From Comamonadaceae bacterium PBBC2 (GTDB lineage: Bacteria; Pseudomonadota; Gammaproteobacteria; Burkholderiales; Burkholderiaceae_C): 64,000 nucleotides of DNA. The notes under the pieces were generated by a model that was not told where the DNA came from, made no database searches, and was given only the letters and a program-made list of their open reading frames with translations. Below, piece by piece: positions 1 to 64,000 of this stretch. Position 1 is the first letter of the stretch; each line of letters starts with the position of its first letter. The stretch covers positions 27,197 through 91,196 of the forward strand of contig NKIO01000006.1 of assembly GCA_002255935.1 (NCBI GenBank), given 5' to 3'. Made by a program: the position numbers and the translations under genes.

Positions 1-3000
1 AGCCAGTCTGTGATCACCGATTTCGAAATGAACTCGGTGGACAACGGTTACACCGATGACATCAAAGCCTCGGTCGACAAAGGCGAGAGCATCTTGGGCG
101 TGGCCGGCACCTTGAGTTTGACAGCCGGCAAAGCGGCCTCGAGTGTGGGCCTGTCGTATGTGCAAAACCGCATCCAGACCACTTACAGCGCCGACCTGAA
201 CGGCAACATCACCGCCGCCGGCAACGTGGAGCTGGACGCCTGGAGCCGCGCCAACATCGTGGGCGTGTCTGCCGGTGCGGGCGCCACGCGTGGCAAGTTC
301 TCGGGCATGGGTTCGGCCTCGGTCAACTTGATCGGCCAGCGCACGTCGGCCACCGTGTCGGGCGGCTCGGTCACAGCCGCGTCGCTGGACCTGGACTCGG
401 ACACCCGAGGCAATATTTTCAGCCTGGCCGGTAATCTGTCCATTGCTGTGGGCAGTGGCAGTGGCAATGCCGCCGGCGGTGCGATCTCGTACACCCAAAC
501 CGGCACCAAGACCTATACATTGGCCGATTCCACCTACACCGTGAACGGCCAAAGCGTGGTGCAAAAAGGCGGCACCGTGGTCAACCGCAGTGCAGGCAAC
601 ACAGCGAGCATCACGGGTGCCACCATCAATCTGGGCAGTGGCGATGTTCGGGTTTCCGCCAGCAACCGCAGCGACAACCAGTCGATTGCCGCTTCGGGCG
701 CATTCAGCGATGGCAATTTCGCCTTCACGGGCACCGCCACCTGGAACGAAATCGGCGACCAGACCGATGCCCGCATCAGCGGATCCACCGTCACCGCCGG
801 TGACATCTTGGTGAAGTCGGGCAACGGCGAAGGCGCCACCAGCGCCAAAATTTCTTCATTGGCCGGTGGCATCTCGGCTTCCAAAGGCTCAGCGGTGGCC
901 TTGGCCTTTGGCTTCAACACCATCGAATCCACTCGCTCAGCGTTGATCGCCGGCTCGGTCGTCAATGCCTCGGGCACGGTGTCGGTGCTGGCCGATGCAG
1001 GTTCGGCCATCGAGACCTTGTCGGCCACCATCGCCGCCAGCATGCAAGGCAGTGCGGGGGGGTCGTCCAGCACCAACTGGCTCAACGGCAGCACCTCCGC
1101 TTTGGTGGACGATGTGACCTTCAATGGCTCGGCATCGAGCCTCACAGTGCATGCCTCCAACACAGGCGGTATCCAATCCCTGGCCGGTGCCATCGCGGGC
1201 AGCCCTGGCGGCAACGTGATCGGTGGCGCGGTGGCCATCAACTTGATGGGCGAGGGCAGCAAAGACTTCCAAGTCACCGCCAGAGTCAAGAACAGCCGCA
1301 TGAACAGCGCCACCAACGTGGTGGTGGATGCAGACCTGACCGGCAGCATCGGCGCCATCGCGGCTGCCGGCGGCGGCAGCGGCTCCAATGCCATCAACGG
1401 CAGCGTCACCCGCAACCTGATCGCAGGCGATGTCACGGCCGAAATCGCCAGTCTGACCCAAAACGTCTCGGCCAGCAGTTTGACGGTGCAGGCCGATCAG
1501 ACCTCCAACATCTTCTCTTTGGCGGGTGTGATCAACGGCGGCGGCGCCAACGCCGTGGGCGGCGCGATCTCGGTCAACGACATCGCGGGCACCGTGACAG
1601 CCAAAGTGGGCAGCAGCAGCCTCAAAACGACGGGTGCTGTGCAAATTCTCGCGCACATGGATGGCAACATCAGTTCGGTGGCGGCCGCCGGCAGTGGCGC
1701 AGGCAACGTGGCCGTCAACGGCTCCAACACCACCAACAGCTTGACCTCCAGCGTCAAAGCCACCGCCACCAGCGTCACGCAGACCACCGGTTCATCGTCC
1801 TTCAAAGTCTGGGCGCACGACGATTCGGACATCGACTCCTTTGCGGGCACCGTCTCGGGCGGCGGCACGGCCGCTGTGGGCGCGGCCTTGGCGCTCAACT
1901 TCATGGGCCGCACGGCAGGCAACGAGTCGGCCAGCAAAATCGTGAGCGCCGAAGTCACCAGCAGCAGCTTGCAAGTCTCGGGCGCGGTTCAGGTGCTGGC
2001 CGATTCGAACTCCACCATCGAGGCCCTGGGCGTGGCCGCAGGCGGTGGCGGCACCTTTGCCGTGACCGGCTCCAACACCACCAACATTCTGGACGACACG
2101 ATCACCGCCAAATGGGTGGGCAGCACCTTGGTGGGTGGTTCAGGCTCGCTCGATGTGTCGGCCACCGACACGGCCACTGTGCACGCGCTGGCGGGCAACT
2201 TTGCCGGGGGCGGCACCGCTGCTGTGGGTGCGGCCTTGGCGGTCAACAAAATCAACACCGGGGTCAACGCCTTGGTGCAAGGCACCTCGTCGGGCAAGAT
2301 CGCCACGGGCGATGTGCGCGTCAAAGCCGACAGCGATGCCGTGGTCGACACCATCGCGGTGGGCATGAGCGCATCGCCCACCGTGGGCGTGCAGGGTTCG
2401 GTGTCTGTCACCCAGATCGCCACCAGCACCTCGTCATTGGTCAATTCAAGCGCCATCATCGAAGCGTCTGACAGCGTGGCCGTCTCGGCCAACAGCAACG
2501 ACCGCATCAAGTCTTTGGCGGGTGCCGTGGGTTTGGGCATCGCGGGCGTCGGTGCGGCCGGCGGGGTCTTGGTCAACATGATCACCAGCACCACGACGGC
2601 CGGTGTGGACGGCTCGGGCACCCGCGTCAGCGGTGCGGGCACGGGCGATGGTGTTTCGGTGCTCAACGACAGCTTGAGCGCGGCCCCCGATTTGATGAAC
2701 ATCACCGAGGTGACCGACACCGCTTTGTCGCGCGCCTCGCGCGGCAGCAGCAACAAGCGCGGCGTGAGCGTGCAGGCCACCTCGGTGGAGCAGATTGCCG
2801 CCTTGACCACCGTGGTCGGTGGCGGTGGCGTCGGTGTCGGTGCGTCGGTCAACGTGGACAGCATCGATGGCTCGACCCGGGCCTATGTGGACAGCGCCCA
2901 AATCAACTCGGCTTCTGGCGCAGATGCTGCGCAAGAAGCGCGTGTGTTGGCCGCAGACCATGCCTTGATCGCCAGCACCACGGCCACCGTGGCCGGTGGT

Positions 3001-6000
3001 TTGGCCACAGGCGTATCGGGTGCGGTGGGCTCAGAGCTCATCAAGCGCAGCACCACGGCCGAAGTCATTGACAGCGCCACCGTGAATGCCCAGGGCAATG
3101 CCACGGTCAAAGCCGTGGCGGATGCCACCGTGGCGCAGATTGCAGCCGGTGCGGGTGTTGGCGGTGTGGCCGGCGTGGCTGGCAGTGGCAGCGTCGCTTT
3201 GCTCAAGGGCAACACGCAAGCCCGCGTTTTGAATGCCACCATCAACGCCACCGATGTGTCGGTCTTGGCCGAAGGTGCCAACCGCACCAACTTGATCGCC
3301 GGTTCTTTGGGCGCTGGTGGCGTGGCAGGCGTGGGCCTGAGCTTCACGGTCAATGTGTCGGGTTCGACCGTCAAGGCCTTGGTCACCAACAGCGCGATCC
3401 GCGCCGATGGTGATGTGAAGGTCTTGGCCAACAACGTCACGCAAGAATTGGCCGTCTCGGCCACGGCCGGTGTGGGTGAATTCGGTGGCGTGGCCATCGG
3501 TGCCACGGTCACCGTGCTGGAAGGTTTGACCGAAGCCAACATCACCGGCACATCCTCGGTCGATTCGCGCCTGCACGATGACACCCACAATGGTGTCAAC
3601 AGCCTCATGGTCGCGGCGACCGAATCGGTGAACATCAGCCACAACGCCGGTGCTGCCGGTGGTGGCAAGCTGGGTGGCGTGGGCACCGCAGCCAACGTCT
3701 TGATCGGCAAAAGCCAAGTCATTGCGGGCGCTGCAGGCAGCAGCCTCAAGTCTGAAGGTGTGGTGTCGGTGGCCGCATTGCGCCAAGCCGACATCGACAT
3801 GGTCACAGCCACCGCTGGCGGTGGTGGCTTGGCCGGCATCAGCGGTGCGGTGGGCGTGCTGATTTTTGGCGTGGCACCCAACAGCGATGCCAACAGCGAA
3901 GTCAACTCCAACAACGGCACCATGAGCCGCGTGTCGGCAGGCACCCAAGCCAACAAAGCGCAAGGCACCGGCTCGTCGCTGAGCGATGCCGACAAGAGCA
4001 GCCTCAATTCAGACTCTAGCTACGACACGAAAGCGTCTTTCAACGGGGCTTCGGGGGCGCATTCAACCTCGGCCACCTTGAGCGCGACTTCGGTCACGGC
4101 AGGCTCGGTGGCCGTCAGCAGCCTGGACAAGACCGAGGTCTTGAACAACGCAGGCTCCTTGGCCATTGGCGGCTTGGGCATGAGCGCGGGTGTGGCCTTG
4201 ACCACACTGGGCGGTGCCAACAGTGCGAGCATCAGCTCGTCCAGCTTGACCGCCACGGGCGGTGTCAGTGTGGACGCTGGCACGCGTGAGTTGCACGCGG
4301 GCACCAAGTCCATCCAAAGCCGTGCGATTGCCGGGGCGGGTGGCTTGGTGGGCTTGGGCGCTGCGGTGTCGCTGGCCAAAAACGACACGGCCAACTCGGC
4401 CTCGCTGTCGGGCACGGTCACAGCCGGGGGTGCCGTGAATGTGAGCGCCTTGGACGACACGTCCATGCGAAGTGAATCCTATGGCGCATCGGTGGGCGCG
4501 GTCAGTGTCGGCGTGGTGATCGCCAAGGCCGAGCAAACCGGCAGCGTGCTCACGCAGGTGGGCGGCAGCATCACCGGCCAGGGCGTGAACATCAGTGCGC
4601 AGCGCGACGCCACCACCAACGCCTATGCCAAAGGCGGCTCGGCCGGTGTGGTCTCGGGCAGCGGCGCAGAGGCCGATGCCACCGACAGCAGTTCGGTCAA
4701 AGTTTCATTGGCCAGCGGCATCAGTCTGAATGCTCAGCAAGGCGCCTTGACGATTGCCGCCAGCAGCAACCCCAACGCCAACACCGAGGCCCTCGGGGTA
4801 TCGGTGGCCTCGGGTGTGGCCATGGGTGTGTCCATCGCCAAATCGTCCGTGTCCTCTGAAGTCGAGGTCAAGAGCCTGGGCAGTATGACCTTGACTGGGC
4901 AGTCCATCAACATTTCGTCCGTTCTGGGGGCGGGCGATTCGGCGGCCAGCAGCAGCGCCACCGCGGGTTCTGGCGGCATGTTGATGGGCGCCACCGGCGT
5001 GTCGGCCACTTCAGAAAACAAAGGCTCGGCCAAGGTCACTTTGGCCGGTCAAGCCTTGGTCACCACCACGGGCGATGTGGCCGTGAGCGCCATCGATTCG
5101 ATGGACGTCACATCATTTGCCACCGGCATTGGTGCCGGTTTTGTGGGCCTGGGCTTGGCCTTTGCCAAGTCCACCAGCGACACCACCGTGGCCGCGCAGG
5201 CCAACCAGTTCAAAGGTCTGGTGGGCGGCTCATTGCAGATCACGGCCACCGGCAATGAAAGCATCAACAGCGAGGCCATTGCGGGCTCGGGCGGCATGGT
5301 GGCGGGTGCGGGTGCCGATTCGCGCATCGAACATGACCAATCGGTCACGGCCGATTTGGGCTCAGGCAGTGGCAACACGCTGACGGTGGGCACCGTGGCC
5401 ACGGTCAATGCCACGCGCCAGGTGCGCTACAACGTGCACAGCACCTCGGCCACGGCGGCAGCTTTGGGGGCATCGGGCGCAGTCACCAAGGCCTATGTGG
5501 ATGGTTCGGCCACAGCCCGGGTGCTCGACAGCACCAAGCTGGTGGCCGATGGCCTGCGCGTGCTGGCCACCAATGACTTGGCGCGCACCGATTTGCAGGC
5601 GCAAAACGCCGAAGGCGGTGGCGGCGGTGTGATCAGCGGCGCAGGCGCAGACATCTACACCCGCATGAACGGCGATGCGCTGGCCAGCGTGGGCAACAGC
5701 GCCAACATCACCCTCGAGGGCTTGCTGGAAGTGCGGGCCTACAACGAAATCCATGGCTCTTCGCGTGGCCAGATGGATGTGGCCGGTGCCATCCCCATCG
5801 CTTTGGTGGAAACCAAGATCGAGTCCACCGCCAATGCCGATGCCAAGGTGGGCAACAGCACCACCGTCAACAACTATGGTGAGACGCACGTCAATGCGCT
5901 GTCTTACATCGACTTGGAGGCCAATTCGGTCTCCAAGACCTATGGTCTGGCTGCAGCCGCGCAAGGCAATGCCTATGCCACGGCCAATGTGAACAACCGG

Positions 6001-9000
6001 GTGACGATCGGCACTGGCACCGAGATCCGCAGTGCCGAGGCGATTGATTTGTTGGTGGGCCAAGACAAAGACTTCAACCGCAACAAACACTTTGTGACGG
6101 CACGGGTAGATTTGTTCAACCACGCGGCCATCCCGGTCTCGATCAACCCCGAGGCCGAAGCCACGGCCAATGTGAACAACAGCCTGACGGTGAATGCCAC
6201 GGCCATCCGCTCGGGCGCCACCATCAAGCTCGGTGGCATCGAAGGCTCCTATGTGGTCGAGGGCAAAGGCAAAGTCAGTGACTGGACGCGTGACCTGGGC
6301 GAGATGATGGGCCTGAGCAGCGAGTACGGCAGCTCCAAAAAGAACATGAGCACTACGGCCAGCTTGAGCGGTGAATTTGAAGCGGGGTATGGCAATAAGC
6401 AGCGCATTATTTTCGGACCCCTGGGTAATGTGGTGTCTCAAGAAGGCGATGTCCGCTACACCATCACCAACGAAGATTTGGGTGCCAGTGCGGGTGCGTA
6501 TGTGGCTCGACTTTACGACCAGCTGGCACGTTACGGCGACGTACCAGAAATTCGCGCCTTTGTTGAAGCAGAACTGAGCTTTTACTTTGCCTCCATGATC
6601 CGCGAAGGACTTGCCGATTCTTACCAGCAAGACGGCAAGACGGTCTATGTGGCTTTGTCTGATGTCAGTGCCAATTTCTTGAACATCAAGAATTTGCGCG
6701 CTGGCAGTGGCAACATCGAGCTGTACGGCAACAGCGTGACGGGTACTGCCAAGCTGACGGCCCGTGCTGATTCGGAGATTTACATTGAAAACCGCAGTCC
6801 ATTGAACTTGCGTGTTTTCAACATGACCGTGGACGCCAATGGGGGCTTTGTCAAGTACAACGGTACTTACATCAAAGACAAAGCTGAAATTGGACTGCTC
6901 AATGCCAATCAACAATCCACCTTGTTGACGGTTGACAGCATCGACACCCGAGAGCGTTCGGGGTCGGCATTGGCGCTGCCAAGTCTGACAGTGAAAAACA
7001 CATACATTCCGTTGAGTGTGCACACATGGACAGAGGCTGACGTTGATGCAGGGCGAAATGTCTTTAAAGTCGAGGCGCCAGACAAGACTTGGGCCAACTT
7101 GTATGAGGATGAGATCAGGGCTCCCGAGTTGCGTGTCAATGGCACGCTTTACAACAAGCTGGGCACCATCAATTTGAGCAACACGGGGGGCAGCATTTCT
7201 GTGGTGGCCGAGACGGCGGGCTACACCCCGCGCTTGGATGGCAAGGAAATTACCGTCACTGCGGGCAAAAATTTCATGCTGTCGTCGCCCAGCATCAGCC
7301 AGTCGGTGGGGGGCTCCCCCGAGTCGCTTTATGCAGTGCACTACACAAATGACCAAGAAGCACTGATGAACAAGCTGGGCATTGACATTTGCGGTCATGC
7401 CCGACCTGTGAATTTGGATGTGAGCTACAACGCCAACTGTTTGGTCAATGGCGCCGGTGGCATCTATGCCAGCGGCGGTATCTTCATGGGCGCGCGTTAC
7501 CTCAACGTCAACGGCACCATCCAGTCTGGACGGGCCGATTACAACGTCACGCTGACAGCCGCTTCCGTCGGAACGCAAATCACCAACTGGCAGACCCAAT
7601 GGCGTCGTAACCGAGGCACCTACTTGGCCAATGGCACATCGTCCATGATTCAGATCTCGGGGCCTTTGCCTACCGACAGTGAGTCCGAGATCAACAGACT
7701 CTACGGCATTGGCAAGATCAGCATCACGGACCGCACCAATGCGATCAATGCCATGGCGGCGCGTCGCTTGCAGCCGGTCATTTATTACGATGCCGAATCC
7801 AACCGCATCAAAGTCGCGCCGACCAATGTGACCGGCGGCCTGGTGGAGTTGGTGGGATCGGTCATCAACACCGGCGGCGGTGTGATCCGTGCACTCGATG
7901 GCTATGCCCGCATGAACATCGACAACCAGACCAGCTACGGCATTGACCTGTTGGGTTTGGACACCGGAGGTGACAAGGGCGTGATCCGCATCACCGACTT
8001 GAATAAACCGATCTATAACGGATCGGGCGTGGTCACTTCGTACGAGGTGACCACCTACGAAAAAGATGCCAACGGTATCTTCAAAGGCACGGTGACCGAT
8101 GGCCGTGCCCCGGGGGCACGGGTGATCTCGGTGATCAACAATTCCTTGAGCAGTCCTTCTGGCAGCGTCAAGGCGCGTTTCAATTACGACCCGCTGGACA
8201 ACAGCACTTATTCATGGTCAGCAGGTTACGAGACGCTGGCTGAGAAAAAATATTATTACGAGAAGTCTTCTTACTTGGGCTTCATCAACGGCGGAAGCGT
8301 CTCCTGGAACAACATCAATACAGTGGTCAAAACGACCAATGCCATGCCCGAGGACATCTTTGTCAGCACCACAGTGCCCCTTGGGAACAACGCGAATTTT
8401 TCGATGGAAGTTAAAAAATCCATCACGGATGCGGAGGTAGAAACCTATTTCCGTTCGTGGCGAAAATGTGGTTTCCTGTGCATCAAGAAAACCTATTATG
8501 TGGATCGTCGCACCGAGGTGGGGTACAAATACTTGTACACCCAGCGCGTGAAGGCCGACCGTCCCATCAATGTGGAGTTGGTGGGTTATGACACCGGTGC
8601 TTTGACCGTGAGCAGCGTGGGCGACATTCGCCTGGGCGGCAACATCTCCAATGCCAGCGGCAATGTGTCCTTGACGTCCACCAACGGCAGCATCACGCAG
8701 TTGTCGGGCGGCGCGGTGGTGGAGGGCATTGGCCTGAACTTCCGAGCCAAGTCGGGCATCGGCATCCAGGCCGCGCCCATCAACCTGATCACAGGCAATG
8801 GCTCGTTCACAGCCGTGACCGATTCAGGTTCCATCGCATTCCACTCCAACAGCGGGCCTTTGCGCATCAACCGCGTATCGACCACGGGAGAAGTCTGGCT
8901 CGATGGCGCAGGTGACATCCTGGGGCTGGACCCCAGCATCGTGCACGTGACCGGCAAGAAAATTTACCTGTCTGCGCCTTCGGGCGGCATTGGCGAGTTC

Positions 9001-12000
9001 AACTCGGATGGCACGGTCAAATCGACACTCAACATCCAGACCCAAGACTCGACCTTGGGCGGCCTGACCGCCAAAGCGCGGGGCGGCATCGCCATCAAAC
9101 AGCCCACCGGCAATTTGTGGGTGAACCAGGTGATCTCGGGCGGCGATGTGTACTTGGAAACCGGTGGTGACCTGATCGACAACAACCGCAACGAAACGCG
9201 TGACGAGCGCACCGAAGCCGAATTGCTGGCTTTGTGGAGTTCGTCGGCTTTGCAAGGCGCATCGGCCGAGACCAGCAGGCAGGCTACCCTGAACTTGACC
9301 CGCACCCAATACCGCCGCTATTGGGCGCTGCGCGATGTGCGCGACGTGGTCACTGACGGCAGTGGCAACGTCACCAGTTATGCCGCCGACACCATCACCG
9401 CCGATTACAAATACAACATGCCGACCGAAGACCGTCAGAAGTTGCTGGACGCGGGCATCAGCGAGGTCCAGTTGGCCAAGACCGAGGCCGACCGCACGGC
9501 CGAGGTGTTGGCACTGGACAAGCAGTTTGGCAAAACGGTGTACCAGACGAACAACGACAAGATCATTGCGGCGATCAACACGGCCAACGTGGCGGCAGGC
9601 AAGAGCGAAGTGGGAGCCTTGTCCACCTGGTCTGATGCCGAACTGAAGAACCCCTTGCCCAAGTCGATCTTCTCCAAGAGTTCGACCAGCACGCAAACCC
9701 GCATTGAGGAACCCAACGTGGTGGGCAACCGTGTGGTGCTCAAGCCTGGCGGCAAGATCGGCAAAGACGATGGTTCGGTGACGATCCCCTTGCTCAAGGC
9801 CACGCGTTTGGCGCAGGGCAAGACGGCCGCACTGACCGACGATGAAAAGCTGGTCATCATGTCGGCCGAGACCGACGACATGTCGCTCAACCGCGACACT
9901 TGGACGCTGACGGTGGTCAAGAAGGACACCTTCAACGTGCTGTCCAACCGCTTGAACGTCACGTCCAACGGCTTCGTGTACTTGGGAGCCGACACCACAG
10001 ACACCTTCCCCAATGGCGGCACCGCCAACCTGGAGCGGGTGATTGGCACCGGCGAAATCCGCATCAAAGTGTCCGACTCGATTTTGAACGTGGCGGATGC
10101 GGGCGTCTCGGTCATCCAGGGCCAAAAGGCCATTTTGGAAGCTGCGCGAGGTGCCATTGGCTCGGCCGATAAACCGGTGCAATTGACTTTGAGCAACAAC
10201 AGCACCGGCACCTTGACCGCGCGTGCACAAGACGGCATCTGGATCCATGAAATCGGTGACATGCGTGCAGCCGACATCTACACACCGGGCACGGCCACCT
10301 TGTCGGCCACAGGCGCCATCATCGATGGCCGTCCGGTCATCAACTACCCGAACACGGGCGACCGCACGGTGCGCTCGATCGAGGCCAAGACCTTGAACTT
10401 GACCGCCATGGCGGGCGCCATTGGCGAGTTGAACAACCCCATGGTGATCAAAGTCGGCTCGGGTGGCGTGAACGCCAGTACACCGGTCGGCTACTCGGTC
10501 TATCTGGAGGCAGCAGAAAACAGCCCCATGACGGTGGGCACCATCAACTCAGGCCTGGACGCGTATGTGAACGTGTGGGACAGCAGCTTGAACACGCTGA
10601 CCGGCATTTCGGCCAAGCGCGATGTGTTCGCTTTTTCCGATGGTGCCATGACCGGGGTGAACTTCACTGCCGGTGGTATTGCCAACATCAGCAGCAACAG
10701 CACCATCGTGGGTCCCAAAGTGGCTGGCGGAACCGGTGCGGTCATTCTGGATGCTGATGTGTCCATTGATTTGACCAGCGTGGTTTCGGGCAGCGATGTG
10801 CGGGCCACCGCAGGCACCTTCATCAACAGCACCATCGTCAACTCAGGGCGCGACGTGAGCTTGCAGGCCAATGCGGGCGCTGTGAATGCCACATCGATGA
10901 GCGCTACACGCAATATGAGCGTCAAAGCTTTGGGTGCGCATGGCGACATCCACAGCACCACCGCTTCTGCTACCACCGGCACTTTGACCATGGAAGCCGC
11001 TGGCGAGTTGGCCTTGACCGTGACTTCTTCTTTGGGCGCGCTGGACCTCAAGTCCGGTCAAGCCATGAGTTTGCTCAACATCACCAGCAGCAACAGCACG
11101 ATGGCCTTGCAAGCAGGGCAAGACATCAAAGTTTTGTCTGCTTCAAGTCGGGGTCATCTGTCGATGAATGCTGCACAAGGGGTGCAAATTTCCACAGCCT
11201 CCAGCGGGACGGGTTCATTGACGCTCAACACCGATGCTGGCAGTGTCAAAGCGCAGTCATTGACGGCCACCACCGGCATCGTCATCAAGAGCACGGCAGG
11301 CGATGTGAACGTGAGCAACCTCACTGCGACAGCCGGTGGGATCAAGATCGATGCTGGCACCACCATCAATTTGGGAACCGCCAAAGCAACGGGTTTGGTG
11401 GATGTGTCGGCTCGAACAGGCCTGTCCGCCAGCAACCTCAACAGCACGCTGGCCAACATCGACATCGATTCGGTCAGCGGCGTGTTGAAAGTCTCCGCAG
11501 CGTCAGCCAAAACTGACTTGGATGTGCAATCTGACAGTGTGACCTTGGGCACCTTCAGTGCAGCCACGGCCAACCTGAGAGCGACCACGGCCATGAACTT
11601 GACCACGGGCACCACCACGGGTGACATCGTGATCAACAGCCAAGGCACGGCTGCCCTTGGGACTTTGACTGCTTCAGCGGGCAACATCACAGCCGACGCC
11701 ACGGGCAGCATGACGATCACAGCGGCCAAGGGCAAGTTGCTTGATATCTCGGCAGGCACGGGTTTGACGGCGGGCACATTGACCAGCACCACGGGCAAGA
11801 TCGATGTGGACTCTGCAACTGGCAGTTTGAAAATCAATACCGCCACTGCCAAAACCTTGCTCGACGCGCAAGCCGTGACGGGTGCTTTGACCTTGGGCAG
11901 TTATACCGCCGATTCGGCGGTCTTGACGTCCGGCACCGACATGGTCCTGACCAGCGGCACGGTGGCAGGCAGCATCACCGTCACGGCCGGTGGCGATGCC

Positions 12001-13056
12001 AGCCTGGGCTCGATGACCTCGACGAATTCGCAAGTGAAAGCCGACGTAACAGGCAGCATGGCCCTCACCTTGGCCAAGGGCACCGTGGTCGACTTGTCCG
12101 CCGGCACGGGCATGACCGCAGGCACCTTGACCAGCAGCGTTGGCAAGATCGATGTGGACACCACCACCGGTGCATTGAAGATCACCACCGCTACAGCCAA
12201 GACTTTGCTCGATGCTCAAGCGCTGGCCGGCGACTTGTCGGTGGGTACTTTTTCGGCGGTATCCGCTGCGCTGGTATCGGGCAATGACATGAGCGTGAAC
12301 ACCGGCACCACCAGTGGCGAACTCCGTGCCACAGTGGGGCGCAATGCCAGCATGGGCAGCTTGACTTCGAGCGCGGACAAAGTGCGGGTCGATGCCATCG
12401 GCAGCCTGGCCATCACCACGGCTAAGGCTGCAGCCGAGGTGGACCTGTCAGGGGCCGGCATCACCGCCACCACCTTGACCAGCACCAATGCTTTTGTGGA
12501 TGTGGATTCGTCTGCCGCAGGCTCAGTGAACGTGAAAACGGCCAACGCCAAGACATACTTCAGTGCCAAGAGCTACGGTGCCATGACCCTCGGCACCTTT
12601 GGCGTGACGGCCGGTTATGTCAACTTGATCTCGGGCGGGGCGATGGCCATCACCACGGGCACCAGCACCGGCAACATGACCATCGATGCGGGCACCAATG
12701 TGGCTTTGGGCAACCTGACCACATCGGGCGGTGCCATCGACACCCTCGCGCGCACAGGGGGCATCACCTTTGGCACGCTCAAAGCCAACAGTCTGGTCAA
12801 GCTGCGTGCGGCCAACGCTTGGAACAATGGACAAGCCATCAGCGGCACTGCCATGTATGCCAGCAATGGTGGGCTGGACCTGTTGGCCAACAGCGGAGGT
12901 CTATCGGTGACGACGCTGTCGGGAACGGCCACCAGTCTTGTCAAGACCAACGCCGGAGCGATTAAGATCAGTTCGGTGTTAGGTTTCACACCAGCCAGCT
13001 TATTGACTGTGACCGCCATTGGCGGCACCAAGACAGTGCCTGTGGCTTACCGGTAA
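1..13056 (+). CDS. Giant filamentous-haemagglutinin / LktA-like beta-helix adhesin, 5'-truncated by window edge
   Basis: Frame open from base 1 (S-Q-S precedes the GTG at 10) to TAA at 13054-13056. Very rich in G/A/S/T/V/N with repeated AGGGxxxVGAAxxVN...TAxV units and ~116-aa repeats near the C-terminus. Confidence 0.85.
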   Translation, partial: SQSVITDFEMNSVDNGYTDDIKASVDKGESILGVAGTLSLTAGKAASSVGLSYVQNRIQTTYSADLNGNITAAGNVELDAWSRANIVGVSAGAGATRGKFSGMGSASVNLIGQRTSATVSGGSVTAASLDLDSDTRGNIFSLAGNLSIAVGSGSGNAAGGAISYTQTGTKTYTLADSTYTVNGQSVVQKGGTVVNRSAGNTASITGATINLGSGDVRVSASNRSDNQSIAASGAFSDGNFAFTGTATWNEIGDQTDARISGSTVTAGDILVKSGNGEGATSAKISSLAGGISASKGSAVALAFGFNTIESTRSALIAGSVVNASGTVSVLADAGSAIETLSATIAASMQGSAGGSSSTNWLNGSTSALVDDVTFNGSASSLTVHASNTGGIQSLAGAIAGSPGGNVIGGAVAINLMGEGSKDFQVTARVKNSRMNSATNVVVDADLTGSIGAIAAAGGGSGSNAINGSVTRNLIAGDVTAEIASLTQNVSASSLTVQADQTSNIFSLAGVINGGGANAVGGAISVNDIAGTVTAKVGSSSLKTTGAVQILAHMDGNISSVAAAGSGAGNVAVNGSNTTNSLTSSVKATATSVTQTTGSSSFKVWAHDDSDIDSFAGTVSGGGTAAVGAALALNFMGRTAGNESASKIVSAEVTSSSLQVSGAVQVLADSNSTIEALGVAAGGGGTFAVTGSNTTNILDDTITAKWVGSTLVGGSGSLDVSATDTATVHALAGNFAGGGTAAVGAALAVNKINTGVNALVQGTSSGKIATGDVRVKADSDAVVDTIAVGMSASPTVGVQGSVSVTQIATSTSSLVNSSAIIEASDSVAVSANSNDRIKSLAGAVGLGIAGVGAAGGVLVNMITSTTTAGVDGSGTRVSGAGTGDGVSVLNDSLSAAPDLMNITEVTDTALSRASRGSSNKRGVSVQATSVEQIAALTTVVGGGGVGVGASVNVDSIDGSTRAYVDSAQINSASGADAAQEARVLAADHALIASTTATVAGGLATGVSGAVGSELIKRSTTAEVIDSATVNAQGNATVKAVADATVAQIAAGAGVGGVAGVAGSGSVALLKGNTQARVLNATINATDVSVLAEGANRTNLIAGSLGAGGVAGVGLSFTVNVSGSTVKALVTNSAIRADGDVKVLANNVTQELAVSATAGVGEFGGVAIGATVTVLEGLTEANITGTSSVDSRLHDDTHNGVNSLMVAATESVNISHNAGAAGGGKLGGVGTAANVLIGKSQVIAGAAGSSLKSEGVVSVAALRQADIDMVTATAGGGGLAGISGAVGVLIFGVAPNSDANSEVNSNNGTMSRVSAGTQANKAQGTGSSLSDADKSSLNSDSSYDTKASFNGASGAHSTSATLSATSVTAGSVAVSSLDKTEVLNNAGSLAIGGLGMSAGVALTTLGGANSASISSSSLTATGGVSVDAGTRELHAGTKSIQSRAIAGAGGLVGLGAAVSLAKNDTANSASLSGTVTAGGAVNVSALDDTSMRSESYGASVGAVSVGVVIAKAEQTGSVLTQVGGSITGQGVNISAQRDATTNAYAKGGSAGVVSGSGAEADATDSSSVKVSLASGISLNAQQGALTIAASSNPNANTEALGVSVASGVAMGVSIAKSSVSSEVEVKSLGSMTLTGQSINISSVLGAGDSAASSSATAGSGGMLMGATGVSATSENKGSAKVTLAGQALVTTTGDVAVSAIDSMDVTSFATGIGAGFVGLGLAFAKSTSDTTVAAQANQFKGLVGGSLQITATGNESINSEAIAGSGGMVAGAGADSRIEHDQSVTADLGSGSGNTLTVGTVATVNATRQVRYNVHSTSATAAALGASGAVTKAYVDGSATARVLDSTKLVADGLRVLATNDLARTDLQAQNAEGGGGGVISGAGADIYTRMNGDALASVGNSANITLEGLLEVRAYNEIHGSSRGQMDVAGAIPIALVETKIESTANADAKVGNSTTVNNYGETHVNALSYIDLEANSVSKTYGLAAAAQGNAYATANVNNRVTIGTGTEIRSAEAIDLLVGQDKDFNRNKHFVTARVDLFNHAAIPVSINPEAEATANVNNSLTVNATAIRSGATIKLGGIEGSYVVEGKGKVSDWTRDLGEMMGLSSEYGSSKKNMSTTASLSGEFEAGYGNKQRIIFGPLGNVVSQEGDVRYTITNEDLGASAGAYVARLYDQLARYGDVPEIRAFVEAELSFYFASMIREGLADSYQQDGKTVYVALSDVSANFLNIKNLRAGSGNIELYGNSVTGTAKLTARADSEIYIENRSPLNLRVFNMTVDANGGFVKYNGTYIKDKAEIGLLNANQQSTLLTVDSIDTRERSGSALALPSLTVKNTYIPLSVHTWTEADVDAGRNVFKVEAPDKTWANLYEDEIRAPELRVNGTLYNKLGTINLSNTGGSISVVAETAGYTPRLDGKEITVTAGKNFMLSSPSISQSVGGSPESLYAVHYTNDQEALMNKLGIDICGHARPVNLDVSYNANCLVNGAGGIYASGGIFMGARYLNVNGTIQSGRADYNVTLTAASVGTQITNWQTQWRRNRGTYLANGTSSMIQISGPLPTDSESEINRLYGIGKISITDRTNAINAMAARRLQPVIYYDAESNRIKVAPTNVTGGLVELVGSVINTGGGVIRALDGYARMNIDNQTSYGIDLLGLDTGGDKGVIRITDLNKPIYNGSGVVTSYEVTTYEKDANGIFKGTVTDGRAPGARVISVINNSLSSPSGSVKARFNYDPLDNSTYSWSAGYETLAEKKYYYEKSSYLGFINGGSVSWNNINTVVKTTNAMPEDIFVSTTVPLGNNANFSMEVKKSITDAEVETYFRSWRKCGFLCIKKTYYVDRRTEVGYKYLYTQRVKADRPINVELVGYDTGALTVSSVGDIRLGGNISNASGNVSLTSTNGSITQLSGGAVVEGIGLNFRAKSGIGIQAAPINLITGNGSFTAVTDSGSIAFHSNSGPLRINRVSTTGEVWLDGAGDILGLDPSIVHVTGKKIYLSAPSGGIGEFNSDGTVKSTLNIQTQDSTLGGLTAKARGGIAIKQPTGNLWVNQVISGGDVYLETGGDLIDNNRNETRDERTEAELLALWSSSALQGASAETSRQATLNLTRTQYRRYWALRDVRDVVTDGSGNVTSYAADTITADYKYNMPTEDRQKLLDAGISEVQLAKTEADRTAEVLALDKQFGKTVYQTNNDKIIAAINTANVAAGKSEVGALSTWSDAELKNPLPKSIFSKSSTSTQTRIEEPNVVGNRVVLKPGGKIGKDDGSVTIPLLKATRLAQGKTAALTDDEKLVIMSAETDDMSLNRDTWTLTVVKKDTFNVLSNRLNVTSNGFVYLGADTTDTFPNGGTANLERVIGTGEIRIKVSDSILNVADAGVSVIQGQKAILEAARGAIGSADKPVQLTLSNNSTGTLTARAQDGIWIHEIGDMRAADIYTPGTATLSATGAIIDGRPVINYPNTGDRTVRSIEAKTLNLTAMAGAIGELNNPMVIKVGSGGVNASTPVGYSVYLEAAENSPMTVGTINSGLDAYVNVWDSSLNTLTGISAKRDVFAFSDGAMTGVNFTAGGIANISSNSTIVGPKVAGGTGAVILDADVSIDLTSVVSGSDVRATAGTFINSTIVNSGRDVSLQANAGAVNATSMSATRNMSVKALGAHGDIHSTTASATTGTLTMEAAGELALTVTSSLGALDLKSGQAMSLLNITSSNSTMALQAGQDIKVLSASSRGHLSMNAAQGVQISTASSGTGSLTLNTDAGSVKAQSLTATTGIVIKSTAGDVNVSNLTATAGGIKIDAGTTINLGTAKATGLVDVSARTGLSASNLNSTLANIDIDSVSGVLKVSAASAKTDLDVQSDSVTLGTFSAATANLRATTAMNLTTGTTTGDIVINSQGTAALGTLTASAGNITADATGSMTITAAKGKLLDISAGTGLTAGTLTSTTGKIDVDSATGSLKINTATAKTLLDAQAVTGALTLGSYTADSAVLTSGTDMVLTSGTVAGSITVTAGGDASLGSMTSTNSQVKADVTGSMALTLAKGTVVDLSAGTGMTAGTLTSSVGKIDVDTTTGALKITTATAKTLLDAQALAGDLSVGTFSAVSAALVSGNDMSVNTGTTSGELRATVGRNASMGSLTSSADKVRVDAIGSLAITTAKAAAEVDLSGAGITATTLTSTNAFVDVDSSAAGSVNVKTANAKTYFSAKSYGAMTLGTFGVTAGYVNLISGGAMAITTGTSTGNMTIDAGTNVALGNLTTSGGAIDTLARTGGITFGTLKANSLVKLRAANAWNNGQAISGTAMYASNGGLDLLANSGGLSVTTLSGTATSLVKTNAGAIKISSVLGFTPASLLTVTAIGGTKTVPVAYR
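11410..12830 (+). repeat. Intragenic ~348-bp (116-aa) tandem repeats in the filamentous adhesin
   Basis: 'AAGATCGATGTGGA' recurs at 11797 and 12145 (348 bp apart). Protein units 'D(I/L)SAGTG(L/M)TAGTLTS..GKIDVD..TG(S/A)LKI.TATAKTLLDAQA' repeat, with a third diverged unit. Confidence 0.8.
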
Positions 13057-13087
13057 ACCCTTTTCAACATCATGAGGAAGTTTGAGC

Positions 13088-13921
13088 ATGAATAAGACAA
13101 CACAGTCATTGCACCCATCGACATGGACGATCACCTTGTGTGCGGCACTTCTGTGCGCCAACGCACAAGCGCAAACGACGCCCGCCGCCACAGCAGCAGC
13201 CCCAGTGGCCTTGTCCATCAAGATCAATGGCCAGACTTCGCCCGCCGAGCGTGGTGAGTTGTTGCTGCGCGAGCAGTTGGCCCGTGGCGTGGCCGACAGC
13301 CCTCAGTTGCGCAATGTGATCCGTGAAACCCTGATCAACCAAGCGGTGATGGCGCAAGACGCCACCAAGCAATCGCTCGACAAACAACCCCAGAACAAAG
13401 CCCGACTCGAGCTGGCCCAGCAAAACGCCTTGGCACAAATTTGGCAACAAAAGGCCATGCAGGATGCGGTGGTCAGCGATGCGGACCTGAAGGCGGAGTA
13501 CCAAGCGCAAGTCAAAGCACTGGGCACGCAAGAGTTCCAGTTGCGCCATGTGTTGTTGGCCGACGAGAAAACAGCCCAACAAGTGCTGGACAAAATCAAA
13601 GCCGGTGCCAAGTTCGAAACGGTGGCCCTCGAGTCATCGCGCGACCCCGGCACCCGCGACAAAGGCGGCCTGAGCGACTGGGTGGCCGAAGCCCGCTTGT
13701 CGCCCGCCATCTTGCAAGCCGTGCAGGCTTTGAAAAATGGCCAACTGGCGGCGCAGCCCGTTCAGACCCCAGCCGGGTGGCAAGTCATCAAGCTCGAAGA
13801 CAAACGCGCACTGACACCACCCCCCCTGGAATCCGTCACCCCTCAACTCAAAACAGCCTTGGCCCAAAAACAAGTCCAAGCCAAACTCGCCGCCCTGCGC
13901 GCCGCAGCCAAAGTCGAATAA
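13088..13921 (+). CDS. Secreted/periplasmic peptidylprolyl isomerase, parvulin (PpiC/SurA) type
   Basis: Signal peptide (MNKTTQSLHPSTWTITLCAALLCANAQA) and rotamase motifs QLRHVLLADEKTAQQVLDKIKAGAKFETVALESSRDPGTRDKGGLSDWV. ATG 13088 preferred over the TTG at 13082. Confidence 0.88.
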   Translation: MNKTTQSLHPSTWTITLCAALLCANAQAQTTPAATAAAPVALSIKINGQTSPAERGELLLREQLARGVADSPQLRNVIRETLINQAVMAQDATKQSLDKQPQNKARLELAQQNALAQIWQQKAMQDAVVSDADLKAEYQAQVKALGTQEFQLRHVLLADEKTAQQVLDKIKAGAKFETVALESSRDPGTRDKGGLSDWVAEARLSPAILQAVQALKNGQLAAQPVQTPAGWQVIKLEDKRALTPPPLESVTPQLKTALAQKQVQAKLAALRAAAKVE

Positions 13922-13946
13922 GCCTCCGCTCAGGCGGATGGTTTCT

Positions 13947-14104
13947 TGTGGGAGCCGGCGATTGCAGTCCTGTCTTTGTGGGAGCTGAACTTGTTCGGCG
14001 ATTCTTCAAAAGTCACCACCCCTGCAAGCCATCGCCCAACAAAGTTGAGCTCCCACAAAGTCAGAAAGCCCTGATTCCCTTAACAAAGTTGAGCTCCCAC
14101 AAAG
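13947..14104. repeat. REP-like palindromic repeat cluster (locus 1)
   Basis: Forward copy TGTGGGAGCTGAACTTGTTCGGCGAT at 13977. Inverted copies ATCGCCCAACAAAGTTGAGCTCCCACAA at 14031 and at 14082. A 44-bp tandem unit (AACAAAGTTGAGCTCCCACAAAG.TCAGAAAG.CCTGATT) starts at 14038 and 14082. Confidence 0.85.
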
Positions 14105-14321
14105 GTCAGAAAGTCCTGATTTGCTCAACGACGTGGGGCTTCTGCAACATTGATGGCATGTCACGGATTGCGCCACATCAGGCCGCCAACAACTGAACCC
14201 CCTGCATGCGCAGCACGGCATTCATCAAATGAATTTTTTGGTATTCAAAATCGATCCCACATCGCTTTGAACATCAATCCTCAATTCAATAAATAAACAA
14301 CCGCAACCCCCAACCGACTGA

Positions 14322-14348
14322 TTGTCGCAATTTGTCGGCAGTTGTCGG
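14322..14348 (+). promoter_or_regulatory. Three 10-bp-phased direct repeats TTGTCG, candidate response-regulator binding site
   Basis: TTGTCG at 14322, 14332 and 14342 (aTTGTCGcaa tTTGTCGgca gTTGTCGgtt), about 170 bp upstream of the giant adhesin. Confidence 0.5.
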
Positions 14349-14399
14349 TTTATGTGTCTGTTGTTTTGCATTTGCAAATCACAAAATCATCAACAGCCA

Positions 14400-14462
14400 T
14401 TGGTTTGGCAGCTTTGCTATTGCGCGCGTGATTTTGATGCTTTTGCTTTTTTGCCAAACCAA
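14400..14462 (+). promoter_or_regulatory. Long inverted repeat in the giant-adhesin leader
   Basis: TTGGTTTGGCA (14400-14410) is the perfect 11-nt reverse complement of TGCCAAACCAA (14452-14462), ending about 50 nt before the start codon. Confidence 0.5.
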
Positions 14463-14512
14463 GATTTTTGCAGGTCTCTTATTAGAGGTTTGCGCAGTTT
14501 TCCCTTTAGACC

Positions 14513-17500
14513 ATGACGGAACAAACCATGTCCAATATCAAGCTCGTTGTTAAAAGTGCTGACGGTGTTCGCAAGACACTGACCCCGCAAGAGTTTGCGC
14601 AATTCAAGCTGCTGCCTGGCATGAAAGTCATGGTGCTCGACGAGACCACAGGCAAGGTGCCTGCCAAGCTTCAAGCCAAGCGCACAGCGCAAGACCTGAC
14701 ACTGAATGTCGATGGCGAGACCATCAAGCTGAGTGGTTTTTACGACGCACAGCAAGTCGACTTCTTGCCGCAAGGCGAAGCCGCCAACGGTGTGAGTTTG
14801 AGCTCCTCTGCGCCAGCACCTGCAGGCGCGGGCGAAGCCTTGGTGTGGTCGTCGGTGGCGGGTGTGGATGCATCCGTGGTCACCGGTACAGCCAGCACCG
14901 GCATGGGTGGCAATTGGTTGTACGCCGCACTGGGTGGCTTGGCCGCAATGGGTGCAGGCGGCGGCGGTGGCGGTGGCAGCAAGACCATTCCTTCGGTGCC
15001 AGGTACAGCGATTGACGGTTACTTGGTGGGTGCCAAGGTTTACCTGATCAACGGCACCTCCAAGATCGACACCGGTGTGGTCACCGATGCGAACGGTAAG
15101 TTCAGCATCCAAAACCCCAACAACTACACCGTCCAGATTGAAGGCGGTACCAACTCGGACACGGGCTTGCCCAACACCATGGTGCTCAAGGCCCCTGGCA
15201 GTGCCACAGGTGCATTTGTGGTCACCCCGTTGACCACCTTGATTCAAGCGTATCTTGAAAAGAGTCCGGCCGGCACCACAACAGCACAAGCCGAAGCGGC
15301 TGTGCAAAAAGCCTTGGGCATTCCAGCAGATGTGGACTTGCTGACTTATGACCCCTTGGCCAGCACCAACACCACATTGGCTGTCCAAGTTCAAAAACTG
15401 GCTGTCTCGGTGGTCAGTGTCATTTCTTTGGCTGAAGGTCAGGCCAACGATGTCATCAACAACATCGTGGCCAACATCATCAGCGGCAATTTCAATGCCA
15501 ATGCACCGTTGGATTTGTCCGATGCCGCCGACCTGACTGCGGTTCTGTCTGGCGTGACGACGGTTTCAGCAGCAGAAGTGACCGCTGTGGTCTCGGCCAT
15601 CCAGAGTGCCACATCGCTGAGCGAAATTTCAACATCGCAAGCTGCCGCTTCTGTGCCGTTTGCCGTAGAAGTCCAACTGGTCAACGGCAAAGCCGTTGCT
15701 GTGAATTTCAAAGGCGGCGTCGGCGACACCATCACCGTCAGTGTGGACAAAGACGGCACAGCCACGTTCAGCCGTGGTGGTGTGGACGCCACCACCAAGG
15801 TCGCCAAATTCTTCACCACCGTTGAGCAAACTTTCAACGACATGGATGGCTCTGCCAATGTCAGTTTGAAGATCAACGCTGACAAAGGCATCAAGTTGGT
15901 CTTCAACTTGGTGGACACCGGTGCAGTGGATCACTATGTTGTGGATGCGCCGAACGCGGACTTCGTGACATTCAAAGGCGACATCGGTAACCAATTGGGC
16001 GACACCGTCGGCCTGAAGATCACGGACGCCAACCCAGGTCAGCAAGACTTCATTGGCATGACCGTTGTCACCAAAGACTTGGTGGGCGCAGAGAAGCTGG
16101 GTTTCTATTTCGACAAGACGGCTAAAAACAGCGATGGCTCTGCTGACAACGACCGTGTCACATTGACGCCTTTGAGCGACATTGACAGCAGCAACGGATC
16201 AGATATTTCGGTGGTGGTTGTTCGAAACGGTGCAGCCAACACGCTGTTGGCTCAACGTCCTGCCGGTCTGACGCAAGATTTGATGTCGGTCGGCTATGCC
16301 AGCGTGGCAGATACGGCGACTGCCCAAGCCTATGTCAGTGCTTCTGAAACAGGCAAACTGATCATTGTTTTGGGCAGCGAAAGCGAATGGTCGACCTTGG
16401 CCACCAATTTGAAAAACAATGCAGATCTGCAGTTCATTGGTTTCGGTGAAGAAAATCTGAAGTTTTTTGTGGGCGCTGTCGGTCCGCAAACAGACACATC
16501 GACGGCTGTGACTTTGGCATCGTTGAAGAACACCCATCCAGATGTCTACGCAGCAATTGTGGGTGGCACTGTTGGCTCAACGACTTATGCAGATAAAACC
16601 GTTGGTGGTCTGCCAACTTTGGAAAAACAGATTGCTGATGTGCAAGCAGCGCTGACAGGTGGCACGGTCACGGCGACGGACTACGACACGTTGGTCAAGG
16701 TCAGCAACGCGATGGCAAAGCTGAACGGTTCCGACACAGGTTCTGTTTCCAAGAGCATTTCTGATGCGATTGGCACAGCGCCAAGCGGCTGGAGCACAGA
16801 CACAGGCACTTGGACATCGCAAGGCACGGGCCTGAATGGTCAAGTGGCAGGCTTGATCAATGGTGCAGTGACGTACTTGAAGGGTCAAGTTACGAGTTTG
16901 GACAGCAAGATCCATGGTGCAGGCACCATCACGGCAACTGATTACGACACCTTGGTGGAGATCAGTAACGCGCTTGCAAAACTTAATGGTATTGGCGACG
17001 GCTCGGTGGCCAAGAGCATCAGTGACGAGCTGGGCACTTGGCCCACCTACGACGCAGACACGAACACATTTGGCACAGACGGCTCGGGCGTGTACCAAGC
17101 GGTGGCAGACAAGCTGGACGCATCGATTGCCAAGCTGCAAGCGGTGATGAACGGCGGCGACATCAGCGCCTCTGAGTACGCAACGATCCTGGACATCAGC
17201 AATGCGCTGGAAGTGCTCAATGGCACAGGCGACGGCTCGGTGGCCAAGAGCATCAGTGACGAGCTGGGCACTTGGCCCACCTACGACGCAGACACGAACA
17301 CATTTGGCACAGACGGCTCGGGCGTGTACCAAGCGGTGGCAGACAAGCTGGACGCATCGATTGCCAAGCTGCAAGCGGTGCTGAACGGCGGCGACATCAG
17401 CGCCTCTGAGTACGCAACGATCCTGGACATCAGCAATGCGCTGGAAGTGCTCAATGGCACAGGCGACGGCTCGGTGGCCAAGAGCATCAGTGATGCGATT

Positions 17501-20500
17501 GGTCACCCCTCGACGGAAGGCAACCCAGCGCCAGAAGGCAGTCTGTGGGCGGACATTGAAACTGCGATCGCCAACGCTACAGCCGACCACACCGCCCCCA
17601 TGGCCCCGATCGTCAGCTTGCTGCACGACACAGGCGCCAACAACGCCGATGGCATCACCAGCGATGGTCGGTTGAAGATCACCGGTTTGGAGTCTGGTGC
17701 AACTGTCCAGTACAGCACGACGAATGAAGATGATTCGTGGGTCGTTGTTCAGTCTGTCTTCGCCCCTGATTTGACCGATGGCTCCACCGTGTATGTGCGA
17801 CAGCTCGATGCGGCTGGCAACATTTCTGACGTGACGCAATTCAATGTTGACCTGGATGCCACTGGACCAGCCATTGTTTCTGTCAGTTCCTCAATGGAAG
17901 ATGACGGTTACAAAGCAGGCACCATCTTGCCCATCACAGTTCAGTTTGACGAAGTTGTTTATGTGACCGGCACCCCAGTTTTGAATTTGGGTGGTGTGGA
18001 TCGCGCGGTCTCTTACTATAGTGGAAGTGGGTCCGATACCCTGGTCTTCAACTATTTGGTGAGATACCCTGACAATGCAGAAACTTTGAGCGCGTCCTCT
18101 CTCACAGTGGTCGGTGCCAGCATCCGTGATGTGGCTGGAAATGCAGCAGATCTGAGCATTGATGGCGACGCACTGGCAGGCATTTGGATTGACACCACAG
18201 CACCTGATGCGCCATCGGTCGACGATATTTCGCGCGACAACCTGTTCAGCACAGGTGTGGATGGTGCCAACATGACCATCACCGGTCACGGTGAAGCCGG
18301 CGCCACCATCACCTTGGTTCGCACCAACACGACAGCCTTGGTCAATGATCAAGGTGTCTGGACCATGACGGTCAACAATGCACAGAGCCAATTTGGATTG
18401 GGCACCGAAGATTTGGTCTTTACCCAGACCGATGCGGCGGGCAACCTGAGCCTCAGCGCTACCCAGGAAGTCACAGTGGTGACGGGCATTACGGGCTCGG
18501 CCTCCTATCTGTTGTCCAACAGCGTCAAGCGCACCTTGGCCAACATGGACGACATCCATGTGACGGGTGATACGTCCCTGCTGAATGCCACCAGCCTGAT
18601 TGCACGAAGCAATGGCACCATCCGGTTTGACAACATCAAGGCCCGATACGATCAAGCGGCTGATCTGCCACAAGATATGGAAGGTGTGGTCATCGACAAA
18701 GTCACCATCACGGGACTCGACTTTGATCGTCAAACGGTACTCGTGGATCTGAGTACTTTGGATGCCAGCACACAGATTGACTATTTGGGTGGTACTGCCG
18801 ACGAGATCATCATGGTTTCGGCTTCTGCGAGCAATGGCAACCAGCGTCTTTTGCACATTGAAGGTGGTGCCGGTGGCGACACTGTCCGCATCATTGAATC
18901 TGCTTCTGGCACGGCCAGCACGATCACGGGTGAAGTCACGGCCGCAGATGGCGGCGACGCCTTGATTTTGGTGGGCAATATTGACATTTCTCAGGCCGTA
19001 GTGTCTGGATTTGAATCGTTGATACTTCTGACGGGTTCGCCTTCAAAAGTCACGCTGACGGCTGAGCAGTTGTCACAGTTCACATCGGGCATCTCCGGCT
19101 CTGGTTCGGGTTCCGATCAATCGGTCGTCCAAGTTTTGGCCGAGGACAGCGCCACCACAGTGGACCTGATCGGTTCGGTGATCGAAGACGTGGCTTCGTT
19201 CCAGATGGGTGAAAACATCACCCTGAAGATGTCCGCACGGTACTCAGACGGCGTCACGTTCACACAGGAACAAGACGCCGTGGGTGTCACGGTCGTGTTG
19301 GTGGACTTTTTGGATGCCGATCTGGACCTGAGCGCAAGCAACGTCAACTTCAATTTGTCTGGCTTGTCTAGCGGCATCCATGTCAATGGTGACGGTGTCT
19401 TGAGCGATGGTGACCATGTCATCACCTTGCCTGCCGTGTCTGAAGGCCAAACACTCAGCTTGTCAGCCAACCACCTCGTGGGCGATGCTTCGTTGAGCCT
19501 TTCGGGCACAGGTGAACTCCTGGTTTACGGTGATTTCACACACGAGGGCACCGCTGATTTGACCGGTATCACGGTGCACATCAATTTCGATGAGCCCGTC
19601 AGCGAGGGCAGTTCAGAAGTCAACGCCGGTATTGAAATCGGCGAAGTCAGCATCGTGATTGCCAATGCCGATCAGATCAACGCCACGGAAATCACGGGCG
19701 CGGGTCGCCTGGAGATTCAAGAAGTCAAAGTCAATGCCGAAGGACAGATTGCTGACTCCAACAGCGGCCAGGCCCTTGATTTGGAAAGCCTCGGCAATGA
19801 TTTGTATGTGTTGGTTGACATCAACAGTTCTGATGCCGTCCTGAACGATCTGAACGACACCGCCCATGTGGACGAGTACGCGCTGGCTGAGGGCGTCAGC
19901 CTGACCGTGCGCGAGCAGTCTATGACTGGCAAATACATCTCGGGTGACGAATCAAACACCCTGACCATTGAAGACCTTGGTAACTGTACCGATCTCAATG
20001 TGGACTCGGCTGTGAATGTGGTCGCTGATGTGCACAACAGCATTGACATGTCCTATCTTGACAGTGCAGCCCAAATCGACGCCTACCATTTGGTGTCGGG
20101 TCCTGTGTTGACACAAAGCACCCAAGATTTGAACGCAGCAATGGGCATTCCAGGTGACGTTCAATATGCCTGCAATGACTTCACAGCCAGCAGGTTTGAT
20201 TTGTCTGAGCACGCGGGTGAAACCGTCAACTTGCTGCTGAAAGGGCAAGACGATCACAACGTCCTGTTCTTCTTGTTCTCTGCCAATGGCGACTTGAAGG
20301 GCGCTGATGCCAACAGCGGCACAGATGGCTACAGGGCTGGCCTCTTCAATGTGACGATTGAAGACGGCGATTACATTCAAGCTTCGTGGGTCAGTGAGTT
20401 TTGGGACTGCGCAAGCCCGTCCGACTTCGTGGACGATCAATTGACGCTGGGCATTCAAGATGCCACGGACACACAGATCATCGTCACCGAAGTTCTGCCG

Positions 20501-23500
20501 CCCTTGTCTGACACAGTCATAGATGGCAACGCATTGGATGCGCAGTTGGACTATTTGCCTGGCAATGTGCGTGGGGTCAGCGGTGATCGCGAATTCGTCT
20601 ACAGCCACATAGATTTGAACGACTATGTTGGCCAGACCGTCAACTTGCTTTCGCAAGGCCGAGATGGATTGAACGTTGTGCTGGTGCTTAAAAATGCAGC
20701 TGGCGAGGTACTGGGCGCAGACAACGGTAGCGCAGGCCAATTCACTCAAGGACAATTTGAGACTGGCCTCCTCAATGTCACAGTCAATGTTGGCGACTAC
20801 ATTGAGCTTACATATGATGCCGAATTGAATGGCTGCTGTGGTTCCGATTACCACTTCAACGCCCCCTTGATGCTGGGTGTTCAGGACACTGAAACTGGCC
20901 ACATCGCGAGGATCGATGTGCCATGGCATTTCAGTGAAGTGCCCACGCTGACCGCCAAAGCCGGTCAAATCAGCAACCACATCGTGGACGGTGCTGGCGA
21001 TTTGGTCATCACCCACGTAGCGGTCAACCTAGCTGGCCAGTTGGCCGATGACCAACTCAGCGATGGTGGAGACTATGCATCGATCAGCTTGACCCAAGTG
21101 AGCCTGAATGGCCATGTGGCCATTCGAATCGATTCGACCAACAGCGCAGAAAGTGTGCTGAACGACAGCACCGATTTGGCCCCTGTAGACGAGATTCAGA
21201 TCATCGGTTCGAACACGCTGTACGCCGATGCCGGAACCTTGGACGGCAAGCTGGTCACGGGCAACACCGCACACGTGGTGGTCTCGGGCGATGCAAATGC
21301 GGATTTGAACAATGTGGATACCGGTTCGCTGGACATGACTGCCGCACAGGGTGTGATCACCTTCTCGAACGTCGAGTCAGCCCAAACGGTCATCATGCGT
21401 GAGGATCAAGCCGACGCGCGGACCATTCGTGTGGAAGCGGGCGGCCGCTTGCAAATTGAGGACTGGACCGTCACAACCGACTTGTCCGAGGTCACTCGTG
21501 ATGTCGACGGGTCCGGCTTGGGCATTACCAATGCTTATGGCACCACCTACGTGAAACACGGTGAGACCACCGTCTTGAACTACTACAACGGTAACATGGG
21601 CACGGGCCTTTATGAAAACGTCATGGTGCACTTCGATGGCAGCATTGAGATCACTGAACTGACATCGACATCGACGGTGACCTTGTATGGCTCATCGGAT
21701 GATGGACTGGCCGTTTTCATCGACGGCCAAGAAGTGATCATGGACTGGACTGGCCATGGAAATGAACGTTGGAACAGCACTGGGGTATTCGAAATGTCCC
21801 CAGGACCGCACAATATCGAAATTTGGTATTTCCAAGGTGATGGTGGCCATAACTTGGGCTTGTTCTACCAAGTAGCCGATGGTGACATCAAGTCGTTCAC
21901 GCAAGGTAATTCTTCGCCCCAGGATGGTTTTGACAACACGTATTCAGTCTTCTCTGGCCAATACGATGTTTTCAGCTTCAACCCCGGCCTGATCAATATC
22001 GAAGAGGTGCAACCATGGTTGCATCCCGAAATTTTCAGCACCACCGCAAGCGCTGAGGTGATCGGTCACATCACCAGCGACAGTCTGCCTGAGGGTGAGG
22101 ACGTGCTGGATATGATGGATGAAACCTTGTCGCCTAACTTGACGGGCTTCTCGATCGATCAAAACCTGACACTGACACTGAAAGCTGAGCAAGCCACGGG
22201 TCTGAAGATCACAGGTGAAGACGCAACGGGTGACCTCGATGTGGGTGGCTCGGTGGTCATCAACAACCTCGATGGCACAGACAGTGATGAAGATGGTCAA
22301 GCCGATGCCGTGTACGACTTCAGCAGCATCCATGCTGGCGAAGCAGGTTCGGTGCTGGTGAACATCACGACCTCTGAGACCCTCAATGCACAGACCAACC
22401 TCGGCGAAGCCCAGGTCAATGTGGCCGAAAGCGTGACGCTGACGGTGACAGCAGGCCAAGCCAGCGGTGTTGGCTTCAGCGGATTGGGCGCTTTGGTGTT
22501 GACCCAAATGGATGCGGAAGCCAACTTGCAATCGGTCGACAATGAAAACTTGTCCGTGATCGTTCAAGTAGCAGCCGATGAATCTTTGGATGCAAAAACC
22601 TTCACAAACCTTGGCCCTGTGACGGCGTATGAAATCCTTGATGAAACGGTTGAAACGGATTCTCAATACACCAACGCAGATGGATGGTTTGTCCAGCGTG
22701 TGGACTTCGGAAGTGACACCATCGGACACAGCGTGAATATCTCACTCGACTCCGAGAAAAATCTTCATTCCTATTTGAGTCTGCGCAACATTGCTGGTGA
22801 ATTGGTGCGTGAAGTCTTGTTCGATGACTATCAGTACGACCCCGAATTCACCGATGTCGAAATTCAAGAAGGCGATTACCTGGAGTTTGGCTACTTCTCT
22901 AAACATGGCAATTCGCAAGACAGTCTGAACTTGACGGTCACAGACGCCACGGATCCATCCACGGTGTATATCGAAACCACGGAATACGTACTGGGCCAAA
23001 CAGGCTCTCTGACGCTGCTTAGCGATCAAGTTTCCGGCAAAGATGTCACTGGCTTTGGCGTGCTCACAATTGAACAATTCCAAGCCAACACCGACTTGTC
23101 GAAAATTGATTCTGATCTGGACCCGTGGGAGGTGTGGGGCTCTGGCGTCACGGTCATCGCAAAAATTGACGCTGAAGCTGATGTTGTTTTTGATTCGGAA
23201 AACAGAACGGCTTGGATCGTTGATCGATTCGAGGTGGCTGGTAGTCTGACTTTGGATGCTTCACAAGCCTGGGCCACCGTTATCGACGGCAGTGGCAGTG
23301 TCCTCGTGACACATCTTGAAGAAGAAGCTGGTACAGATTTGAGCTGGATCACCACTGCCGAGGTTCAAGCACGCGTTTCGGGTGATGTGACATTCACAGG
23401 TCAGCTGGGCTCAGCGTCAGTTCTGGTGGACGGTGGCGCCACGCTCACATTGGATGATGCACGCGCTGATGGTGTCACCATGAGTGGCGAAGGTTCTGTG

Positions 23501-26500
23501 ACCGTGGTGGTTCTGGGCGATGACGGCGAAGGTCATCTCAATGCTGACTTGAGCCAAATTGCCGTGACGGGACCCTTGACCTTGCACCTGAGCAGCACCG
23601 TGAACTTGGCGCAGGACAGTGCCAATTTGGAGGGCGTCAACAACATCGTGATGGGTGTTGTGAAGGATTTGGACCGTGCCCATGCGATGAGCTTACAAGG
23701 CATCAGCGTTTCGCTTGCTGACGACACCATTGAAAATCAAGAGAGCGAGTCAATTGCCCAATTGCTCGACGGTAATGACAGCACGAAGTTCTATACAGAC
23801 ACCTCGCAAAATGCAGCTTTTGTGATTGACATGGGGGCCGAAAAGGTTGTGCATGCACTGTCCTTGACAACCGCCGACGACCACGCTGAGCGCGACCCAG
23901 CGCACGTGACTGTGCTGGGTTCGAACGATGGTGAAACATTTGTGGAAATCGCATCGTTTGACACGGCGTTGCCTGAAGAACGACAGACTGAGTCTGGCAC
24001 TTTTGCCTTTGATAATTCAACAGGCTACCGGTATTACAAGTTTGTCTTTAACGAGACGAATGCCACCTTGACACAAGAGATTGGCGCCGGAACACAAATC
24101 GCTGACATCCATTTGTTCACACAACCATCGACGCTGACCATTTCGGCCAGTGACGCTGATTTGCTGAACATCACTGAAATCGCCGAAGGCTCGGTGGTGA
24201 TAGTCACTGGCGATGCGGATGCCGATTTGCTCAGCATCGACGTCACCACACTGGACCTGCATCTGGCCACGGGCGATCTGAACTATGCACACGAGATCGG
24301 TGAAGGTAAAAACCTGCGGTTGACCCTTGCGCAAGCGCTGGCTGATCAGGCAGACTTCTCGGGCACGGGTACGCTGGTTGTCATGGACGATGCCATCACC
24401 AGTGACACCGACTTGACGGGTATCGCAGGCTCTGTGCATTTGAGCTTCCAAAGCGGTACTGAAACCACCAGCGTCATCTCTGTCGATGCGGGTCACACCC
24501 TCACACTCACGGCCGCGCAAGCCTCGGGTCAGCACATTTCTGGTGAAGGTACGGTGATCATCACCGGCCATCCAACGGCAGATGTGGATCTGAGCTTTAT
24601 CTCCGCTGATATCGACTTGTCCGGTCTGACCGGCTATGAAATTGTCGAGGGCGCTTTGACCTTTGACGGACATGCGATCACTTTGCCCGCCTTGGTGGCA
24701 GACCAATCGATCACCCTGGATGCGGACCAGTTGACAGGTCAGTTGACCTTGAACGGTGAAGCTGGAACCTTGTTGATCAAAGGTGACCTTGCAGAAGCAC
24801 AAGTCATCGACTTGACCCATGTGTCCTCTGATGTGACCGTGTCCACCACAGACCCTGTATTCGACGGCGAAACTCCGATCAGTGACGGTGTCGGCATCAA
24901 TGTCCCCAATGAAGCCGTGCTGATCTTGAAGCCAGTGCATGCAAACGGCCAAACCATCACAGGCGATGGCACAGTGTCCGTCAGCGGCGATGTCTCAGAG
25001 GGTGCAACGGTCGACTTGCGCGACATTTCTGCAACCCTGAATTTCTCGGATGATGGCGCAGATGCTCAATCCTCGATTCAAGTGGGTGTTGACGCGACCT
25101 TGAAGCTTTGGGCAACCCAAGCCGATGGTCAGATCATTGCCGGTGATCCAGCAGCCGTTCAGAATGTCTCGGAGACAGTCACTTTCGAAGACGTCGTGAT
25201 TGACAACCCCGATGGACAGCCAGTCCTGAATGGATTCCATGGGTTCAATTGGAACATTCCTGTGGACCAAGATGGTGGAACAGTCTTGAATGTGTTGAAT
25301 GGTGACACCTACGATGTCTCTGGCTCTGGCTATGAAATGGCTGCTCAAGATGCTGGTTCAGTGGTGGCATACAACAACTATGCCATGCAGCCGATCACCA
25401 TCACCCGCACAGATGGCGGTGATTTCAACTTCGTTGGCGTCCAATTGACAGCCGCATGGATGGATCTCACGGTCACATTGACAGGCTACAACAATGGCGT
25501 TTTGGTTGGCACGCGTGAAGTTACGCTGACCACGGCGACCGAAACCACATTGGATTTTGACTGGGGCGATATTGATCAGCTGGTCATCAGCAGTGATACA
25601 GATGCTGATAATCGTCATATCGTTATTGACGACTTCCGCTACACCACCAGTGTTACTGGCTCAGGATCTGTGGAAATCTTTGGTCTTGAAGAGGCACCGC
25701 ATGCCAATTTCGCGACCATCACCGACACGATTGTGAGCATCCATGTCGGCGACAACGCTCAAGTCGTCTTCGACGGCGATCTGGGGGATTCTGCACGCCA
25801 CCAAGTGCTTTTGGGTGACAGCGCAACGCTGACGCTGACGGCCAGCCAAGCCGATTCCCGAACCATCAGTGGTGACGACACCAACAACATCACCGTGACG
25901 TCGCTCGCCGATGACACCAACTTGGACGGCCTGAGCAGCGATGCCACTGTGGTGGCACAGATCGATGCCGTCATCGATGTCTCAAGCAATGGGCATTTGG
26001 GTCGCGTCGACACGTTCGAGTTTGTGGAAGCATTGGAGCCGCCATCATTGACACTGTCTGCAAGCCAGGCTGTGGCCAATGTCTTGCACATCAGCGGAGA
26101 TGGCACGACGGTGATCATCGGTGATGTCACAGTCGACAACGCAGTCATGGACCTGACGCATATCGCCACAACGCTCTCGTTCGCTGACAATGACGATGCG
26201 GAACCCAGCATCGCTTTGGCCGACGGCGTGACCTTGAAGGTCAATGCACAACAGGCAGATGGTCGAGTGATTTTCAATGCCGACGCCGCTTCGTCGACCG
26301 TTGAAATCTATGCACTGGAAAACAAGTCCGATGCCAATTTCAGTGGCATCTACACTGCGGCCAAGATTTATGTGTCGGCCGATGCAAGCAGCTTCACATT
26401 CAATGGCCAATTGGGCGATCCCGATAACCACGCGGTGTATCTGGGTGCCAACGCCGATGTGACGCTGTCTGCCACAGAAGCATCTGGGCGCGTCATGGAG

Positions 26501-29500
26501 GGCGATGACACCAACCAGTTGACCGTGACGTCAGTGGATGGAAACACCAACCTCGACGACGTGTCGACTGCATTGACTTTGACTGCAGGTATTTTCGGAA
26601 CAACCAATCTGGTGACCAACAGTCATTTGGCACATGTGGATGTTTACAGCTTGCTTCAGAGCGGCGAACCTGCTGAACTCACACTGAGTGCTTCGCAAAT
26701 CGATGGACGAACAGTTGACGGTCTGGGTAGCTTGATCGTCAAAGGCTTGGTGGCCAACGATCAACAGAAACTGAGTACCGACCTTTCCAATGTGAGCGTC
26801 GGCATCGATGTGACTGCAGAAGTATTGGGCAATTCTGACCTGACTGCAGACAGCGCCACGCTGACAAAAATTGACGCGATCACCATCGTCAAGGCCGCGT
26901 TGGACTTGTCAGGCGCGACTGTCACAGCTGTACCTTTAGAAATGGAAGATACAGCCGATCACGGTGAAGTGGCCCTGAACGTGCTGGACCATGATGTGGG
27001 CACCAAGTACTTCAGCGGTACGGGCACTGGCGCTGGCTTGGTGATCGAGATGTCGACAGCAACAGTTGTAAACGCATTGTCCATCACCACGGCCAACGAT
27101 GAGTTTGGCCGCAACCCAAGCACCTTCACCGTCAAAGGCTCCGTTGATGGCATTCAGTGGGTCACCATTGTTGCTGATCAAGCTGTAGAACTGGCCGATG
27201 CGCCATATGTCCAGTCGGATATTTACAGTTTCAGCAATGCCACGGCATACCTCTACTACGAGGTCACTTTCCCGACCACAGTTGGCGCCGATTCAACGCA
27301 GCTTTCTGAGTTGAATTTGTATGCCCCTGGGACCCCTAGTTTGACGATCAATGTGGACGACGCCAGCGGCAAAGAAATCACGGGTGACGCCACCGTCGTG
27401 GTGGTGGGTTCGACAAGCTCGTCGGTTGACCTGAGCCTGGTGAGTGCAACCACCTTGGACATTCACGCAGCAGACATCGCGGGCGACCTGACATTGCCAC
27501 AGAGCATTGCTCAGGACCACACCTGGATCTTGAACGCTGGACAAGCCGATGGGCGTGACATCGATGGCCTGGGCTCATTGCAGGTCAATGGCATCCAGAC
27601 AAACACCGATCTGTCGGGCGTGGTGCTGCCAGTTCAGGGCGGTACAAACGTCACTGACTTTACTGGTGCGTTTGCAGCTTCGACGTGGACCTACGATGAG
27701 CAGCACTTCACATTCTCGGACACAGATACTGACGGAGTTACCGATACGCTTGTCTTGACCAGCAGCTTTGATCCACACATGAATGAAAACAATGGCGGGT
27801 ATCCAGCAGCCATTATTAACAGTGCTGCCGTGCCTGCAAACGGAGAACTTTCTATTGATTTTAGTTTCGCGAGTTCATTGCTAACAAATGGCTACGATGT
27901 AGTTGGGCTTTATTTCAATGGTGGTGATAACCAACTGACGCTGCAGTTGAACAACGATGTCGTCGTTAATCTAGTCGGTAACCACGCGCATTGGGAAATG
28001 GCAGGTTATGTATTTGATGTCACCAACTGGTTGGTGGATGGGGACAATGTCACTGGTACAGTGGTTTTCCATGCTGTAACCGGCCAATCCGTTCAACTTT
28101 TCGCGTTTTCCAGTCAGATCGACTCGGCAATCACTTACACGAACTTTGCCTTCACACCAACGGCGCAATCGACCCCTGGGCTTGCCAACCTGGTGGGTGT
28201 GATCAACGAGCATTCCGATTTCGCAGACGCCAGCAATGTCTTCGACATCGTTGGCCACTCCAATCTCGAAAACATGACCGCTTATGTCATCGATGGCGGT
28301 TACACACTCAAGCTGAACTCGGCACAAGCCAATGGCTTGACCGTGACGGCTGGTGAGGGCGTTACCGAAGCTGAAGTGATGGTGGCCGATGATGTCGCAA
28401 CCGGCGCCTCTGTGAGCCTCACCAACATCACCAGCGCTGTGTCGATCAACTTTGGTATTGACGACGGGGTGGGCATTGACGTGGGTACCGGCGGTACACT
28501 GACCTTGCGCACCGACCAAGCTGACCAGCAATCGATCAGCGGCAACGGTACTGTGGCCATCGATGGCGACATCGCGGCTGAAATCACCGTGGATCTGCGC
28601 AATGTCACGACCGAAGTGACCTTCCAAACCACAGACAACAGCAACTCCATCCAAGTGAATGGAACACTGAAAGTTAACGCCGAAGCGATCAGCACGGCCG
28701 TGGTAACAGGCGAAGGCACTGTCGAGGTCTATGGTCTCGACTTGAACAGCACGGTTGACCTCAGCAGTGTCGGTTCGGAAGACCCAGACAACTTGACCGT
28801 GACGGCCATGATCACCGATCACACAGACCTGTCCGAAGAAGCCGCGGCGCACTTTGCTACGGTGGACAGCTACGTGGTCAGCGATGGCGTGACACTGACA
28901 CTGAATGCTGCTGAAGCCAATGGCGCAACAGTTACCGATGCACTGGACAGCGCAGGCGAACTGTATGTGGTGGGCTTGGTCAGCGGTGCGATTGGCGACG
29001 GCGGTACTGATTTGACCAACGTCACTGTCACCGGCACGATCACCGTCGAAGTCACGGGCGAATCGAACATCAGCGAAAACACGTCACTGTTGGTTGTTGA
29101 TACCTTCCACGTGGCTGACGGCGGTGTCTTGACCTTGACAGCCGAACAAGCCGATGGCAACACAGTGGTGGCCAATGGCGTGGATCGCACCGGCGCTGTG
29201 GTCATCACAGGCATTGAAGGCAAGCCCGATGCGCATCTGGATGGTATCGACTCGCCTGATATCACTTTGGCGGTGTCTGCCAACCTCGATCCGCTTTCAT
29301 TCACGGGTGAGTTGGGTGATGCCAAGGTCTCCATTGGCGAAAACACCTCCCTGACATTGAGCGCAGGTCAAGCGGATGGCCGTGTGGTTTTGGGTACAGG
29401 CTCTTTGGTGGTCGATGCGCTGCAGACCGGGACCAATTTGTCGAATGTGGAGATGGCCATTGCGTCGTTGACAGGGCGCATCACCGAAGCCAGCGATCTG

Positions 29501-32500
29501 ACGGATGGTGTCTTTGACATCACCTCCGCCGCTGATCTGGACCAGGTCACGGCTTATGCGATAGATGGCGCTTACACACTGAAAGTCGGCTCAGCCGTGG
29601 CAAGCGGCTTGACCGTTTACCAAACCGACCAGTCATCTGGTGGCGCCGTCTTTGTCAGCGACGATGTGGCAGCAGAGGCCACCATCGATCTAACGAGCAT
29701 TGAATCCAGCGTGACCGTGACCTTCGGTGCAGACGATGAAGCGGGTATCGATGTGGGCACCGATGGTCTTTTGATCATGCGTGCCGATCAGGCCACGGCG
29801 CAGACCGTCACTGGCGCCGGTGCGATGCGCGTAGTGGGCAATTTGGTCGAGACAGTCGATCTGTCCAAGGCCGCAGTCGGTGCTGTTCAGTTTGACTTGG
29901 ACAACAACAGTGAGTTGGACACTGGAATTACAGTGGCTGCTGGCCAAACACTCAAAATTGGTGGCAACCAGTTGGGCGCAACCACGGTCACTGTCGAGGG
30001 CAATTTGGATGTTTACCTTGGCACGGCCGACGCAGACTTCGATCTGGATGCCTTGGTCACTGCCACAGGCGAGGGGCTGGTCACGGTGCATGTCACCAGC
30101 AATTTGGACCTGTCGGGTAACACCCACTTCACTGAAATCACGCACTTTGTGGTGGATGCAGAAGTCACATTGACCTTGGATCCAGCATTGGCCAACGACG
30201 CCTATGTGTCCGGAGAGGGTACGGTTCACGTGACCGACCTGGGGGCTGACGCCGATGCGCTGACTGTGAATTTGGCTGATTTGACCGCGTCGTCAGTGAC
30301 CGCAACCTTTGCGGCCAACACAGGCGAGTTCACCGGTGATCTGGGCACAGCCGTGGTCACTGTGACTGCCGGTGCCGTGATGACCTTGAGCGCAGACAAA
30401 GCGAATGGTCACACGATCAACGGTGCTGTTGCAGAGTCCATCGCTGATGTCATTCACGACGGTGGATCCATTGTGATCACTGGTTTGGACGCTACACCAG
30501 TAGACCTGTCCTTGATCACTGCCGGTGCAGGGGTTGCCGGTGAACCTGGCATGCCAGCAGGCACTTTCACCACGACAGTGATTTCTTCGGTCACGATTGA
30601 TCCCACGACAGACCTTGGTACTTTGGCGATTTCCATCGATGACGGCATGACCTTCGGTCTGACCGCCGATCAAGCTGACTTGCGCGCAATCAGCGGTGTG
30701 GGCACTGCCGAAATCCACGGTGACATCACGGGCGACAACGCTGTGGTCGATCTGACCCACATTGAAGCCACGCTCAGCTTCTTGGACGAAGCTGAAGAAA
30801 CGGCAACGGTTGAGGTCGGTGCAGAGAACACCCTCGTATTGAACGCAAGCCAAGCTTCGGGTCAGTTGATCACGGGCACAGGCACGGTTCGAATCGCTGA
30901 CGATGTGACGGTGGGCATTGTCAATCTGAAGACCATCAGCGCCAACTTGGACTTCACTGACAACGGCTTGGATGTCGCAGACGGTGCGACCTTGCAGCTC
31001 ACCGCGGCTCAAGCGTCTGCCAAAACCATCACGGGCGCTGGCACGGTGGAAATCGTCGGGCTGGCTGCAGATACTGACCTGTCCAATGTCGGGGCCGCTA
31101 TTGCCGTGGCTGACTTGACAGGTGTGCTTGCTGAGCAACAGTGGTCCGTTGAAGGGGTTGGTGGTGCCGTGGCGTTTACTCAAACCACGCTCACACTTTC
31201 CTCGACTAACGATCAACCACAAGCTGTCATCACTCCTGGAGCTGGCACCTACCAGTTCCACTACGATTTCAGCTCAGATGCTTACACCAATGTGTATGTC
31301 ATGGTGAATGGCAATTACGGTTCAAGAACTGTGCTCAACAGTGGCGGAGCAATCTCTGGCGATGTTGAGTTGGTGCTCAATGACGGAGATAGCGTGACCT
31401 TCGTGGTATTTACAGGCGGCACGGCCGAACTCAGCGTGAGTTCTATGCTCTTTACGCCAAGCGGTGGCGGTGATGCACATGTGAGTGTTTCTGTGACCGA
31501 TTCCGTTGATGTGAGTGGCAACACTATGTTGGACTCTGTCGATCAATACACGGTTACAGATCAAACGACATTGACACTCAATGCCTCAGAGGCTTCTGGT
31601 CGCACGATTGATGGTCCAGGCACCGCTGTAATTGTGGGCAATGTGTCATCAGGCACTGTTGACTTGACAGGTGTCAGTGCTAATTTGGAATTCTTTGAGG
31701 GCGACATCACTGTTTCCGATAACGCGATCCTGAAAGTTACGGTCAATCAGTTGGGCTCAACCTTGGTCAGTGGCGATGGCACTCTGGAAATTGTTGGTGA
31801 TCTCGCCGATGCCACAACGATGGATCTGCAAGCAGACACCGTCGCAGACATTGGGTTCGGGGACGAAGGCATTGACATCACAGGCGCAACGCTCAAGATG
31901 ACAGCCACGCAAATCCAGGGGCAGGACATTCATGGCGCCGGTACCCTGGTCGTCGGTGGCAATGTGCCTGGGAACCGCTGGACGATGGACTTGACGACGG
32001 TCAGCACCGACACCGCGATTGATTTTGCAGACAGCTCGGATGATGCTTTCGGCATCACGATTGGCGCAAACAGTGTGCTGGCAATCAATGCCGCGCATCT
32101 GAGCGGCAAGTTTGTTTCCGGTCCAGGTACCATTCAAATCTACGGCACATTGACTGATGCCATTGATCTTTCGCACGTTGATACAGCGGTCAGCATTGAC
32201 CTGACTCAATTGGATGCCTTGGACTCTTTGCCGGACCTGCCTGGACTGGCCAGCGGACAAGAGTTGGTGCTGACGACTTCGCAAGCCGCTGGTTTGACCA
32301 TTGACCAGCCCGATGCGACGGTCAGGATCACAAACGTGTCGGATGCGCTGGATGGGGATGGCAACTTGAACGTCGACCTCTCTCACATCACTGCAGACAC
32401 CGTCACGTTGGATGTGGACGTACCAAGTTGGGATACACCTGTGACTGTGACCGGTGAATTGGGTTCGACCCAAGTGACTGTCGAGGGTTACGCTCAGTTG

Positions 32501-33550
32501 ATCATTTCGGCAGATTTGGCTTCTGATGTGACCATCGGTGGTGCTGGCCAAGTCCTCATCACGGGAGATGTCACATCGGGCACCGTCAATCTGACCCATA
32601 TCACTGTCGACAGCTTGTCTTTCGATGACGGCTCTATTGCTGTCCCAGAAGATGCCACCTTGATCGTCAATGCTTCGCAAGTGATCAGCAGTGAAGCTAA
32701 CTTCACTGGTCCAGGTACGGTCTCTATCGTCGGCACCCATCTGGACGAGGTTTCTGCCTTGAGCAGTGTGAGCGCTACCGTCAAAAACATCACATTTGTA
32801 GAGTCAGGCTCTTTGCTGAATTCAGATGTGAGTTTTGCAGGCGTGAACGAAATTACCCTCGCCGAAGGCACCACCGAGTTCACTGCCGCCCAGGCAGCGG
32901 GCCGAGTGTTCTCTGGCTTGGGTGGCGTCACGATCCACGATGCAGCCGGTACGCAGACCTTCAATGGCACAGCGTACAGCGACACATTCTTGGGTCAGGG
33001 CAGCAACAGTGATGGGGTTGACTTTGGCAAACAAGACGGCGACGGTAATGACGTCAGTGGTTCCGACACTGTGCGTTTCTCTGGTGATGCCAGCGATATG
33101 ACTGTCACCGGCTTGACGTTTGGTGCATTGGTTGACAACGCACAAGCCGACGTTCTGGACTTCAGAAATCTGGCTTTGAACAACATTCATGCCGCTGGTT
33201 CGGTTTATGAGCAGTTGTCCATTGATGGCGAAATTTCATTGCCTACTCATCTGACAGGCTATGTGATTGGATTCAGCGATGTGACTGCAGAAGATGCTCG
33301 TGGTGTGGCCAATTTGTTCAGTTTGTTGTCAAACGCTTTGAACAAAACAGTGGACAATGGCGGCGATATGGTCTTCTTGATCGCCAACGCGGCAGGTAAC
33401 ACCAATGTCTGGCATTGGCACGATGTAAGTGCCCTTACTGGCAATGGTGACGTTCAGTCGGGCGAATTGACCAAGTTGGGCACGCTGGTCGGCGTGGATC
33501 AAACCGAGATCGCCAAGATCGAGCAAAACAACATCCACTTCATCGCTTAA
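14513..33550 (+). CDS. Giant (6,345-aa) repetitive surface adhesin, BapA/LapA-like, probable type I secretion substrate
   Basis: Single uninterrupted ORF. N-terminal globular region, then a hydrophobic + poly-Gly segment (WLYAALGGLAAMGAGGGGGGGS), helical repeats, Ig-like repeats and dozens of 'LTLxAxQAxGxxIxGxGxVxVxGL' units. C-terminus 'VWHWHDVSALTGNGDVQSGELTKLGTLVGVD...NNIHFIA' resembles T1SS-target ends. An alternative start at 14528 (MSNIKLVV) is plausible. Confidence 0.85.
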   Translation: MTEQTMSNIKLVVKSADGVRKTLTPQEFAQFKLLPGMKVMVLDETTGKVPAKLQAKRTAQDLTLNVDGETIKLSGFYDAQQVDFLPQGEAANGVSLSSSAPAPAGAGEALVWSSVAGVDASVVTGTASTGMGGNWLYAALGGLAAMGAGGGGGGGSKTIPSVPGTAIDGYLVGAKVYLINGTSKIDTGVVTDANGKFSIQNPNNYTVQIEGGTNSDTGLPNTMVLKAPGSATGAFVVTPLTTLIQAYLEKSPAGTTTAQAEAAVQKALGIPADVDLLTYDPLASTNTTLAVQVQKLAVSVVSVISLAEGQANDVINNIVANIISGNFNANAPLDLSDAADLTAVLSGVTTVSAAEVTAVVSAIQSATSLSEISTSQAAASVPFAVEVQLVNGKAVAVNFKGGVGDTITVSVDKDGTATFSRGGVDATTKVAKFFTTVEQTFNDMDGSANVSLKINADKGIKLVFNLVDTGAVDHYVVDAPNADFVTFKGDIGNQLGDTVGLKITDANPGQQDFIGMTVVTKDLVGAEKLGFYFDKTAKNSDGSADNDRVTLTPLSDIDSSNGSDISVVVVRNGAANTLLAQRPAGLTQDLMSVGYASVADTATAQAYVSASETGKLIIVLGSESEWSTLATNLKNNADLQFIGFGEENLKFFVGAVGPQTDTSTAVTLASLKNTHPDVYAAIVGGTVGSTTYADKTVGGLPTLEKQIADVQAALTGGTVTATDYDTLVKVSNAMAKLNGSDTGSVSKSISDAIGTAPSGWSTDTGTWTSQGTGLNGQVAGLINGAVTYLKGQVTSLDSKIHGAGTITATDYDTLVEISNALAKLNGIGDGSVAKSISDELGTWPTYDADTNTFGTDGSGVYQAVADKLDASIAKLQAVMNGGDISASEYATILDISNALEVLNGTGDGSVAKSISDELGTWPTYDADTNTFGTDGSGVYQAVADKLDASIAKLQAVLNGGDISASEYATILDISNALEVLNGTGDGSVAKSISDAIGHPSTEGNPAPEGSLWADIETAIANATADHTAPMAPIVSLLHDTGANNADGITSDGRLKITGLESGATVQYSTTNEDDSWVVVQSVFAPDLTDGSTVYVRQLDAAGNISDVTQFNVDLDATGPAIVSVSSSMEDDGYKAGTILPITVQFDEVVYVTGTPVLNLGGVDRAVSYYSGSGSDTLVFNYLVRYPDNAETLSASSLTVVGASIRDVAGNAADLSIDGDALAGIWIDTTAPDAPSVDDISRDNLFSTGVDGANMTITGHGEAGATITLVRTNTTALVNDQGVWTMTVNNAQSQFGLGTEDLVFTQTDAAGNLSLSATQEVTVVTGITGSASYLLSNSVKRTLANMDDIHVTGDTSLLNATSLIARSNGTIRFDNIKARYDQAADLPQDMEGVVIDKVTITGLDFDRQTVLVDLSTLDASTQIDYLGGTADEIIMVSASASNGNQRLLHIEGGAGGDTVRIIESASGTASTITGEVTAADGGDALILVGNIDISQAVVSGFESLILLTGSPSKVTLTAEQLSQFTSGISGSGSGSDQSVVQVLAEDSATTVDLIGSVIEDVASFQMGENITLKMSARYSDGVTFTQEQDAVGVTVVLVDFLDADLDLSASNVNFNLSGLSSGIHVNGDGVLSDGDHVITLPAVSEGQTLSLSANHLVGDASLSLSGTGELLVYGDFTHEGTADLTGITVHINFDEPVSEGSSEVNAGIEIGEVSIVIANADQINATEITGAGRLEIQEVKVNAEGQIADSNSGQALDLESLGNDLYVLVDINSSDAVLNDLNDTAHVDEYALAEGVSLTVREQSMTGKYISGDESNTLTIEDLGNCTDLNVDSAVNVVADVHNSIDMSYLDSAAQIDAYHLVSGPVLTQSTQDLNAAMGIPGDVQYACNDFTASRFDLSEHAGETVNLLLKGQDDHNVLFFLFSANGDLKGADANSGTDGYRAGLFNVTIEDGDYIQASWVSEFWDCASPSDFVDDQLTLGIQDATDTQIIVTEVLPPLSDTVIDGNALDAQLDYLPGNVRGVSGDREFVYSHIDLNDYVGQTVNLLSQGRDGLNVVLVLKNAAGEVLGADNGSAGQFTQGQFETGLLNVTVNVGDYIELTYDAELNGCCGSDYHFNAPLMLGVQDTETGHIARIDVPWHFSEVPTLTAKAGQISNHIVDGAGDLVITHVAVNLAGQLADDQLSDGGDYASISLTQVSLNGHVAIRIDSTNSAESVLNDSTDLAPVDEIQIIGSNTLYADAGTLDGKLVTGNTAHVVVSGDANADLNNVDTGSLDMTAAQGVITFSNVESAQTVIMREDQADARTIRVEAGGRLQIEDWTVTTDLSEVTRDVDGSGLGITNAYGTTYVKHGETTVLNYYNGNMGTGLYENVMVHFDGSIEITELTSTSTVTLYGSSDDGLAVFIDGQEVIMDWTGHGNERWNSTGVFEMSPGPHNIEIWYFQGDGGHNLGLFYQVADGDIKSFTQGNSSPQDGFDNTYSVFSGQYDVFSFNPGLINIEEVQPWLHPEIFSTTASAEVIGHITSDSLPEGEDVLDMMDETLSPNLTGFSIDQNLTLTLKAEQATGLKITGEDATGDLDVGGSVVINNLDGTDSDEDGQADAVYDFSSIHAGEAGSVLVNITTSETLNAQTNLGEAQVNVAESVTLTVTAGQASGVGFSGLGALVLTQMDAEANLQSVDNENLSVIVQVAADESLDAKTFTNLGPVTAYEILDETVETDSQYTNADGWFVQRVDFGSDTIGHSVNISLDSEKNLHSYLSLRNIAGELVREVLFDDYQYDPEFTDVEIQEGDYLEFGYFSKHGNSQDSLNLTVTDATDPSTVYIETTEYVLGQTGSLTLLSDQVSGKDVTGFGVLTIEQFQANTDLSKIDSDLDPWEVWGSGVTVIAKIDAEADVVFDSENRTAWIVDRFEVAGSLTLDASQAWATVIDGSGSVLVTHLEEEAGTDLSWITTAEVQARVSGDVTFTGQLGSASVLVDGGATLTLDDARADGVTMSGEGSVTVVVLGDDGEGHLNADLSQIAVTGPLTLHLSSTVNLAQDSANLEGVNNIVMGVVKDLDRAHAMSLQGISVSLADDTIENQESESIAQLLDGNDSTKFYTDTSQNAAFVIDMGAEKVVHALSLTTADDHAERDPAHVTVLGSNDGETFVEIASFDTALPEERQTESGTFAFDNSTGYRYYKFVFNETNATLTQEIGAGTQIADIHLFTQPSTLTISASDADLLNITEIAEGSVVIVTGDADADLLSIDVTTLDLHLATGDLNYAHEIGEGKNLRLTLAQALADQADFSGTGTLVVMDDAITSDTDLTGIAGSVHLSFQSGTETTSVISVDAGHTLTLTAAQASGQHISGEGTVIITGHPTADVDLSFISADIDLSGLTGYEIVEGALTFDGHAITLPALVADQSITLDADQLTGQLTLNGEAGTLLIKGDLAEAQVIDLTHVSSDVTVSTTDPVFDGETPISDGVGINVPNEAVLILKPVHANGQTITGDGTVSVSGDVSEGATVDLRDISATLNFSDDGADAQSSIQVGVDATLKLWATQADGQIIAGDPAAVQNVSETVTFEDVVIDNPDGQPVLNGFHGFNWNIPVDQDGGTVLNVLNGDTYDVSGSGYEMAAQDAGSVVAYNNYAMQPITITRTDGGDFNFVGVQLTAAWMDLTVTLTGYNNGVLVGTREVTLTTATETTLDFDWGDIDQLVISSDTDADNRHIVIDDFRYTTSVTGSGSVEIFGLEEAPHANFATITDTIVSIHVGDNAQVVFDGDLGDSARHQVLLGDSATLTLTASQADSRTISGDDTNNITVTSLADDTNLDGLSSDATVVAQIDAVIDVSSNGHLGRVDTFEFVEALEPPSLTLSASQAVANVLHISGDGTTVIIGDVTVDNAVMDLTHIATTLSFADNDDAEPSIALADGVTLKVNAQQADGRVIFNADAASSTVEIYALENKSDANFSGIYTAAKIYVSADASSFTFNGQLGDPDNHAVYLGANADVTLSATEASGRVMEGDDTNQLTVTSVDGNTNLDDVSTALTLTAGIFGTTNLVTNSHLAHVDVYSLLQSGEPAELTLSASQIDGRTVDGLGSLIVKGLVANDQQKLSTDLSNVSVGIDVTAEVLGNSDLTADSATLTKIDAITIVKAALDLSGATVTAVPLEMEDTADHGEVALNVLDHDVGTKYFSGTGTGAGLVIEMSTATVVNALSITTANDEFGRNPSTFTVKGSVDGIQWVTIVADQAVELADAPYVQSDIYSFSNATAYLYYEVTFPTTVGADSTQLSELNLYAPGTPSLTINVDDASGKEITGDATVVVVGSTSSSVDLSLVSATTLDIHAADIAGDLTLPQSIAQDHTWILNAGQADGRDIDGLGSLQVNGIQTNTDLSGVVLPVQGGTNVTDFTGAFAASTWTYDEQHFTFSDTDTDGVTDTLVLTSSFDPHMNENNGGYPAAIINSAAVPANGELSIDFSFASSLLTNGYDVVGLYFNGGDNQLTLQLNNDVVVNLVGNHAHWEMAGYVFDVTNWLVDGDNVTGTVVFHAVTGQSVQLFAFSSQIDSAITYTNFAFTPTAQSTPGLANLVGVINEHSDFADASNVFDIVGHSNLENMTAYVIDGGYTLKLNSAQANGLTVTAGEGVTEAEVMVADDVATGASVSLTNITSAVSINFGIDDGVGIDVGTGGTLTLRTDQADQQSISGNGTVAIDGDIAAEITVDLRNVTTEVTFQTTDNSNSIQVNGTLKVNAEAISTAVVTGEGTVEVYGLDLNSTVDLSSVGSEDPDNLTVTAMITDHTDLSEEAAAHFATVDSYVVSDGVTLTLNAAEANGATVTDALDSAGELYVVGLVSGAIGDGGTDLTNVTVTGTITVEVTGESNISENTSLLVVDTFHVADGGVLTLTAEQADGNTVVANGVDRTGAVVITGIEGKPDAHLDGIDSPDITLAVSANLDPLSFTGELGDAKVSIGENTSLTLSAGQADGRVVLGTGSLVVDALQTGTNLSNVEMAIASLTGRITEASDLTDGVFDITSAADLDQVTAYAIDGAYTLKVGSAVASGLTVYQTDQSSGGAVFVSDDVAAEATIDLTSIESSVTVTFGADDEAGIDVGTDGLLIMRADQATAQTVTGAGAMRVVGNLVETVDLSKAAVGAVQFDLDNNSELDTGITVAAGQTLKIGGNQLGATTVTVEGNLDVYLGTADADFDLDALVTATGEGLVTVHVTSNLDLSGNTHFTEITHFVVDAEVTLTLDPALANDAYVSGEGTVHVTDLGADADALTVNLADLTASSVTATFAANTGEFTGDLGTAVVTVTAGAVMTLSADKANGHTINGAVAESIADVIHDGGSIVITGLDATPVDLSLITAGAGVAGEPGMPAGTFTTTVISSVTIDPTTDLGTLAISIDDGMTFGLTADQADLRAISGVGTAEIHGDITGDNAVVDLTHIEATLSFLDEAEETATVEVGAENTLVLNASQASGQLITGTGTVRIADDVTVGIVNLKTISANLDFTDNGLDVADGATLQLTAAQASAKTITGAGTVEIVGLAADTDLSNVGAAIAVADLTGVLAEQQWSVEGVGGAVAFTQTTLTLSSTNDQPQAVITPGAGTYQFHYDFSSDAYTNVYVMVNGNYGSRTVLNSGGAISGDVELVLNDGDSVTFVVFTGGTAELSVSSMLFTPSGGGDAHVSVSVTDSVDVSGNTMLDSVDQYTVTDQTTLTLNASEASGRTIDGPGTAVIVGNVSSGTVDLTGVSANLEFFEGDITVSDNAILKVTVNQLGSTLVSGDGTLEIVGDLADATTMDLQADTVADIGFGDEGIDITGATLKMTATQIQGQDIHGAGTLVVGGNVPGNRWTMDLTTVSTDTAIDFADSSDDAFGITIGANSVLAINAAHLSGKFVSGPGTIQIYGTLTDAIDLSHVDTAVSIDLTQLDALDSLPDLPGLASGQELVLTTSQAAGLTIDQPDATVRITNVSDALDGDGNLNVDLSHITADTVTLDVDVPSWDTPVTVTGELGSTQVTVEGYAQLIISADLASDVTIGGAGQVLITGDVTSGTVNLTHITVDSLSFDDGSIAVPEDATLIVNASQVISSEANFTGPGTVSIVGTHLDEVSALSSVSATVKNITFVESGSLLNSDVSFAGVNEITLAEGTTEFTAAQAAGRVFSGLGGVTIHDAAGTQTFNGTAYSDTFLGQGSNSDGVDFGKQDGDGNDVSGSDTVRFSGDASDMTVTGLTFGALVDNAQADVLDFRNLALNNIHAAGSVYEQLSIDGEISLPTHLTGYVIGFSDVTAEDARGVANLFSLLSNALNKTVDNGGDMVFLIANAAGNTNVWHWHDVSALTGNGDVQSGELTKLGTLVGVDQTEIAKIEQNNIHFIA
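16994..17505 (+). repeat. 234-bp (78-aa) near-identical tandem repeat inside the giant adhesin
   Basis: 'GGCGACGGCTCGGTGGCCAAGAGCATCAGTGA' begins at 16994, 17228 and 17462 (exactly 234 bp apart). The two complete units appear to differ only at GTGATGAAC/GTGCTGAAC (M/L). Diverged copies lie upstream (16621-16993). Confidence 0.92.
17585..18480 (+). other. Bacterial Ig-like repeats within giant adhesin
   Basis: 'DHTAPMAPIVSLLHDTGANNADGITSDGRLKITGLESGATVQYS...VRQLDAAGNISDVTQFNVDLDATGP' and 'DTTAPDAPSVDDISRDNLFSTGVDGANMTITGHGEAGATITLV'. Confidence 0.75.
20130..20910 (+). other. Two PPC-like / jelly-roll-like modules inserted in the giant adhesin (a third near 22650-22980)
   Basis: 'FDLSEHAGETVNLLLKGQDDHNVLFFLFSANGDLKGAD...GDYIQASW' and 'IDLNDYVGQTVNLLSQGRDGLNVVLVLKNAAGEVLGAD...GDYIELTYDAELNGCCGSD'. 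Third: 'VDFGSDTIGHSVNISLDSEKNLHSYLSLRNIAGELVREV...GDYLEFGY'. Confidence 0.55.
21520..21900 (+). other. PA14-like domain within giant adhesin
   Basis: 'NVMVHFDGSIEITELTSTSTVTLYGSSDDGLAVFIDGQEVIMDWTGHGNERWNSTGVFEMSPGPHNIEIWYFQGDGGHNLGLFYQ' has the PA14 pattern (SDDGxxxxIDG...HxIxIxYF...). Confidence 0.75.
23690..24125 (+). other. F5/8 type C (discoidin)-like module 1 within giant adhesin
   Basis: 'AQLLDGNDSTKFYTDTSQNAAFVIDMGAEKVVHALSLTTADDHAERDPAHVTVLGSNDGETFVEIASFD...GYRYYKFVFNET...QIADIHLF'. Confidence 0.7.
26900..27335 (+). other. F5/8 type C (discoidin)-like module 2 within giant adhesin
   Basis: 'ALNVLDHDVGTKYFSGTGTGAGLVIEMSTATVVNALSITTANDEFGRNPSTFTVKGSVDGIQWVTIVADQ...AYLYYEVTFPTTVGADSTQLSELNLY' parallels module 1. 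Confidence 0.7.
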
Positions 33551-33564
33551 TCCTCCAACCCCGC

Positions 33565-33604
33565 GCAAGGAATCGTGAACTTGTTTCACGCTTCCTTGCT
33601 TTTG
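33565..33604 (+). terminator. Rho-independent terminator of the giant adhesin
   Basis: GCAAGGAATCGTGAA-CTTGT-TTCACGCTTCCTTGC (15-bp stem, one mismatch) followed by TTTTG. Confidence 0.75.
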
Positions 33605-33648
33605 TCAAAGGTGTTCAAGTCAAGCGGTCTTCACAGACCGCGCCATGA

Positions 33649-34365
33649 ATGATGGATATGTCTACTGTTCGCCAAGTGGAGTCACCCAAGGTCCTTGTGA
33701 TCGAGGATGAGTCCGACTTGCGCGAATCCATCGTGTCTTACCTGAAAATGGAAGGCATCGATGCGGATGGCGCGGGCAGCTTGCATGCTGCCGAGCTGTG
33801 GATGCTGATGCACAGCTTCGATGTGTTGGTGCTCGATGTCGGCTTGCCCGACGGCGATGCGTTGACCTGGCTGGAGGAGCGCAATGGCTTGCGCGACAAA
33901 GGCATCATCATCACCTCTGCCCGCAGCAGCACGGCCGACCGTGTGCTGGGCGCGCAAGTGGGTGCTGACACTTATTTGGTCAAGCCGGTGTTGCTGGAAG
34001 AGTTGACGGCCGTGGTGCGCAATTTGATGCGGCGCTTGCGCCCATCGGTGGGCGGTGCGTGGGTGCTCAACTCATTGACTTGGTTGTTGGCTTCGCCCGA
34101 GGGGCGCAGCGTGAAGCTGTCCCACTCAGAGCATGTGTTGCTGACGCACCTGTCGCGGGCGCCAGGCAAGACGGTGTCGCGACCCGATTTGATCGTGGCT
34201 TTGGGCCAAGACCCCGAGCATTACGACCCCCGGCGGCTGGAGATCATGGTGCGGCGTTTGCGCAGCAAGGTGGTGGACTCTTTGGGCAGCGAGCTGCCCT
34301 TGGTGACGGCGCACCGACAAGGTTACGCTTTCACGGCGCCGATCTCGATCCGCAAGGGCGATTAA
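33649..34365 (+). CDS. OmpR-family response regulator (RR1)
   Basis: Receiver 'PKVLVIEDESDLRE...VLVLDVGLPDGDAL...TSAR...GADTYLVKPVLLEEL' and winged-helix 'RRLEIMVRRLRSKV...AHRQGYAFTAPI'. Confidence 0.92.
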   Translation: MMDMSTVRQVESPKVLVIEDESDLRESIVSYLKMEGIDADGAGSLHAAELWMLMHSFDVLVLDVGLPDGDALTWLEERNGLRDKGIIITSARSSTADRVLGAQVGADTYLVKPVLLEELTAVVRNLMRRLRPSVGGAWVLNSLTWLLASPEGRSVKLSHSEHVLLTHLSRAPGKTVSRPDLIVALGQDPEHYDPRRLEIMVRRLRSKVVDSLGSELPLVTAHRQGYAFTAPISIRKGD

Positions 34366-34420
34366 GGTCCCGAAAATCCCATGAGCGGCCAGGGGCTGCG
34401 CATGGTGTATCGTTCAGCAT

Positions 34421-36454
34421 TTGCTTTTTGACCTCCGGGTCAGGGTGTTGAGCGGCTTGGGACTGATCAGATCACTGTTTTTGTTTGCTTTTTTGTGGGC
34501 CCAGGCCGCCATGGCGCTGCAGGTCCAAGAGGGTGCTGGGCCTGTGAATTTGTCAGGCAGCATCGAGGTGCTCGAAGATCCATCGGGGCAATTGACGCTG
34601 GCCCAGGTGCAATCGCCTGAATGGGCCGCACGGTTTGCAAAGCCCAAGTCGACAGGGGCGAGTCTGAACTTGGGCTTCACGGCCTCGACTTATTGGTTGC
34701 GGTTTTCTCTTTCGGAAAGCGCGGCCAGCTCGGCCAATTGGTTGCTGCAAATCAACTACCCCGCGCTCGACTTGGTGGAATACCACGCGCCCGGTGCCGA
34801 TCCGGTCATCACTGGCAGGGGGCAGCCGGTGTCTTCTAGGCCTTTGTGGCATCGGTTTTTTGTGTTTCCGCTGCAGTTGCAAACACAAGCGCAATTTCAC
34901 TACCTGCGCGTGGCCACGCAAGGCGATTTGACGGTGCCGGTTTGGGTGTCTACCGCCAAAGATTTTTTCAGCCTCAGCCAGAGCCAGTCGGCTTTGCAGT
35001 TCTTGTACTTTGGCGGCTTGCTGGTCATGTGCTTGTACAACGTGTTCGTGTATTCCTTTGTGCGCGAAAAGTTGTTCCTGGTCTACGCCGCCTATGCCAG
35101 TGCATTGGGCATGGGCATGATGGCCGGCAATGGGTTTTCCCGGTTGATCTTGTGGCCCGATTGGGTGGCCTTTGATTCGGTGGCGCAGTATTTTTTCTTT
35201 TCGGTCGCAGGCGGCATGTTGGTGATGCTGACGCGCGGCTTTGTGGCGGCCCGGCAATCGAGTGTTTTTGACTGGGCATGCCGCGCCAGTGCGGCGTTTT
35301 TTTGCGCCATTGCGGTGACTTTGCTGGCCAGTGTGTGGTGGCACTTCAACACGCTTTGGGTCAATCAGGCCTTGATGCTGTGCGGTGCGCTGGGTGTGGT
35401 GGTGATCGTGGTGGGTGTATTTTTGGCCTGGCGCAGCGGCCGCAGAGGATTGCGGTTTTTCATGGCGTCGTGGATGGTCTTGGCTTTGGGCATCTTTACC
35501 GCTTCGGCCCGCATGATGGGATGGGTGCCCACCAACGCCGTGACCGCTTATGCCTTGCAAATTTCGTCGGTCTTTGAGATGTTCTTTTTGTTTTTGGCTT
35601 TGGCCGATCAGTGGCGCTTGGACCGCAAGGTTCGGGTGCAGGCCCAAGCCAATGAGAAGGAAATCCGCGATCTGTACACCGCGACCTTGTTGATGACCAA
35701 AGAGAGCCTGGAAGAAACCGTCCAGCAGCGCACGCAGCAGCTGGAGTTGGCCTTGGCCCAAGAAAAGCAGACCTTGGCGCAGTACGTGCGGTTTGGCGCG
35801 ATGATTTCGCATGAGTTTCGCAACCCCTTGGCCATCATCAACAGCCAGCTGAGCTTGATGCACAAAGAGCATGAGCGCGGGCAGTTGCAGTTGGAACAGC
35901 GCTTGTCGATATTGGGCAGTGCCACCCGTCGCTTGAGCAGCATGTTTGACAAGTGGCTGCAATCAGACAAGGTCCATCAAACCTTGGAGGACATTGCACC
36001 CCATCGGGTGCCCCTGCCGCAATGGCTGAAAAACTTTGTCCATTCCAATGCCCACAGCTTTGGGGGCATGCCCATGACGCTCAAGCTTCATCCTGCTGCG
36101 GCATTTGCGGTCATGGATGAGTATTTGCTGGAAATCGTCCTGAGCAACTTGATCGACAACGCACGCAAGTACGCGGGTCAAAATGCACGCGTCATCCTCG
36201 AGACCCGAACAAAGCCTGGGTGTGTGGGCATTGCGGTCACTGACAACGGTCCGGGCATTGCCCAGGAGCATCAAGCCAAAGTGTTCGACGAGTATTTCCG
36301 GGTGTCGCCGCAAAGTGGTGTTCATGGCATGGGCCTGGGCTTGTCGATTGTCAGACGCATCGCCGAAGCACACGGCGGAGACCTTGAGCTGCAAAGTGAA
36401 CTGGGACAAGGCTGCAGCTTTTGCCTTTGGCTGCCTGAGAGAAACGCATCATGA
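34421..36454 (+). CDS. Sensor histidine kinase with 7TMR-DISM extracellular and 7TM domains
   Basis: DISMED2-like N-terminus (WLRFSL...LLQINYPALDLVEYH), multiple TM helices, H-box 'GAMISHEFRNPLAIINSQ', N/G boxes 'NLIDNARKYAG...VTDNGPGIAQEH...GMGLGLSIVRRIAEAHGG'. Start uncertain (TTG 34421 or GTG 34445). Confidence 0.9.
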   Translation: MLFDLRVRVLSGLGLIRSLFLFAFLWAQAAMALQVQEGAGPVNLSGSIEVLEDPSGQLTLAQVQSPEWAARFAKPKSTGASLNLGFTASTYWLRFSLSESAASSANWLLQINYPALDLVEYHAPGADPVITGRGQPVSSRPLWHRFFVFPLQLQTQAQFHYLRVATQGDLTVPVWVSTAKDFFSLSQSQSALQFLYFGGLLVMCLYNVFVYSFVREKLFLVYAAYASALGMGMMAGNGFSRLILWPDWVAFDSVAQYFFFSVAGGMLVMLTRGFVAARQSSVFDWACRASAAFFCAIAVTLLASVWWHFNTLWVNQALMLCGALGVVVIVVGVFLAWRSGRRGLRFFMASWMVLALGIFTASARMMGWVPTNAVTAYALQISSVFEMFFLFLALADQWRLDRKVRVQAQANEKEIRDLYTATLLMTKESLEETVQQRTQQLELALAQEKQTLAQYVRFGAMISHEFRNPLAIINSQLSLMHKEHERGQLQLEQRLSILGSATRRLSSMFDKWLQSDKVHQTLEDIAPHRVPLPQWLKNFVHSNAHSFGGMPMTLKLHPAAAFAVMDEYLLEIVLSNLIDNARKYAGQNARVILETRTKPGCVGIAVTDNGPGIAQEHQAKVFDEYFRVSPQSGVHGMGLGLSIVRRIAEAHGGDLELQSELGQGCSFCLWLPERNAS

Positions 36455-37173
36455 AAAGTACACCCGCTCATTTGGCGGCTCACATTCTGGTGATCGAAGA
36501 CGAGCCCGACTTGCTGGCCGCGATGGTTCGCTATTTGCAGCTGGACGGTTACGTGGCCTTTGCCGCAGCCTCCTTGCAAGCGGCTGAGCATTGGTTGACG
36601 CAGCATGACATGGACATCATCGTTTTGGATTTGGGCTTGCCCGATGGGGACGGCTTGAACTGGTTGAGCACGCGGCCGGGTTTGCGCGAAAAGGGCGTGA
36701 TCATGACCACTGCGCGGGGCGAGGGTTCGTCGCGCGTGTCGGGCGTGCGTGCGGGGGCCGACGTGTATTTGGTCAAGCCTGTCCAGCTTGAAGAGTTGTC
36801 GGCCCTGGTGCGCAATCTCTTGCACCGTTTGAACCGCTTGGACCAACCCAGTTGGACGCTCGATGCGCAGTCATGGAATTTGCTGTCACCGCAAGGGCAG
36901 GCGGTCAAGTTGACGCATTCAGAGCAGGTCTTGCTCATCGAGTTGGCACGATCGCCGGGCGCTTCTGTGGCCCGCGAAGTGTTGGTCACGGCCTTGGGCC
37001 AGAACCCCGAAATTTACGACCCGCGCCGCATGGAGATCATGGTGCGCCGCTTGCGCAACAAGGCCAAGGAGACCTTGGGCTATGAGCTGCCCTTGGAGAC
37101 GGCTCACCGCAAAGGCTATGCCTTCACGGCCCCGATCGCATTGAAGGCCAGCAAAGCCAGCAAAGGGAAATGA
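36451..37173 (+). CDS. OmpR-family response regulator (RR2), close paralogue of RR1
   Basis: ATGA overlap with the HK stop. 'HILVIEDEPDLLAAMVRYL...IIVLDLGLPDGDGLNWL...GADVYLVKPVQLEELSALVRNLL...DPRRMEIMVRRLRNK...AHRKGYAFTAPI', plus basic KASKASKGK tail. Confidence 0.92.
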   Translation: MKSTPAHLAAHILVIEDEPDLLAAMVRYLQLDGYVAFAAASLQAAEHWLTQHDMDIIVLDLGLPDGDGLNWLSTRPGLREKGVIMTTARGEGSSRVSGVRAGADVYLVKPVQLEELSALVRNLLHRLNRLDQPSWTLDAQSWNLLSPQGQAVKLTHSEQVLLIELARSPGASVAREVLVTALGQNPEIYDPRRMEIMVRRLRNKAKETLGYELPLETAHRKGYAFTAPIALKASKASKGK

Positions 37174-37176
37174 AAA

Positions 37177-37202
37177 AGCCGCGCACCTTGCGGTGGGCGG
37201 CT
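37177..37202 (-). terminator. Rho-independent terminator of metK (between convergent RR2 and metK)
   Basis: Minus strand AGCCGCCCACC-GCAA-GGTGCGCGGCT followed by TTTTC. Confidence 0.7.
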
Positions 37203-37224
37203 GATCCCTGATGGGCGATGTGGC

Positions 37225-38406
37225 TTACAGGCCAGCTGCCGAGCGCAGTGCTGCAGACTTGTCGGTGCGCTCCCATGTGAAGTCGGGCTCGTCGCGGCCA
37301 AAGTGGCCATACGCTGCGGTCTTGCTGTAGATGGGGCGCAGCAGGTCCAACATCTGGATGATGCCTTTGGGACGCAGGTCAAAGTGCTCGGCCACCAAGG
37401 CGGAGAGTTTTTCGTCCGAGATCACGCCCGTGCCGGCGGTGTTGACGGTGATGTTCATGGGGCGTGCCACGCCAATGGCGTAAGCCACTTGCACCTGGCA
37501 CTGGGTAGCCAAGCCTGCGGCCACGATGTTCTTGGCCACGTAGCGGGCAGCGTAGGCGGCCGAGCGGTCCACTTTCGAGGGGTCTTTGCCCGAGAATGCG
37601 CCACCACCGTGCGGGCAAGCGCCACCGTAGGTGTCCACGATGATCTTGCGGCCCGTCAAGCCGCAATCGCCCTGGGGGCCGCCAATCACAAAGCGGCCGG
37701 TGGGGTTGATCAGGTATTTGGTGTCTTGCAGCCACTCTTTGGGCAGCACGGGCTTGATGATTTCTTCGATGATGGCTTCGGTGAAGCTGGCCTTCATCTT
37801 GGTCGATGTTTCCGACTGGTCAGGGCTGTGCTGGGTGGACAGCACCACGGTGTCGATGCTGTGGGGCTTGCCGTCCACGTAGCGCATGGTCACTTGGCTC
37901 TTGGCGTCGGGACGCAAGAAGGGCAGGCGGCCATCTTTGCGCAGCTGGGCTTGGCGCTCGACCAAGCGGTGTGCGTAGTAAATGGGGGCGGGCATCAGCT
38001 CGGGGGTTTCGCTGCAGGCGTAGCCAAACATCAGGCCTTGGTCGCCCGCGCCGATGTTGAGGTGGTCGTCAGAAGCGTGGTCCACGCCTTGGGCAATGTC
38101 GTTGGACTGCTTGTCGTAGCAGACCATGACGGCGCAGCCTTTGTAGTCGATGCCGTAGTCGGTGTTGTCGTAGCCGATGCGCTTGATGGTGTCGCGGGCC
38201 ACTTGGATGTAGTCCACGTGTGCGTTGGTGGTGATCTCGCCAGCGAGCACGACCAAGCCGGTGTTGGTCAGTGTTTCGGCGGCCACGCGGCTGCGCGGGT
38301 CTTGCTCGAAGATGGCGTCCAGGATCGCATCAGAGATCTGGTCTGCAACCTTGTCGGGGTGACCTTCCGAGACGGATTCGGAGGTGAAGAGGAAATCGTT
38401 GGCCAT
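37225..38406 (-). CDS. metK: S-adenosylmethionine synthetase
   Basis: [32 protein letters not shown]..., [35 protein letters not shown]. Confidence 0.98.
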
Positions 38407-38407
38407 G

Positions 38408-38466
38408 AAAAAAGCTCCTAAATTTTCAGAGGTTTATCGGCGTTGCCGACCCTGAAAACCCGGAGC
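38408..38466 (-). promoter_or_regulatory. metK expression-platform hairpin: sequesters the Shine-Dalgarno and is followed by U6 (possible terminator)
   Basis: Minus strand GCTCC-GGG-TTTTCAG-GGG-TCGGC-AAC-GCCGA-TAAACCT-CTGAAAA-TTTA-GGAGC-TTTTTT-C-ATG. The outer stem strand GGAGC is the SD. Confidence 0.7.
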
Positions 38467-38474
38467 CTGGCGAA

Positions 38475-38528
38475 CGCTTTAGCAGGTTTTATGAATCGCC
38501 CTGCAAGTAGTTCAGTTAACTCGGCGAT
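38475..38528 (-). ncRNA. SAM-II-like riboswitch aptamer upstream of metK
   Basis: Minus strand ATCGCC-GAGTTAACTGAACTACT-TGCAG-GGCGAT-TCATAAAAC-CTGCTAAAGCG. P1 is ATCGCC/GGCGAT; the TGCAG/CTGC(T) pairing forms an H-type pseudoknot. It retains GA.UUAAC, AUAAA and GCUAAA as in the metX SAM-II aptamer (recalled from memory). Confidence 0.72.
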
Positions 38529-38533
38529 GTGTG

Positions 38534-38542
38534 ATTATAACA
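38534..38542 (-). promoter_or_regulatory. metK: Candidate extended -10 promoter (TGTTATAAT) for the metK leader
   Basis: Minus strand TTG-T-TATAAT ends a few nt before the P1 stem of the aptamer, so the expected start is near the aptamer 5' end. No good -35. Confidence 0.6.
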
Positions 38543-38560
38543 AGCCCTCATGCCCGAAGA

Positions 38561-38710
38561 ATCGCCGAACAAGTTCAGCTCCCACAAAGACTGTTGTGGA
38601 AACCAAAGACCATTGTGAGGGCCAGGAATCTTTGTTGGAGCCCAACTGTGTTGGGCGATGGCAAGAAGACCAGCGATGCAGAAAATCTGCCGAACAAGTT
38701 CAGCTCCCAC
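38561..38710. repeat. REP-like palindromic repeat cluster (locus 2)
   Basis: ATCGCCGAACAAGTTCAGCTCCCACAA (38561, inverted), TTTGTTGGAGCCCAACTGTGTTGGGCGATG (38630, forward), GCCGAACAAGTTCAGCTCCCAC (38689, inverted). Confidence 0.85.
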
Positions 38711-38781
38711 GAAGTCAGGCGGTTTTCACAAGGGGCAGCCAACTTGCTGCGGCCAGCCCTGTCGATGCCTTGCGCCATGCA

Positions 38782-38805
38782 AAAGGCCCGCATGAGCGGG
38801 CCTTT
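38782..38805 (-). terminator. Rho-independent terminator of rplY
   Basis: Perfect AAAGGCCCGC-ATGA-GCGGGCCTTT; T-rich on the minus strand. Confidence 0.8.
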
Positions 38806-38828
38806 GGACAGAAGCTAAAGCGAGAAGA

Positions 38829-39452
38829 TTACTTCTTGCCTTTTTTACCTTTGGCGTCTTCCACAGGCGCGGCAGGAGCTGCCACAACTTCTTCGACAAA
38901 CGCCACCACGGACACCAGAACGGGGTTCTTCTTGCCGTGGGTCACTGGCTTGCAGCCGGTGGGCAATGTGATGTCGTTCAGGTGCAGGGAGTTGCCCTTG
39001 GTCAGGCCTTTCAGGTCCACCGCGATGAATTCGGGCAGGTTGGCTGGCAAGCAAGCCACTTCGATTTCGGTCACGACGTGGTTGATTGTGCACTTGTCGG
39101 TCTTGACGGCTTCGGATTCTTCTTCACCGCTGAAGTGCAATGGCACTTTCATGTGCAAAGTGGTGTTGGCATCGACGCGTTGGAAGTCGATGTGTTGCAC
39201 CAATTGCTTGTAGGGGTGCATTTGGTAGTCACGCAGCAGCACTTGGCTGGCTTGACCATTCAATTCCATCTCGAGGATCGAAGCGTGGAATGCTTCTTTC
39301 TTCAGGGCGTGCCACAAAGCGTTGTGGTCCAGCTCGATGAGTTGAGGGGCCGATGTGGAACCGTAAACGATGCCAGGTGTGCGGCCGGAATTGCGCAGAC
39401 GGCGGCTCGCACCCGTACCCTGCTTGGAACGCTCAAAAGCGACGAATTTCAT
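38829..39452 (-). CDS. rplY: 50S ribosomal protein L25/general stress protein Ctc
   Basis: [31 protein letters not shown]...[23 protein letters not shown]; typical prs neighbour. Confidence 0.95.
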
Positions 39453-39505
39453 AACTATCTCCATCAAAGGGCTCACCGCGACCAGTGATGCCCTGACTCA
39501 AAAAA

Positions 39506-39532
39506 GCCTGCCTGTCCATGGGGACGGCAGGC
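39506..39532 (-). terminator. Rho-independent terminator of prs
   Basis: Minus strand GCCTGCCGTCCCCATGGACAGGCAGGC followed by TTTTTT. Confidence 0.7.
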
Positions 39533-39552
39533 CGCGGGTGGCCCGAAACGGA

Positions 39553-40530
39553 TCAGATTTGATCCGAGAACAGGCTCATCACCGACTCTCCGTTGGCGAT
39601 CCGGTGCATCGTTTCGGCGATGAGCGGGGCCACAGACAGTTGGCGAATTTTGCTGCAGGCGGCAGCTTGTGCCGTCAGCGGAATGGTGTTGGTCACGACG
39701 ACTTCGTCCAGGGCGTCGCCCTTGGAGATGCGGTCGATGGCCGGGCCCGAGAAGATCGGGTGTGTGCAATAGGCGTAGACCTTTTTGGCGCCGCGCTCTT
39801 TGAGCACTTCGGCGGCTTTGACCAAGGTGCCTGCGGTGTCGATCATGTCATCCATGATCACGCAGTTGCGGCCTTCGATTTCGCCGATCACGTGCATGAC
39901 TTCGCTCACGTTGGCTTTGGGGCGGCGTTTGTCGATGATGGCCAGGTCGCAACCGAGTTGCTTGGCCAGGGCACGGGCGCGCACCACGCCGCCGACGTCA
40001 GGCGAGACGACGATCAGGTCTTCGTAGTTTTTCTGGCGCAGATCGCCCAGCAAAACAGGCGAGGCGTAGATGTTGTCGACGGGAATGTCGAAGAAGCCTT
40101 GAATCTGGTCAGCGTGCAAGTCCATGGTCAGGACGCGGTCCACGCCGACGGCTTGCAGCATGTTGGCCACCACTTTGGCCGTGATCGGCACACGCGAAGA
40201 GCGTGGGCGACGGTCTTGGCGGGCATAACCAAAGTAAGGGATGACGGCGCTAATGCGACCAGCCGATGCGCGTTTGAGCGCGTCGACCATGATCAGCAGT
40301 TCCATCAGGTTTTCGTTGGTGGGGGCGCAGGTGGACTGCACCACAAAGACTTCACGCGCACGCACGTTTTGCTTGAGCTCGACGGTCACTTCACCATCAG
40401 AGAAACGGCCCACATCGGCAGCGCCCAATTGGGTGCCCAAGTGGTGTGCGATCTCGGCAGCCAAAACGGGATTGGCATTGCCGGTGAACAGCATGAAGTC
40501 GTGGGTGTGAGAAGCAGGCTGCATGGGCAT
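39553..40530 (-). CDS. prs: Ribose-phosphate pyrophosphokinase
   Basis: [21 protein letters not shown]..., [54 protein letters not shown]. Confidence 0.97.
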
Positions 40531-40572
40531 TCCAGCGATCAGAAAAATGGGGCCTGTACGAATGAACGTATT

Positions 40573-40649
40573 TGGCAGGGGAGAAAGGATTCGAACCTTT
40601 GCATGCCGGAATCAAAATCCGGTGCCTTAACCAACTTGGCGACTCCCCT
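40573..40649 (-). tRNA. tRNA-Gln (TTG)
   Basis: 77-nt cloverleaf on minus: AGGGGAGTCGCCAAGTTGGTTAAGGCACCGGATTTTGATTCCGGCATGCAAAGGTTCGAATCCTTTCTCCCCTGCCA; anticodon TTG, encoded CCA. Confidence 0.97.
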
Positions 40650-40676
40650 ACACAGGTGGACTGCTGAAACAGCCGT

Positions 40677-41528
40677 CTACCGATAATTGTCGCTGGGTGC
40701 CCAACCTACGAGAGGATGAACATCCAAATTGCTGCATTTGCGCACTTGCCAGTGGTCTGGGACCAAAACCGGCACTGAGCCTGGTGTGCAGTGTGCAAAC
40801 ACTGCGCTGCCAGAACCTGTCATTTTGCCGTTCATTCCTGCGTCGCGGAGCACTTGGAGTGCTTGCTTCACATCAGGGCAGAGGGTTTCTGCGACAGGTT
40901 GCAGATCATTGTGGCCAAAGCCGTATGTGTCTGCAGCGAAGACCGCTATTGTAGCAGGGTTTGTGGCCCGTTGCAGCTGTGGTGAAGCAAAAATTTGCGC
41001 AGTTTCGATCCCGGCGCTCGGTTTGATGACCCAAAACTGGGCCGCAGGCAGATCGATGGGGGTGATTTGCTCGCCCACACCTTCGACCCAGGCATTGCGC
41101 CCGCGCAGGAAAAAAGGCACATCAGCGCCCAGTTGCAGGCCCAGTTTTTCCAGGGTCGGCAAATCCAGGTTCAAGTCCCACAAGCGGTTGAGCGCCAGCA
41201 GGCAGGTGGCCGCATCGGACGAGCCGCCGCCCATGCCGGCTTGGGCTGGGATGCGTTTTTCAACGGCGATGTGAGCGCCTGCTGTGCAGCCAGTGTGCTG
41301 TTGCAGCAAGCGTGCAGCGCGGGTGATCAGGTCCTCGGGGGGCAGCACCACCGTGAGGTCTTCGCGCGAGATCTGGCCGTTGGCACGTTTTTCAAAGTGC
41401 AGGGTGTCGCACCAGTCGATCAGCATGAACACCGATTGCAGCAGGTGGTAGCCGTCCGCGCGGCGACCGGTGATGTGCAAAAACAGGTTCAGTTTGGCGG
41501 GGGCCGGAACATCGTGCAGCGATTTCAT
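40677..41528 (-). CDS. ispE: 4-diphosphocytidyl-2-C-methyl-D-erythritol kinase
   Basis: APAKLNLFLHITGRRADGYHLLQSVF, KRIPAQAGMGGGSSDAAT, MTGSGSAVFA; start MKSLHDVPAPAK. Confidence 0.95.
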   Translation of the reverse strand: MKSLHDVPAPAKLNLFLHITGRRADGYHLLQSVFMLIDWCDTLHFEKRANGQISREDLTVVLPPEDLITRAARLLQQHTGCTAGAHIAVEKRIPAQAGMGGGSSDAATCLLALNRLWDLNLDLPTLEKLGLQLGADVPFFLRGRNAWVEGVGEQITPIDLPAAQFWVIKPSAGIETAQIFASPQLQRATNPATIAVFAADTYGFGHNDLQPVAETLCPDVKQALQVLRDAGMNGKMTGSGSAVFAHCTPGSVPVLVPDHWQVRKCSNLDVHPLVGWAPSDNYR

Positions 41529-41556
41529 GGGCTTGATTATCACCAGAGCCGCAGGC

Positions 41557-42027
41557 TCACTGGTCAAGCACGATGCGCAAGGTGGCTGCAGGCGAAGGCT
41601 GCAGGCGCTGCGCCGTCAAGCGGCCCTGGGCGTGGCCTGACAGATCGGCTTGCCAGCCCGGTGCATCGGCGGGCTTGCCCAGCAACCAATCGAACAAAGC
41701 CGCCACAGGCAAGGCCGTGCCGCTGAGCCGTTCGCTCAGCTGGGCCAAGCTGGCGCCTTGCAGGGTGCGGCCGCCTTGCTCCAGTTGAGCGGCGCGGGGC
41801 GTCCAGCTGAGCTTGGCCAAGCTGGTGCCCATCGGGCTGAGCAGCAGCAACTCGCCTTGATCGGCGCTGCCTTGCAACTCGAAGTTGGCGAACCACTGTT
41901 GCGCAGGTTCAGATTGGACCTGCAGAGCCAAGCGGCCCGACCAGAAGGCAGTGCTCGGTGTTGTGCGGGGTGTGGCGCAGGCGACCAAACCCAGGGCGCA
42001 CAGCAGCAGGGCAGCGCGGCGCATCAT
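41557..42027 (-). CDS. lolB: Outer-membrane lipoprotein LolB
   Basis: Lipobox (ALGLVAC), WSGRLALQVQ...QQWFANFELQGSADQGELLLLSPMGTSLAKLSW; upstream of ispE as usual. Confidence 0.88.
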   Translation of the reverse strand: MMRRAALLLCALGLVACATPRTTPSTAFWSGRLALQVQSEPAQQWFANFELQGSADQGELLLLSPMGTSLAKLSWTPRAAQLEQGGRTLQGASLAQLSERLSGTALPVAALFDWLLGKPADAPGWQADLSGHAQGRLTAQRLQPSPAATLRIVLDQ

Positions 42028-43760
42028 GGTTTGAAGTTCAAACGCTTGAGGGTCTCGAGCAAGGTCTCGTTGTCGGCCTTGAGCAGCAGGCCTTCACGCC
42101 AGACGGTGGCGGCCTCTTGCGTTTTGCCCATGACCCAAAGCACCTCACCCAAGTGGGCGGCAATCTCGGCATCGGGCTTGGCTTTGTAGGCCGCTTGCAA
42201 GACTTTTTGTGCTTCGTCCAACTGACCTTGCCGGAAGGCCACCCAGCCCAGGCTGTCTTGGATGTAGGGGTCTTTGGGCGCGAGGGCCACGGCTTTTTCA
42301 ATCAGGCTGCGTGCTTCTGCCAGTCGCACGTTGCGATCGGCCAGTGAATAGCCCAAGGCGTTGTAGGCCTGCGGGTCTTGGGGCCGGATGTTCATGACCT
42401 GGCGCAGCAGGCTTTCCATCTCGTCGTAGCGCTGGAGCTTGTCGGTCACCAAGGCCAACTCGGAGGCCAGGTCGGCATCGTCGGGGCTGGCTTTGAGTGC
42501 GTCTTTGAGCAAGGGGTAGGCATGGGCCGATTGACGGTGCTCGCGCATCCACTGCGATTGGGCCAGCGTCTTGCGCTTGGCTTGTTCGGGCGTGTTGGTC
42601 TTGACTTGGGAGAGAACCAAGCGGGCTTCGTTCATGCGACCTTGCTGAGCGAGCAAGTCCGCTTGCCGGCTGGCCAGCTTGATCGGGTCGGCGCTGGGGG
42701 GCATTTGGGCCAGCCATTTTTGGGCTTGCTCCAGTTGGCCTTGGCTTTGCGCCATTTGCGACAGGGCCATCAAGGCTTCGGCTTGACCCGCTTGATTTTC
42801 AGGCTCGGTGTTTTGGGCGTTGAGCTGCACATAGTGGCTCAGGTGCTGCAGCGCCTCGGATGATTGCCCCATGTCTTGCAACAAGAGGCCTCGGATCAGC
42901 CAACCTTCCAGAAACGCAGGGTGTTGCTGGTTGAGCGTCACCAGCTGCTGCAGCGCTTGGGGGTAAAGCTGCTGGCTGATGAGCGTTCGGGCATAGCCCA
43001 GGCGCAGCTCAGGCAGGGCAGGGCCTTTCATGGCATCTTCGAGCATGGCCAACAGGGCAGCGTTGCCGCTGCCCATCAGGGTCATGCCCAACACAATGTG
43101 ACCTGCAGACGATTTGTTGGCCGCATGGGCTTTGAGGGCGGCCTGAATGGCCAAGTCTTCTTGGCCTGCATCGCGGCGCATGCGCCCGATGGTGGTCCAA
43201 GCGGTGGCGGCCGTGGGGGCTGGCCCGACAAATTTGCCCAAGGCTTTTTCCACCACATCGGCGGCGCGTTGCTTGTCTTGCAAAGGCGCAAACAAACGGG
43301 GCACGGAGGCGATCGCACCGGCATGTTCCGCAGCGGGCAGGTCATTGAGCGACACGGCCAAGGCCTGGCCCGCTTCGTCCGGGCGGTTCAGGGCCAGCAG
43401 GATTTGCAAGATGAAGCGGTTGGGTTCGGTGGCTTGCGGCAGTTCACGCTTCCAGCTTTGTGCCGCTTGCAATGCGGCTTCGCCCGACCGGGCTTGCAAG
43501 GCGATGTCGACCGCACGTTGGAACAGGGCCTGGTCGCGTGTTTTGCGTGCCGCGTCCAGCAAGATGGAAAAGCCCGCACCTTGCGAGCCTTCGCGCACAT
43601 TCAACTCGCCCAGCAGCACTTGGTAAAACAGCGATGCGTCGAGCGCAGAAGCGACTGGCTTGGACTCGGCTTCGGCCTTGGTCGCTTGAGGGGCTGTGGG
43701 TTGAGCCCAAGCACCAGCGATGCAAGTGGACAAGACGGCAAGGCGTAACCAGAATTTCAT
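42024..43760 (-). CDS. Tetratricopeptide repeat protein
   Basis: Signal peptide MKFWLRLAVLSTCIAGAWAQ; TPR motifs DPQAYNALGYSLADRNVRLAEARSLIEKAVALAPKDPYIQDSLGWVAFRQGQLDEAQKVLQ. Confidence 0.9.
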   Translation of the reverse strand: MKFWLRLAVLSTCIAGAWAQPTAPQATKAEAESKPVASALDASLFYQVLLGELNVREGSQGAGFSILLDAARKTRDQALFQRAVDIALQARSGEAALQAAQSWKRELPQATEPNRFILQILLALNRPDEAGQALAVSLNDLPAAEHAGAIASVPRLFAPLQDKQRAADVVEKALGKFVGPAPTAATAWTTIGRMRRDAGQEDLAIQAALKAHAANKSSAGHIVLGMTLMGSGNAALLAMLEDAMKGPALPELRLGYARTLISQQLYPQALQQLVTLNQQHPAFLEGWLIRGLLLQDMGQSSEALQHLSHYVQLNAQNTEPENQAGQAEALMALSQMAQSQGQLEQAQKWLAQMPPSADPIKLASRQADLLAQQGRMNEARLVLSQVKTNTPEQAKRKTLAQSQWMREHRQSAHAYPLLKDALKASPDDADLASELALVTDKLQRYDEMESLLRQVMNIRPQDPQAYNALGYSLADRNVRLAEARSLIEKAVALAPKDPYIQDSLGWVAFRQGQLDEAQKVLQAAYKAKPDAEIAAHLGEVLWVMGKTQEAATVWREGLLLKADNETLLETLKRLNFKP

Positions 43761-43837
43761 GAGGCCATCATAATCCAGCCACCTTTGTAAAACAGCGTAC
43801 AAGCCGCATTTGGCCATGGCCTGTGCAGGACAAATTC

Positions 43838-44653
43838 ATGCCCGAACTCCCGGAAGTCGAAGTCACCCGCCGCAGCTTTGCAGACCGCATCCAGTCGGCC
43901 TGCATCCTGGACTTGCGCATGGGCAAACCCTTGCGTTGGCCCTTGGGTGTAGAGCCCTCGGCTTTGCTGGGTCAGCGCATTTTGGCGGTGCGCAGGCGCG
44001 GTAAATACCTGTTGCTGGACCTCGATGAGGGTCTTTTGCTTTTGCATTTGGGCATGTCGGGCAGTTTGAACTTTGCAACCCAGCAAGCGCCAGCCGGACC
44101 GCACGACCACATGGACATGGTGACCGACCGCGGGGTTTTGCGCTTGCACGATCCACGGCGTTTTGGCGCGGTGGTGTGGGCGCCCTTTGAAAACTCGGCC
44201 ATTGCCCAAAAGCTTTTGGGGCATCTGGGCGTTGAGCCCTTGGAAGGCGGCTTCGAGGTGGATGCTTTTGCCTTGGCCCTCAAAAAACGGGCGTCGGCCA
44301 TCAAGCAGGTGCTGCTGGCGGGGGACATCGTGGTGGGGGTGGGCAATATATACGCATCCGAGGCATTGTTCATGGCGGGCATTCGCCCGACCGTGAAAGC
44401 TTCACGCTTGTCCAAGCCAAGGGTGGCTCGTTTGCATGCGGCCATCGTGCAGGTGCTGGCCCGCGCGGTGCAGCAAGGGGGCAGCTCGCTCAAAGACTTT
44501 GTGAGCGCCGAAGGCAAAACCGGTTACTTCCAATTGGAGGCGGCGGTGTACGGCCGCACGGGTGCACCTTGCCGGGTGTGCAGCACGCCCATCCGCTCAA
44601 TGCTGCAAGGGCAGCGCACCACTTTTTATTGCCCCACATGCCAGAAACCATGA
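43838..44653 (+). CDS. mutM: Formamidopyrimidine-DNA glycosylase
   Basis: [13 protein letters not shown]..., [13 protein letters not shown]-terminal zinc finger [25 protein letters not shown]. Confidence 0.97.
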
Positions 44654-45672
44654 CGACACTGCCCTCAGGATTTGCCCGCCACATGGTGGATTGGCAAAAG
44701 CTGCATGGCCGCCAGAGCTTGCCGTGGCAAAACACGCAAGACCCTTACCGCGTGTGGCTGTCGGAGATCATGCTGCAGCAAACGCAGGTCAGCACGGTGC
44801 TCGATTACTTCCCGCGATTTTTGAGCCGCTTTCCGGATGTGGCGGCCTTGGCCGCGGCAGAGCAAGACGATGTGCTGGCGCTGTGGAGTGGCTTGGGTTA
44901 TTACAGCCGCGCACGCAACTTGCACCGCTGTTCGCAAGAGGTGGTGTCGCGGTTTGGCGGAGCGTTCCCCCACAAAGCGGAAGATCTGCAAACCTTGCCG
45001 GGCATCGGGCGATCGACCGCAGCGGCCATTGCCGCGTTTTGCTTTCAAGAGCGGGCCGCCATTTTGGACGGCAACGTCAAGCGCGTGCTCACCCGTGTGC
45101 TGGGCTATGGCGAAGACTTGGCGGTGGCCAAAAACGAAAAACGTTTGTGGGACTTGGCGCAAGACCTGTTGCCCGGCCGCGCCGCCGACATGCCGCGCTA
45201 CACACAGGCGCTGATGGACCTGGGGGCCACGGTGTGTTTGCCGCGCAAAGCTCAGTGCGAGTCGTGTCCAGTGTCTGCACTGTGCTTGGCCCAAGCGCAA
45301 GGCCAGCCCTTGGCCTACCCGGTCAAGACCCGCAAGCTCAAGCGCAGCAGCGTCACGCTCTGGCTCTTGTGGGCTGTCAACACCAAGGGCCAAGTGTGGC
45401 TGCAAAAACGCCCTCAAAAAGGCATCTGGGCCGGGCTGTTCAGCTTGCCCGTCTTCGATTCAGAAGACCAATTGCTGGCCGCTTGGCCTGAGGGGCACGA
45501 TGCGCAGTTCATCACCCCGTGGAAGCACGTGCTCACCCACCGCGATTTGCATTTGCACCCTGTGCGCCTGCAGGGCACAGCCCCCCCGGCATGTGATGGC
45601 CAGTGGTTCGATGACTCAGCCTGGCCCGACTTGGGTCTGCCCGCGCCGATTCGGCAGTTGTTGCAGGCCTGA
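44650..45672 (+). CDS. mutY: A/G-specific adenine glycosylase
   Basis: [44 protein letters not shown], Fe-[22 protein letters not shown] overlap with mutM. Confidence 0.96.
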
Positions 45673-45683
45673 TAGGGCGCTCC

Positions 45684-46130
45684 ATCGCCCAACCAGTTGA
45701 GCTCCTACAAATCAGCGTTCAACAAGTGGAGCACCCCAAATCAGCGTTCAACCAGTTGAGCCCCCACAAAGATGACCTCAGCAGTCATAGATGAACCTGG
45801 CAGGCACAGTGCTTTGTGGGAGCTGAACTGTGTTCGGCGATGGCTCGCGGCCCACAAGCGACAGAATCGCCCAACAAGTTGAGCTCCCACAAATCAGCGT
45901 TCAACAAGCTGAGCTTCCACAAAGAGGACCTCAGCAGTCAGAGATGAAACTGGAAAGCCCAATGATTTGTGGGAGCTGAACTGTGTTCGGCGATGGTTCG
46001 CGGACCACAAGTGACTGAATCGCCCAACAAGTTGGGCTCCCACAAATCAGTCTCAAACAAGTTGAGCTCCCACAAATCAGCCAACAAGCTGGGGTCACAA
46101 ATCAACGTCGAAAAAGTTGGGTCCCAGTAA
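45684..46130. repeat. REP-like palindromic repeat array (locus 3) with 153-bp higher-order unit
   Basis: Forward TTTGTGGGAGCTGAACTGTGTTCGGCGATGG at 45813 and 45966 (153 bp apart). Inverted ATCGCCCAACAAGTTGAGCTCCCACAAATCAG at 45866 and 46019 (153 apart), plus several degraded inverted copies. Confidence 0.9.
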
Positions 46131-46149
46131 AGCCTGTGGCGCGAGGTTT

Positions 46150-47007
46150 TTACTTGCCGTCTTGTTCGCGGTGGCGTTTGAGGGTGAGCCAGCGTTTGCC
46201 AAAGCTTTGGGCCAGTTGTTCGACCATGAAGACCGAACGGTGCTGCCCACCGGTGCAGCCAATGGCAACCGTCAGGTAGCTGCGGTGATCGCGCTCAATG
46301 GCAGGGATCCATTGCGCCAGAAATCCTTCAATTTGCAGCTGCATTTGCACAAATTCTTCGGACTGGCGCAGGTACTCTTGCACGGGCGCGTCCATCCCGG
46401 TCAGGGGGCGCAAAGCGCTTTCGTAGTGCGGGTTGGGCAGCATGCGCACGTCGAACACATAGTCGGCATCGGTCGGGATGCCGCGCTTGAAGGCAAACGA
46501 TTCGAACACCAAGGTCAATTGCGCAAACGGTGCGCTGACCATGGTTTTGACATAGGTTTGCAGCTGGGCCGAACGCAGCAAACTGGTGTCGATCACGTGG
46601 GCGCGTTCGCGCAGGTCAGATAACAATTCGCGCTCGAACGCGATGGTCTCGGCCAGGTCCTTGTCGTTTTGCGGTTTGTTGCCGCCCGACAGCGGGTGTT
46701 TGCGACGCGTCTCGGAATAGCGGCGCATGAGCGTGTCAGATGACGAGTCCAGAAACAGGGACTTCACCGTCATGCCCATGTCGCGCAAGATGGCCATTTG
46801 CTCGGGCATCAGGTGCAGCGAGTTGGCGCTGCGCACGTCGATGGCGATGGCCAAGCGTTCTTCTTTGTGCTGCTCTTCGAGCTTGACAAAGGGAATGAGC
46901 AACTCCGGCGGCAGGTTGTCCACGCAGTAGTAGCCGGCGTCTTCCAGGGCGTGCAGCGCCACCGATTTGCCGGAGCCGGACATGCCGGTGATCAGGATGA
47001 TGTCCAT
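46150..47007 (-). CDS. rapZ: RNase adapter protein RapZ
   Basis: [57 protein letters not shown]. Confidence 0.97.
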
Positions 47008-47009
47008 GT

Positions 47010-48665
47010 TCAGCCTTGCGGGTCGCCCAGCATTTCGCGGGCATGGGCCAAGGTGGTGGCCGAGAGTTTTTCGCCGCCCAGCATGCGGGCGATTTCGCTG
47101 ACACGCTCTTCTCCGCCGATGGCGCGCACCTGGCTGCTGACCTGACCTTGGGCCGCAGCTTTGCTGACCAACAAGTGGTGGTCGGCGCAGGCGGCCACCT
47201 GGGGCAGGTGGGTCACGGCCAGCACTTGGCGGTGTTGGCCCAGTTGTTTCATGAGGCGGCCCACCGTCTCGGCCACAGCGCCGCCCACGCCGGAGTCGAC
47301 CTCGTCAAAAATCAAAGTACCGGCTTCGCCCAGCTCGCTGGTGGTGACCGCAATGGCCAGCGCGATGCGCGAGAGCTCGCCGCCCGAGGCGACTTTGCCC
47401 ACGGGGCGCGGTGTGCTGCCCTCATGGCCAGCAACCAAAAAGCTGACTTCTTCCAGACCGTGCTGGGCAGGCGACGCCAGGGTTTGCAGGCTCACTTCAA
47501 AACGGCCACCTTGCATGCCCAGCTGCTGCATGGCGGCGGTGACCGACTTGGCCAAAGGCTTGGCGGCTTTTTGGCGTTGTGCCGAGACTTGCTGTGCAGC
47601 TTGCAGGCAGGCGCGGTGCGCGGCTTGCTCGGCTTTTTGCAGTGCGTCCAAATCGGCTGCGGCATCCAGACGGGCCAGGTCGTCGCGCCATTGGATCAGC
47701 ACCTGGGGCAACTCGTCGGGGGTCTTTTTGTAGCGGCGGGCCAGCGACAGCCACAGGCCCATGCGCTCGTCGAGCTCGGCCAGTGTCTGTGGGTCCAGAT
47801 CGGTCTTGCGCAGGTAGGTGTGCAGACTGTGGGCCACGTCTTCGGCCTGGGCTTGGGCCGACAGCAGCACGTCGGCCAGGGCGTTGAATTCGGGCTCCAC
47901 ATGGCCGAGCGCTTGCAGGCTCTGGATGGCGCGGGACAGCTGGCGCAGGGCGCCGCCTTCGTCGTCGCCCTCCAGCAGCACGGTCGCCTCGTTGGCCGCG
48001 TCCATCAAGGCTTGTGCGTTGGCCAAGCGGCTGTGTTGGGTGCTGATGTCTTCCCATTCGCCTGCGGCGGGCTTGAGCTTGTCGAGCTCGCCAATCTGCC
48101 AGGCCAGGCGTTCGCGTTCGTTGGCCAGAGTGCTTTGGGCTTGCTGTGCATCGGCCAGGGTTTGCTGGGCCAGTCGCCAGGCATGCCAGGCGGCTTTGAG
48201 CGGGCGGGTGTCGATGCTGGCATAAGCGTCGAGCAAGCCACGCACCGCGTCGGGTCGGGTCAGGCTTTGCCAAGCGTGTTGGCCGTGGATGTCCAGCAAT
48301 TTTTCGCCCAACTCGCGCAGCTGCGTGGCGGTGGCGGGGCTGCCGTTGATCCAGGCGCGGCTTTTGCCGCTGGTGTCCACGGTGCGGCGCAAAAGCAGGG
48401 TGGCATCGTTTTCAAAACCGGCTTCTTGCAGCCATGCGGCTATGGCGGGTGTGGGCTCGAACTCGGCGCAGACCTCGCAGCGGCTGGCGCCTTCGCGCAC
48501 CACGCTGGTTTCAGCCCGTGCACCCAGGGCCAGCTGTAAGGCGTCAATGAGGATGGATTTGCCGGCACCGGTCTCGCCCGTCAGGACGCCAAAACCGGTG
48601 TTCAGGTCCAGTTCCAGTTCGTGCACGATCACAAAATCGCGCAGGGTGATGTGCGTCAGTGCCAC
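47010..48665 (-). CDS. recN: DNA repair protein RecN
   Basis: [76 protein letters not shown]. Confidence 0.97.
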
Positions 48666-48668
48666 GGC

Positions 48669-49562
48669 TCAGTCGCCCCCGTTCCAGTGCATTTTCTTGC
48701 GCAGGGTGTCAAAGTAATTCCAGCCCTCGGGGTGCAAAAACCGCACCGTGTGCTCGGATCGTTTGACGATGATCCGGTCGCCCAGGGTCAGGTCGGCCAG
48801 CGATTGCATGTCGAAATTGGCGCTCACATAGCGCCCGGCCACGATCTCGATGCTGATCTCGGACGACTCGGGCAGCACGATGGGACGGTTGGACAAAGTG
48901 TGCGGCGCAATCGGGGCCATGACCCAGCCGCCAATGGCCGGGTGCATCAGGGGGCCACCCACCGACAGGGAGTACGCAGTCGACCCTGTGGGCGTGGCAA
49001 TGATCAAGCCATCGGCCCGCTGGTTGGACACAAAGCGGCCATCGACTTCGACGCGCAGCTCCACCATGCCCGAGGTGCCGCCGCGGTTGACGACCACATC
49101 GTTCATGGCCAAGGCGCTGAAGACACTGCGCTGGTCGCGCAGCACATCGGCTTGCAGCAAGCTGCGGTCTTCGGTCTGGTAGTGGCCTTGCAGCATGGGC
49201 CGCAAGAAGTCTTGGTAGGTTTGCAGGGGAATGTCGGTGATGAAGCCCAGACGCCCCTGGTTGATGCCCATCAGCGGCAGGTTGTAGCGGGCCATCTGCC
49301 GGCCAATGCCCAGCATGGTGCCGTCGCCGCCAATTACCAAGCCCAAATCGCACTGGGTGCCAATGGCGTTCATGTCCAGCATGGGGTACTGGTTCAGTCC
49401 GGTGTGCAGGGCGGTTTCCCGGTCCAGCACCACGTCGCAGCCTTGGCGGGTCAGGAACTGGGCGACGTCGTCCAAAGCCCGGCGTGAACTCTCCAGTGCA
49501 CCGCCTTGGGTGGTCGTGTGGTACTTGCCAAACAGCGCAACGTGACGGAATTGGGATCTCAT
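48669..49562 (-). CDS. nadK: NAD kinase
   Basis: [59 protein letters not shown]. Confidence 0.96.
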
Positions 49563-49590
49563 GCGCAAATTACATCATTAAAATGACCGC

Positions 49591-50595
49591 ATGCTCGACG
49601 ACCGTGCCAAGTTATTGCTCAAAGCCCTGGTGGAACGCTACATTGCGGACGGCCAACCGGTGGGCTCGCGCACGCTCTCCAAAGCTTCGGGGCTGGACCT
49701 GTCGCCCGCCACCATCCGCAACGTGATGGCCGACCTGGAAGAGTTGGGCCTGATCGCCAGCCCGCACACCTCGGCCGGGCGCATCCCGACCACGCGCGGC
49801 TACCGCTTGTTTGTGGACACCATGCTGACGGTGGACCGCACGGGCTTGCAAGCGCCGGCGCTCACGCCCGATCAACCCCAAAAAGTCATCGCCAGCGCGG
49901 CCAATTTGCTGTCGAGCCTGTCCCAGTTTGTGGGCGTGGTCATGGCGCCCAAGCGGGCCTCGGTCTTCAGGCACATCGAATTTTTGCGCCTGTCTGAGCG
50001 TCGCTTGCTGGTGATCATCGTCTCGCCCGAAGGCGATGTGCAAAACCGCATCCTGTTCACCGAGACCGATTACTCGCAAAGCCAGCTGATCGAGACCTCC
50101 AATTACCTCAACACGCATTACGCCGGCATGGCCATCGAGCAGGTGCGCAGCCGTGTGCAGCAAGAGCTGGTCAGCCTGCAGGGCGAGATCGCCACCTTGA
50201 TGCAAGCGGCCGTGCAGGTCAGCTCGGAAGCCATGGCCAACGACCACAACGAAGTGGTCATCTCGGGCGAGCGCAATTTGCTGTCGGTGAGCGATTTTTC
50301 GGGTGACATGGGGCATTTGCGCCGGGCCTTTGATTTGTTCGAGCAAAAGACCCAGCTCATGCGCTTGCTGGATGTGTCGAGCCAGGCAGAAGGCGTGCGC
50401 ATCTACATTGGCGGCGAAAGCCAGATCGTGCCCATGCAGGAGCTGTCGGTGGTCAGCTCGCCCTACGAGGTGGACGGCCAAATTGTGGGCACCTTGGGCG
50501 TGATCGGCCCGACCCGCATGCCCTATGACCGCATGATCCAAATCGTCAACATCACCTCGCGCTTGGTCAGCAACGCGCTGAGCCAGTCCAAATAA
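49591..50595 (+). CDS. hrcA: Heat-inducible transcription repressor HrcA
   Basis: [76 protein letters not shown]. Confidence 0.97.
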
Positions 50596-50630
50596 GCGCC
50601 TTCAGGCCCACTACAATCAGCGCTTCGGTT

Positions 50631-50707
50631 GGGGCGATAGCTCAGTTGGTTAGAGCAGAGGACTCATAATCCTTTGGTCCACGGTTCAAGTCCGTGTCGC
50701 CCTACCA
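50631..50707 (+). tRNA. tRNA with CAT anticodon (elongator Met or lysidine-modified Ile2)
   Basis: 77-nt cloverleaf GGGGCGATAGCTCAGTTGGTTAGAGCAGAGGACTCATAATCCTTTGGTCCACGGTTCAAGTCCGTGTCGCCCTACCA; anticodon CAT; G1-U72 wobble at acceptor end. Confidence 0.95.
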
Positions 50708-50727
50708 TTTCCTACTTTCTCAATGCC

Positions 50728-51747
50728 TCATGCGCCCAATTCTTGGGCCGCAGGCAACACCCCCAAAGTCGTTGTAATCCCCCGCGCCTGGCAAATGGCA
50801 TCGACCGTGGCCAAAGCTGTGGCCTCAGCGGCCATCACGGTGAGCAGCATCAAATCGGGCGCGGATGTTTCGGCGCCAGTGGCCAATGCAAACAAGGTGT
50901 CGCCATCCAGCGTGGTGTGGGCAGGGCGGATGCTGCGGGCCAGCCCGTCGTGGGCGCTGATGGCCAAGCGTTTGGCTTGCGCTTTGCTCAAGGTGGCGTT
51001 GGTGGCGATCACGCCGATGGTGGTGTTGGTGCCAGGCATCGGGCGTGTGCTGCGCTCACCACGCAGCAATGCCGCTTGGGTGTCGAGCAGGCTTTGGCCG
51101 TCTGCCGTGCGGGCGCCTGCGATGACCTGTCCGGTGGCCGGGTCCAGCACATCGCCAATGGCATTGCAAGCCACCATCGCGCCGACCACCCACGGCCCCA
51201 CGCGCACACTGGCGTTGCCGATGCCGCCTTTCATGGCGCGGTCCAGGCCAAACAGTTTGCCCACACTGGCCCCTGCGCCTGCGCCCACATTGCCTGCGGC
51301 GGGCATGTCGCTGTTTGCCGCTTGGCAGGCTGCATAGCCGGCGTCCGCATCGGGTCGAATGTCGGCTTGGTCGCCCGGGCGCACCACGGGCAAGTCGAAC
51401 AGCACGGCGGCGGGCACGATGGGCACGCGGCCGTAGCCGGTTTCAAAGCCGATGCCGTGTTCATCCAGCCAGCGCATCACGCCACTGGCCGCGTCCAGCC
51501 CAAAGGCGCTGCCGCCGCTGAGCAAAACGGCGTGCACCTTCTCAACCAAGTTGGACGGATCGAGCAGATCGGTCTCGCGTGTACCGGGGGCGGCGCCCCG
51601 CACATCGACCGCGCCCACGGCACCTTGTGGGGCCAGCACGACCGAGCAGCCGGTCAGGCGCTGGCTGTGCGTGAAATGGCCCACTTGCAGGCCTGGCACG
51701 TCCACGATGGAGCCGGTGGCGGTGTTTACAATCTTTGGCGATGTCAT
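50728..51747 (-). CDS. P1 family peptidase (DmpA/D-aminopeptidase-like)
   Basis: GSIVDVPGLQVGHFTH...GCSVVLAPQGAVGAVDVRGAAPGTRETDLL..., LLSGGSAFGLDAASGVMRWL, TNTTIGVIATNATLSKAQAKRLA. Start MTSPKIVN at 51747. Confidence 0.93.
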   Translation of the reverse strand: MTSPKIVNTATGSIVDVPGLQVGHFTHSQRLTGCSVVLAPQGAVGAVDVRGAAPGTRETDLLDPSNLVEKVHAVLLSGGSAFGLDAASGVMRWLDEHGIGFETGYGRVPIVPAAVLFDLPVVRPGDQADIRPDADAGYAACQAANSDMPAAGNVGAGAGASVGKLFGLDRAMKGGIGNASVRVGPWVVGAMVACNAIGDVLDPATGQVIAGARTADGQSLLDTQAALLRGERSTRPMPGTNTTIGVIATNATLSKAQAKRLAISAHDGLARSIRPAHTTLDGDTLFALATGAETSAPDLMLLTVMAAEATALATVDAICQARGITTTLGVLPAAQELGA

Positions 51748-51790
51748 GTCGAACTCGTGTTGTCGGCGGTCATTTATCTTAGGCGAGAGC

Positions 51791-52753
51791 GTGTCATTAT
51801 TTATTCTCAGACGACTGATCAGTTTTGCACTGACCCTGGTGGCCACCTCGGTCATCGTGTTTGCCGTGCTGGAGCTGTTGCCGGGCAATGCGGCGCAAGT
51901 CATTTTGGGCGAGACCGCCACCGCTGAATCGATTGCGGCGATGGAAGAAAAATTGGGCTTGGACCAGCCCGCACCCTTGCGCTATGCCCGCTGGATGGGC
52001 GGCTTGCTCCAAGGGCAAACCGGCCTCAGCATCTCTTATGACACCCCCACCGCCGAGCTCATGGCCGAGCGCATGCAGGTCACATTGCCCTTGGCGGTGA
52101 TGGCCATGGCGCTGACGGTGGCGCTGGCGCTGGCCGTCGGCATTTATGCGGCCTCTCAACAAAACAAGGTGGGCGATGTGGGCGTGATGACGCTCAGCCA
52201 GCTGGGGCTGGCCATCCCCAACTTCTGGCTGGCGATCTTGCTGATCTTGCTGTTTGCGGTGCACCTGCAGTGGGTGAGTGCGGGCGGCTTTCCGGGTTGG
52301 ACCGAAGACAGCGGCGGTGGCGTGTGGCCCGCTGTGGCAGCCTTGCTCTTGCCGGCCATGGCGCTGGCGGCGGTGCAGACAGCCATCCTCACACGGGTCA
52401 CGCGCTCGGCGGTGCTGGACACCCTGCGCGAAGACTTTGTGCGCACGGCCCGTGCCAAAGGCTTGTCGCGGCGACAGGTCTTGTGGGGCCATGTGCTGCG
52501 CAACGCCATGATCCCGGTGCTGACGGTGATGGGTTTGCAGTTTGGCAACCTGATCACCAGCGCCATCGTGATTGAGAACGTGTTTGTGCTGCCCGGCATC
52601 GGGCGGCTGATTTTTCAGGCCATTGCCAACCGCGACCTGATCGTGGTGCGCGACGTGGTCATGCTGCTGTCGGCCTTGGTGATCTTGATCAACTTCGCCA
52701 TCGACGTGCTCTATGCTTGGATCGATCCGCGGCTCAAGGTGGCCCATGGCTGA
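51791..52753 (+). CDS. Dipeptide/oligopeptide-type ABC transporter permease (DppB-like)
   Basis: FILRRLISFALTLVATSVIVFAVLELLPGNAAQVILG...; EAA-like DTLREDFVRTARAKGLSRRQVLWGHVLRNAMIPVLTV. GTG start 51791. Confidence 0.92.
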   Translation: MSLFILRRLISFALTLVATSVIVFAVLELLPGNAAQVILGETATAESIAAMEEKLGLDQPAPLRYARWMGGLLQGQTGLSISYDTPTAELMAERMQVTLPLAVMAMALTVALALAVGIYAASQQNKVGDVGVMTLSQLGLAIPNFWLAILLILLFAVHLQWVSAGGFPGWTEDSGGGVWPAVAALLLPAMALAAVQTAILTRVTRSAVLDTLREDFVRTARAKGLSRRQVLWGHVLRNAMIPVLTVMGLQFGNLITSAIVIENVFVLPGIGRLIFQAIANRDLIVVRDVVMLLSALVILINFAIDVLYAWIDPRLKVAHG

Positions 52754-53588
52754 ACAAGGCTTTTGGTCACGCGCCCGGCGACACCCCAGCTTTGTGGCGG
52801 GCGGGTGCATGGTGGCTTGGCTGATTTTGAGCGCACTGCTGTCGCTGTTGTGGTCGCCTTACCCGGTGGGCGACATCGACATTCCGAACAAACTGGCCTC
52901 GCCCAGCGCCACGCATTGGCTGGGCACCGACAGCCTGGGCCGCGACATCGCCTCTTTGCTCTTGGTGGGCAGCCAGAACTCCTTGCTGGTGGGCTTCATC
53001 GCGGTGGGCATTGGTTTGGGCGCGGGCGTGCCGCTGGGCTTGCTGGCGGCGGCGCGGCGCGGCTGGGTGGATGAACTGATCATGCGGGCGGCAGACTTCA
53101 CATTTGCTTTTCCTGCGCTGCTGTCGGCCATCATGCTGACGGCCATTTACGGGCCCGGTTTGGTGGTCAGCATTGTGGCGATCGGTATTTTCAACATCCC
53201 GGTGTTCGCACGCATCACGCGCGGGGCAGCGCAGGCGGTGTGGTCGCGCGACTATTGCACTGCGGCGCGTGCGGCCGGCAAGGGCCCTTGGCGCATCACC
53301 TTCGACCATGTGCTGCCCAACATCGCGAGTGTTCTCATCGTGCAAGCGACCATTCAATTTGCGATTGCCATCTTGGCCGAGGCGGCTTTGTCTTATTTGG
53401 GCTTGGGCACTCAGCCGCCACAGGCCAGCTGGGGCCGCATGCTCAACGAGGCGCAATCGCAAATGTTCCAAGCGCCGCTGTTGGCGGTTTACCCCGGCGT
53501 GGCCATTGCTTTGGCGGTGTTGGGCCTGAACCTCATGGGCGATGGCTTGCGCGATTTGCTTGACCCCCGATTGGCCAGACAACGATGA
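52746..53588 (+). CDS. Dipeptide/oligopeptide-type ABC transporter permease (DppC-like)
   Basis: HWLGTDSLGRDIASLLLVGSQNSLLVGF...; DYCTAARAAGKGPWRITFDHVLPNIASVLIVQATIQFAIAILAEAALSYLGLGTQPP. Confidence 0.93.
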   Translation: MAEQGFWSRARRHPSFVAGGCMVAWLILSALLSLLWSPYPVGDIDIPNKLASPSATHWLGTDSLGRDIASLLLVGSQNSLLVGFIAVGIGLGAGVPLGLLAAARRGWVDELIMRAADFTFAFPALLSAIMLTAIYGPGLVVSIVAIGIFNIPVFARITRGAAQAVWSRDYCTAARAAGKGPWRITFDHVLPNIASVLIVQATIQFAIAILAEAALSYLGLGTQPPQASWGRMLNEAQSQMFQAPLLAVYPGVAIALAVLGLNLMGDGLRDLLDPRLARQR

Positions 53589-54574
53589 CCCTCGCTTTGT
53601 TGGATGTGAAAGACCTGCGCGTGGGCTTGCCCACGGCGCGGGGCTGGGCGCAGGCTTTGCGCGGCGTGTCCTTCACCATGGCCAAAGGTCAAACCCTGGG
53701 CCTGATTGGTGAGAGCGGTTGTGGCAAATCGCTGACCGCTTTGGCTCTGATGGGGCTGCTGCCCGAGCGGGCCGAGGTCAGCGGTTCCATGCGCCTGAAT
53801 GGCACGGAGCTGGTGGGCATGCCCGAGCCGCAGCTGTGTCAGCTGCGCGGTGCCCGCATGGCCATGATTTTTCAGGAGCCGATGACGGCGCTCAACCCTT
53901 TGCACCCGATCTGGAAACAGATCGCAGAGCCCTTGTGCTTGCACCAAAACATGGGTGCGGCTCAGGCCAAAGCCCGTGCGCTGGCGCTGCTCGAGCGCGT
54001 GCAATTGCCCCGCGCCCGCGAGCGGCTGGAGGCTTATCCGCACCAGTTGTCCGGCGGACAAAGGCAAAGGGTGATGATCGCCATCGCGCTGTCTTGCGGG
54101 CCTGACTTGCTGATCGCCGATGAACCCACCACGGCGCTGGATGTGACGGTCCAAAAAGAAGTGCTGGCGCTGATCCAGCAACTGGTGCGCGAAGAGAGCA
54201 TGGGTTTGCTCTTGATCAGCCACGACTTGGGCCTGATGCAAGACCAGGTCGAGCGCGTGATGGTGATGTACGGCGGCGCGGTGGTCGAAAGCGCATCCAC
54301 CTCCGAATTGTTCGCACACCGGGCGCACCCCTACACGCAGGGCTTGTTTGCCGCGCGACCCCGACTGGGCCTGTCCCGTGGCACCCGTTTGACCACCATT
54401 GCCGGCAGCGTGCCCGATCTGGTGGACTTGCCCCAAGGCTGCAGCTTTGCAGAGCGCTGCCCCAAGGTGGCGGCCGCTTGCCGCGAGGCGAGTCCTGACG
54501 TGCTGACGCTCGCGCCTGAACTGCCGAGCGCTTTCGTGCACCAAGTGCGTTGTCCACGTTGGAGCCTGCCATGA
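53585..54574 (+). CDS. Oligopeptide-type ABC transporter ATP-binding protein (DppD/OppD-like)
   Basis: Walker A GESGCGKS, LSGGQRQRVMIA, Walker B LLIADEPTTALDVT; C-terminal GCSFAERCPKVAAAC; ATGA coupling. Confidence 0.95.
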   Translation: MTLALLDVKDLRVGLPTARGWAQALRGVSFTMAKGQTLGLIGESGCGKSLTALALMGLLPERAEVSGSMRLNGTELVGMPEPQLCQLRGARMAMIFQEPMTALNPLHPIWKQIAEPLCLHQNMGAAQAKARALALLERVQLPRARERLEAYPHQLSGGQRQRVMIAIALSCGPDLLIADEPTTALDVTVQKEVLALIQQLVREESMGLLLISHDLGLMQDQVERVMVMYGGAVVESASTSELFAHRAHPYTQGLFAARPRLGLSRGTRLTTIAGSVPDLVDLPQGCSFAERCPKVAAACREASPDVLTLAPELPSAFVHQVRCPRWSLP

Positions 54575-55398
54575 GCGTGGCACCCTTGCTCGAAGTGCGT
54601 CACCTGAGCCGGCGCTTTGACTTGCCGCGTGCAGGGTTGTGGTCTGCGCCCGCGCATTTGCAGGCCTTGTCGGATGTGAGCTTCACCTTGCATGCGGGCA
54701 AAAGTCTGGGCGTGGTGGGCGAGTCGGGCTCGGGCAAATCCACTTTGGCGCGGCTGGTGATGGCGCTGGACCAGCCCAGTGCAGGCCAAATATTGATGAA
54801 TGGCGTGGACTTGCACGCCTTGAGCGCGGCCGACTTGCGCCTGGCACGCAGCGGTTTTCAGATGGTGTTTCAGGACCCTTATGGTTCGCTGGATCCGCGG
54901 CAGCTGGTGTGGCGCATCGTGGCCGAGCCCCTGGCGTCTTTGCATGCGGGTAAGGCATTGAGCCGCGCCGAGCTGCGGGAGCGGGCCGCGCAAGCCTTGC
55001 ATGAAGTCGGTCTGCGCAGCGGCGATCTGGACAAGTACCCGCACGAGTTTTCGGGCGGGCAGCGCCAACGCATCGCGATCGCGCGGGCCTTGATCACGCG
55101 ACCTGCCTTGATCGTGGCCGATGAGCCGGTCAGTGCGCTCGATGTGTCGGTGCAGGCCCAAGTCCTTAATTTGATGATGGATTTGCAGGACCGCTATGGA
55201 CTGAGTTATTTGTTTGTCAGCCATGATTTGGCGGTGGTGAACTTGATGTGTGACGATGTGCTGGTGTTGCAGTCGGGCCACGTGGTGGAACATGCAGCGG
55301 CCGAGCATATTTTTAATGGCCCGAAACACCCCTACACTCGGGCCTTGTTATCGGCGGTTCCCGGTCATGGGAGCGGCCCCATTGAGGAGATTTCATGA
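54571..55398 (+). CDS. Oligopeptide-type ABC transporter ATP-binding protein (DppF/OppF-like)
   Basis: GESGSGKSTLARLVM, FQDPYGSLDPR, FSGGQRQRIAIARAL, LIVADEPVSALDVSVQAQ; ATGA coupling. Confidence 0.95.
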   Translation: MSVAPLLEVRHLSRRFDLPRAGLWSAPAHLQALSDVSFTLHAGKSLGVVGESGSGKSTLARLVMALDQPSAGQILMNGVDLHALSAADLRLARSGFQMVFQDPYGSLDPRQLVWRIVAEPLASLHAGKALSRAELRERAAQALHEVGLRSGDLDKYPHEFSGGQRQRIAIARALITRPALIVADEPVSALDVSVQAQVLNLMMDLQDRYGLSYLFVSHDLAVVNLMCDDVLVLQSGHVVEHAAAEHIFNGPKHPYTRALLSAVPGHGSGPIEEIS

Positions 55399-56912
55399 AA
55401 TTCGATCGATCCATGTCCCGCCGTTGGCTGGGTGCTTGTTCGGTGGCCCTGTTGGCCACGGCCACTTTGGCGCTGAGCCCTATGGCAGCGCAGGCCCAAA
55501 GCCGCAAGGACAGCGTGGTGCTGGGCATGATCTTGGAGCCCACCAGCTTGGACCCGACCATGGCCCCCGCAGCGGCCATTGGCGAGATCGTGCACTACAA
55601 CATCTTTGAAGGGCTCACCAAGATCAATGTGGACGGCTCGGTGACGCCCCTCTTGGCCGAGAGCTGGAAGATGGACGCCGATGGCAAAGCCTTCACCTTC
55701 AAGCTGCGCAAGGGCGTGAAATTCTCGGATGGTTCGGCTTTCGATGCCGAAGCGGTGAAGTTCAGCTTTGAGCGTGCCAAAGCCGAAAAGAGCACCAACA
55801 AGGCCAAAGGCGCGGTGTTCAACAACATCAGCCACATCTCGACCCCCGATGCCCACACCGTGGTGCTGGTGTTGAACAATCCGGACGGCAACTTCTTGTT
55901 CCGCATGGGTGAGAACACCGCCGTGATCTTGCACCCCAACAGCGCGGCCAATGCGGCCACCAAACCGGTGGGCACGGGCCCTTACAAGCTGGACAACTGG
56001 GCCAAGGGCTCGGCAGTGACTTTGTCCAAGTCGGACAACTACCGCGATCCAGCGGCCATCAAGATCAAGAAAGTCACCTTCCGATTCATCAACGATTCGG
56101 CCGCGCAAGTGGCTGCATTGTTGGCCGGTGACATCGATGGCATGCCGCGCTTTCAATCGCCCCAGAGCTTGAAGCAGTTCCAAGCCGACAAGCGCTTTGT
56201 GGTCGAGATGGGCAGCACCGCCGGCAAAGGCATCATGACCATCAACAACCGCAAAAAGCCGTTTGACGATGTGCGCGTGCGCCGTGCCCTGTCGCATGCG
56301 ATCGACAAAAAAGCTTTCATTGACGGCGTTTTCGAAGGCCTGGCCAAACCCATCGGCAGTCACATGGCGCCCACCGATGCCGGTTATGTGGAGCTGAGCG
56401 GCCAGTACGCTTTTGACCCCGAAAAAGCCAAAGCCTTGCTCAAAGAAGCCGGCGTGCAAACGCCTTTGAACGTGACGCTCACCTTGCCACCACCGCCTTA
56501 TGCACGCAAGGGTGGCGAGATCTTGGCCGCGCAGCTGGCCAAAGTCGGGGTCGTGGCCAAAATCGAAAACGTCGAATGGGCCCAATGGCTGGGCGGCACC
56601 TTCAAGGGCAACTTTGACCTGACGGTGATCAACCACGTGGAGCCACTGGACTACATGAACTATGCCAACGCCAGCTATTACTGGGGTTACGACAGCAAGG
56701 CCTTCCGCGACCTGGCGGCCAAGCATTCGGAGGCCTCGGGCAAAGAGCGCACCAAACTGTTTGGTGACATGCAGCGCCTGATCGCCAACGACGCGGTCAA
56801 CGTGTTCTTGTTCAACGCGTCCAACACTGCGGTTTACCGCAAAGGCCTCAAAGGCCTGTGGTCGAGCTCGCCAATTTTTGCGAACGACATGGCGGCAGTT
56901 TCTTGGCAATAA
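55395..56912 (+). CDS. Peptide-type ABC transporter substrate-binding protein (SBP family 5)
   Basis: Signal peptide; 'LGMILEPTSLDPTMAPAAAIGEIVHYNIFEGLTKIN...LLAESWKMDADGKAFTFKLRKGVKFSDGSAFDAEAVKFSF'. Confidence 0.94.
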   Translation: MKFDRSMSRRWLGACSVALLATATLALSPMAAQAQSRKDSVVLGMILEPTSLDPTMAPAAAIGEIVHYNIFEGLTKINVDGSVTPLLAESWKMDADGKAFTFKLRKGVKFSDGSAFDAEAVKFSFERAKAEKSTNKAKGAVFNNISHISTPDAHTVVLVLNNPDGNFLFRMGENTAVILHPNSAANAATKPVGTGPYKLDNWAKGSAVTLSKSDNYRDPAAIKIKKVTFRFINDSAAQVAALLAGDIDGMPRFQSPQSLKQFQADKRFVVEMGSTAGKGIMTINNRKKPFDDVRVRRALSHAIDKKAFIDGVFEGLAKPIGSHMAPTDAGYVELSGQYAFDPEKAKALLKEAGVQTPLNVTLTLPPPPYARKGGEILAAQLAKVGVVAKIENVEWAQWLGGTFKGNFDLTVINHVEPLDYMNYANASYYWGYDSKAFRDLAAKHSEASGKERTKLFGDMQRLIANDAVNVFLFNASNTAVYRKGLKGLWSSSPIFANDMAAVSWQ

Positions 56913-56930
56913 TTTTGCTGTCGCCCCGAA

Positions 56931-56949
56931 AGCGGCAAAAAATGCCGCT
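56931..56949 (+). terminator. Hairpin after the ABC operon, overlapping the tRNA-Arg promoter region
   Basis: AGCGGCA-AAAAA-TGCCGCT perfect 7-bp stem directly followed by ATAAT; TATAAT at 56949-56954 shares its last base. Confidence 0.5.
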
Positions 56950-56966
56950 ATAATTCGGTGCATAGC

Positions 56967-57043
56967 GCGGCTGTAGCTCAGCTGGATAGAGTACTTGGCT
57001 ACGAACCAAGGGGTCGTGGGTTCGATTCCTGCCAGCCGCACCA
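56967..57043 (+). tRNA. tRNA-Arg (ACG)
   Basis: GCGGCTGTAGCTCAGCTGGATAGAGTACTTGGCTACGAACCAAGGGGTCGTGGGTTCGATTCCTGCCAGCCGCACCA; anticodon ACG, encoded CCA. Confidence 0.97.
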
Positions 57044-57051
57044 TATTGAAA

Positions 57052-57080
57052 AGCTCACAACGAAAGTTGTGGGCTTTTTC
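57052..57080 (+). terminator. Rho-independent terminator of tRNA-Arg
   Basis: AGCTCACAAC-GAAA-GTTGTGGGCT followed by TTTTC; 10-bp stem with GAAA tetraloop. Confidence 0.85.
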
Positions 57081-57121
57081 TCTTTGTGGGCTTCCTTTTT
57101 CGCATCATGGGTCAACACGTC

Positions 57122-57679
57122 ATGAGCAAAGCATTCACCAAAGAAACCGATCAGGACGATGACGACGATCTGGGCTTGCCAGCCTTGCCCAGTGGCACGC
57201 GCAATTACATGACGCCTGCAGGCTATGCCCGTTTGCGGGCCGAGCTGTTTGAGCTGATCGACGGGGAGCGCCCCAAAGTGGTGGAGATCGTGCATTGGGC
57301 CGCCAGCAATGGCGATCGTTCAGAAAACGGCGACTACCTGTACGGCAAAAAGCGCTTGCGCGAGATCGATCGCCGCATCCGCTTTCTGACCAAAAGGTTG
57401 GAAGTGGCCGAGGTGGTGGACCCATCGGTGCACCACGGCAGCGATCAGGTCTTTTTTGGTGCCACCGTCACCTACGCAGAAGGCAGTGGCACAGAGCGCA
57501 CCATCACCATCATGGGCATCGACGAAGCCGACAGCCTGCAAGCGCAGGTCAGCTGGATCTCGCCGATTGCCCGCACCTTGCTCAAGGCGCGTGTGGGCGA
57601 TGAGCTCAAGCTGGTGAGCCCCTCGGGCGTGATCCCGATCGAGGTGTTGGAAGTCTCTTACCCCGCCAAAGCTGGGTAA
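57122..57679 (+). CDS. greB: Transcription elongation factor GreB
   Basis: NYMTPAGYARLRAELFELIDGERPKVVEIVHWAASNGDRSENGDYLYGKKRLREIDRRIRFLTKRLEVAEVVDP; acidic N-terminal extension. Confidence 0.95.
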   Translation: MSKAFTKETDQDDDDDLGLPALPSGTRNYMTPAGYARLRAELFELIDGERPKVVEIVHWAASNGDRSENGDYLYGKKRLREIDRRIRFLTKRLEVAEVVDPSVHHGSDQVFFGATVTYAEGSGTERTITIMGIDEADSLQAQVSWISPIARTLLKARVGDELKLVSPSGVIPIEVLEVSYPAKAG

Positions 57680-57690
57680 GGCGCCGAGGA

Positions 57691-59958
57691 TCAGGCGGGC
57701 GCCGTGCCCTTGTTGGTCTGCCGTTCGGCTTTGATGACCGAGGGTGTGCGCTTGAGCTGGCGCAGCACGCCCTCCAGGTGGGTCGCATCGCGCACTGCCA
57801 CTACAAAACGCAGATCGGCCGTGTCCTGAATCGACTCATGGCCCATGTCCACGTGAACGATGTCGGCCTCGGCTGTGGCCAGTGCGCCGGCCACGCGGGC
57901 CAGCACGCCTTTGCCGTTGACCACGGTGACCGCAATGCAAGTCTCAAAGTTGCGCACCGGCTCGTCTGACCACTCCACACCGATGAAGCGTTCGCTGTCT
58001 TTGTGCTCCAGCTTGCGGGCGGTTTGGCATTGGCGCGTGTGCACGGCCAGGCCTTCGCCACGGCCCAGGTAACCCACGATCTCGTCGCCGGGCAGGGGGC
58101 GGCAGCAAGGTGAATAAACCACCGAAGCGTTTTCGCTGCCGTCGAGGGTGATGGCCCCTTGCGAGACTTTTTCGTGGGCGGTGAAGCGTTCGCGGGTCAT
58201 CAACAAAGCGTCAGGCTTTTGACCCAGCTCGCCCAGCAAAACCACCAGGCGTTTGGCCACGATGCTGGCAATGCGCTTGCCCAGGCCAATGTCCATCAAC
58301 AAGTCGGCGCGGTTGCGGTTGCCGGTGAAGCGCAGCAATTTGTCCCACAGCGGCTGGATCTTCGCGTCTTCGCCCGGCAGCCGCTCGATGCCTTCGGCCC
58401 GCAGGGCTTGGCTCAGCAGTTTTTCGCCCAAGTCGGTGGACTCGGTCTGCGCCATGGTCTTGAGGTGGTGGCGGATCTTGGAGCGGGCGCGGCCCGTGCG
58501 CACAAAACCCAGCCAAGCCGGATTGGGCGCTGACACGGCTGCGGTGATGACCTCGACCACGTCGCCGTTTTTCAGCTCGGTGCGCAGGGGCACTTGTTCG
58601 CCATTGATCTTGGCGGCCATGGCCCGGTCGCCTACGCGGCTGTGGATGGCATAGGCAAAGTCCACCACCGTGGCACCACGCGGCAAGGCCATGATCTGGC
58701 TCTTGGGCGTGAACACATAGACCGCATCGGGGAAGAGGTCCACCTTGACGTGGTCCCAAAACTCGGCCGCATCGCGTGTCTCGTTCTGGATGTCGAGCAA
58801 CGACTGCAGCCACTGCGTGCCCAAGCGCTCGGACTGGGCGCTCGCGGCGCTGTGCTCTTTGTAGAGCCAATGCGCGGCCACGCCAGATTCGGCCACCAGG
58901 TGCATGGCTTCGGTGCGCATCTGGAATTCGACGTTGACCCCGGAAGGCCCCACCAGTGTGGTGTGCAGTGACTGGTAGCCGTTGACCTTGCCAATGGCGA
59001 TGTGGTCCTTGAACTTGCCCGGCACAGGCTTGTAGATCTGGTGCAGCAAACCCATGGCGGTGTAGCAGTCGATGACCGTGGGCACGATCACGCGAAAGCC
59101 GTAAATGTCGGTCACCTGTGCAAAGCTCAGGTGTTTGTCGTCCATCTTTTTGTAGATCGAGTACAGGGTCTTTTCGCGGCCGCTGATGCGCACATCCATG
59201 CCGGTTTGCTTGAAGATGGCTTCGACTTCGGCTTGTACTTTTTGGATCAGGTCACGGCGGCGGTTGCGGGCGCGCGAGACGGCCTTGGTCAGCACCGCAT
59301 AGCGCCATGGCAGCAAATGCTTGAATGACAGGTCTTGCAGCTCGCGGTAGATCTGGTTGAGACCCAGGCGGTGCGCAATCGGCGCATAAATCTCGAGCGT
59401 CTCAGAGGAGATGCGCCCCCATTTGCTGCGCGGCATGTCGCCCATGGTGCGCATGTTGTGGGTGCGGTCGGCCAGCTTGATCAGGATGACCCGCACATCG
59501 CGGGCCATGGCCAAGAGCATCTTTCGAAAAGACTCGGCCTGATTTTCTTCGCGGGTGTTGAACTCCAGCTTTTCCAGCTTGGTCAGGCCGTCCACCAGTT
59601 CGGCCACCGGTGCGCCAAAGCGCTCGATCAGCTCGGCCTTGGTGACGCCGCAGTCTTCCATCGCGTCGTGCAGCAGGGCGGCGGCCAGGGCTTGGGCGTC
59701 CAGCTTCCATTCGGTGCACAGGGCCGCCACCGCGATCGGGTGGGTGATGTAAGGCTCGCCGTTTTTGCGCATCTGGCCCAAGTGGGCCTCGTCGGCGTAT
59801 TTGTAGGCGCGGCGCACCATGTCCGCGTCTGCCGGGCTCAGGTAGTCGAGCTTGGCCGTCAAGGCTGCAAAACTGGCCGCTGCCGCGTTGGCCGACGCCA
59901 AGCTCACGGCTTTGGCGCTGTGACCTGAGGAAGACGAAGGGGGCATGACGGCGCTCAT
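57691..59958 (-). CDS. spoT: Bifunctional (p)ppGpp synthetase/hydrolase (SpoT/RelA)
   Basis: HD domain 'AAALLHDAMEDCGVTKAELIERFG', 'LADRTHNMRTM', synthetase 'DIYGFRVIVPTVIDCYTAMGLLHQIYKPVPGKFKDHIAIGKVNGYQSLHTTL', TGS and ACT domains. Confidence 0.96.
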   Translation of the reverse strand: MSAVMPPSSSSGHSAKAVSLASANAAAASFAALTAKLDYLSPADADMVRRAYKYADEAHLGQMRKNGEPYITHPIAVAALCTEWKLDAQALAAALLHDAMEDCGVTKAELIERFGAPVAELVDGLTKLEKLEFNTREENQAESFRKMLLAMARDVRVILIKLADRTHNMRTMGDMPRSKWGRISSETLEIYAPIAHRLGLNQIYRELQDLSFKHLLPWRYAVLTKAVSRARNRRRDLIQKVQAEVEAIFKQTGMDVRISGREKTLYSIYKKMDDKHLSFAQVTDIYGFRVIVPTVIDCYTAMGLLHQIYKPVPGKFKDHIAIGKVNGYQSLHTTLVGPSGVNVEFQMRTEAMHLVAESGVAAHWLYKEHSAASAQSERLGTQWLQSLLDIQNETRDAAEFWDHVKVDLFPDAVYVFTPKSQIMALPRGATVVDFAYAIHSRVGDRAMAAKINGEQVPLRTELKNGDVVEVITAAVSAPNPAWLGFVRTGRARSKIRHHLKTMAQTESTDLGEKLLSQALRAEGIERLPGEDAKIQPLWDKLLRFTGNRNRADLLMDIGLGKRIASIVAKRLVVLLGELGQKPDALLMTRERFTAHEKVSQGAITLDGSENASVVYSPCCRPLPGDEIVGYLGRGEGLAVHTRQCQTARKLEHKDSERFIGVEWSDEPVRNFETCIAVTVVNGKGVLARVAGALATAEADIVHVDMGHESIQDTADLRFVVAVRDATHLEGVLRQLKRTPSVIKAERQTNKGTAPA

Positions 59959-60011
59959 GACATCAATGTAACTGAAGCAGCACAGGACTCAGAGGGGAAC
60001 AGACGAAAAAA

Positions 60012-60029
60012 AGCCCCATCGCTGGGGCT
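60012..60029 (-). terminator. Rho-independent terminator downstream of rpoZ
   Basis: Minus strand AGCCCC-AGCGAT-GGGGCT followed by TTTTTTT. Confidence 0.75.
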
Positions 60030-60063
60030 TTTGGCAACCCGGCTGGCGCCAGGTGATGGGAGG

Positions 60064-60264
60064 TCAGGCGACGCGCTTGAGCATCTCGATGCCGACTTTG
60101 CCAGCTGCGATTTCGCGCAGGGCAGTCACGCCGGGCTTGTTCTTGCTCTCGATCTTGGCGGTGTGGCCTTGGCTCAGCATGCGAGCGCGGTAGGTGGCAG
60201 CCAGAACCAATTGGAAGCGGTTCGGGATCTGTTCCAGGCAGTCTTCAACGGTGATGCGGGCCAT
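60064..60264 (-). CDS. rpoZ: RNA polymerase omega subunit
   Basis: [30 protein letters not shown]...[21 protein letters not shown]. Confidence 0.97.
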
Positions 60265-60281
60265 GGTGGTTTCCTTCAGGA

Positions 60282-60902
60282 TTAGGCGATGTGGAGTGCT
60301 GCGAATGTGTCAGCACGGGCTCGTCGCTGGGCGATGTATTTGAGCCTTTGGGCATGAACGATGGCTTTGAGATCAAACAAAGCACGCTCAAAAACTTCAT
60401 TGATTATAACGAAGTCGAATTCTTTGGCCTGGGCCAGCTCGACGGCGGCGTTTTTCAAGCGCAGCTCGATGATGGCAGGGGTGTCTTCACCCCGGCGCTC
60501 CAGGCGCGAGCGCAGCTCTTCCCAGCTGGGCGGCAAGATGAAGATCAGCACCGCATTGGCGTACATCTGCTTGATCTGGATGGCGCCTTGGTAGTCGATC
60601 TCGAGCACCACGTCTGAGCCCTGGGCCATGCGCTCTTCGATCATCTTTTTGGAGGTGCCGTAGCGCTGGCCGTGCACATTGGCCCATTCCACAAAGGCGT
60701 CGGCCAACACCATGGCGTCGAACTCTTGGGGGGAGGCAAAGAAGTATTCGCGGCCATGCTTTTCCTGGCCACGCGGGGCACGGGTCGTGTGCGACACCGA
60801 AGGGTGCACGCCCGCATCCAGCTCCATCAGGGCTTTGACCAGACTGGATTTGCCCGCCCCGCTGGGGGCAGCCACGACAAAGAGGTTTCCTGGGTATTCC
60901 AT
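60282..60902 (-). CDS. gmk: Guanylate kinase
   Basis: [22 protein letters not shown]...[23 protein letters not shown]...[15 protein letters not shown]. Confidence 0.97.
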
Positions 60903-60914
60903 GTTCTCGGGTCT

Positions 60915-61832
60915 TTATTCGATGTTTTGGACTTGCTCGCGCATTTGCTCGATCAGCACTTTCATGTCCACAGAAATACGGGTCATCTCCAGCACGGCTG
61001 ACTTGGAGCCTAGGGTGTTGGCCTCGCGGTGCAGTTCCTGGATCAAAAAGTCCAAGCGCTTGCCGATGTCGCCGCCCTTGGTGAGCAGGCGCGAGATCTC
61101 GTCCAGGTGCGAGCGCAGGCGGGTCAACTCTTCGGCCACATCGATGCGGATGGCAAAGGCGGTGGCTTCGGTCAAGGCGCGGTCTTGGGCGGTTTCGGGC
61201 AGGTGGTTGCCGTCGGCCAGAGCCATGCCGTCTTTCCAACGCTCCAAAAAGCGTTGGCGTTGCTGCTCCACCAGCTGGGGCACCAAAGGGCCGGCCAGTT
61301 CAGCCAAGCTGCGCAGCTGGCCGATGTGGCCTTGCAGCATCTCGGTCAGGCGGGCGCCTTCGCGGGCGCGGGCTTCACGCAGGGCGTCAATCGCTTGGGT
61401 GGCCACTTGCATCCAAGCGGCTTCGTCAGGGGCGCTTTGGCTGTGGCTGCCAGCGCTCATGCGCAGCACATCGGCCACGCTCAGCTCGCGGGCTTTGGGC
61501 AGCCAGTCTTGGATTTTGTCTTGCAGAGCGGCGATTTTTTGCAGGGTCTGGTGGTTGGGCGCTTGAAGGGCGGCGCCATCGGCGCTGTCTTGGCTGGCGC
61601 GGACTTCAACCTTGCCGCGCTTGATGTGGCGTGTGATCAGTTCGCGCAGGCCGGGTTCGAGCTGGCGCAGCTCTTCGGGCAGGCGAAAGCTCAGGTCCAA
61701 AAAGCGGCTGTTGACCGAGCGGATTTCAAGCCCCAAGCGTGTGGCGGGGGCCGTGCTGGCGGGGGTCTCCCCGTCCACAACCGGCGTGCTGTGCTGCACG
61801 CTGGCGTAGCCGGTCATACTGTAAACTGACAT
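60915..61832 (-). CDS. YicC family endoribonuclease-like protein
   Basis: [12 protein letters not shown]...[44 protein letters not shown]...[22 protein letters not shown]. Confidence 0.95.
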
Positions 61833-61992
61833 TGAACTGGTTCCTTCGCGCCGCAGGCCGAACACCGGCTTGGGGCAGTTGCTTCAGACAGGCCCTCGCA
61901 GGGCTTGGCAAAGCATGAAACAGGCCATTATCGCAAACTCGCCCAGCCCCCTTGGCTTGGGCGACATCACACCACCTTCTGAAGACAGACAC

Positions 61993-62742
61993 ATGACAAC
62001 ATACGCCCGCTCTGGCCGTGCCACCGATGCTTTGCGCCCCGTGCGCATGACCCGTGGCTACACCATCCACGCCGAAGGCTCGGTGCTGATTGAGTTTGGC
62101 CAGACCCGCGTGCTGTGCACCGCCTCGGTCGAAGAAAAGGTGCCTGGCCATAAAAAAGGCAGCGGCGAAGGTTGGGTCACGGCCGAGTACGGCATGCTGC
62201 CCCGTGCCACCCACACCCGTGGCGACCGCGAAGCCGCACGTGGCAAGCAAAGTGGCCGCACCCAAGAAATCCAACGCCTGATCGGTCGCTCGCTGCGTGC
62301 CGTGTTCGATTTGAAAAAACTCGGCGAGCGCACCATCCACTTGGACTGCGATGTGCTGCAGGCCGATGGCGGCACCCGCACGGCCAGCATCACCGGCGCT
62401 TTTGTGGCCGCACAAGATGCGGTGGCTTGGTTGATGGCCACCGGTAAGCTGCAGGAGTCGCCCATCATCGACCGCGTTGCGGCGATCTCGGTGGGCCTGA
62501 AAGACGGCGCCGCCTTGCTCGACTTGGATTACCCCGAAGACTCGGCCTGCGACACCGACATGAACGTGGTCATGACCGGTGCGGGCAACTTTGTGGAAGT
62601 GCAGGGCACCGCCGAGGGCGTGGCCTTCACCCGTGTGGAGATGGACCGCATGCTGGCGCTGGCCGAAAAAGGCATTGCGCAATTGGTGCGTTTGCAAACC
62701 CAGGCACACGACGAGCCCAAAACCTTGACCTTCAGCGCCTGA
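61993..62742 (+). CDS. rph: Ribonuclease PH
   Basis: [43 protein letters not shown]...[43 protein letters not shown]. Confidence 0.97.
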
Positions 62743-62744
62743 AC

Positions 62745-63371
62745 ATGAAGATCGTTCTCGCCTCCAACAATGCGGGCAAGCTGGCCGAGCTGCAAACCAT
62801 GTTCGCGCCGCTGAACATGACGCTGGTGCGCCAGTCCGAGCTGAACATTCCCGAAGCCGAAGAGCCGTTTCGCACCTTTGTGGAAAACGCTTTGGCCAAA
62901 GCCCGGCATGCGGCGCAGTTGAGCGGCTTGCCCGCCTTGGCTGACGATGCTGGCTTGTGCGTGGACGCCTTTGGTGGGCAGCCCGGCGTGGACACGGCCT
63001 ATTACGCCACCCGCTTTGGTTACGCCAAGAGCGACGACAACAATGTGACGGCTTTGCTCGAGCAGATGCAAGGCCTTGACCAGCGCCGTGCGGCCATGGT
63101 CAGCACCTTGGTGGCGGTGCGCAGTGCCGACGATCCGGAGCCTCTGATTGCCGTGGGCCGCGTGGTCGGTGAGATCGCCCGCGAGCGCTTGGGCAGCAAT
63201 GGCTTTGGCTTTGACCCGATCATGTTCATCCCTGAATTTGGCAAGACCTTTGCCCAGTTGCCGGTGGAGGTCAAAAACGCCAACAGCCACCGAGGCCGCG
63301 CGGCACAAGCGATGCTGGCCTTGATGCGCGAGCGTTGGCTGGACGCACCCACAAGCCCTGCCGCAGCATGA
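62745..63371 (+). CDS. rdgB: RdgB/HAM1 family non-canonical purine NTP pyrophosphatase
   Basis: MKIVLASNNAGKLAELQTMF...TFVENALAKARHAAQLSGLPALADDAGLCVDAFGGQPGVDTAYYA...GSNGFGFDPIMFIPEFGKTFAQL. Confidence 0.95.
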   Translation: MKIVLASNNAGKLAELQTMFAPLNMTLVRQSELNIPEAEEPFRTFVENALAKARHAAQLSGLPALADDAGLCVDAFGGQPGVDTAYYATRFGYAKSDDNNVTALLEQMQGLDQRRAAMVSTLVAVRSADDPEPLIAVGRVVGEIARERLGSNGFGFDPIMFIPEFGKTFAQLPVEVKNANSHRGRAAQAMLALMRERWLDAPTSPAAA

Positions 63372-64000
63372 ACCCGCTGGATCCGGTCCATGCCATGCGC
63401 CCGGGCGTGCTGCAGCTCAACGCTTTGCCGCCGCTGTCGCTGTATGTGCACCTGCCCTGGTGCCTCAAGAAGTGTCCGTATTGCGATTTCAACTCGCACG
63501 AGTTCCGCTCGGGTGACGATGCAGCGTCCATGCAGGACACCTACATCAACGCCTTGTTCGCCGATCTGGAAGCGAGCTTGCCCTTGATTTGGGGGCGCAG
63601 CATCCAGACCGTGTTTTTGGGCGGTGGCACGCCCAGCTTGTTCGACCCTGAAGCCATTGACCGTTTGGTGGGCGGCATCCGCGCACGTGTCCGCTTGGCG
63701 CCTGACGCCGAAATCACCATGAAGGCTTTCCGACAAGCGGGCATCACCCGTTTGTCGATCGGCGTGCAGAGTTTTGACAATGCGCACCTGAAGGCCTTGG
63801 GCCGTGTGCATGACCGCGACCAGGCGCTGGCCGCAGTGACCGAAGCAGCGCAGGTGTTTGACACCTTCAACTTGGACCTGATGTACGCCTTGCCCGGGCA
63901 GACGCTGGATGGCTTGACGCAAGACATCCAGACCGCGCTGGCCTTTGAGCCGCCGCACATCTCGATCTACCACCTGACCATCGAGCCGAACACGGTGTTC
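63368..64000 (+). CDS. hemW: Radical SAM heme chaperone HemW, 3'-truncated by window; internal in-frame segment apparently missing
   Basis: SLYVHLPWCLKKCPYCDFNSHEF (CxxxCxxC), VFLGGGTPSLFD, SIGVQSFDNAHLKALGRVH, IEPNTVF. EANPGT motif absent after 'AEIT M'. Confidence 0.9.
   Translation, partial: MNPLDPVHAMRPGVLQLNALPPLSLYVHLPWCLKKCPYCDFNSHEFRSGDDAASMQDTYINALFADLEASLPLIWGRSIQTVFLGGGTPSLFDPEAIDRLVGGIRARVRLAPDAEITMKAFRQAGITRLSIGVQSFDNAHLKALGRVHDRDQALAAVTEAAQVFDTFNLDLMYALPGQTLDGLTQDIQTALAFEPPHISIYHLTIEPNTVF

Follow-up and report, generated by a model that had tools for sequence, protein, structure and literature searches.

The SAM-II riboswitch (SAM_alpha, RF00521) is an H-type pseudoknot of helices P1, P2 and P2a, with a third strand that includes UU and a CUUGC / GCUAAA core. 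It serves methionine and SAM genes, and its promoter lies directly before P1 (Corbino 2005, PMC1273637). SAM-V (RF01826) has the same pseudoknot fold and pocket and controls translation, its short P2a including the Shine-Dalgarno (SD) sequence; in the SAM-V structure, U8, the equivalent of U10 in SAM-II, is bonded to the uridine paired with the adenine of SAM, and two uridines recognize the sulfonium (PMC6061858). SAM-II variants with long loops (RF01726) are known from Bacteroidetes and marine samples (PMC2864571). In beta-proteobacteria, Leyn et al. (2014) described a pseudoknot with a terminator, which they called novel, at metX and metZ only, without finding a regulator for metK (PMC4239095). 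In a methods paper of 2022, the 5′UTRs of metK, metX and metZ of B. thailandensis were suspected of being regulatory, the confirmation being unpublished (PMC8814607). A search of papers available without subscription returned no SAM-II element described before metK in this group.

The metK leader described here lies on the minus strand of the window, the whole 64,000-nucleotide stretch of Comamonadaceae bacterium PBBC2 DNA that was analysed. The AUG of metK is at 38406, and from 38539 to 38404 the minus strand comprises, in order, TATAAT, CACAC, AUCGCC, GAGUUAACUGAACUACUU, GCAG, GGCGAU, UCAUAAAAC, CUGC, UAAAGCGUUCGCC, a long hairpin that contains AGGAG, U6 and the metK AUG. The −10 box, P1, P2, the SD hairpin and the U run all lie where the initial annotation had placed them on this strand. 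The features are as follows.

37225..38406, minus strand: metK, methionine adenosyltransferase, 393 aa (TIGR01034, 590 bits against a cut-off of 309)
38534..38539, minus strand: TATAAT, a −10-like hexamer of the kind found upstream of P1 in metK leaders
38523..38528, minus strand: P1 5′ strand AUCGCC, covarying with 38495-38500
38516..38522, minus strand: L1 third strand GAGUUAA (SAM-II G8 to A14), conserved in alignment A2 (MAFFT, 71 leaders)
38510..38513, minus strand: P2a 5′ strand GAAC, pairing with GUUC 38475-38472
38501..38506, minus strand: P2 5′ side, UU 38506-38505 (SAM-II U20, U21) and GCAG 38504-38501, with covariation
38495..38500, minus strand: P1 3′ strand GGCGAU, covarying with the 5′ strand; P1 is 6 bp
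38486..38494, minus strand: L3, UCAUAAAAC; some relatives have a hairpin-bearing insert instead
38478..38485, minus strand: P2 3′ strand CUGC and putative ligand-site UAAA (SAM-II U44, A45, A46, A47), from alignment A2
38469..38477, minus strand: 3′ tail GCGUUCGCC, containing GUUC 38475-38472, the P2a 3′ strand
38413..38467, minus strand: SD-sequestering hairpin, predicted fold of 23 bp, −26.0 kcal/mol
38466-38462 with 38418-38414, minus strand, inside the SD hairpin: anti-SD GCUCC with SD GGAGC, covariation z −11.4
38441..38447, minus strand: conserved GGCAACG within the SD hairpin, a possible alternative partner of the tail
38408..38413, minus strand: U6 run, terminator-like, between SD and AUG

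All the SAM-II features named above, from the pseudoknot and its core to the position of the promoter and the type of gene served, are shared by the metK element. It differs from SAM-II in having G in place of U10 (G38520 in L1), a P2a of 3-4 bp (GAAC/GUUC here as compared with GAC/GUC in other families), an L3 that often carries a hairpin insert, an SD in a hairpin ~60 nt downstream, a score below Rfam detection and an occurrence in Betaproteobacteria at metK. P2 comprises 4 bp, GCAG (38504-38501) with CUGC (38485-38482), and covaries at A/G versus U/C. The TATAAT box puts the start of transcription at about the first base of P1. The fold, the pocket and the proposed translational control are also those of SAM-V, but the SD lies in a separate hairpin (38467-38413) rather than in P2a, and RF01826 has no match on the window. 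RF01727 also gave no match on the window; this model represents the SAM/SAH riboswitch, likewise a small H-type pseudoknot upstream of metK and, to our knowledge, described in the literature from Rhodobacterales only. Among relatives, RF01726 gave a single weak match (L073, 22.7 bits).

We assign a probability of about 0.75 to the reading that the metK leader is a SAM-II variant missed by the Rfam model and that the metK mRNA opens with this aptamer, which would repress metK translation at high SAM. P1 and P2 would form the H-type pseudoknot, capped by P2a, and L1 would be the third strand alongside P2. Plentiful SAM would bind and hold P2 and P2a together, thereby occupying the GUUC of the tail; the anti-SD just behind the tail would then pair with the SD, and metK translation would drop. 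When SAM is scarce, the tail would be free, the anti-SD/SD helix disfavoured and metK translated, the net effect being a SAM synthetase that is feedback-repressed by its own product. Comparison of sequences supports the predicted fold, the proposed SAM-II kinship, the association with metK, a location at the very start of the mRNA, and the SD pairing; we infer that SAM is the ligand, that its effect is OFF and that control is translational, and likewise the way in which the tail would act on the SD hairpin.

The Rfam check that had been proposed at the outset, with RF00521 and the SAM-V model, came back empty: Rfam release 15 gave no match at this site of the window, either at the gathering threshold (36 bits for RF00521) or at an E value of 10. 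Kinship with SAM-II was therefore shown via relatives. Searched against the genome that the window comes from, RF00521 matches the metX leader (14.3 bits) and not the metK leader. The former carries a second form of the element, designated type A, the metK form being type B. Type A is marked by GAUUUGA and GCUUGC, occurs in metZ, metX, metH and MATE transporter leaders of related families, and in most cases has a terminator-like hairpin and U run behind it. RF00521 matches such betaproteobacterial type-A leaders down to an E value of 3.9e-7, two of them above the cut-off and most others at 2e-4 to 0.06. Conversely, covariance model R2, built from metK leaders alone, was run on 18 loci (L237-L254) of a different class of the phylum, presumably Alphaproteobacteria, and in 10 of them it finds the RF00521 site (E 7.4e-5 to 0.023, in 103 kb). 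This two-way homology through intermediates supports a kinship of the metK element with SAM-II. The SAM-II-like interleaved pseudoknot that the initial annotation had recognized before metK is borne out by this homology, by the identity of the helices and by the covariation of P1 and P2 described below.

Thirteen nucleotides of L1 and P2b, U10 among them, are reported to be completely conserved in SAM-II (PMC3764141). The window keeps 12 of these (U11, U12, U20, U21, G22, C23, G42, C43, U44, A45, A46 and A47), together with G8 of the neighbouring triple, and the equivalents of the 12 are invariant in A2, in part because the search pattern imposed them on the named loci. In 38478..38485, all letters but the first two are invariant in A2; the pattern demanded GCUAAAGCG of the named loci, and the same-genus loci are free of that constraint. 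The retention of SAM-II motifs was correctly noticed from the sequence and extends to nearly all pocket nucleotides; P2a and the change of U10 to G had been missed. G is present at the U10 position in the window and in 107 of 109 type-B metK elements, two metK leaders keeping U, whereas type-B elements at other genes have U in 22 of 29 cases and G in 7. The uridines equivalent to the sulfonium contacts (SAM-II U11 and U21) are kept in the metK element.

Support for the helices came from duplex energies, computed for each strand both with its true partner and with partners dealt among the sequences (116 distinct metK leaders, 2000 permutations). The own-partner z values were −15.2 for P1, −8.7 for P2, −9.0 for P2a and −11.4 for anti-SD/SD, with none of the 2000 permutations as extreme in any case; three unrelated control pairings between equally related segments gave z values of +1.2 to +3.4. 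An anti-P1 alternative (GGCGA/UUCGCC) had also been suggested; the complementarity is present in the window, but the pairing shows no covariation among the 116 leaders (z +1.7), and the alternative state was rejected. In A2, 98.2% of the cells of the pseudoknot, including P2a, pair, versus 93.0% in shuffles, and 73 cells are changed on both sides, versus 22.0; sliding the partners destroys the signal. For P2a, 95.7% of the cells are paired and two pairs have changes on both sides. On a tree of 100 MetK proteins, independent pairs were scored as changing together or opposite, with ratios of 5 to 0 for P1 pair 2, 3.2 to 0 for P1 pair 1 (3.2 of 4) and 3.5 to 0 for P2 (3.5 of 4, the 3′ base being the driver), each single test being too small for significance alone. 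On this tree P2a switches between length classes only two or three times, and its covariation therefore represents one or two evolutionary events; the SD/anti-SD base that was tried gave almost no informative pairs. RNAalifold, for which pseudoknots are beyond its drawing ability, returned P1 and spurious small helices. The compensatory changes, the outcome of a check on related metK leaders that the initial annotation had recommended, support P1 and P2 as probable interleaved helices.

The element is widespread in Betaproteobacteria, upstream of metK. It is present in all 28 complete same-genus metK leaders. In some leaders of this genus (L025, L027-L029, L031-L033, L037), L3 contains an insert of ~50 nt and the rest of the aptamer is unchanged. 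Covariance model R1, made from twelve same-genus leaders with the insert of three excised by hand and used as a search tool rather than as evidence, has matches in many families of the order, upstream of metK and in other places. A gene-blind pattern scan of named genomes yielded at least 120 stretches, of which 113 loci were parsed. Among the matches listed, 78 of 104 type-B loci lie directly upstream of metK, at a median of 66 nt; the other parsed loci are 26 with type B elsewhere and 9 with type A only. Polaromonas, Acidovorax, Comamonas, Cupriavidus, Ramlibacter, Polynucleobacter, Roseateles, Accumulibacter and Dechloromonas are represented, among others. CTTGCRGGGYG...GCTAAAGCG served as the search pattern for the named loci (L109-L228), and agreement at its letters is in part built in by that choice; no constraint was placed on the P1 5′ strand, on L1, on the base preceding GCUAAAG, on the tail past GCG, on the SD or on the gene downstream. 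In an even draw of 150 genomes from the order, at least 44, from 13 family codes, have an R2 match shortly before metK and in the same orientation; the R2 and metK tables were paired by eye, and the figure is a lower bound. A −10 box lies within 20 nt of P1, ~6 nt before it, in 112 of 115 metK leaders, as compared with 1 of 115 in a control window. The presence in every same-genus leader, the recurrence across the order and the compensatory changes in P1 and P2 together indicate more than chance.

Behind the tail, the anti-SD (GCUCC, CACUCC or UUCC) matches the SD (GGAGC, GGAGUG or GGAA) across families, and the predicted pairing of the SD has a mean of 0.80, as compared with 0.64 in shuffled platforms. 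The separate SD-burying hairpin of the initial annotation is upheld by this pairing, although the predicted fold has 23 bp rather than the ~19 bp given there. The favoured route by which SAM would reach the SD is that P2a and a partner further downstream compete for the tail. The coupling was not seen in equilibrium folding, where the SD is paired at 0.80 with the tail free and 0.81 with it sequestered (0.80 in both states for the window). Of the 93 leaders whose tail is standard, 75 contain the motif GGY(N)ACG, and the pairing of the tail with GGCAACG gave a z value of −2.6, the complementarity being clear in L092 and L172 and weak overall; that these two segments form an ON-state helix is a conjecture. 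According to the folding model, the hairpin in the window is so stable that control would need to act during transcription or via termination.

With the same aptamer, SAM might cause transcription termination, the SD hairpin and U6 serving as an intrinsic terminator in this genus, with or without masking of the SD. The very stable hairpin (−26.0 kcal/mol) followed by U6 is consistent with such a role, as are the U runs common in the window's own genus and the runs of U5 or longer that occur within 90 nt in 23 of 29 type-A elements. Most known SAM-II riboswitches, moreover, are transcriptional (PMC6061858), contrary to the earlier assertion that SAM-II usually masks the SD inside the aptamer. 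However, only 25 of 116 metK leaders have a run of at least five U between the SD and the AUG, SD masking being therefore the better general output; the conserved feature is the SD/anti-SD pairing, and the SD hairpin was not listed in a terminator scan of the window. On the U-run counts, the terminator was rejected as the general output, a role that the initial annotation had entertained. Termination is retained as a rival for the window's genus, where we consider it unlikely.

The G that replaces U10 raises the question of specificity, since this position is by the adenine site and the metK-linked change might shift affinity or the discrimination between SAM and SAH. The contrast between metK and other type-B elements, the reported complete conservation of U10 in SAM-II and the contact made by its equivalent in SAM-V all favour altered specificity. 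However, U11, U21 and A45 to A47 are kept, two metK leaders have U, and the change to G could have arisen once in the metK lineage and been inherited, and on balance we find a change of specificity improbable. A broader proposal, that the metK elements form a distinct SAM-II-derived subclass with a pocket retuned (U10 to G) for control of the synthetase, an altered affinity or discrimination between SAM and SAH, and a distant SD hairpin to which P2a and the tail are coupled via the conserved GGCAACG loop, is tentative and in our view rather doubtful. The P1 arms could also be read as DNA, that is, as an inverted repeat (ATCGCC/GGCGAT) just downstream of the promoter forming an operator for a methionine regulator such as SahR, the SahR/SamR consensus being ATC-10 nt-GAT (PMC4239095). 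Here, however, the arms are 22 nt apart, their outer letters vary with pairing kept (AU, GC, UA and CG at pair 1), the interleaved P2 and the SD pairing covary and long loop inserts are tolerated, and a DNA operator is hardly credible. The preferred reading is a SAM-II-type aptamer in the RNA that would control metK translation.

Other elements were observed among the relatives. SAM-II-type elements occur in tandem, with the terminator type A followed by type B at 11 loci (L077, L148, L149, L169, L176, L182, L187, L195, L197, L219, L224) and two type-A elements at L204; such tandems, found for example upstream of MATE transporter or HD-domain genes, are reminiscent of the Pelagibacter SAM-II/SAM-V tandem. 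In L219 the HD-domain gene is followed by a second MetK-like ORF. A same-genus locus (L071:369-551) has a SAM-I/IV riboswitch (RF01725, 61.5 bits), a terminator-like hairpin and then a type-B SAM-II-like element, so that two distinct classes of SAM aptamer stand one behind the other; L069 and L070 share its type-B sequence and terminator, RF01725 having been scanned in L071 only. Pseudomonas and Stutzerimonas elements with an L3 hairpin (L118, L124, L130, L137, L140, L179) precede a conserved ORF of ~105 aa (LLGGNHQPTLLRYLDGW), and a small ORF starting MYDC follows tandem or single elements in L110, L133, L148, L178, L187 and L076, in several cases upstream of a MATE transporter gene; for each of these two ORFs, the one representative tested had no Pfam or NCBIfam match. 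Type-B elements also lie upstream of AAA/MoxR-like ATPase genes (L074, L215, G007:C27), and genome G007 has a divergent metK paralogue (31% identity) ~3.4 kb downstream. The Burkholderia sRNA model Bp2_287 (RF02424) gave weak matches, below the cut-off, on the strand opposite type-A elements in L075, L077, L079, L082 and L083, which suggests that RF02424 may have been built from the wrong strand of a SAM-II-type riboswitch.

Since the Rfam model misses the metK form, current annotation overlooks it. The metK-linked change at a supposedly invariant pocket position makes ligand recognition by SAM-II testable in natural variants. The metXZ element of Leyn et al. resembles the metK element in being a betaproteobacterial pseudoknot, followed in its case by a terminator; type A at metX and metZ fits its description (PMC4239095) and matches RF00521, which indicates that this element, called novel, is SAM-II. 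If so, one aptamer family would span metX, metZ, metH and metK in these bacteria, with two output modes. In many families, the metK element is a strong candidate answer to the missing regulator of betaproteobacterial metK.
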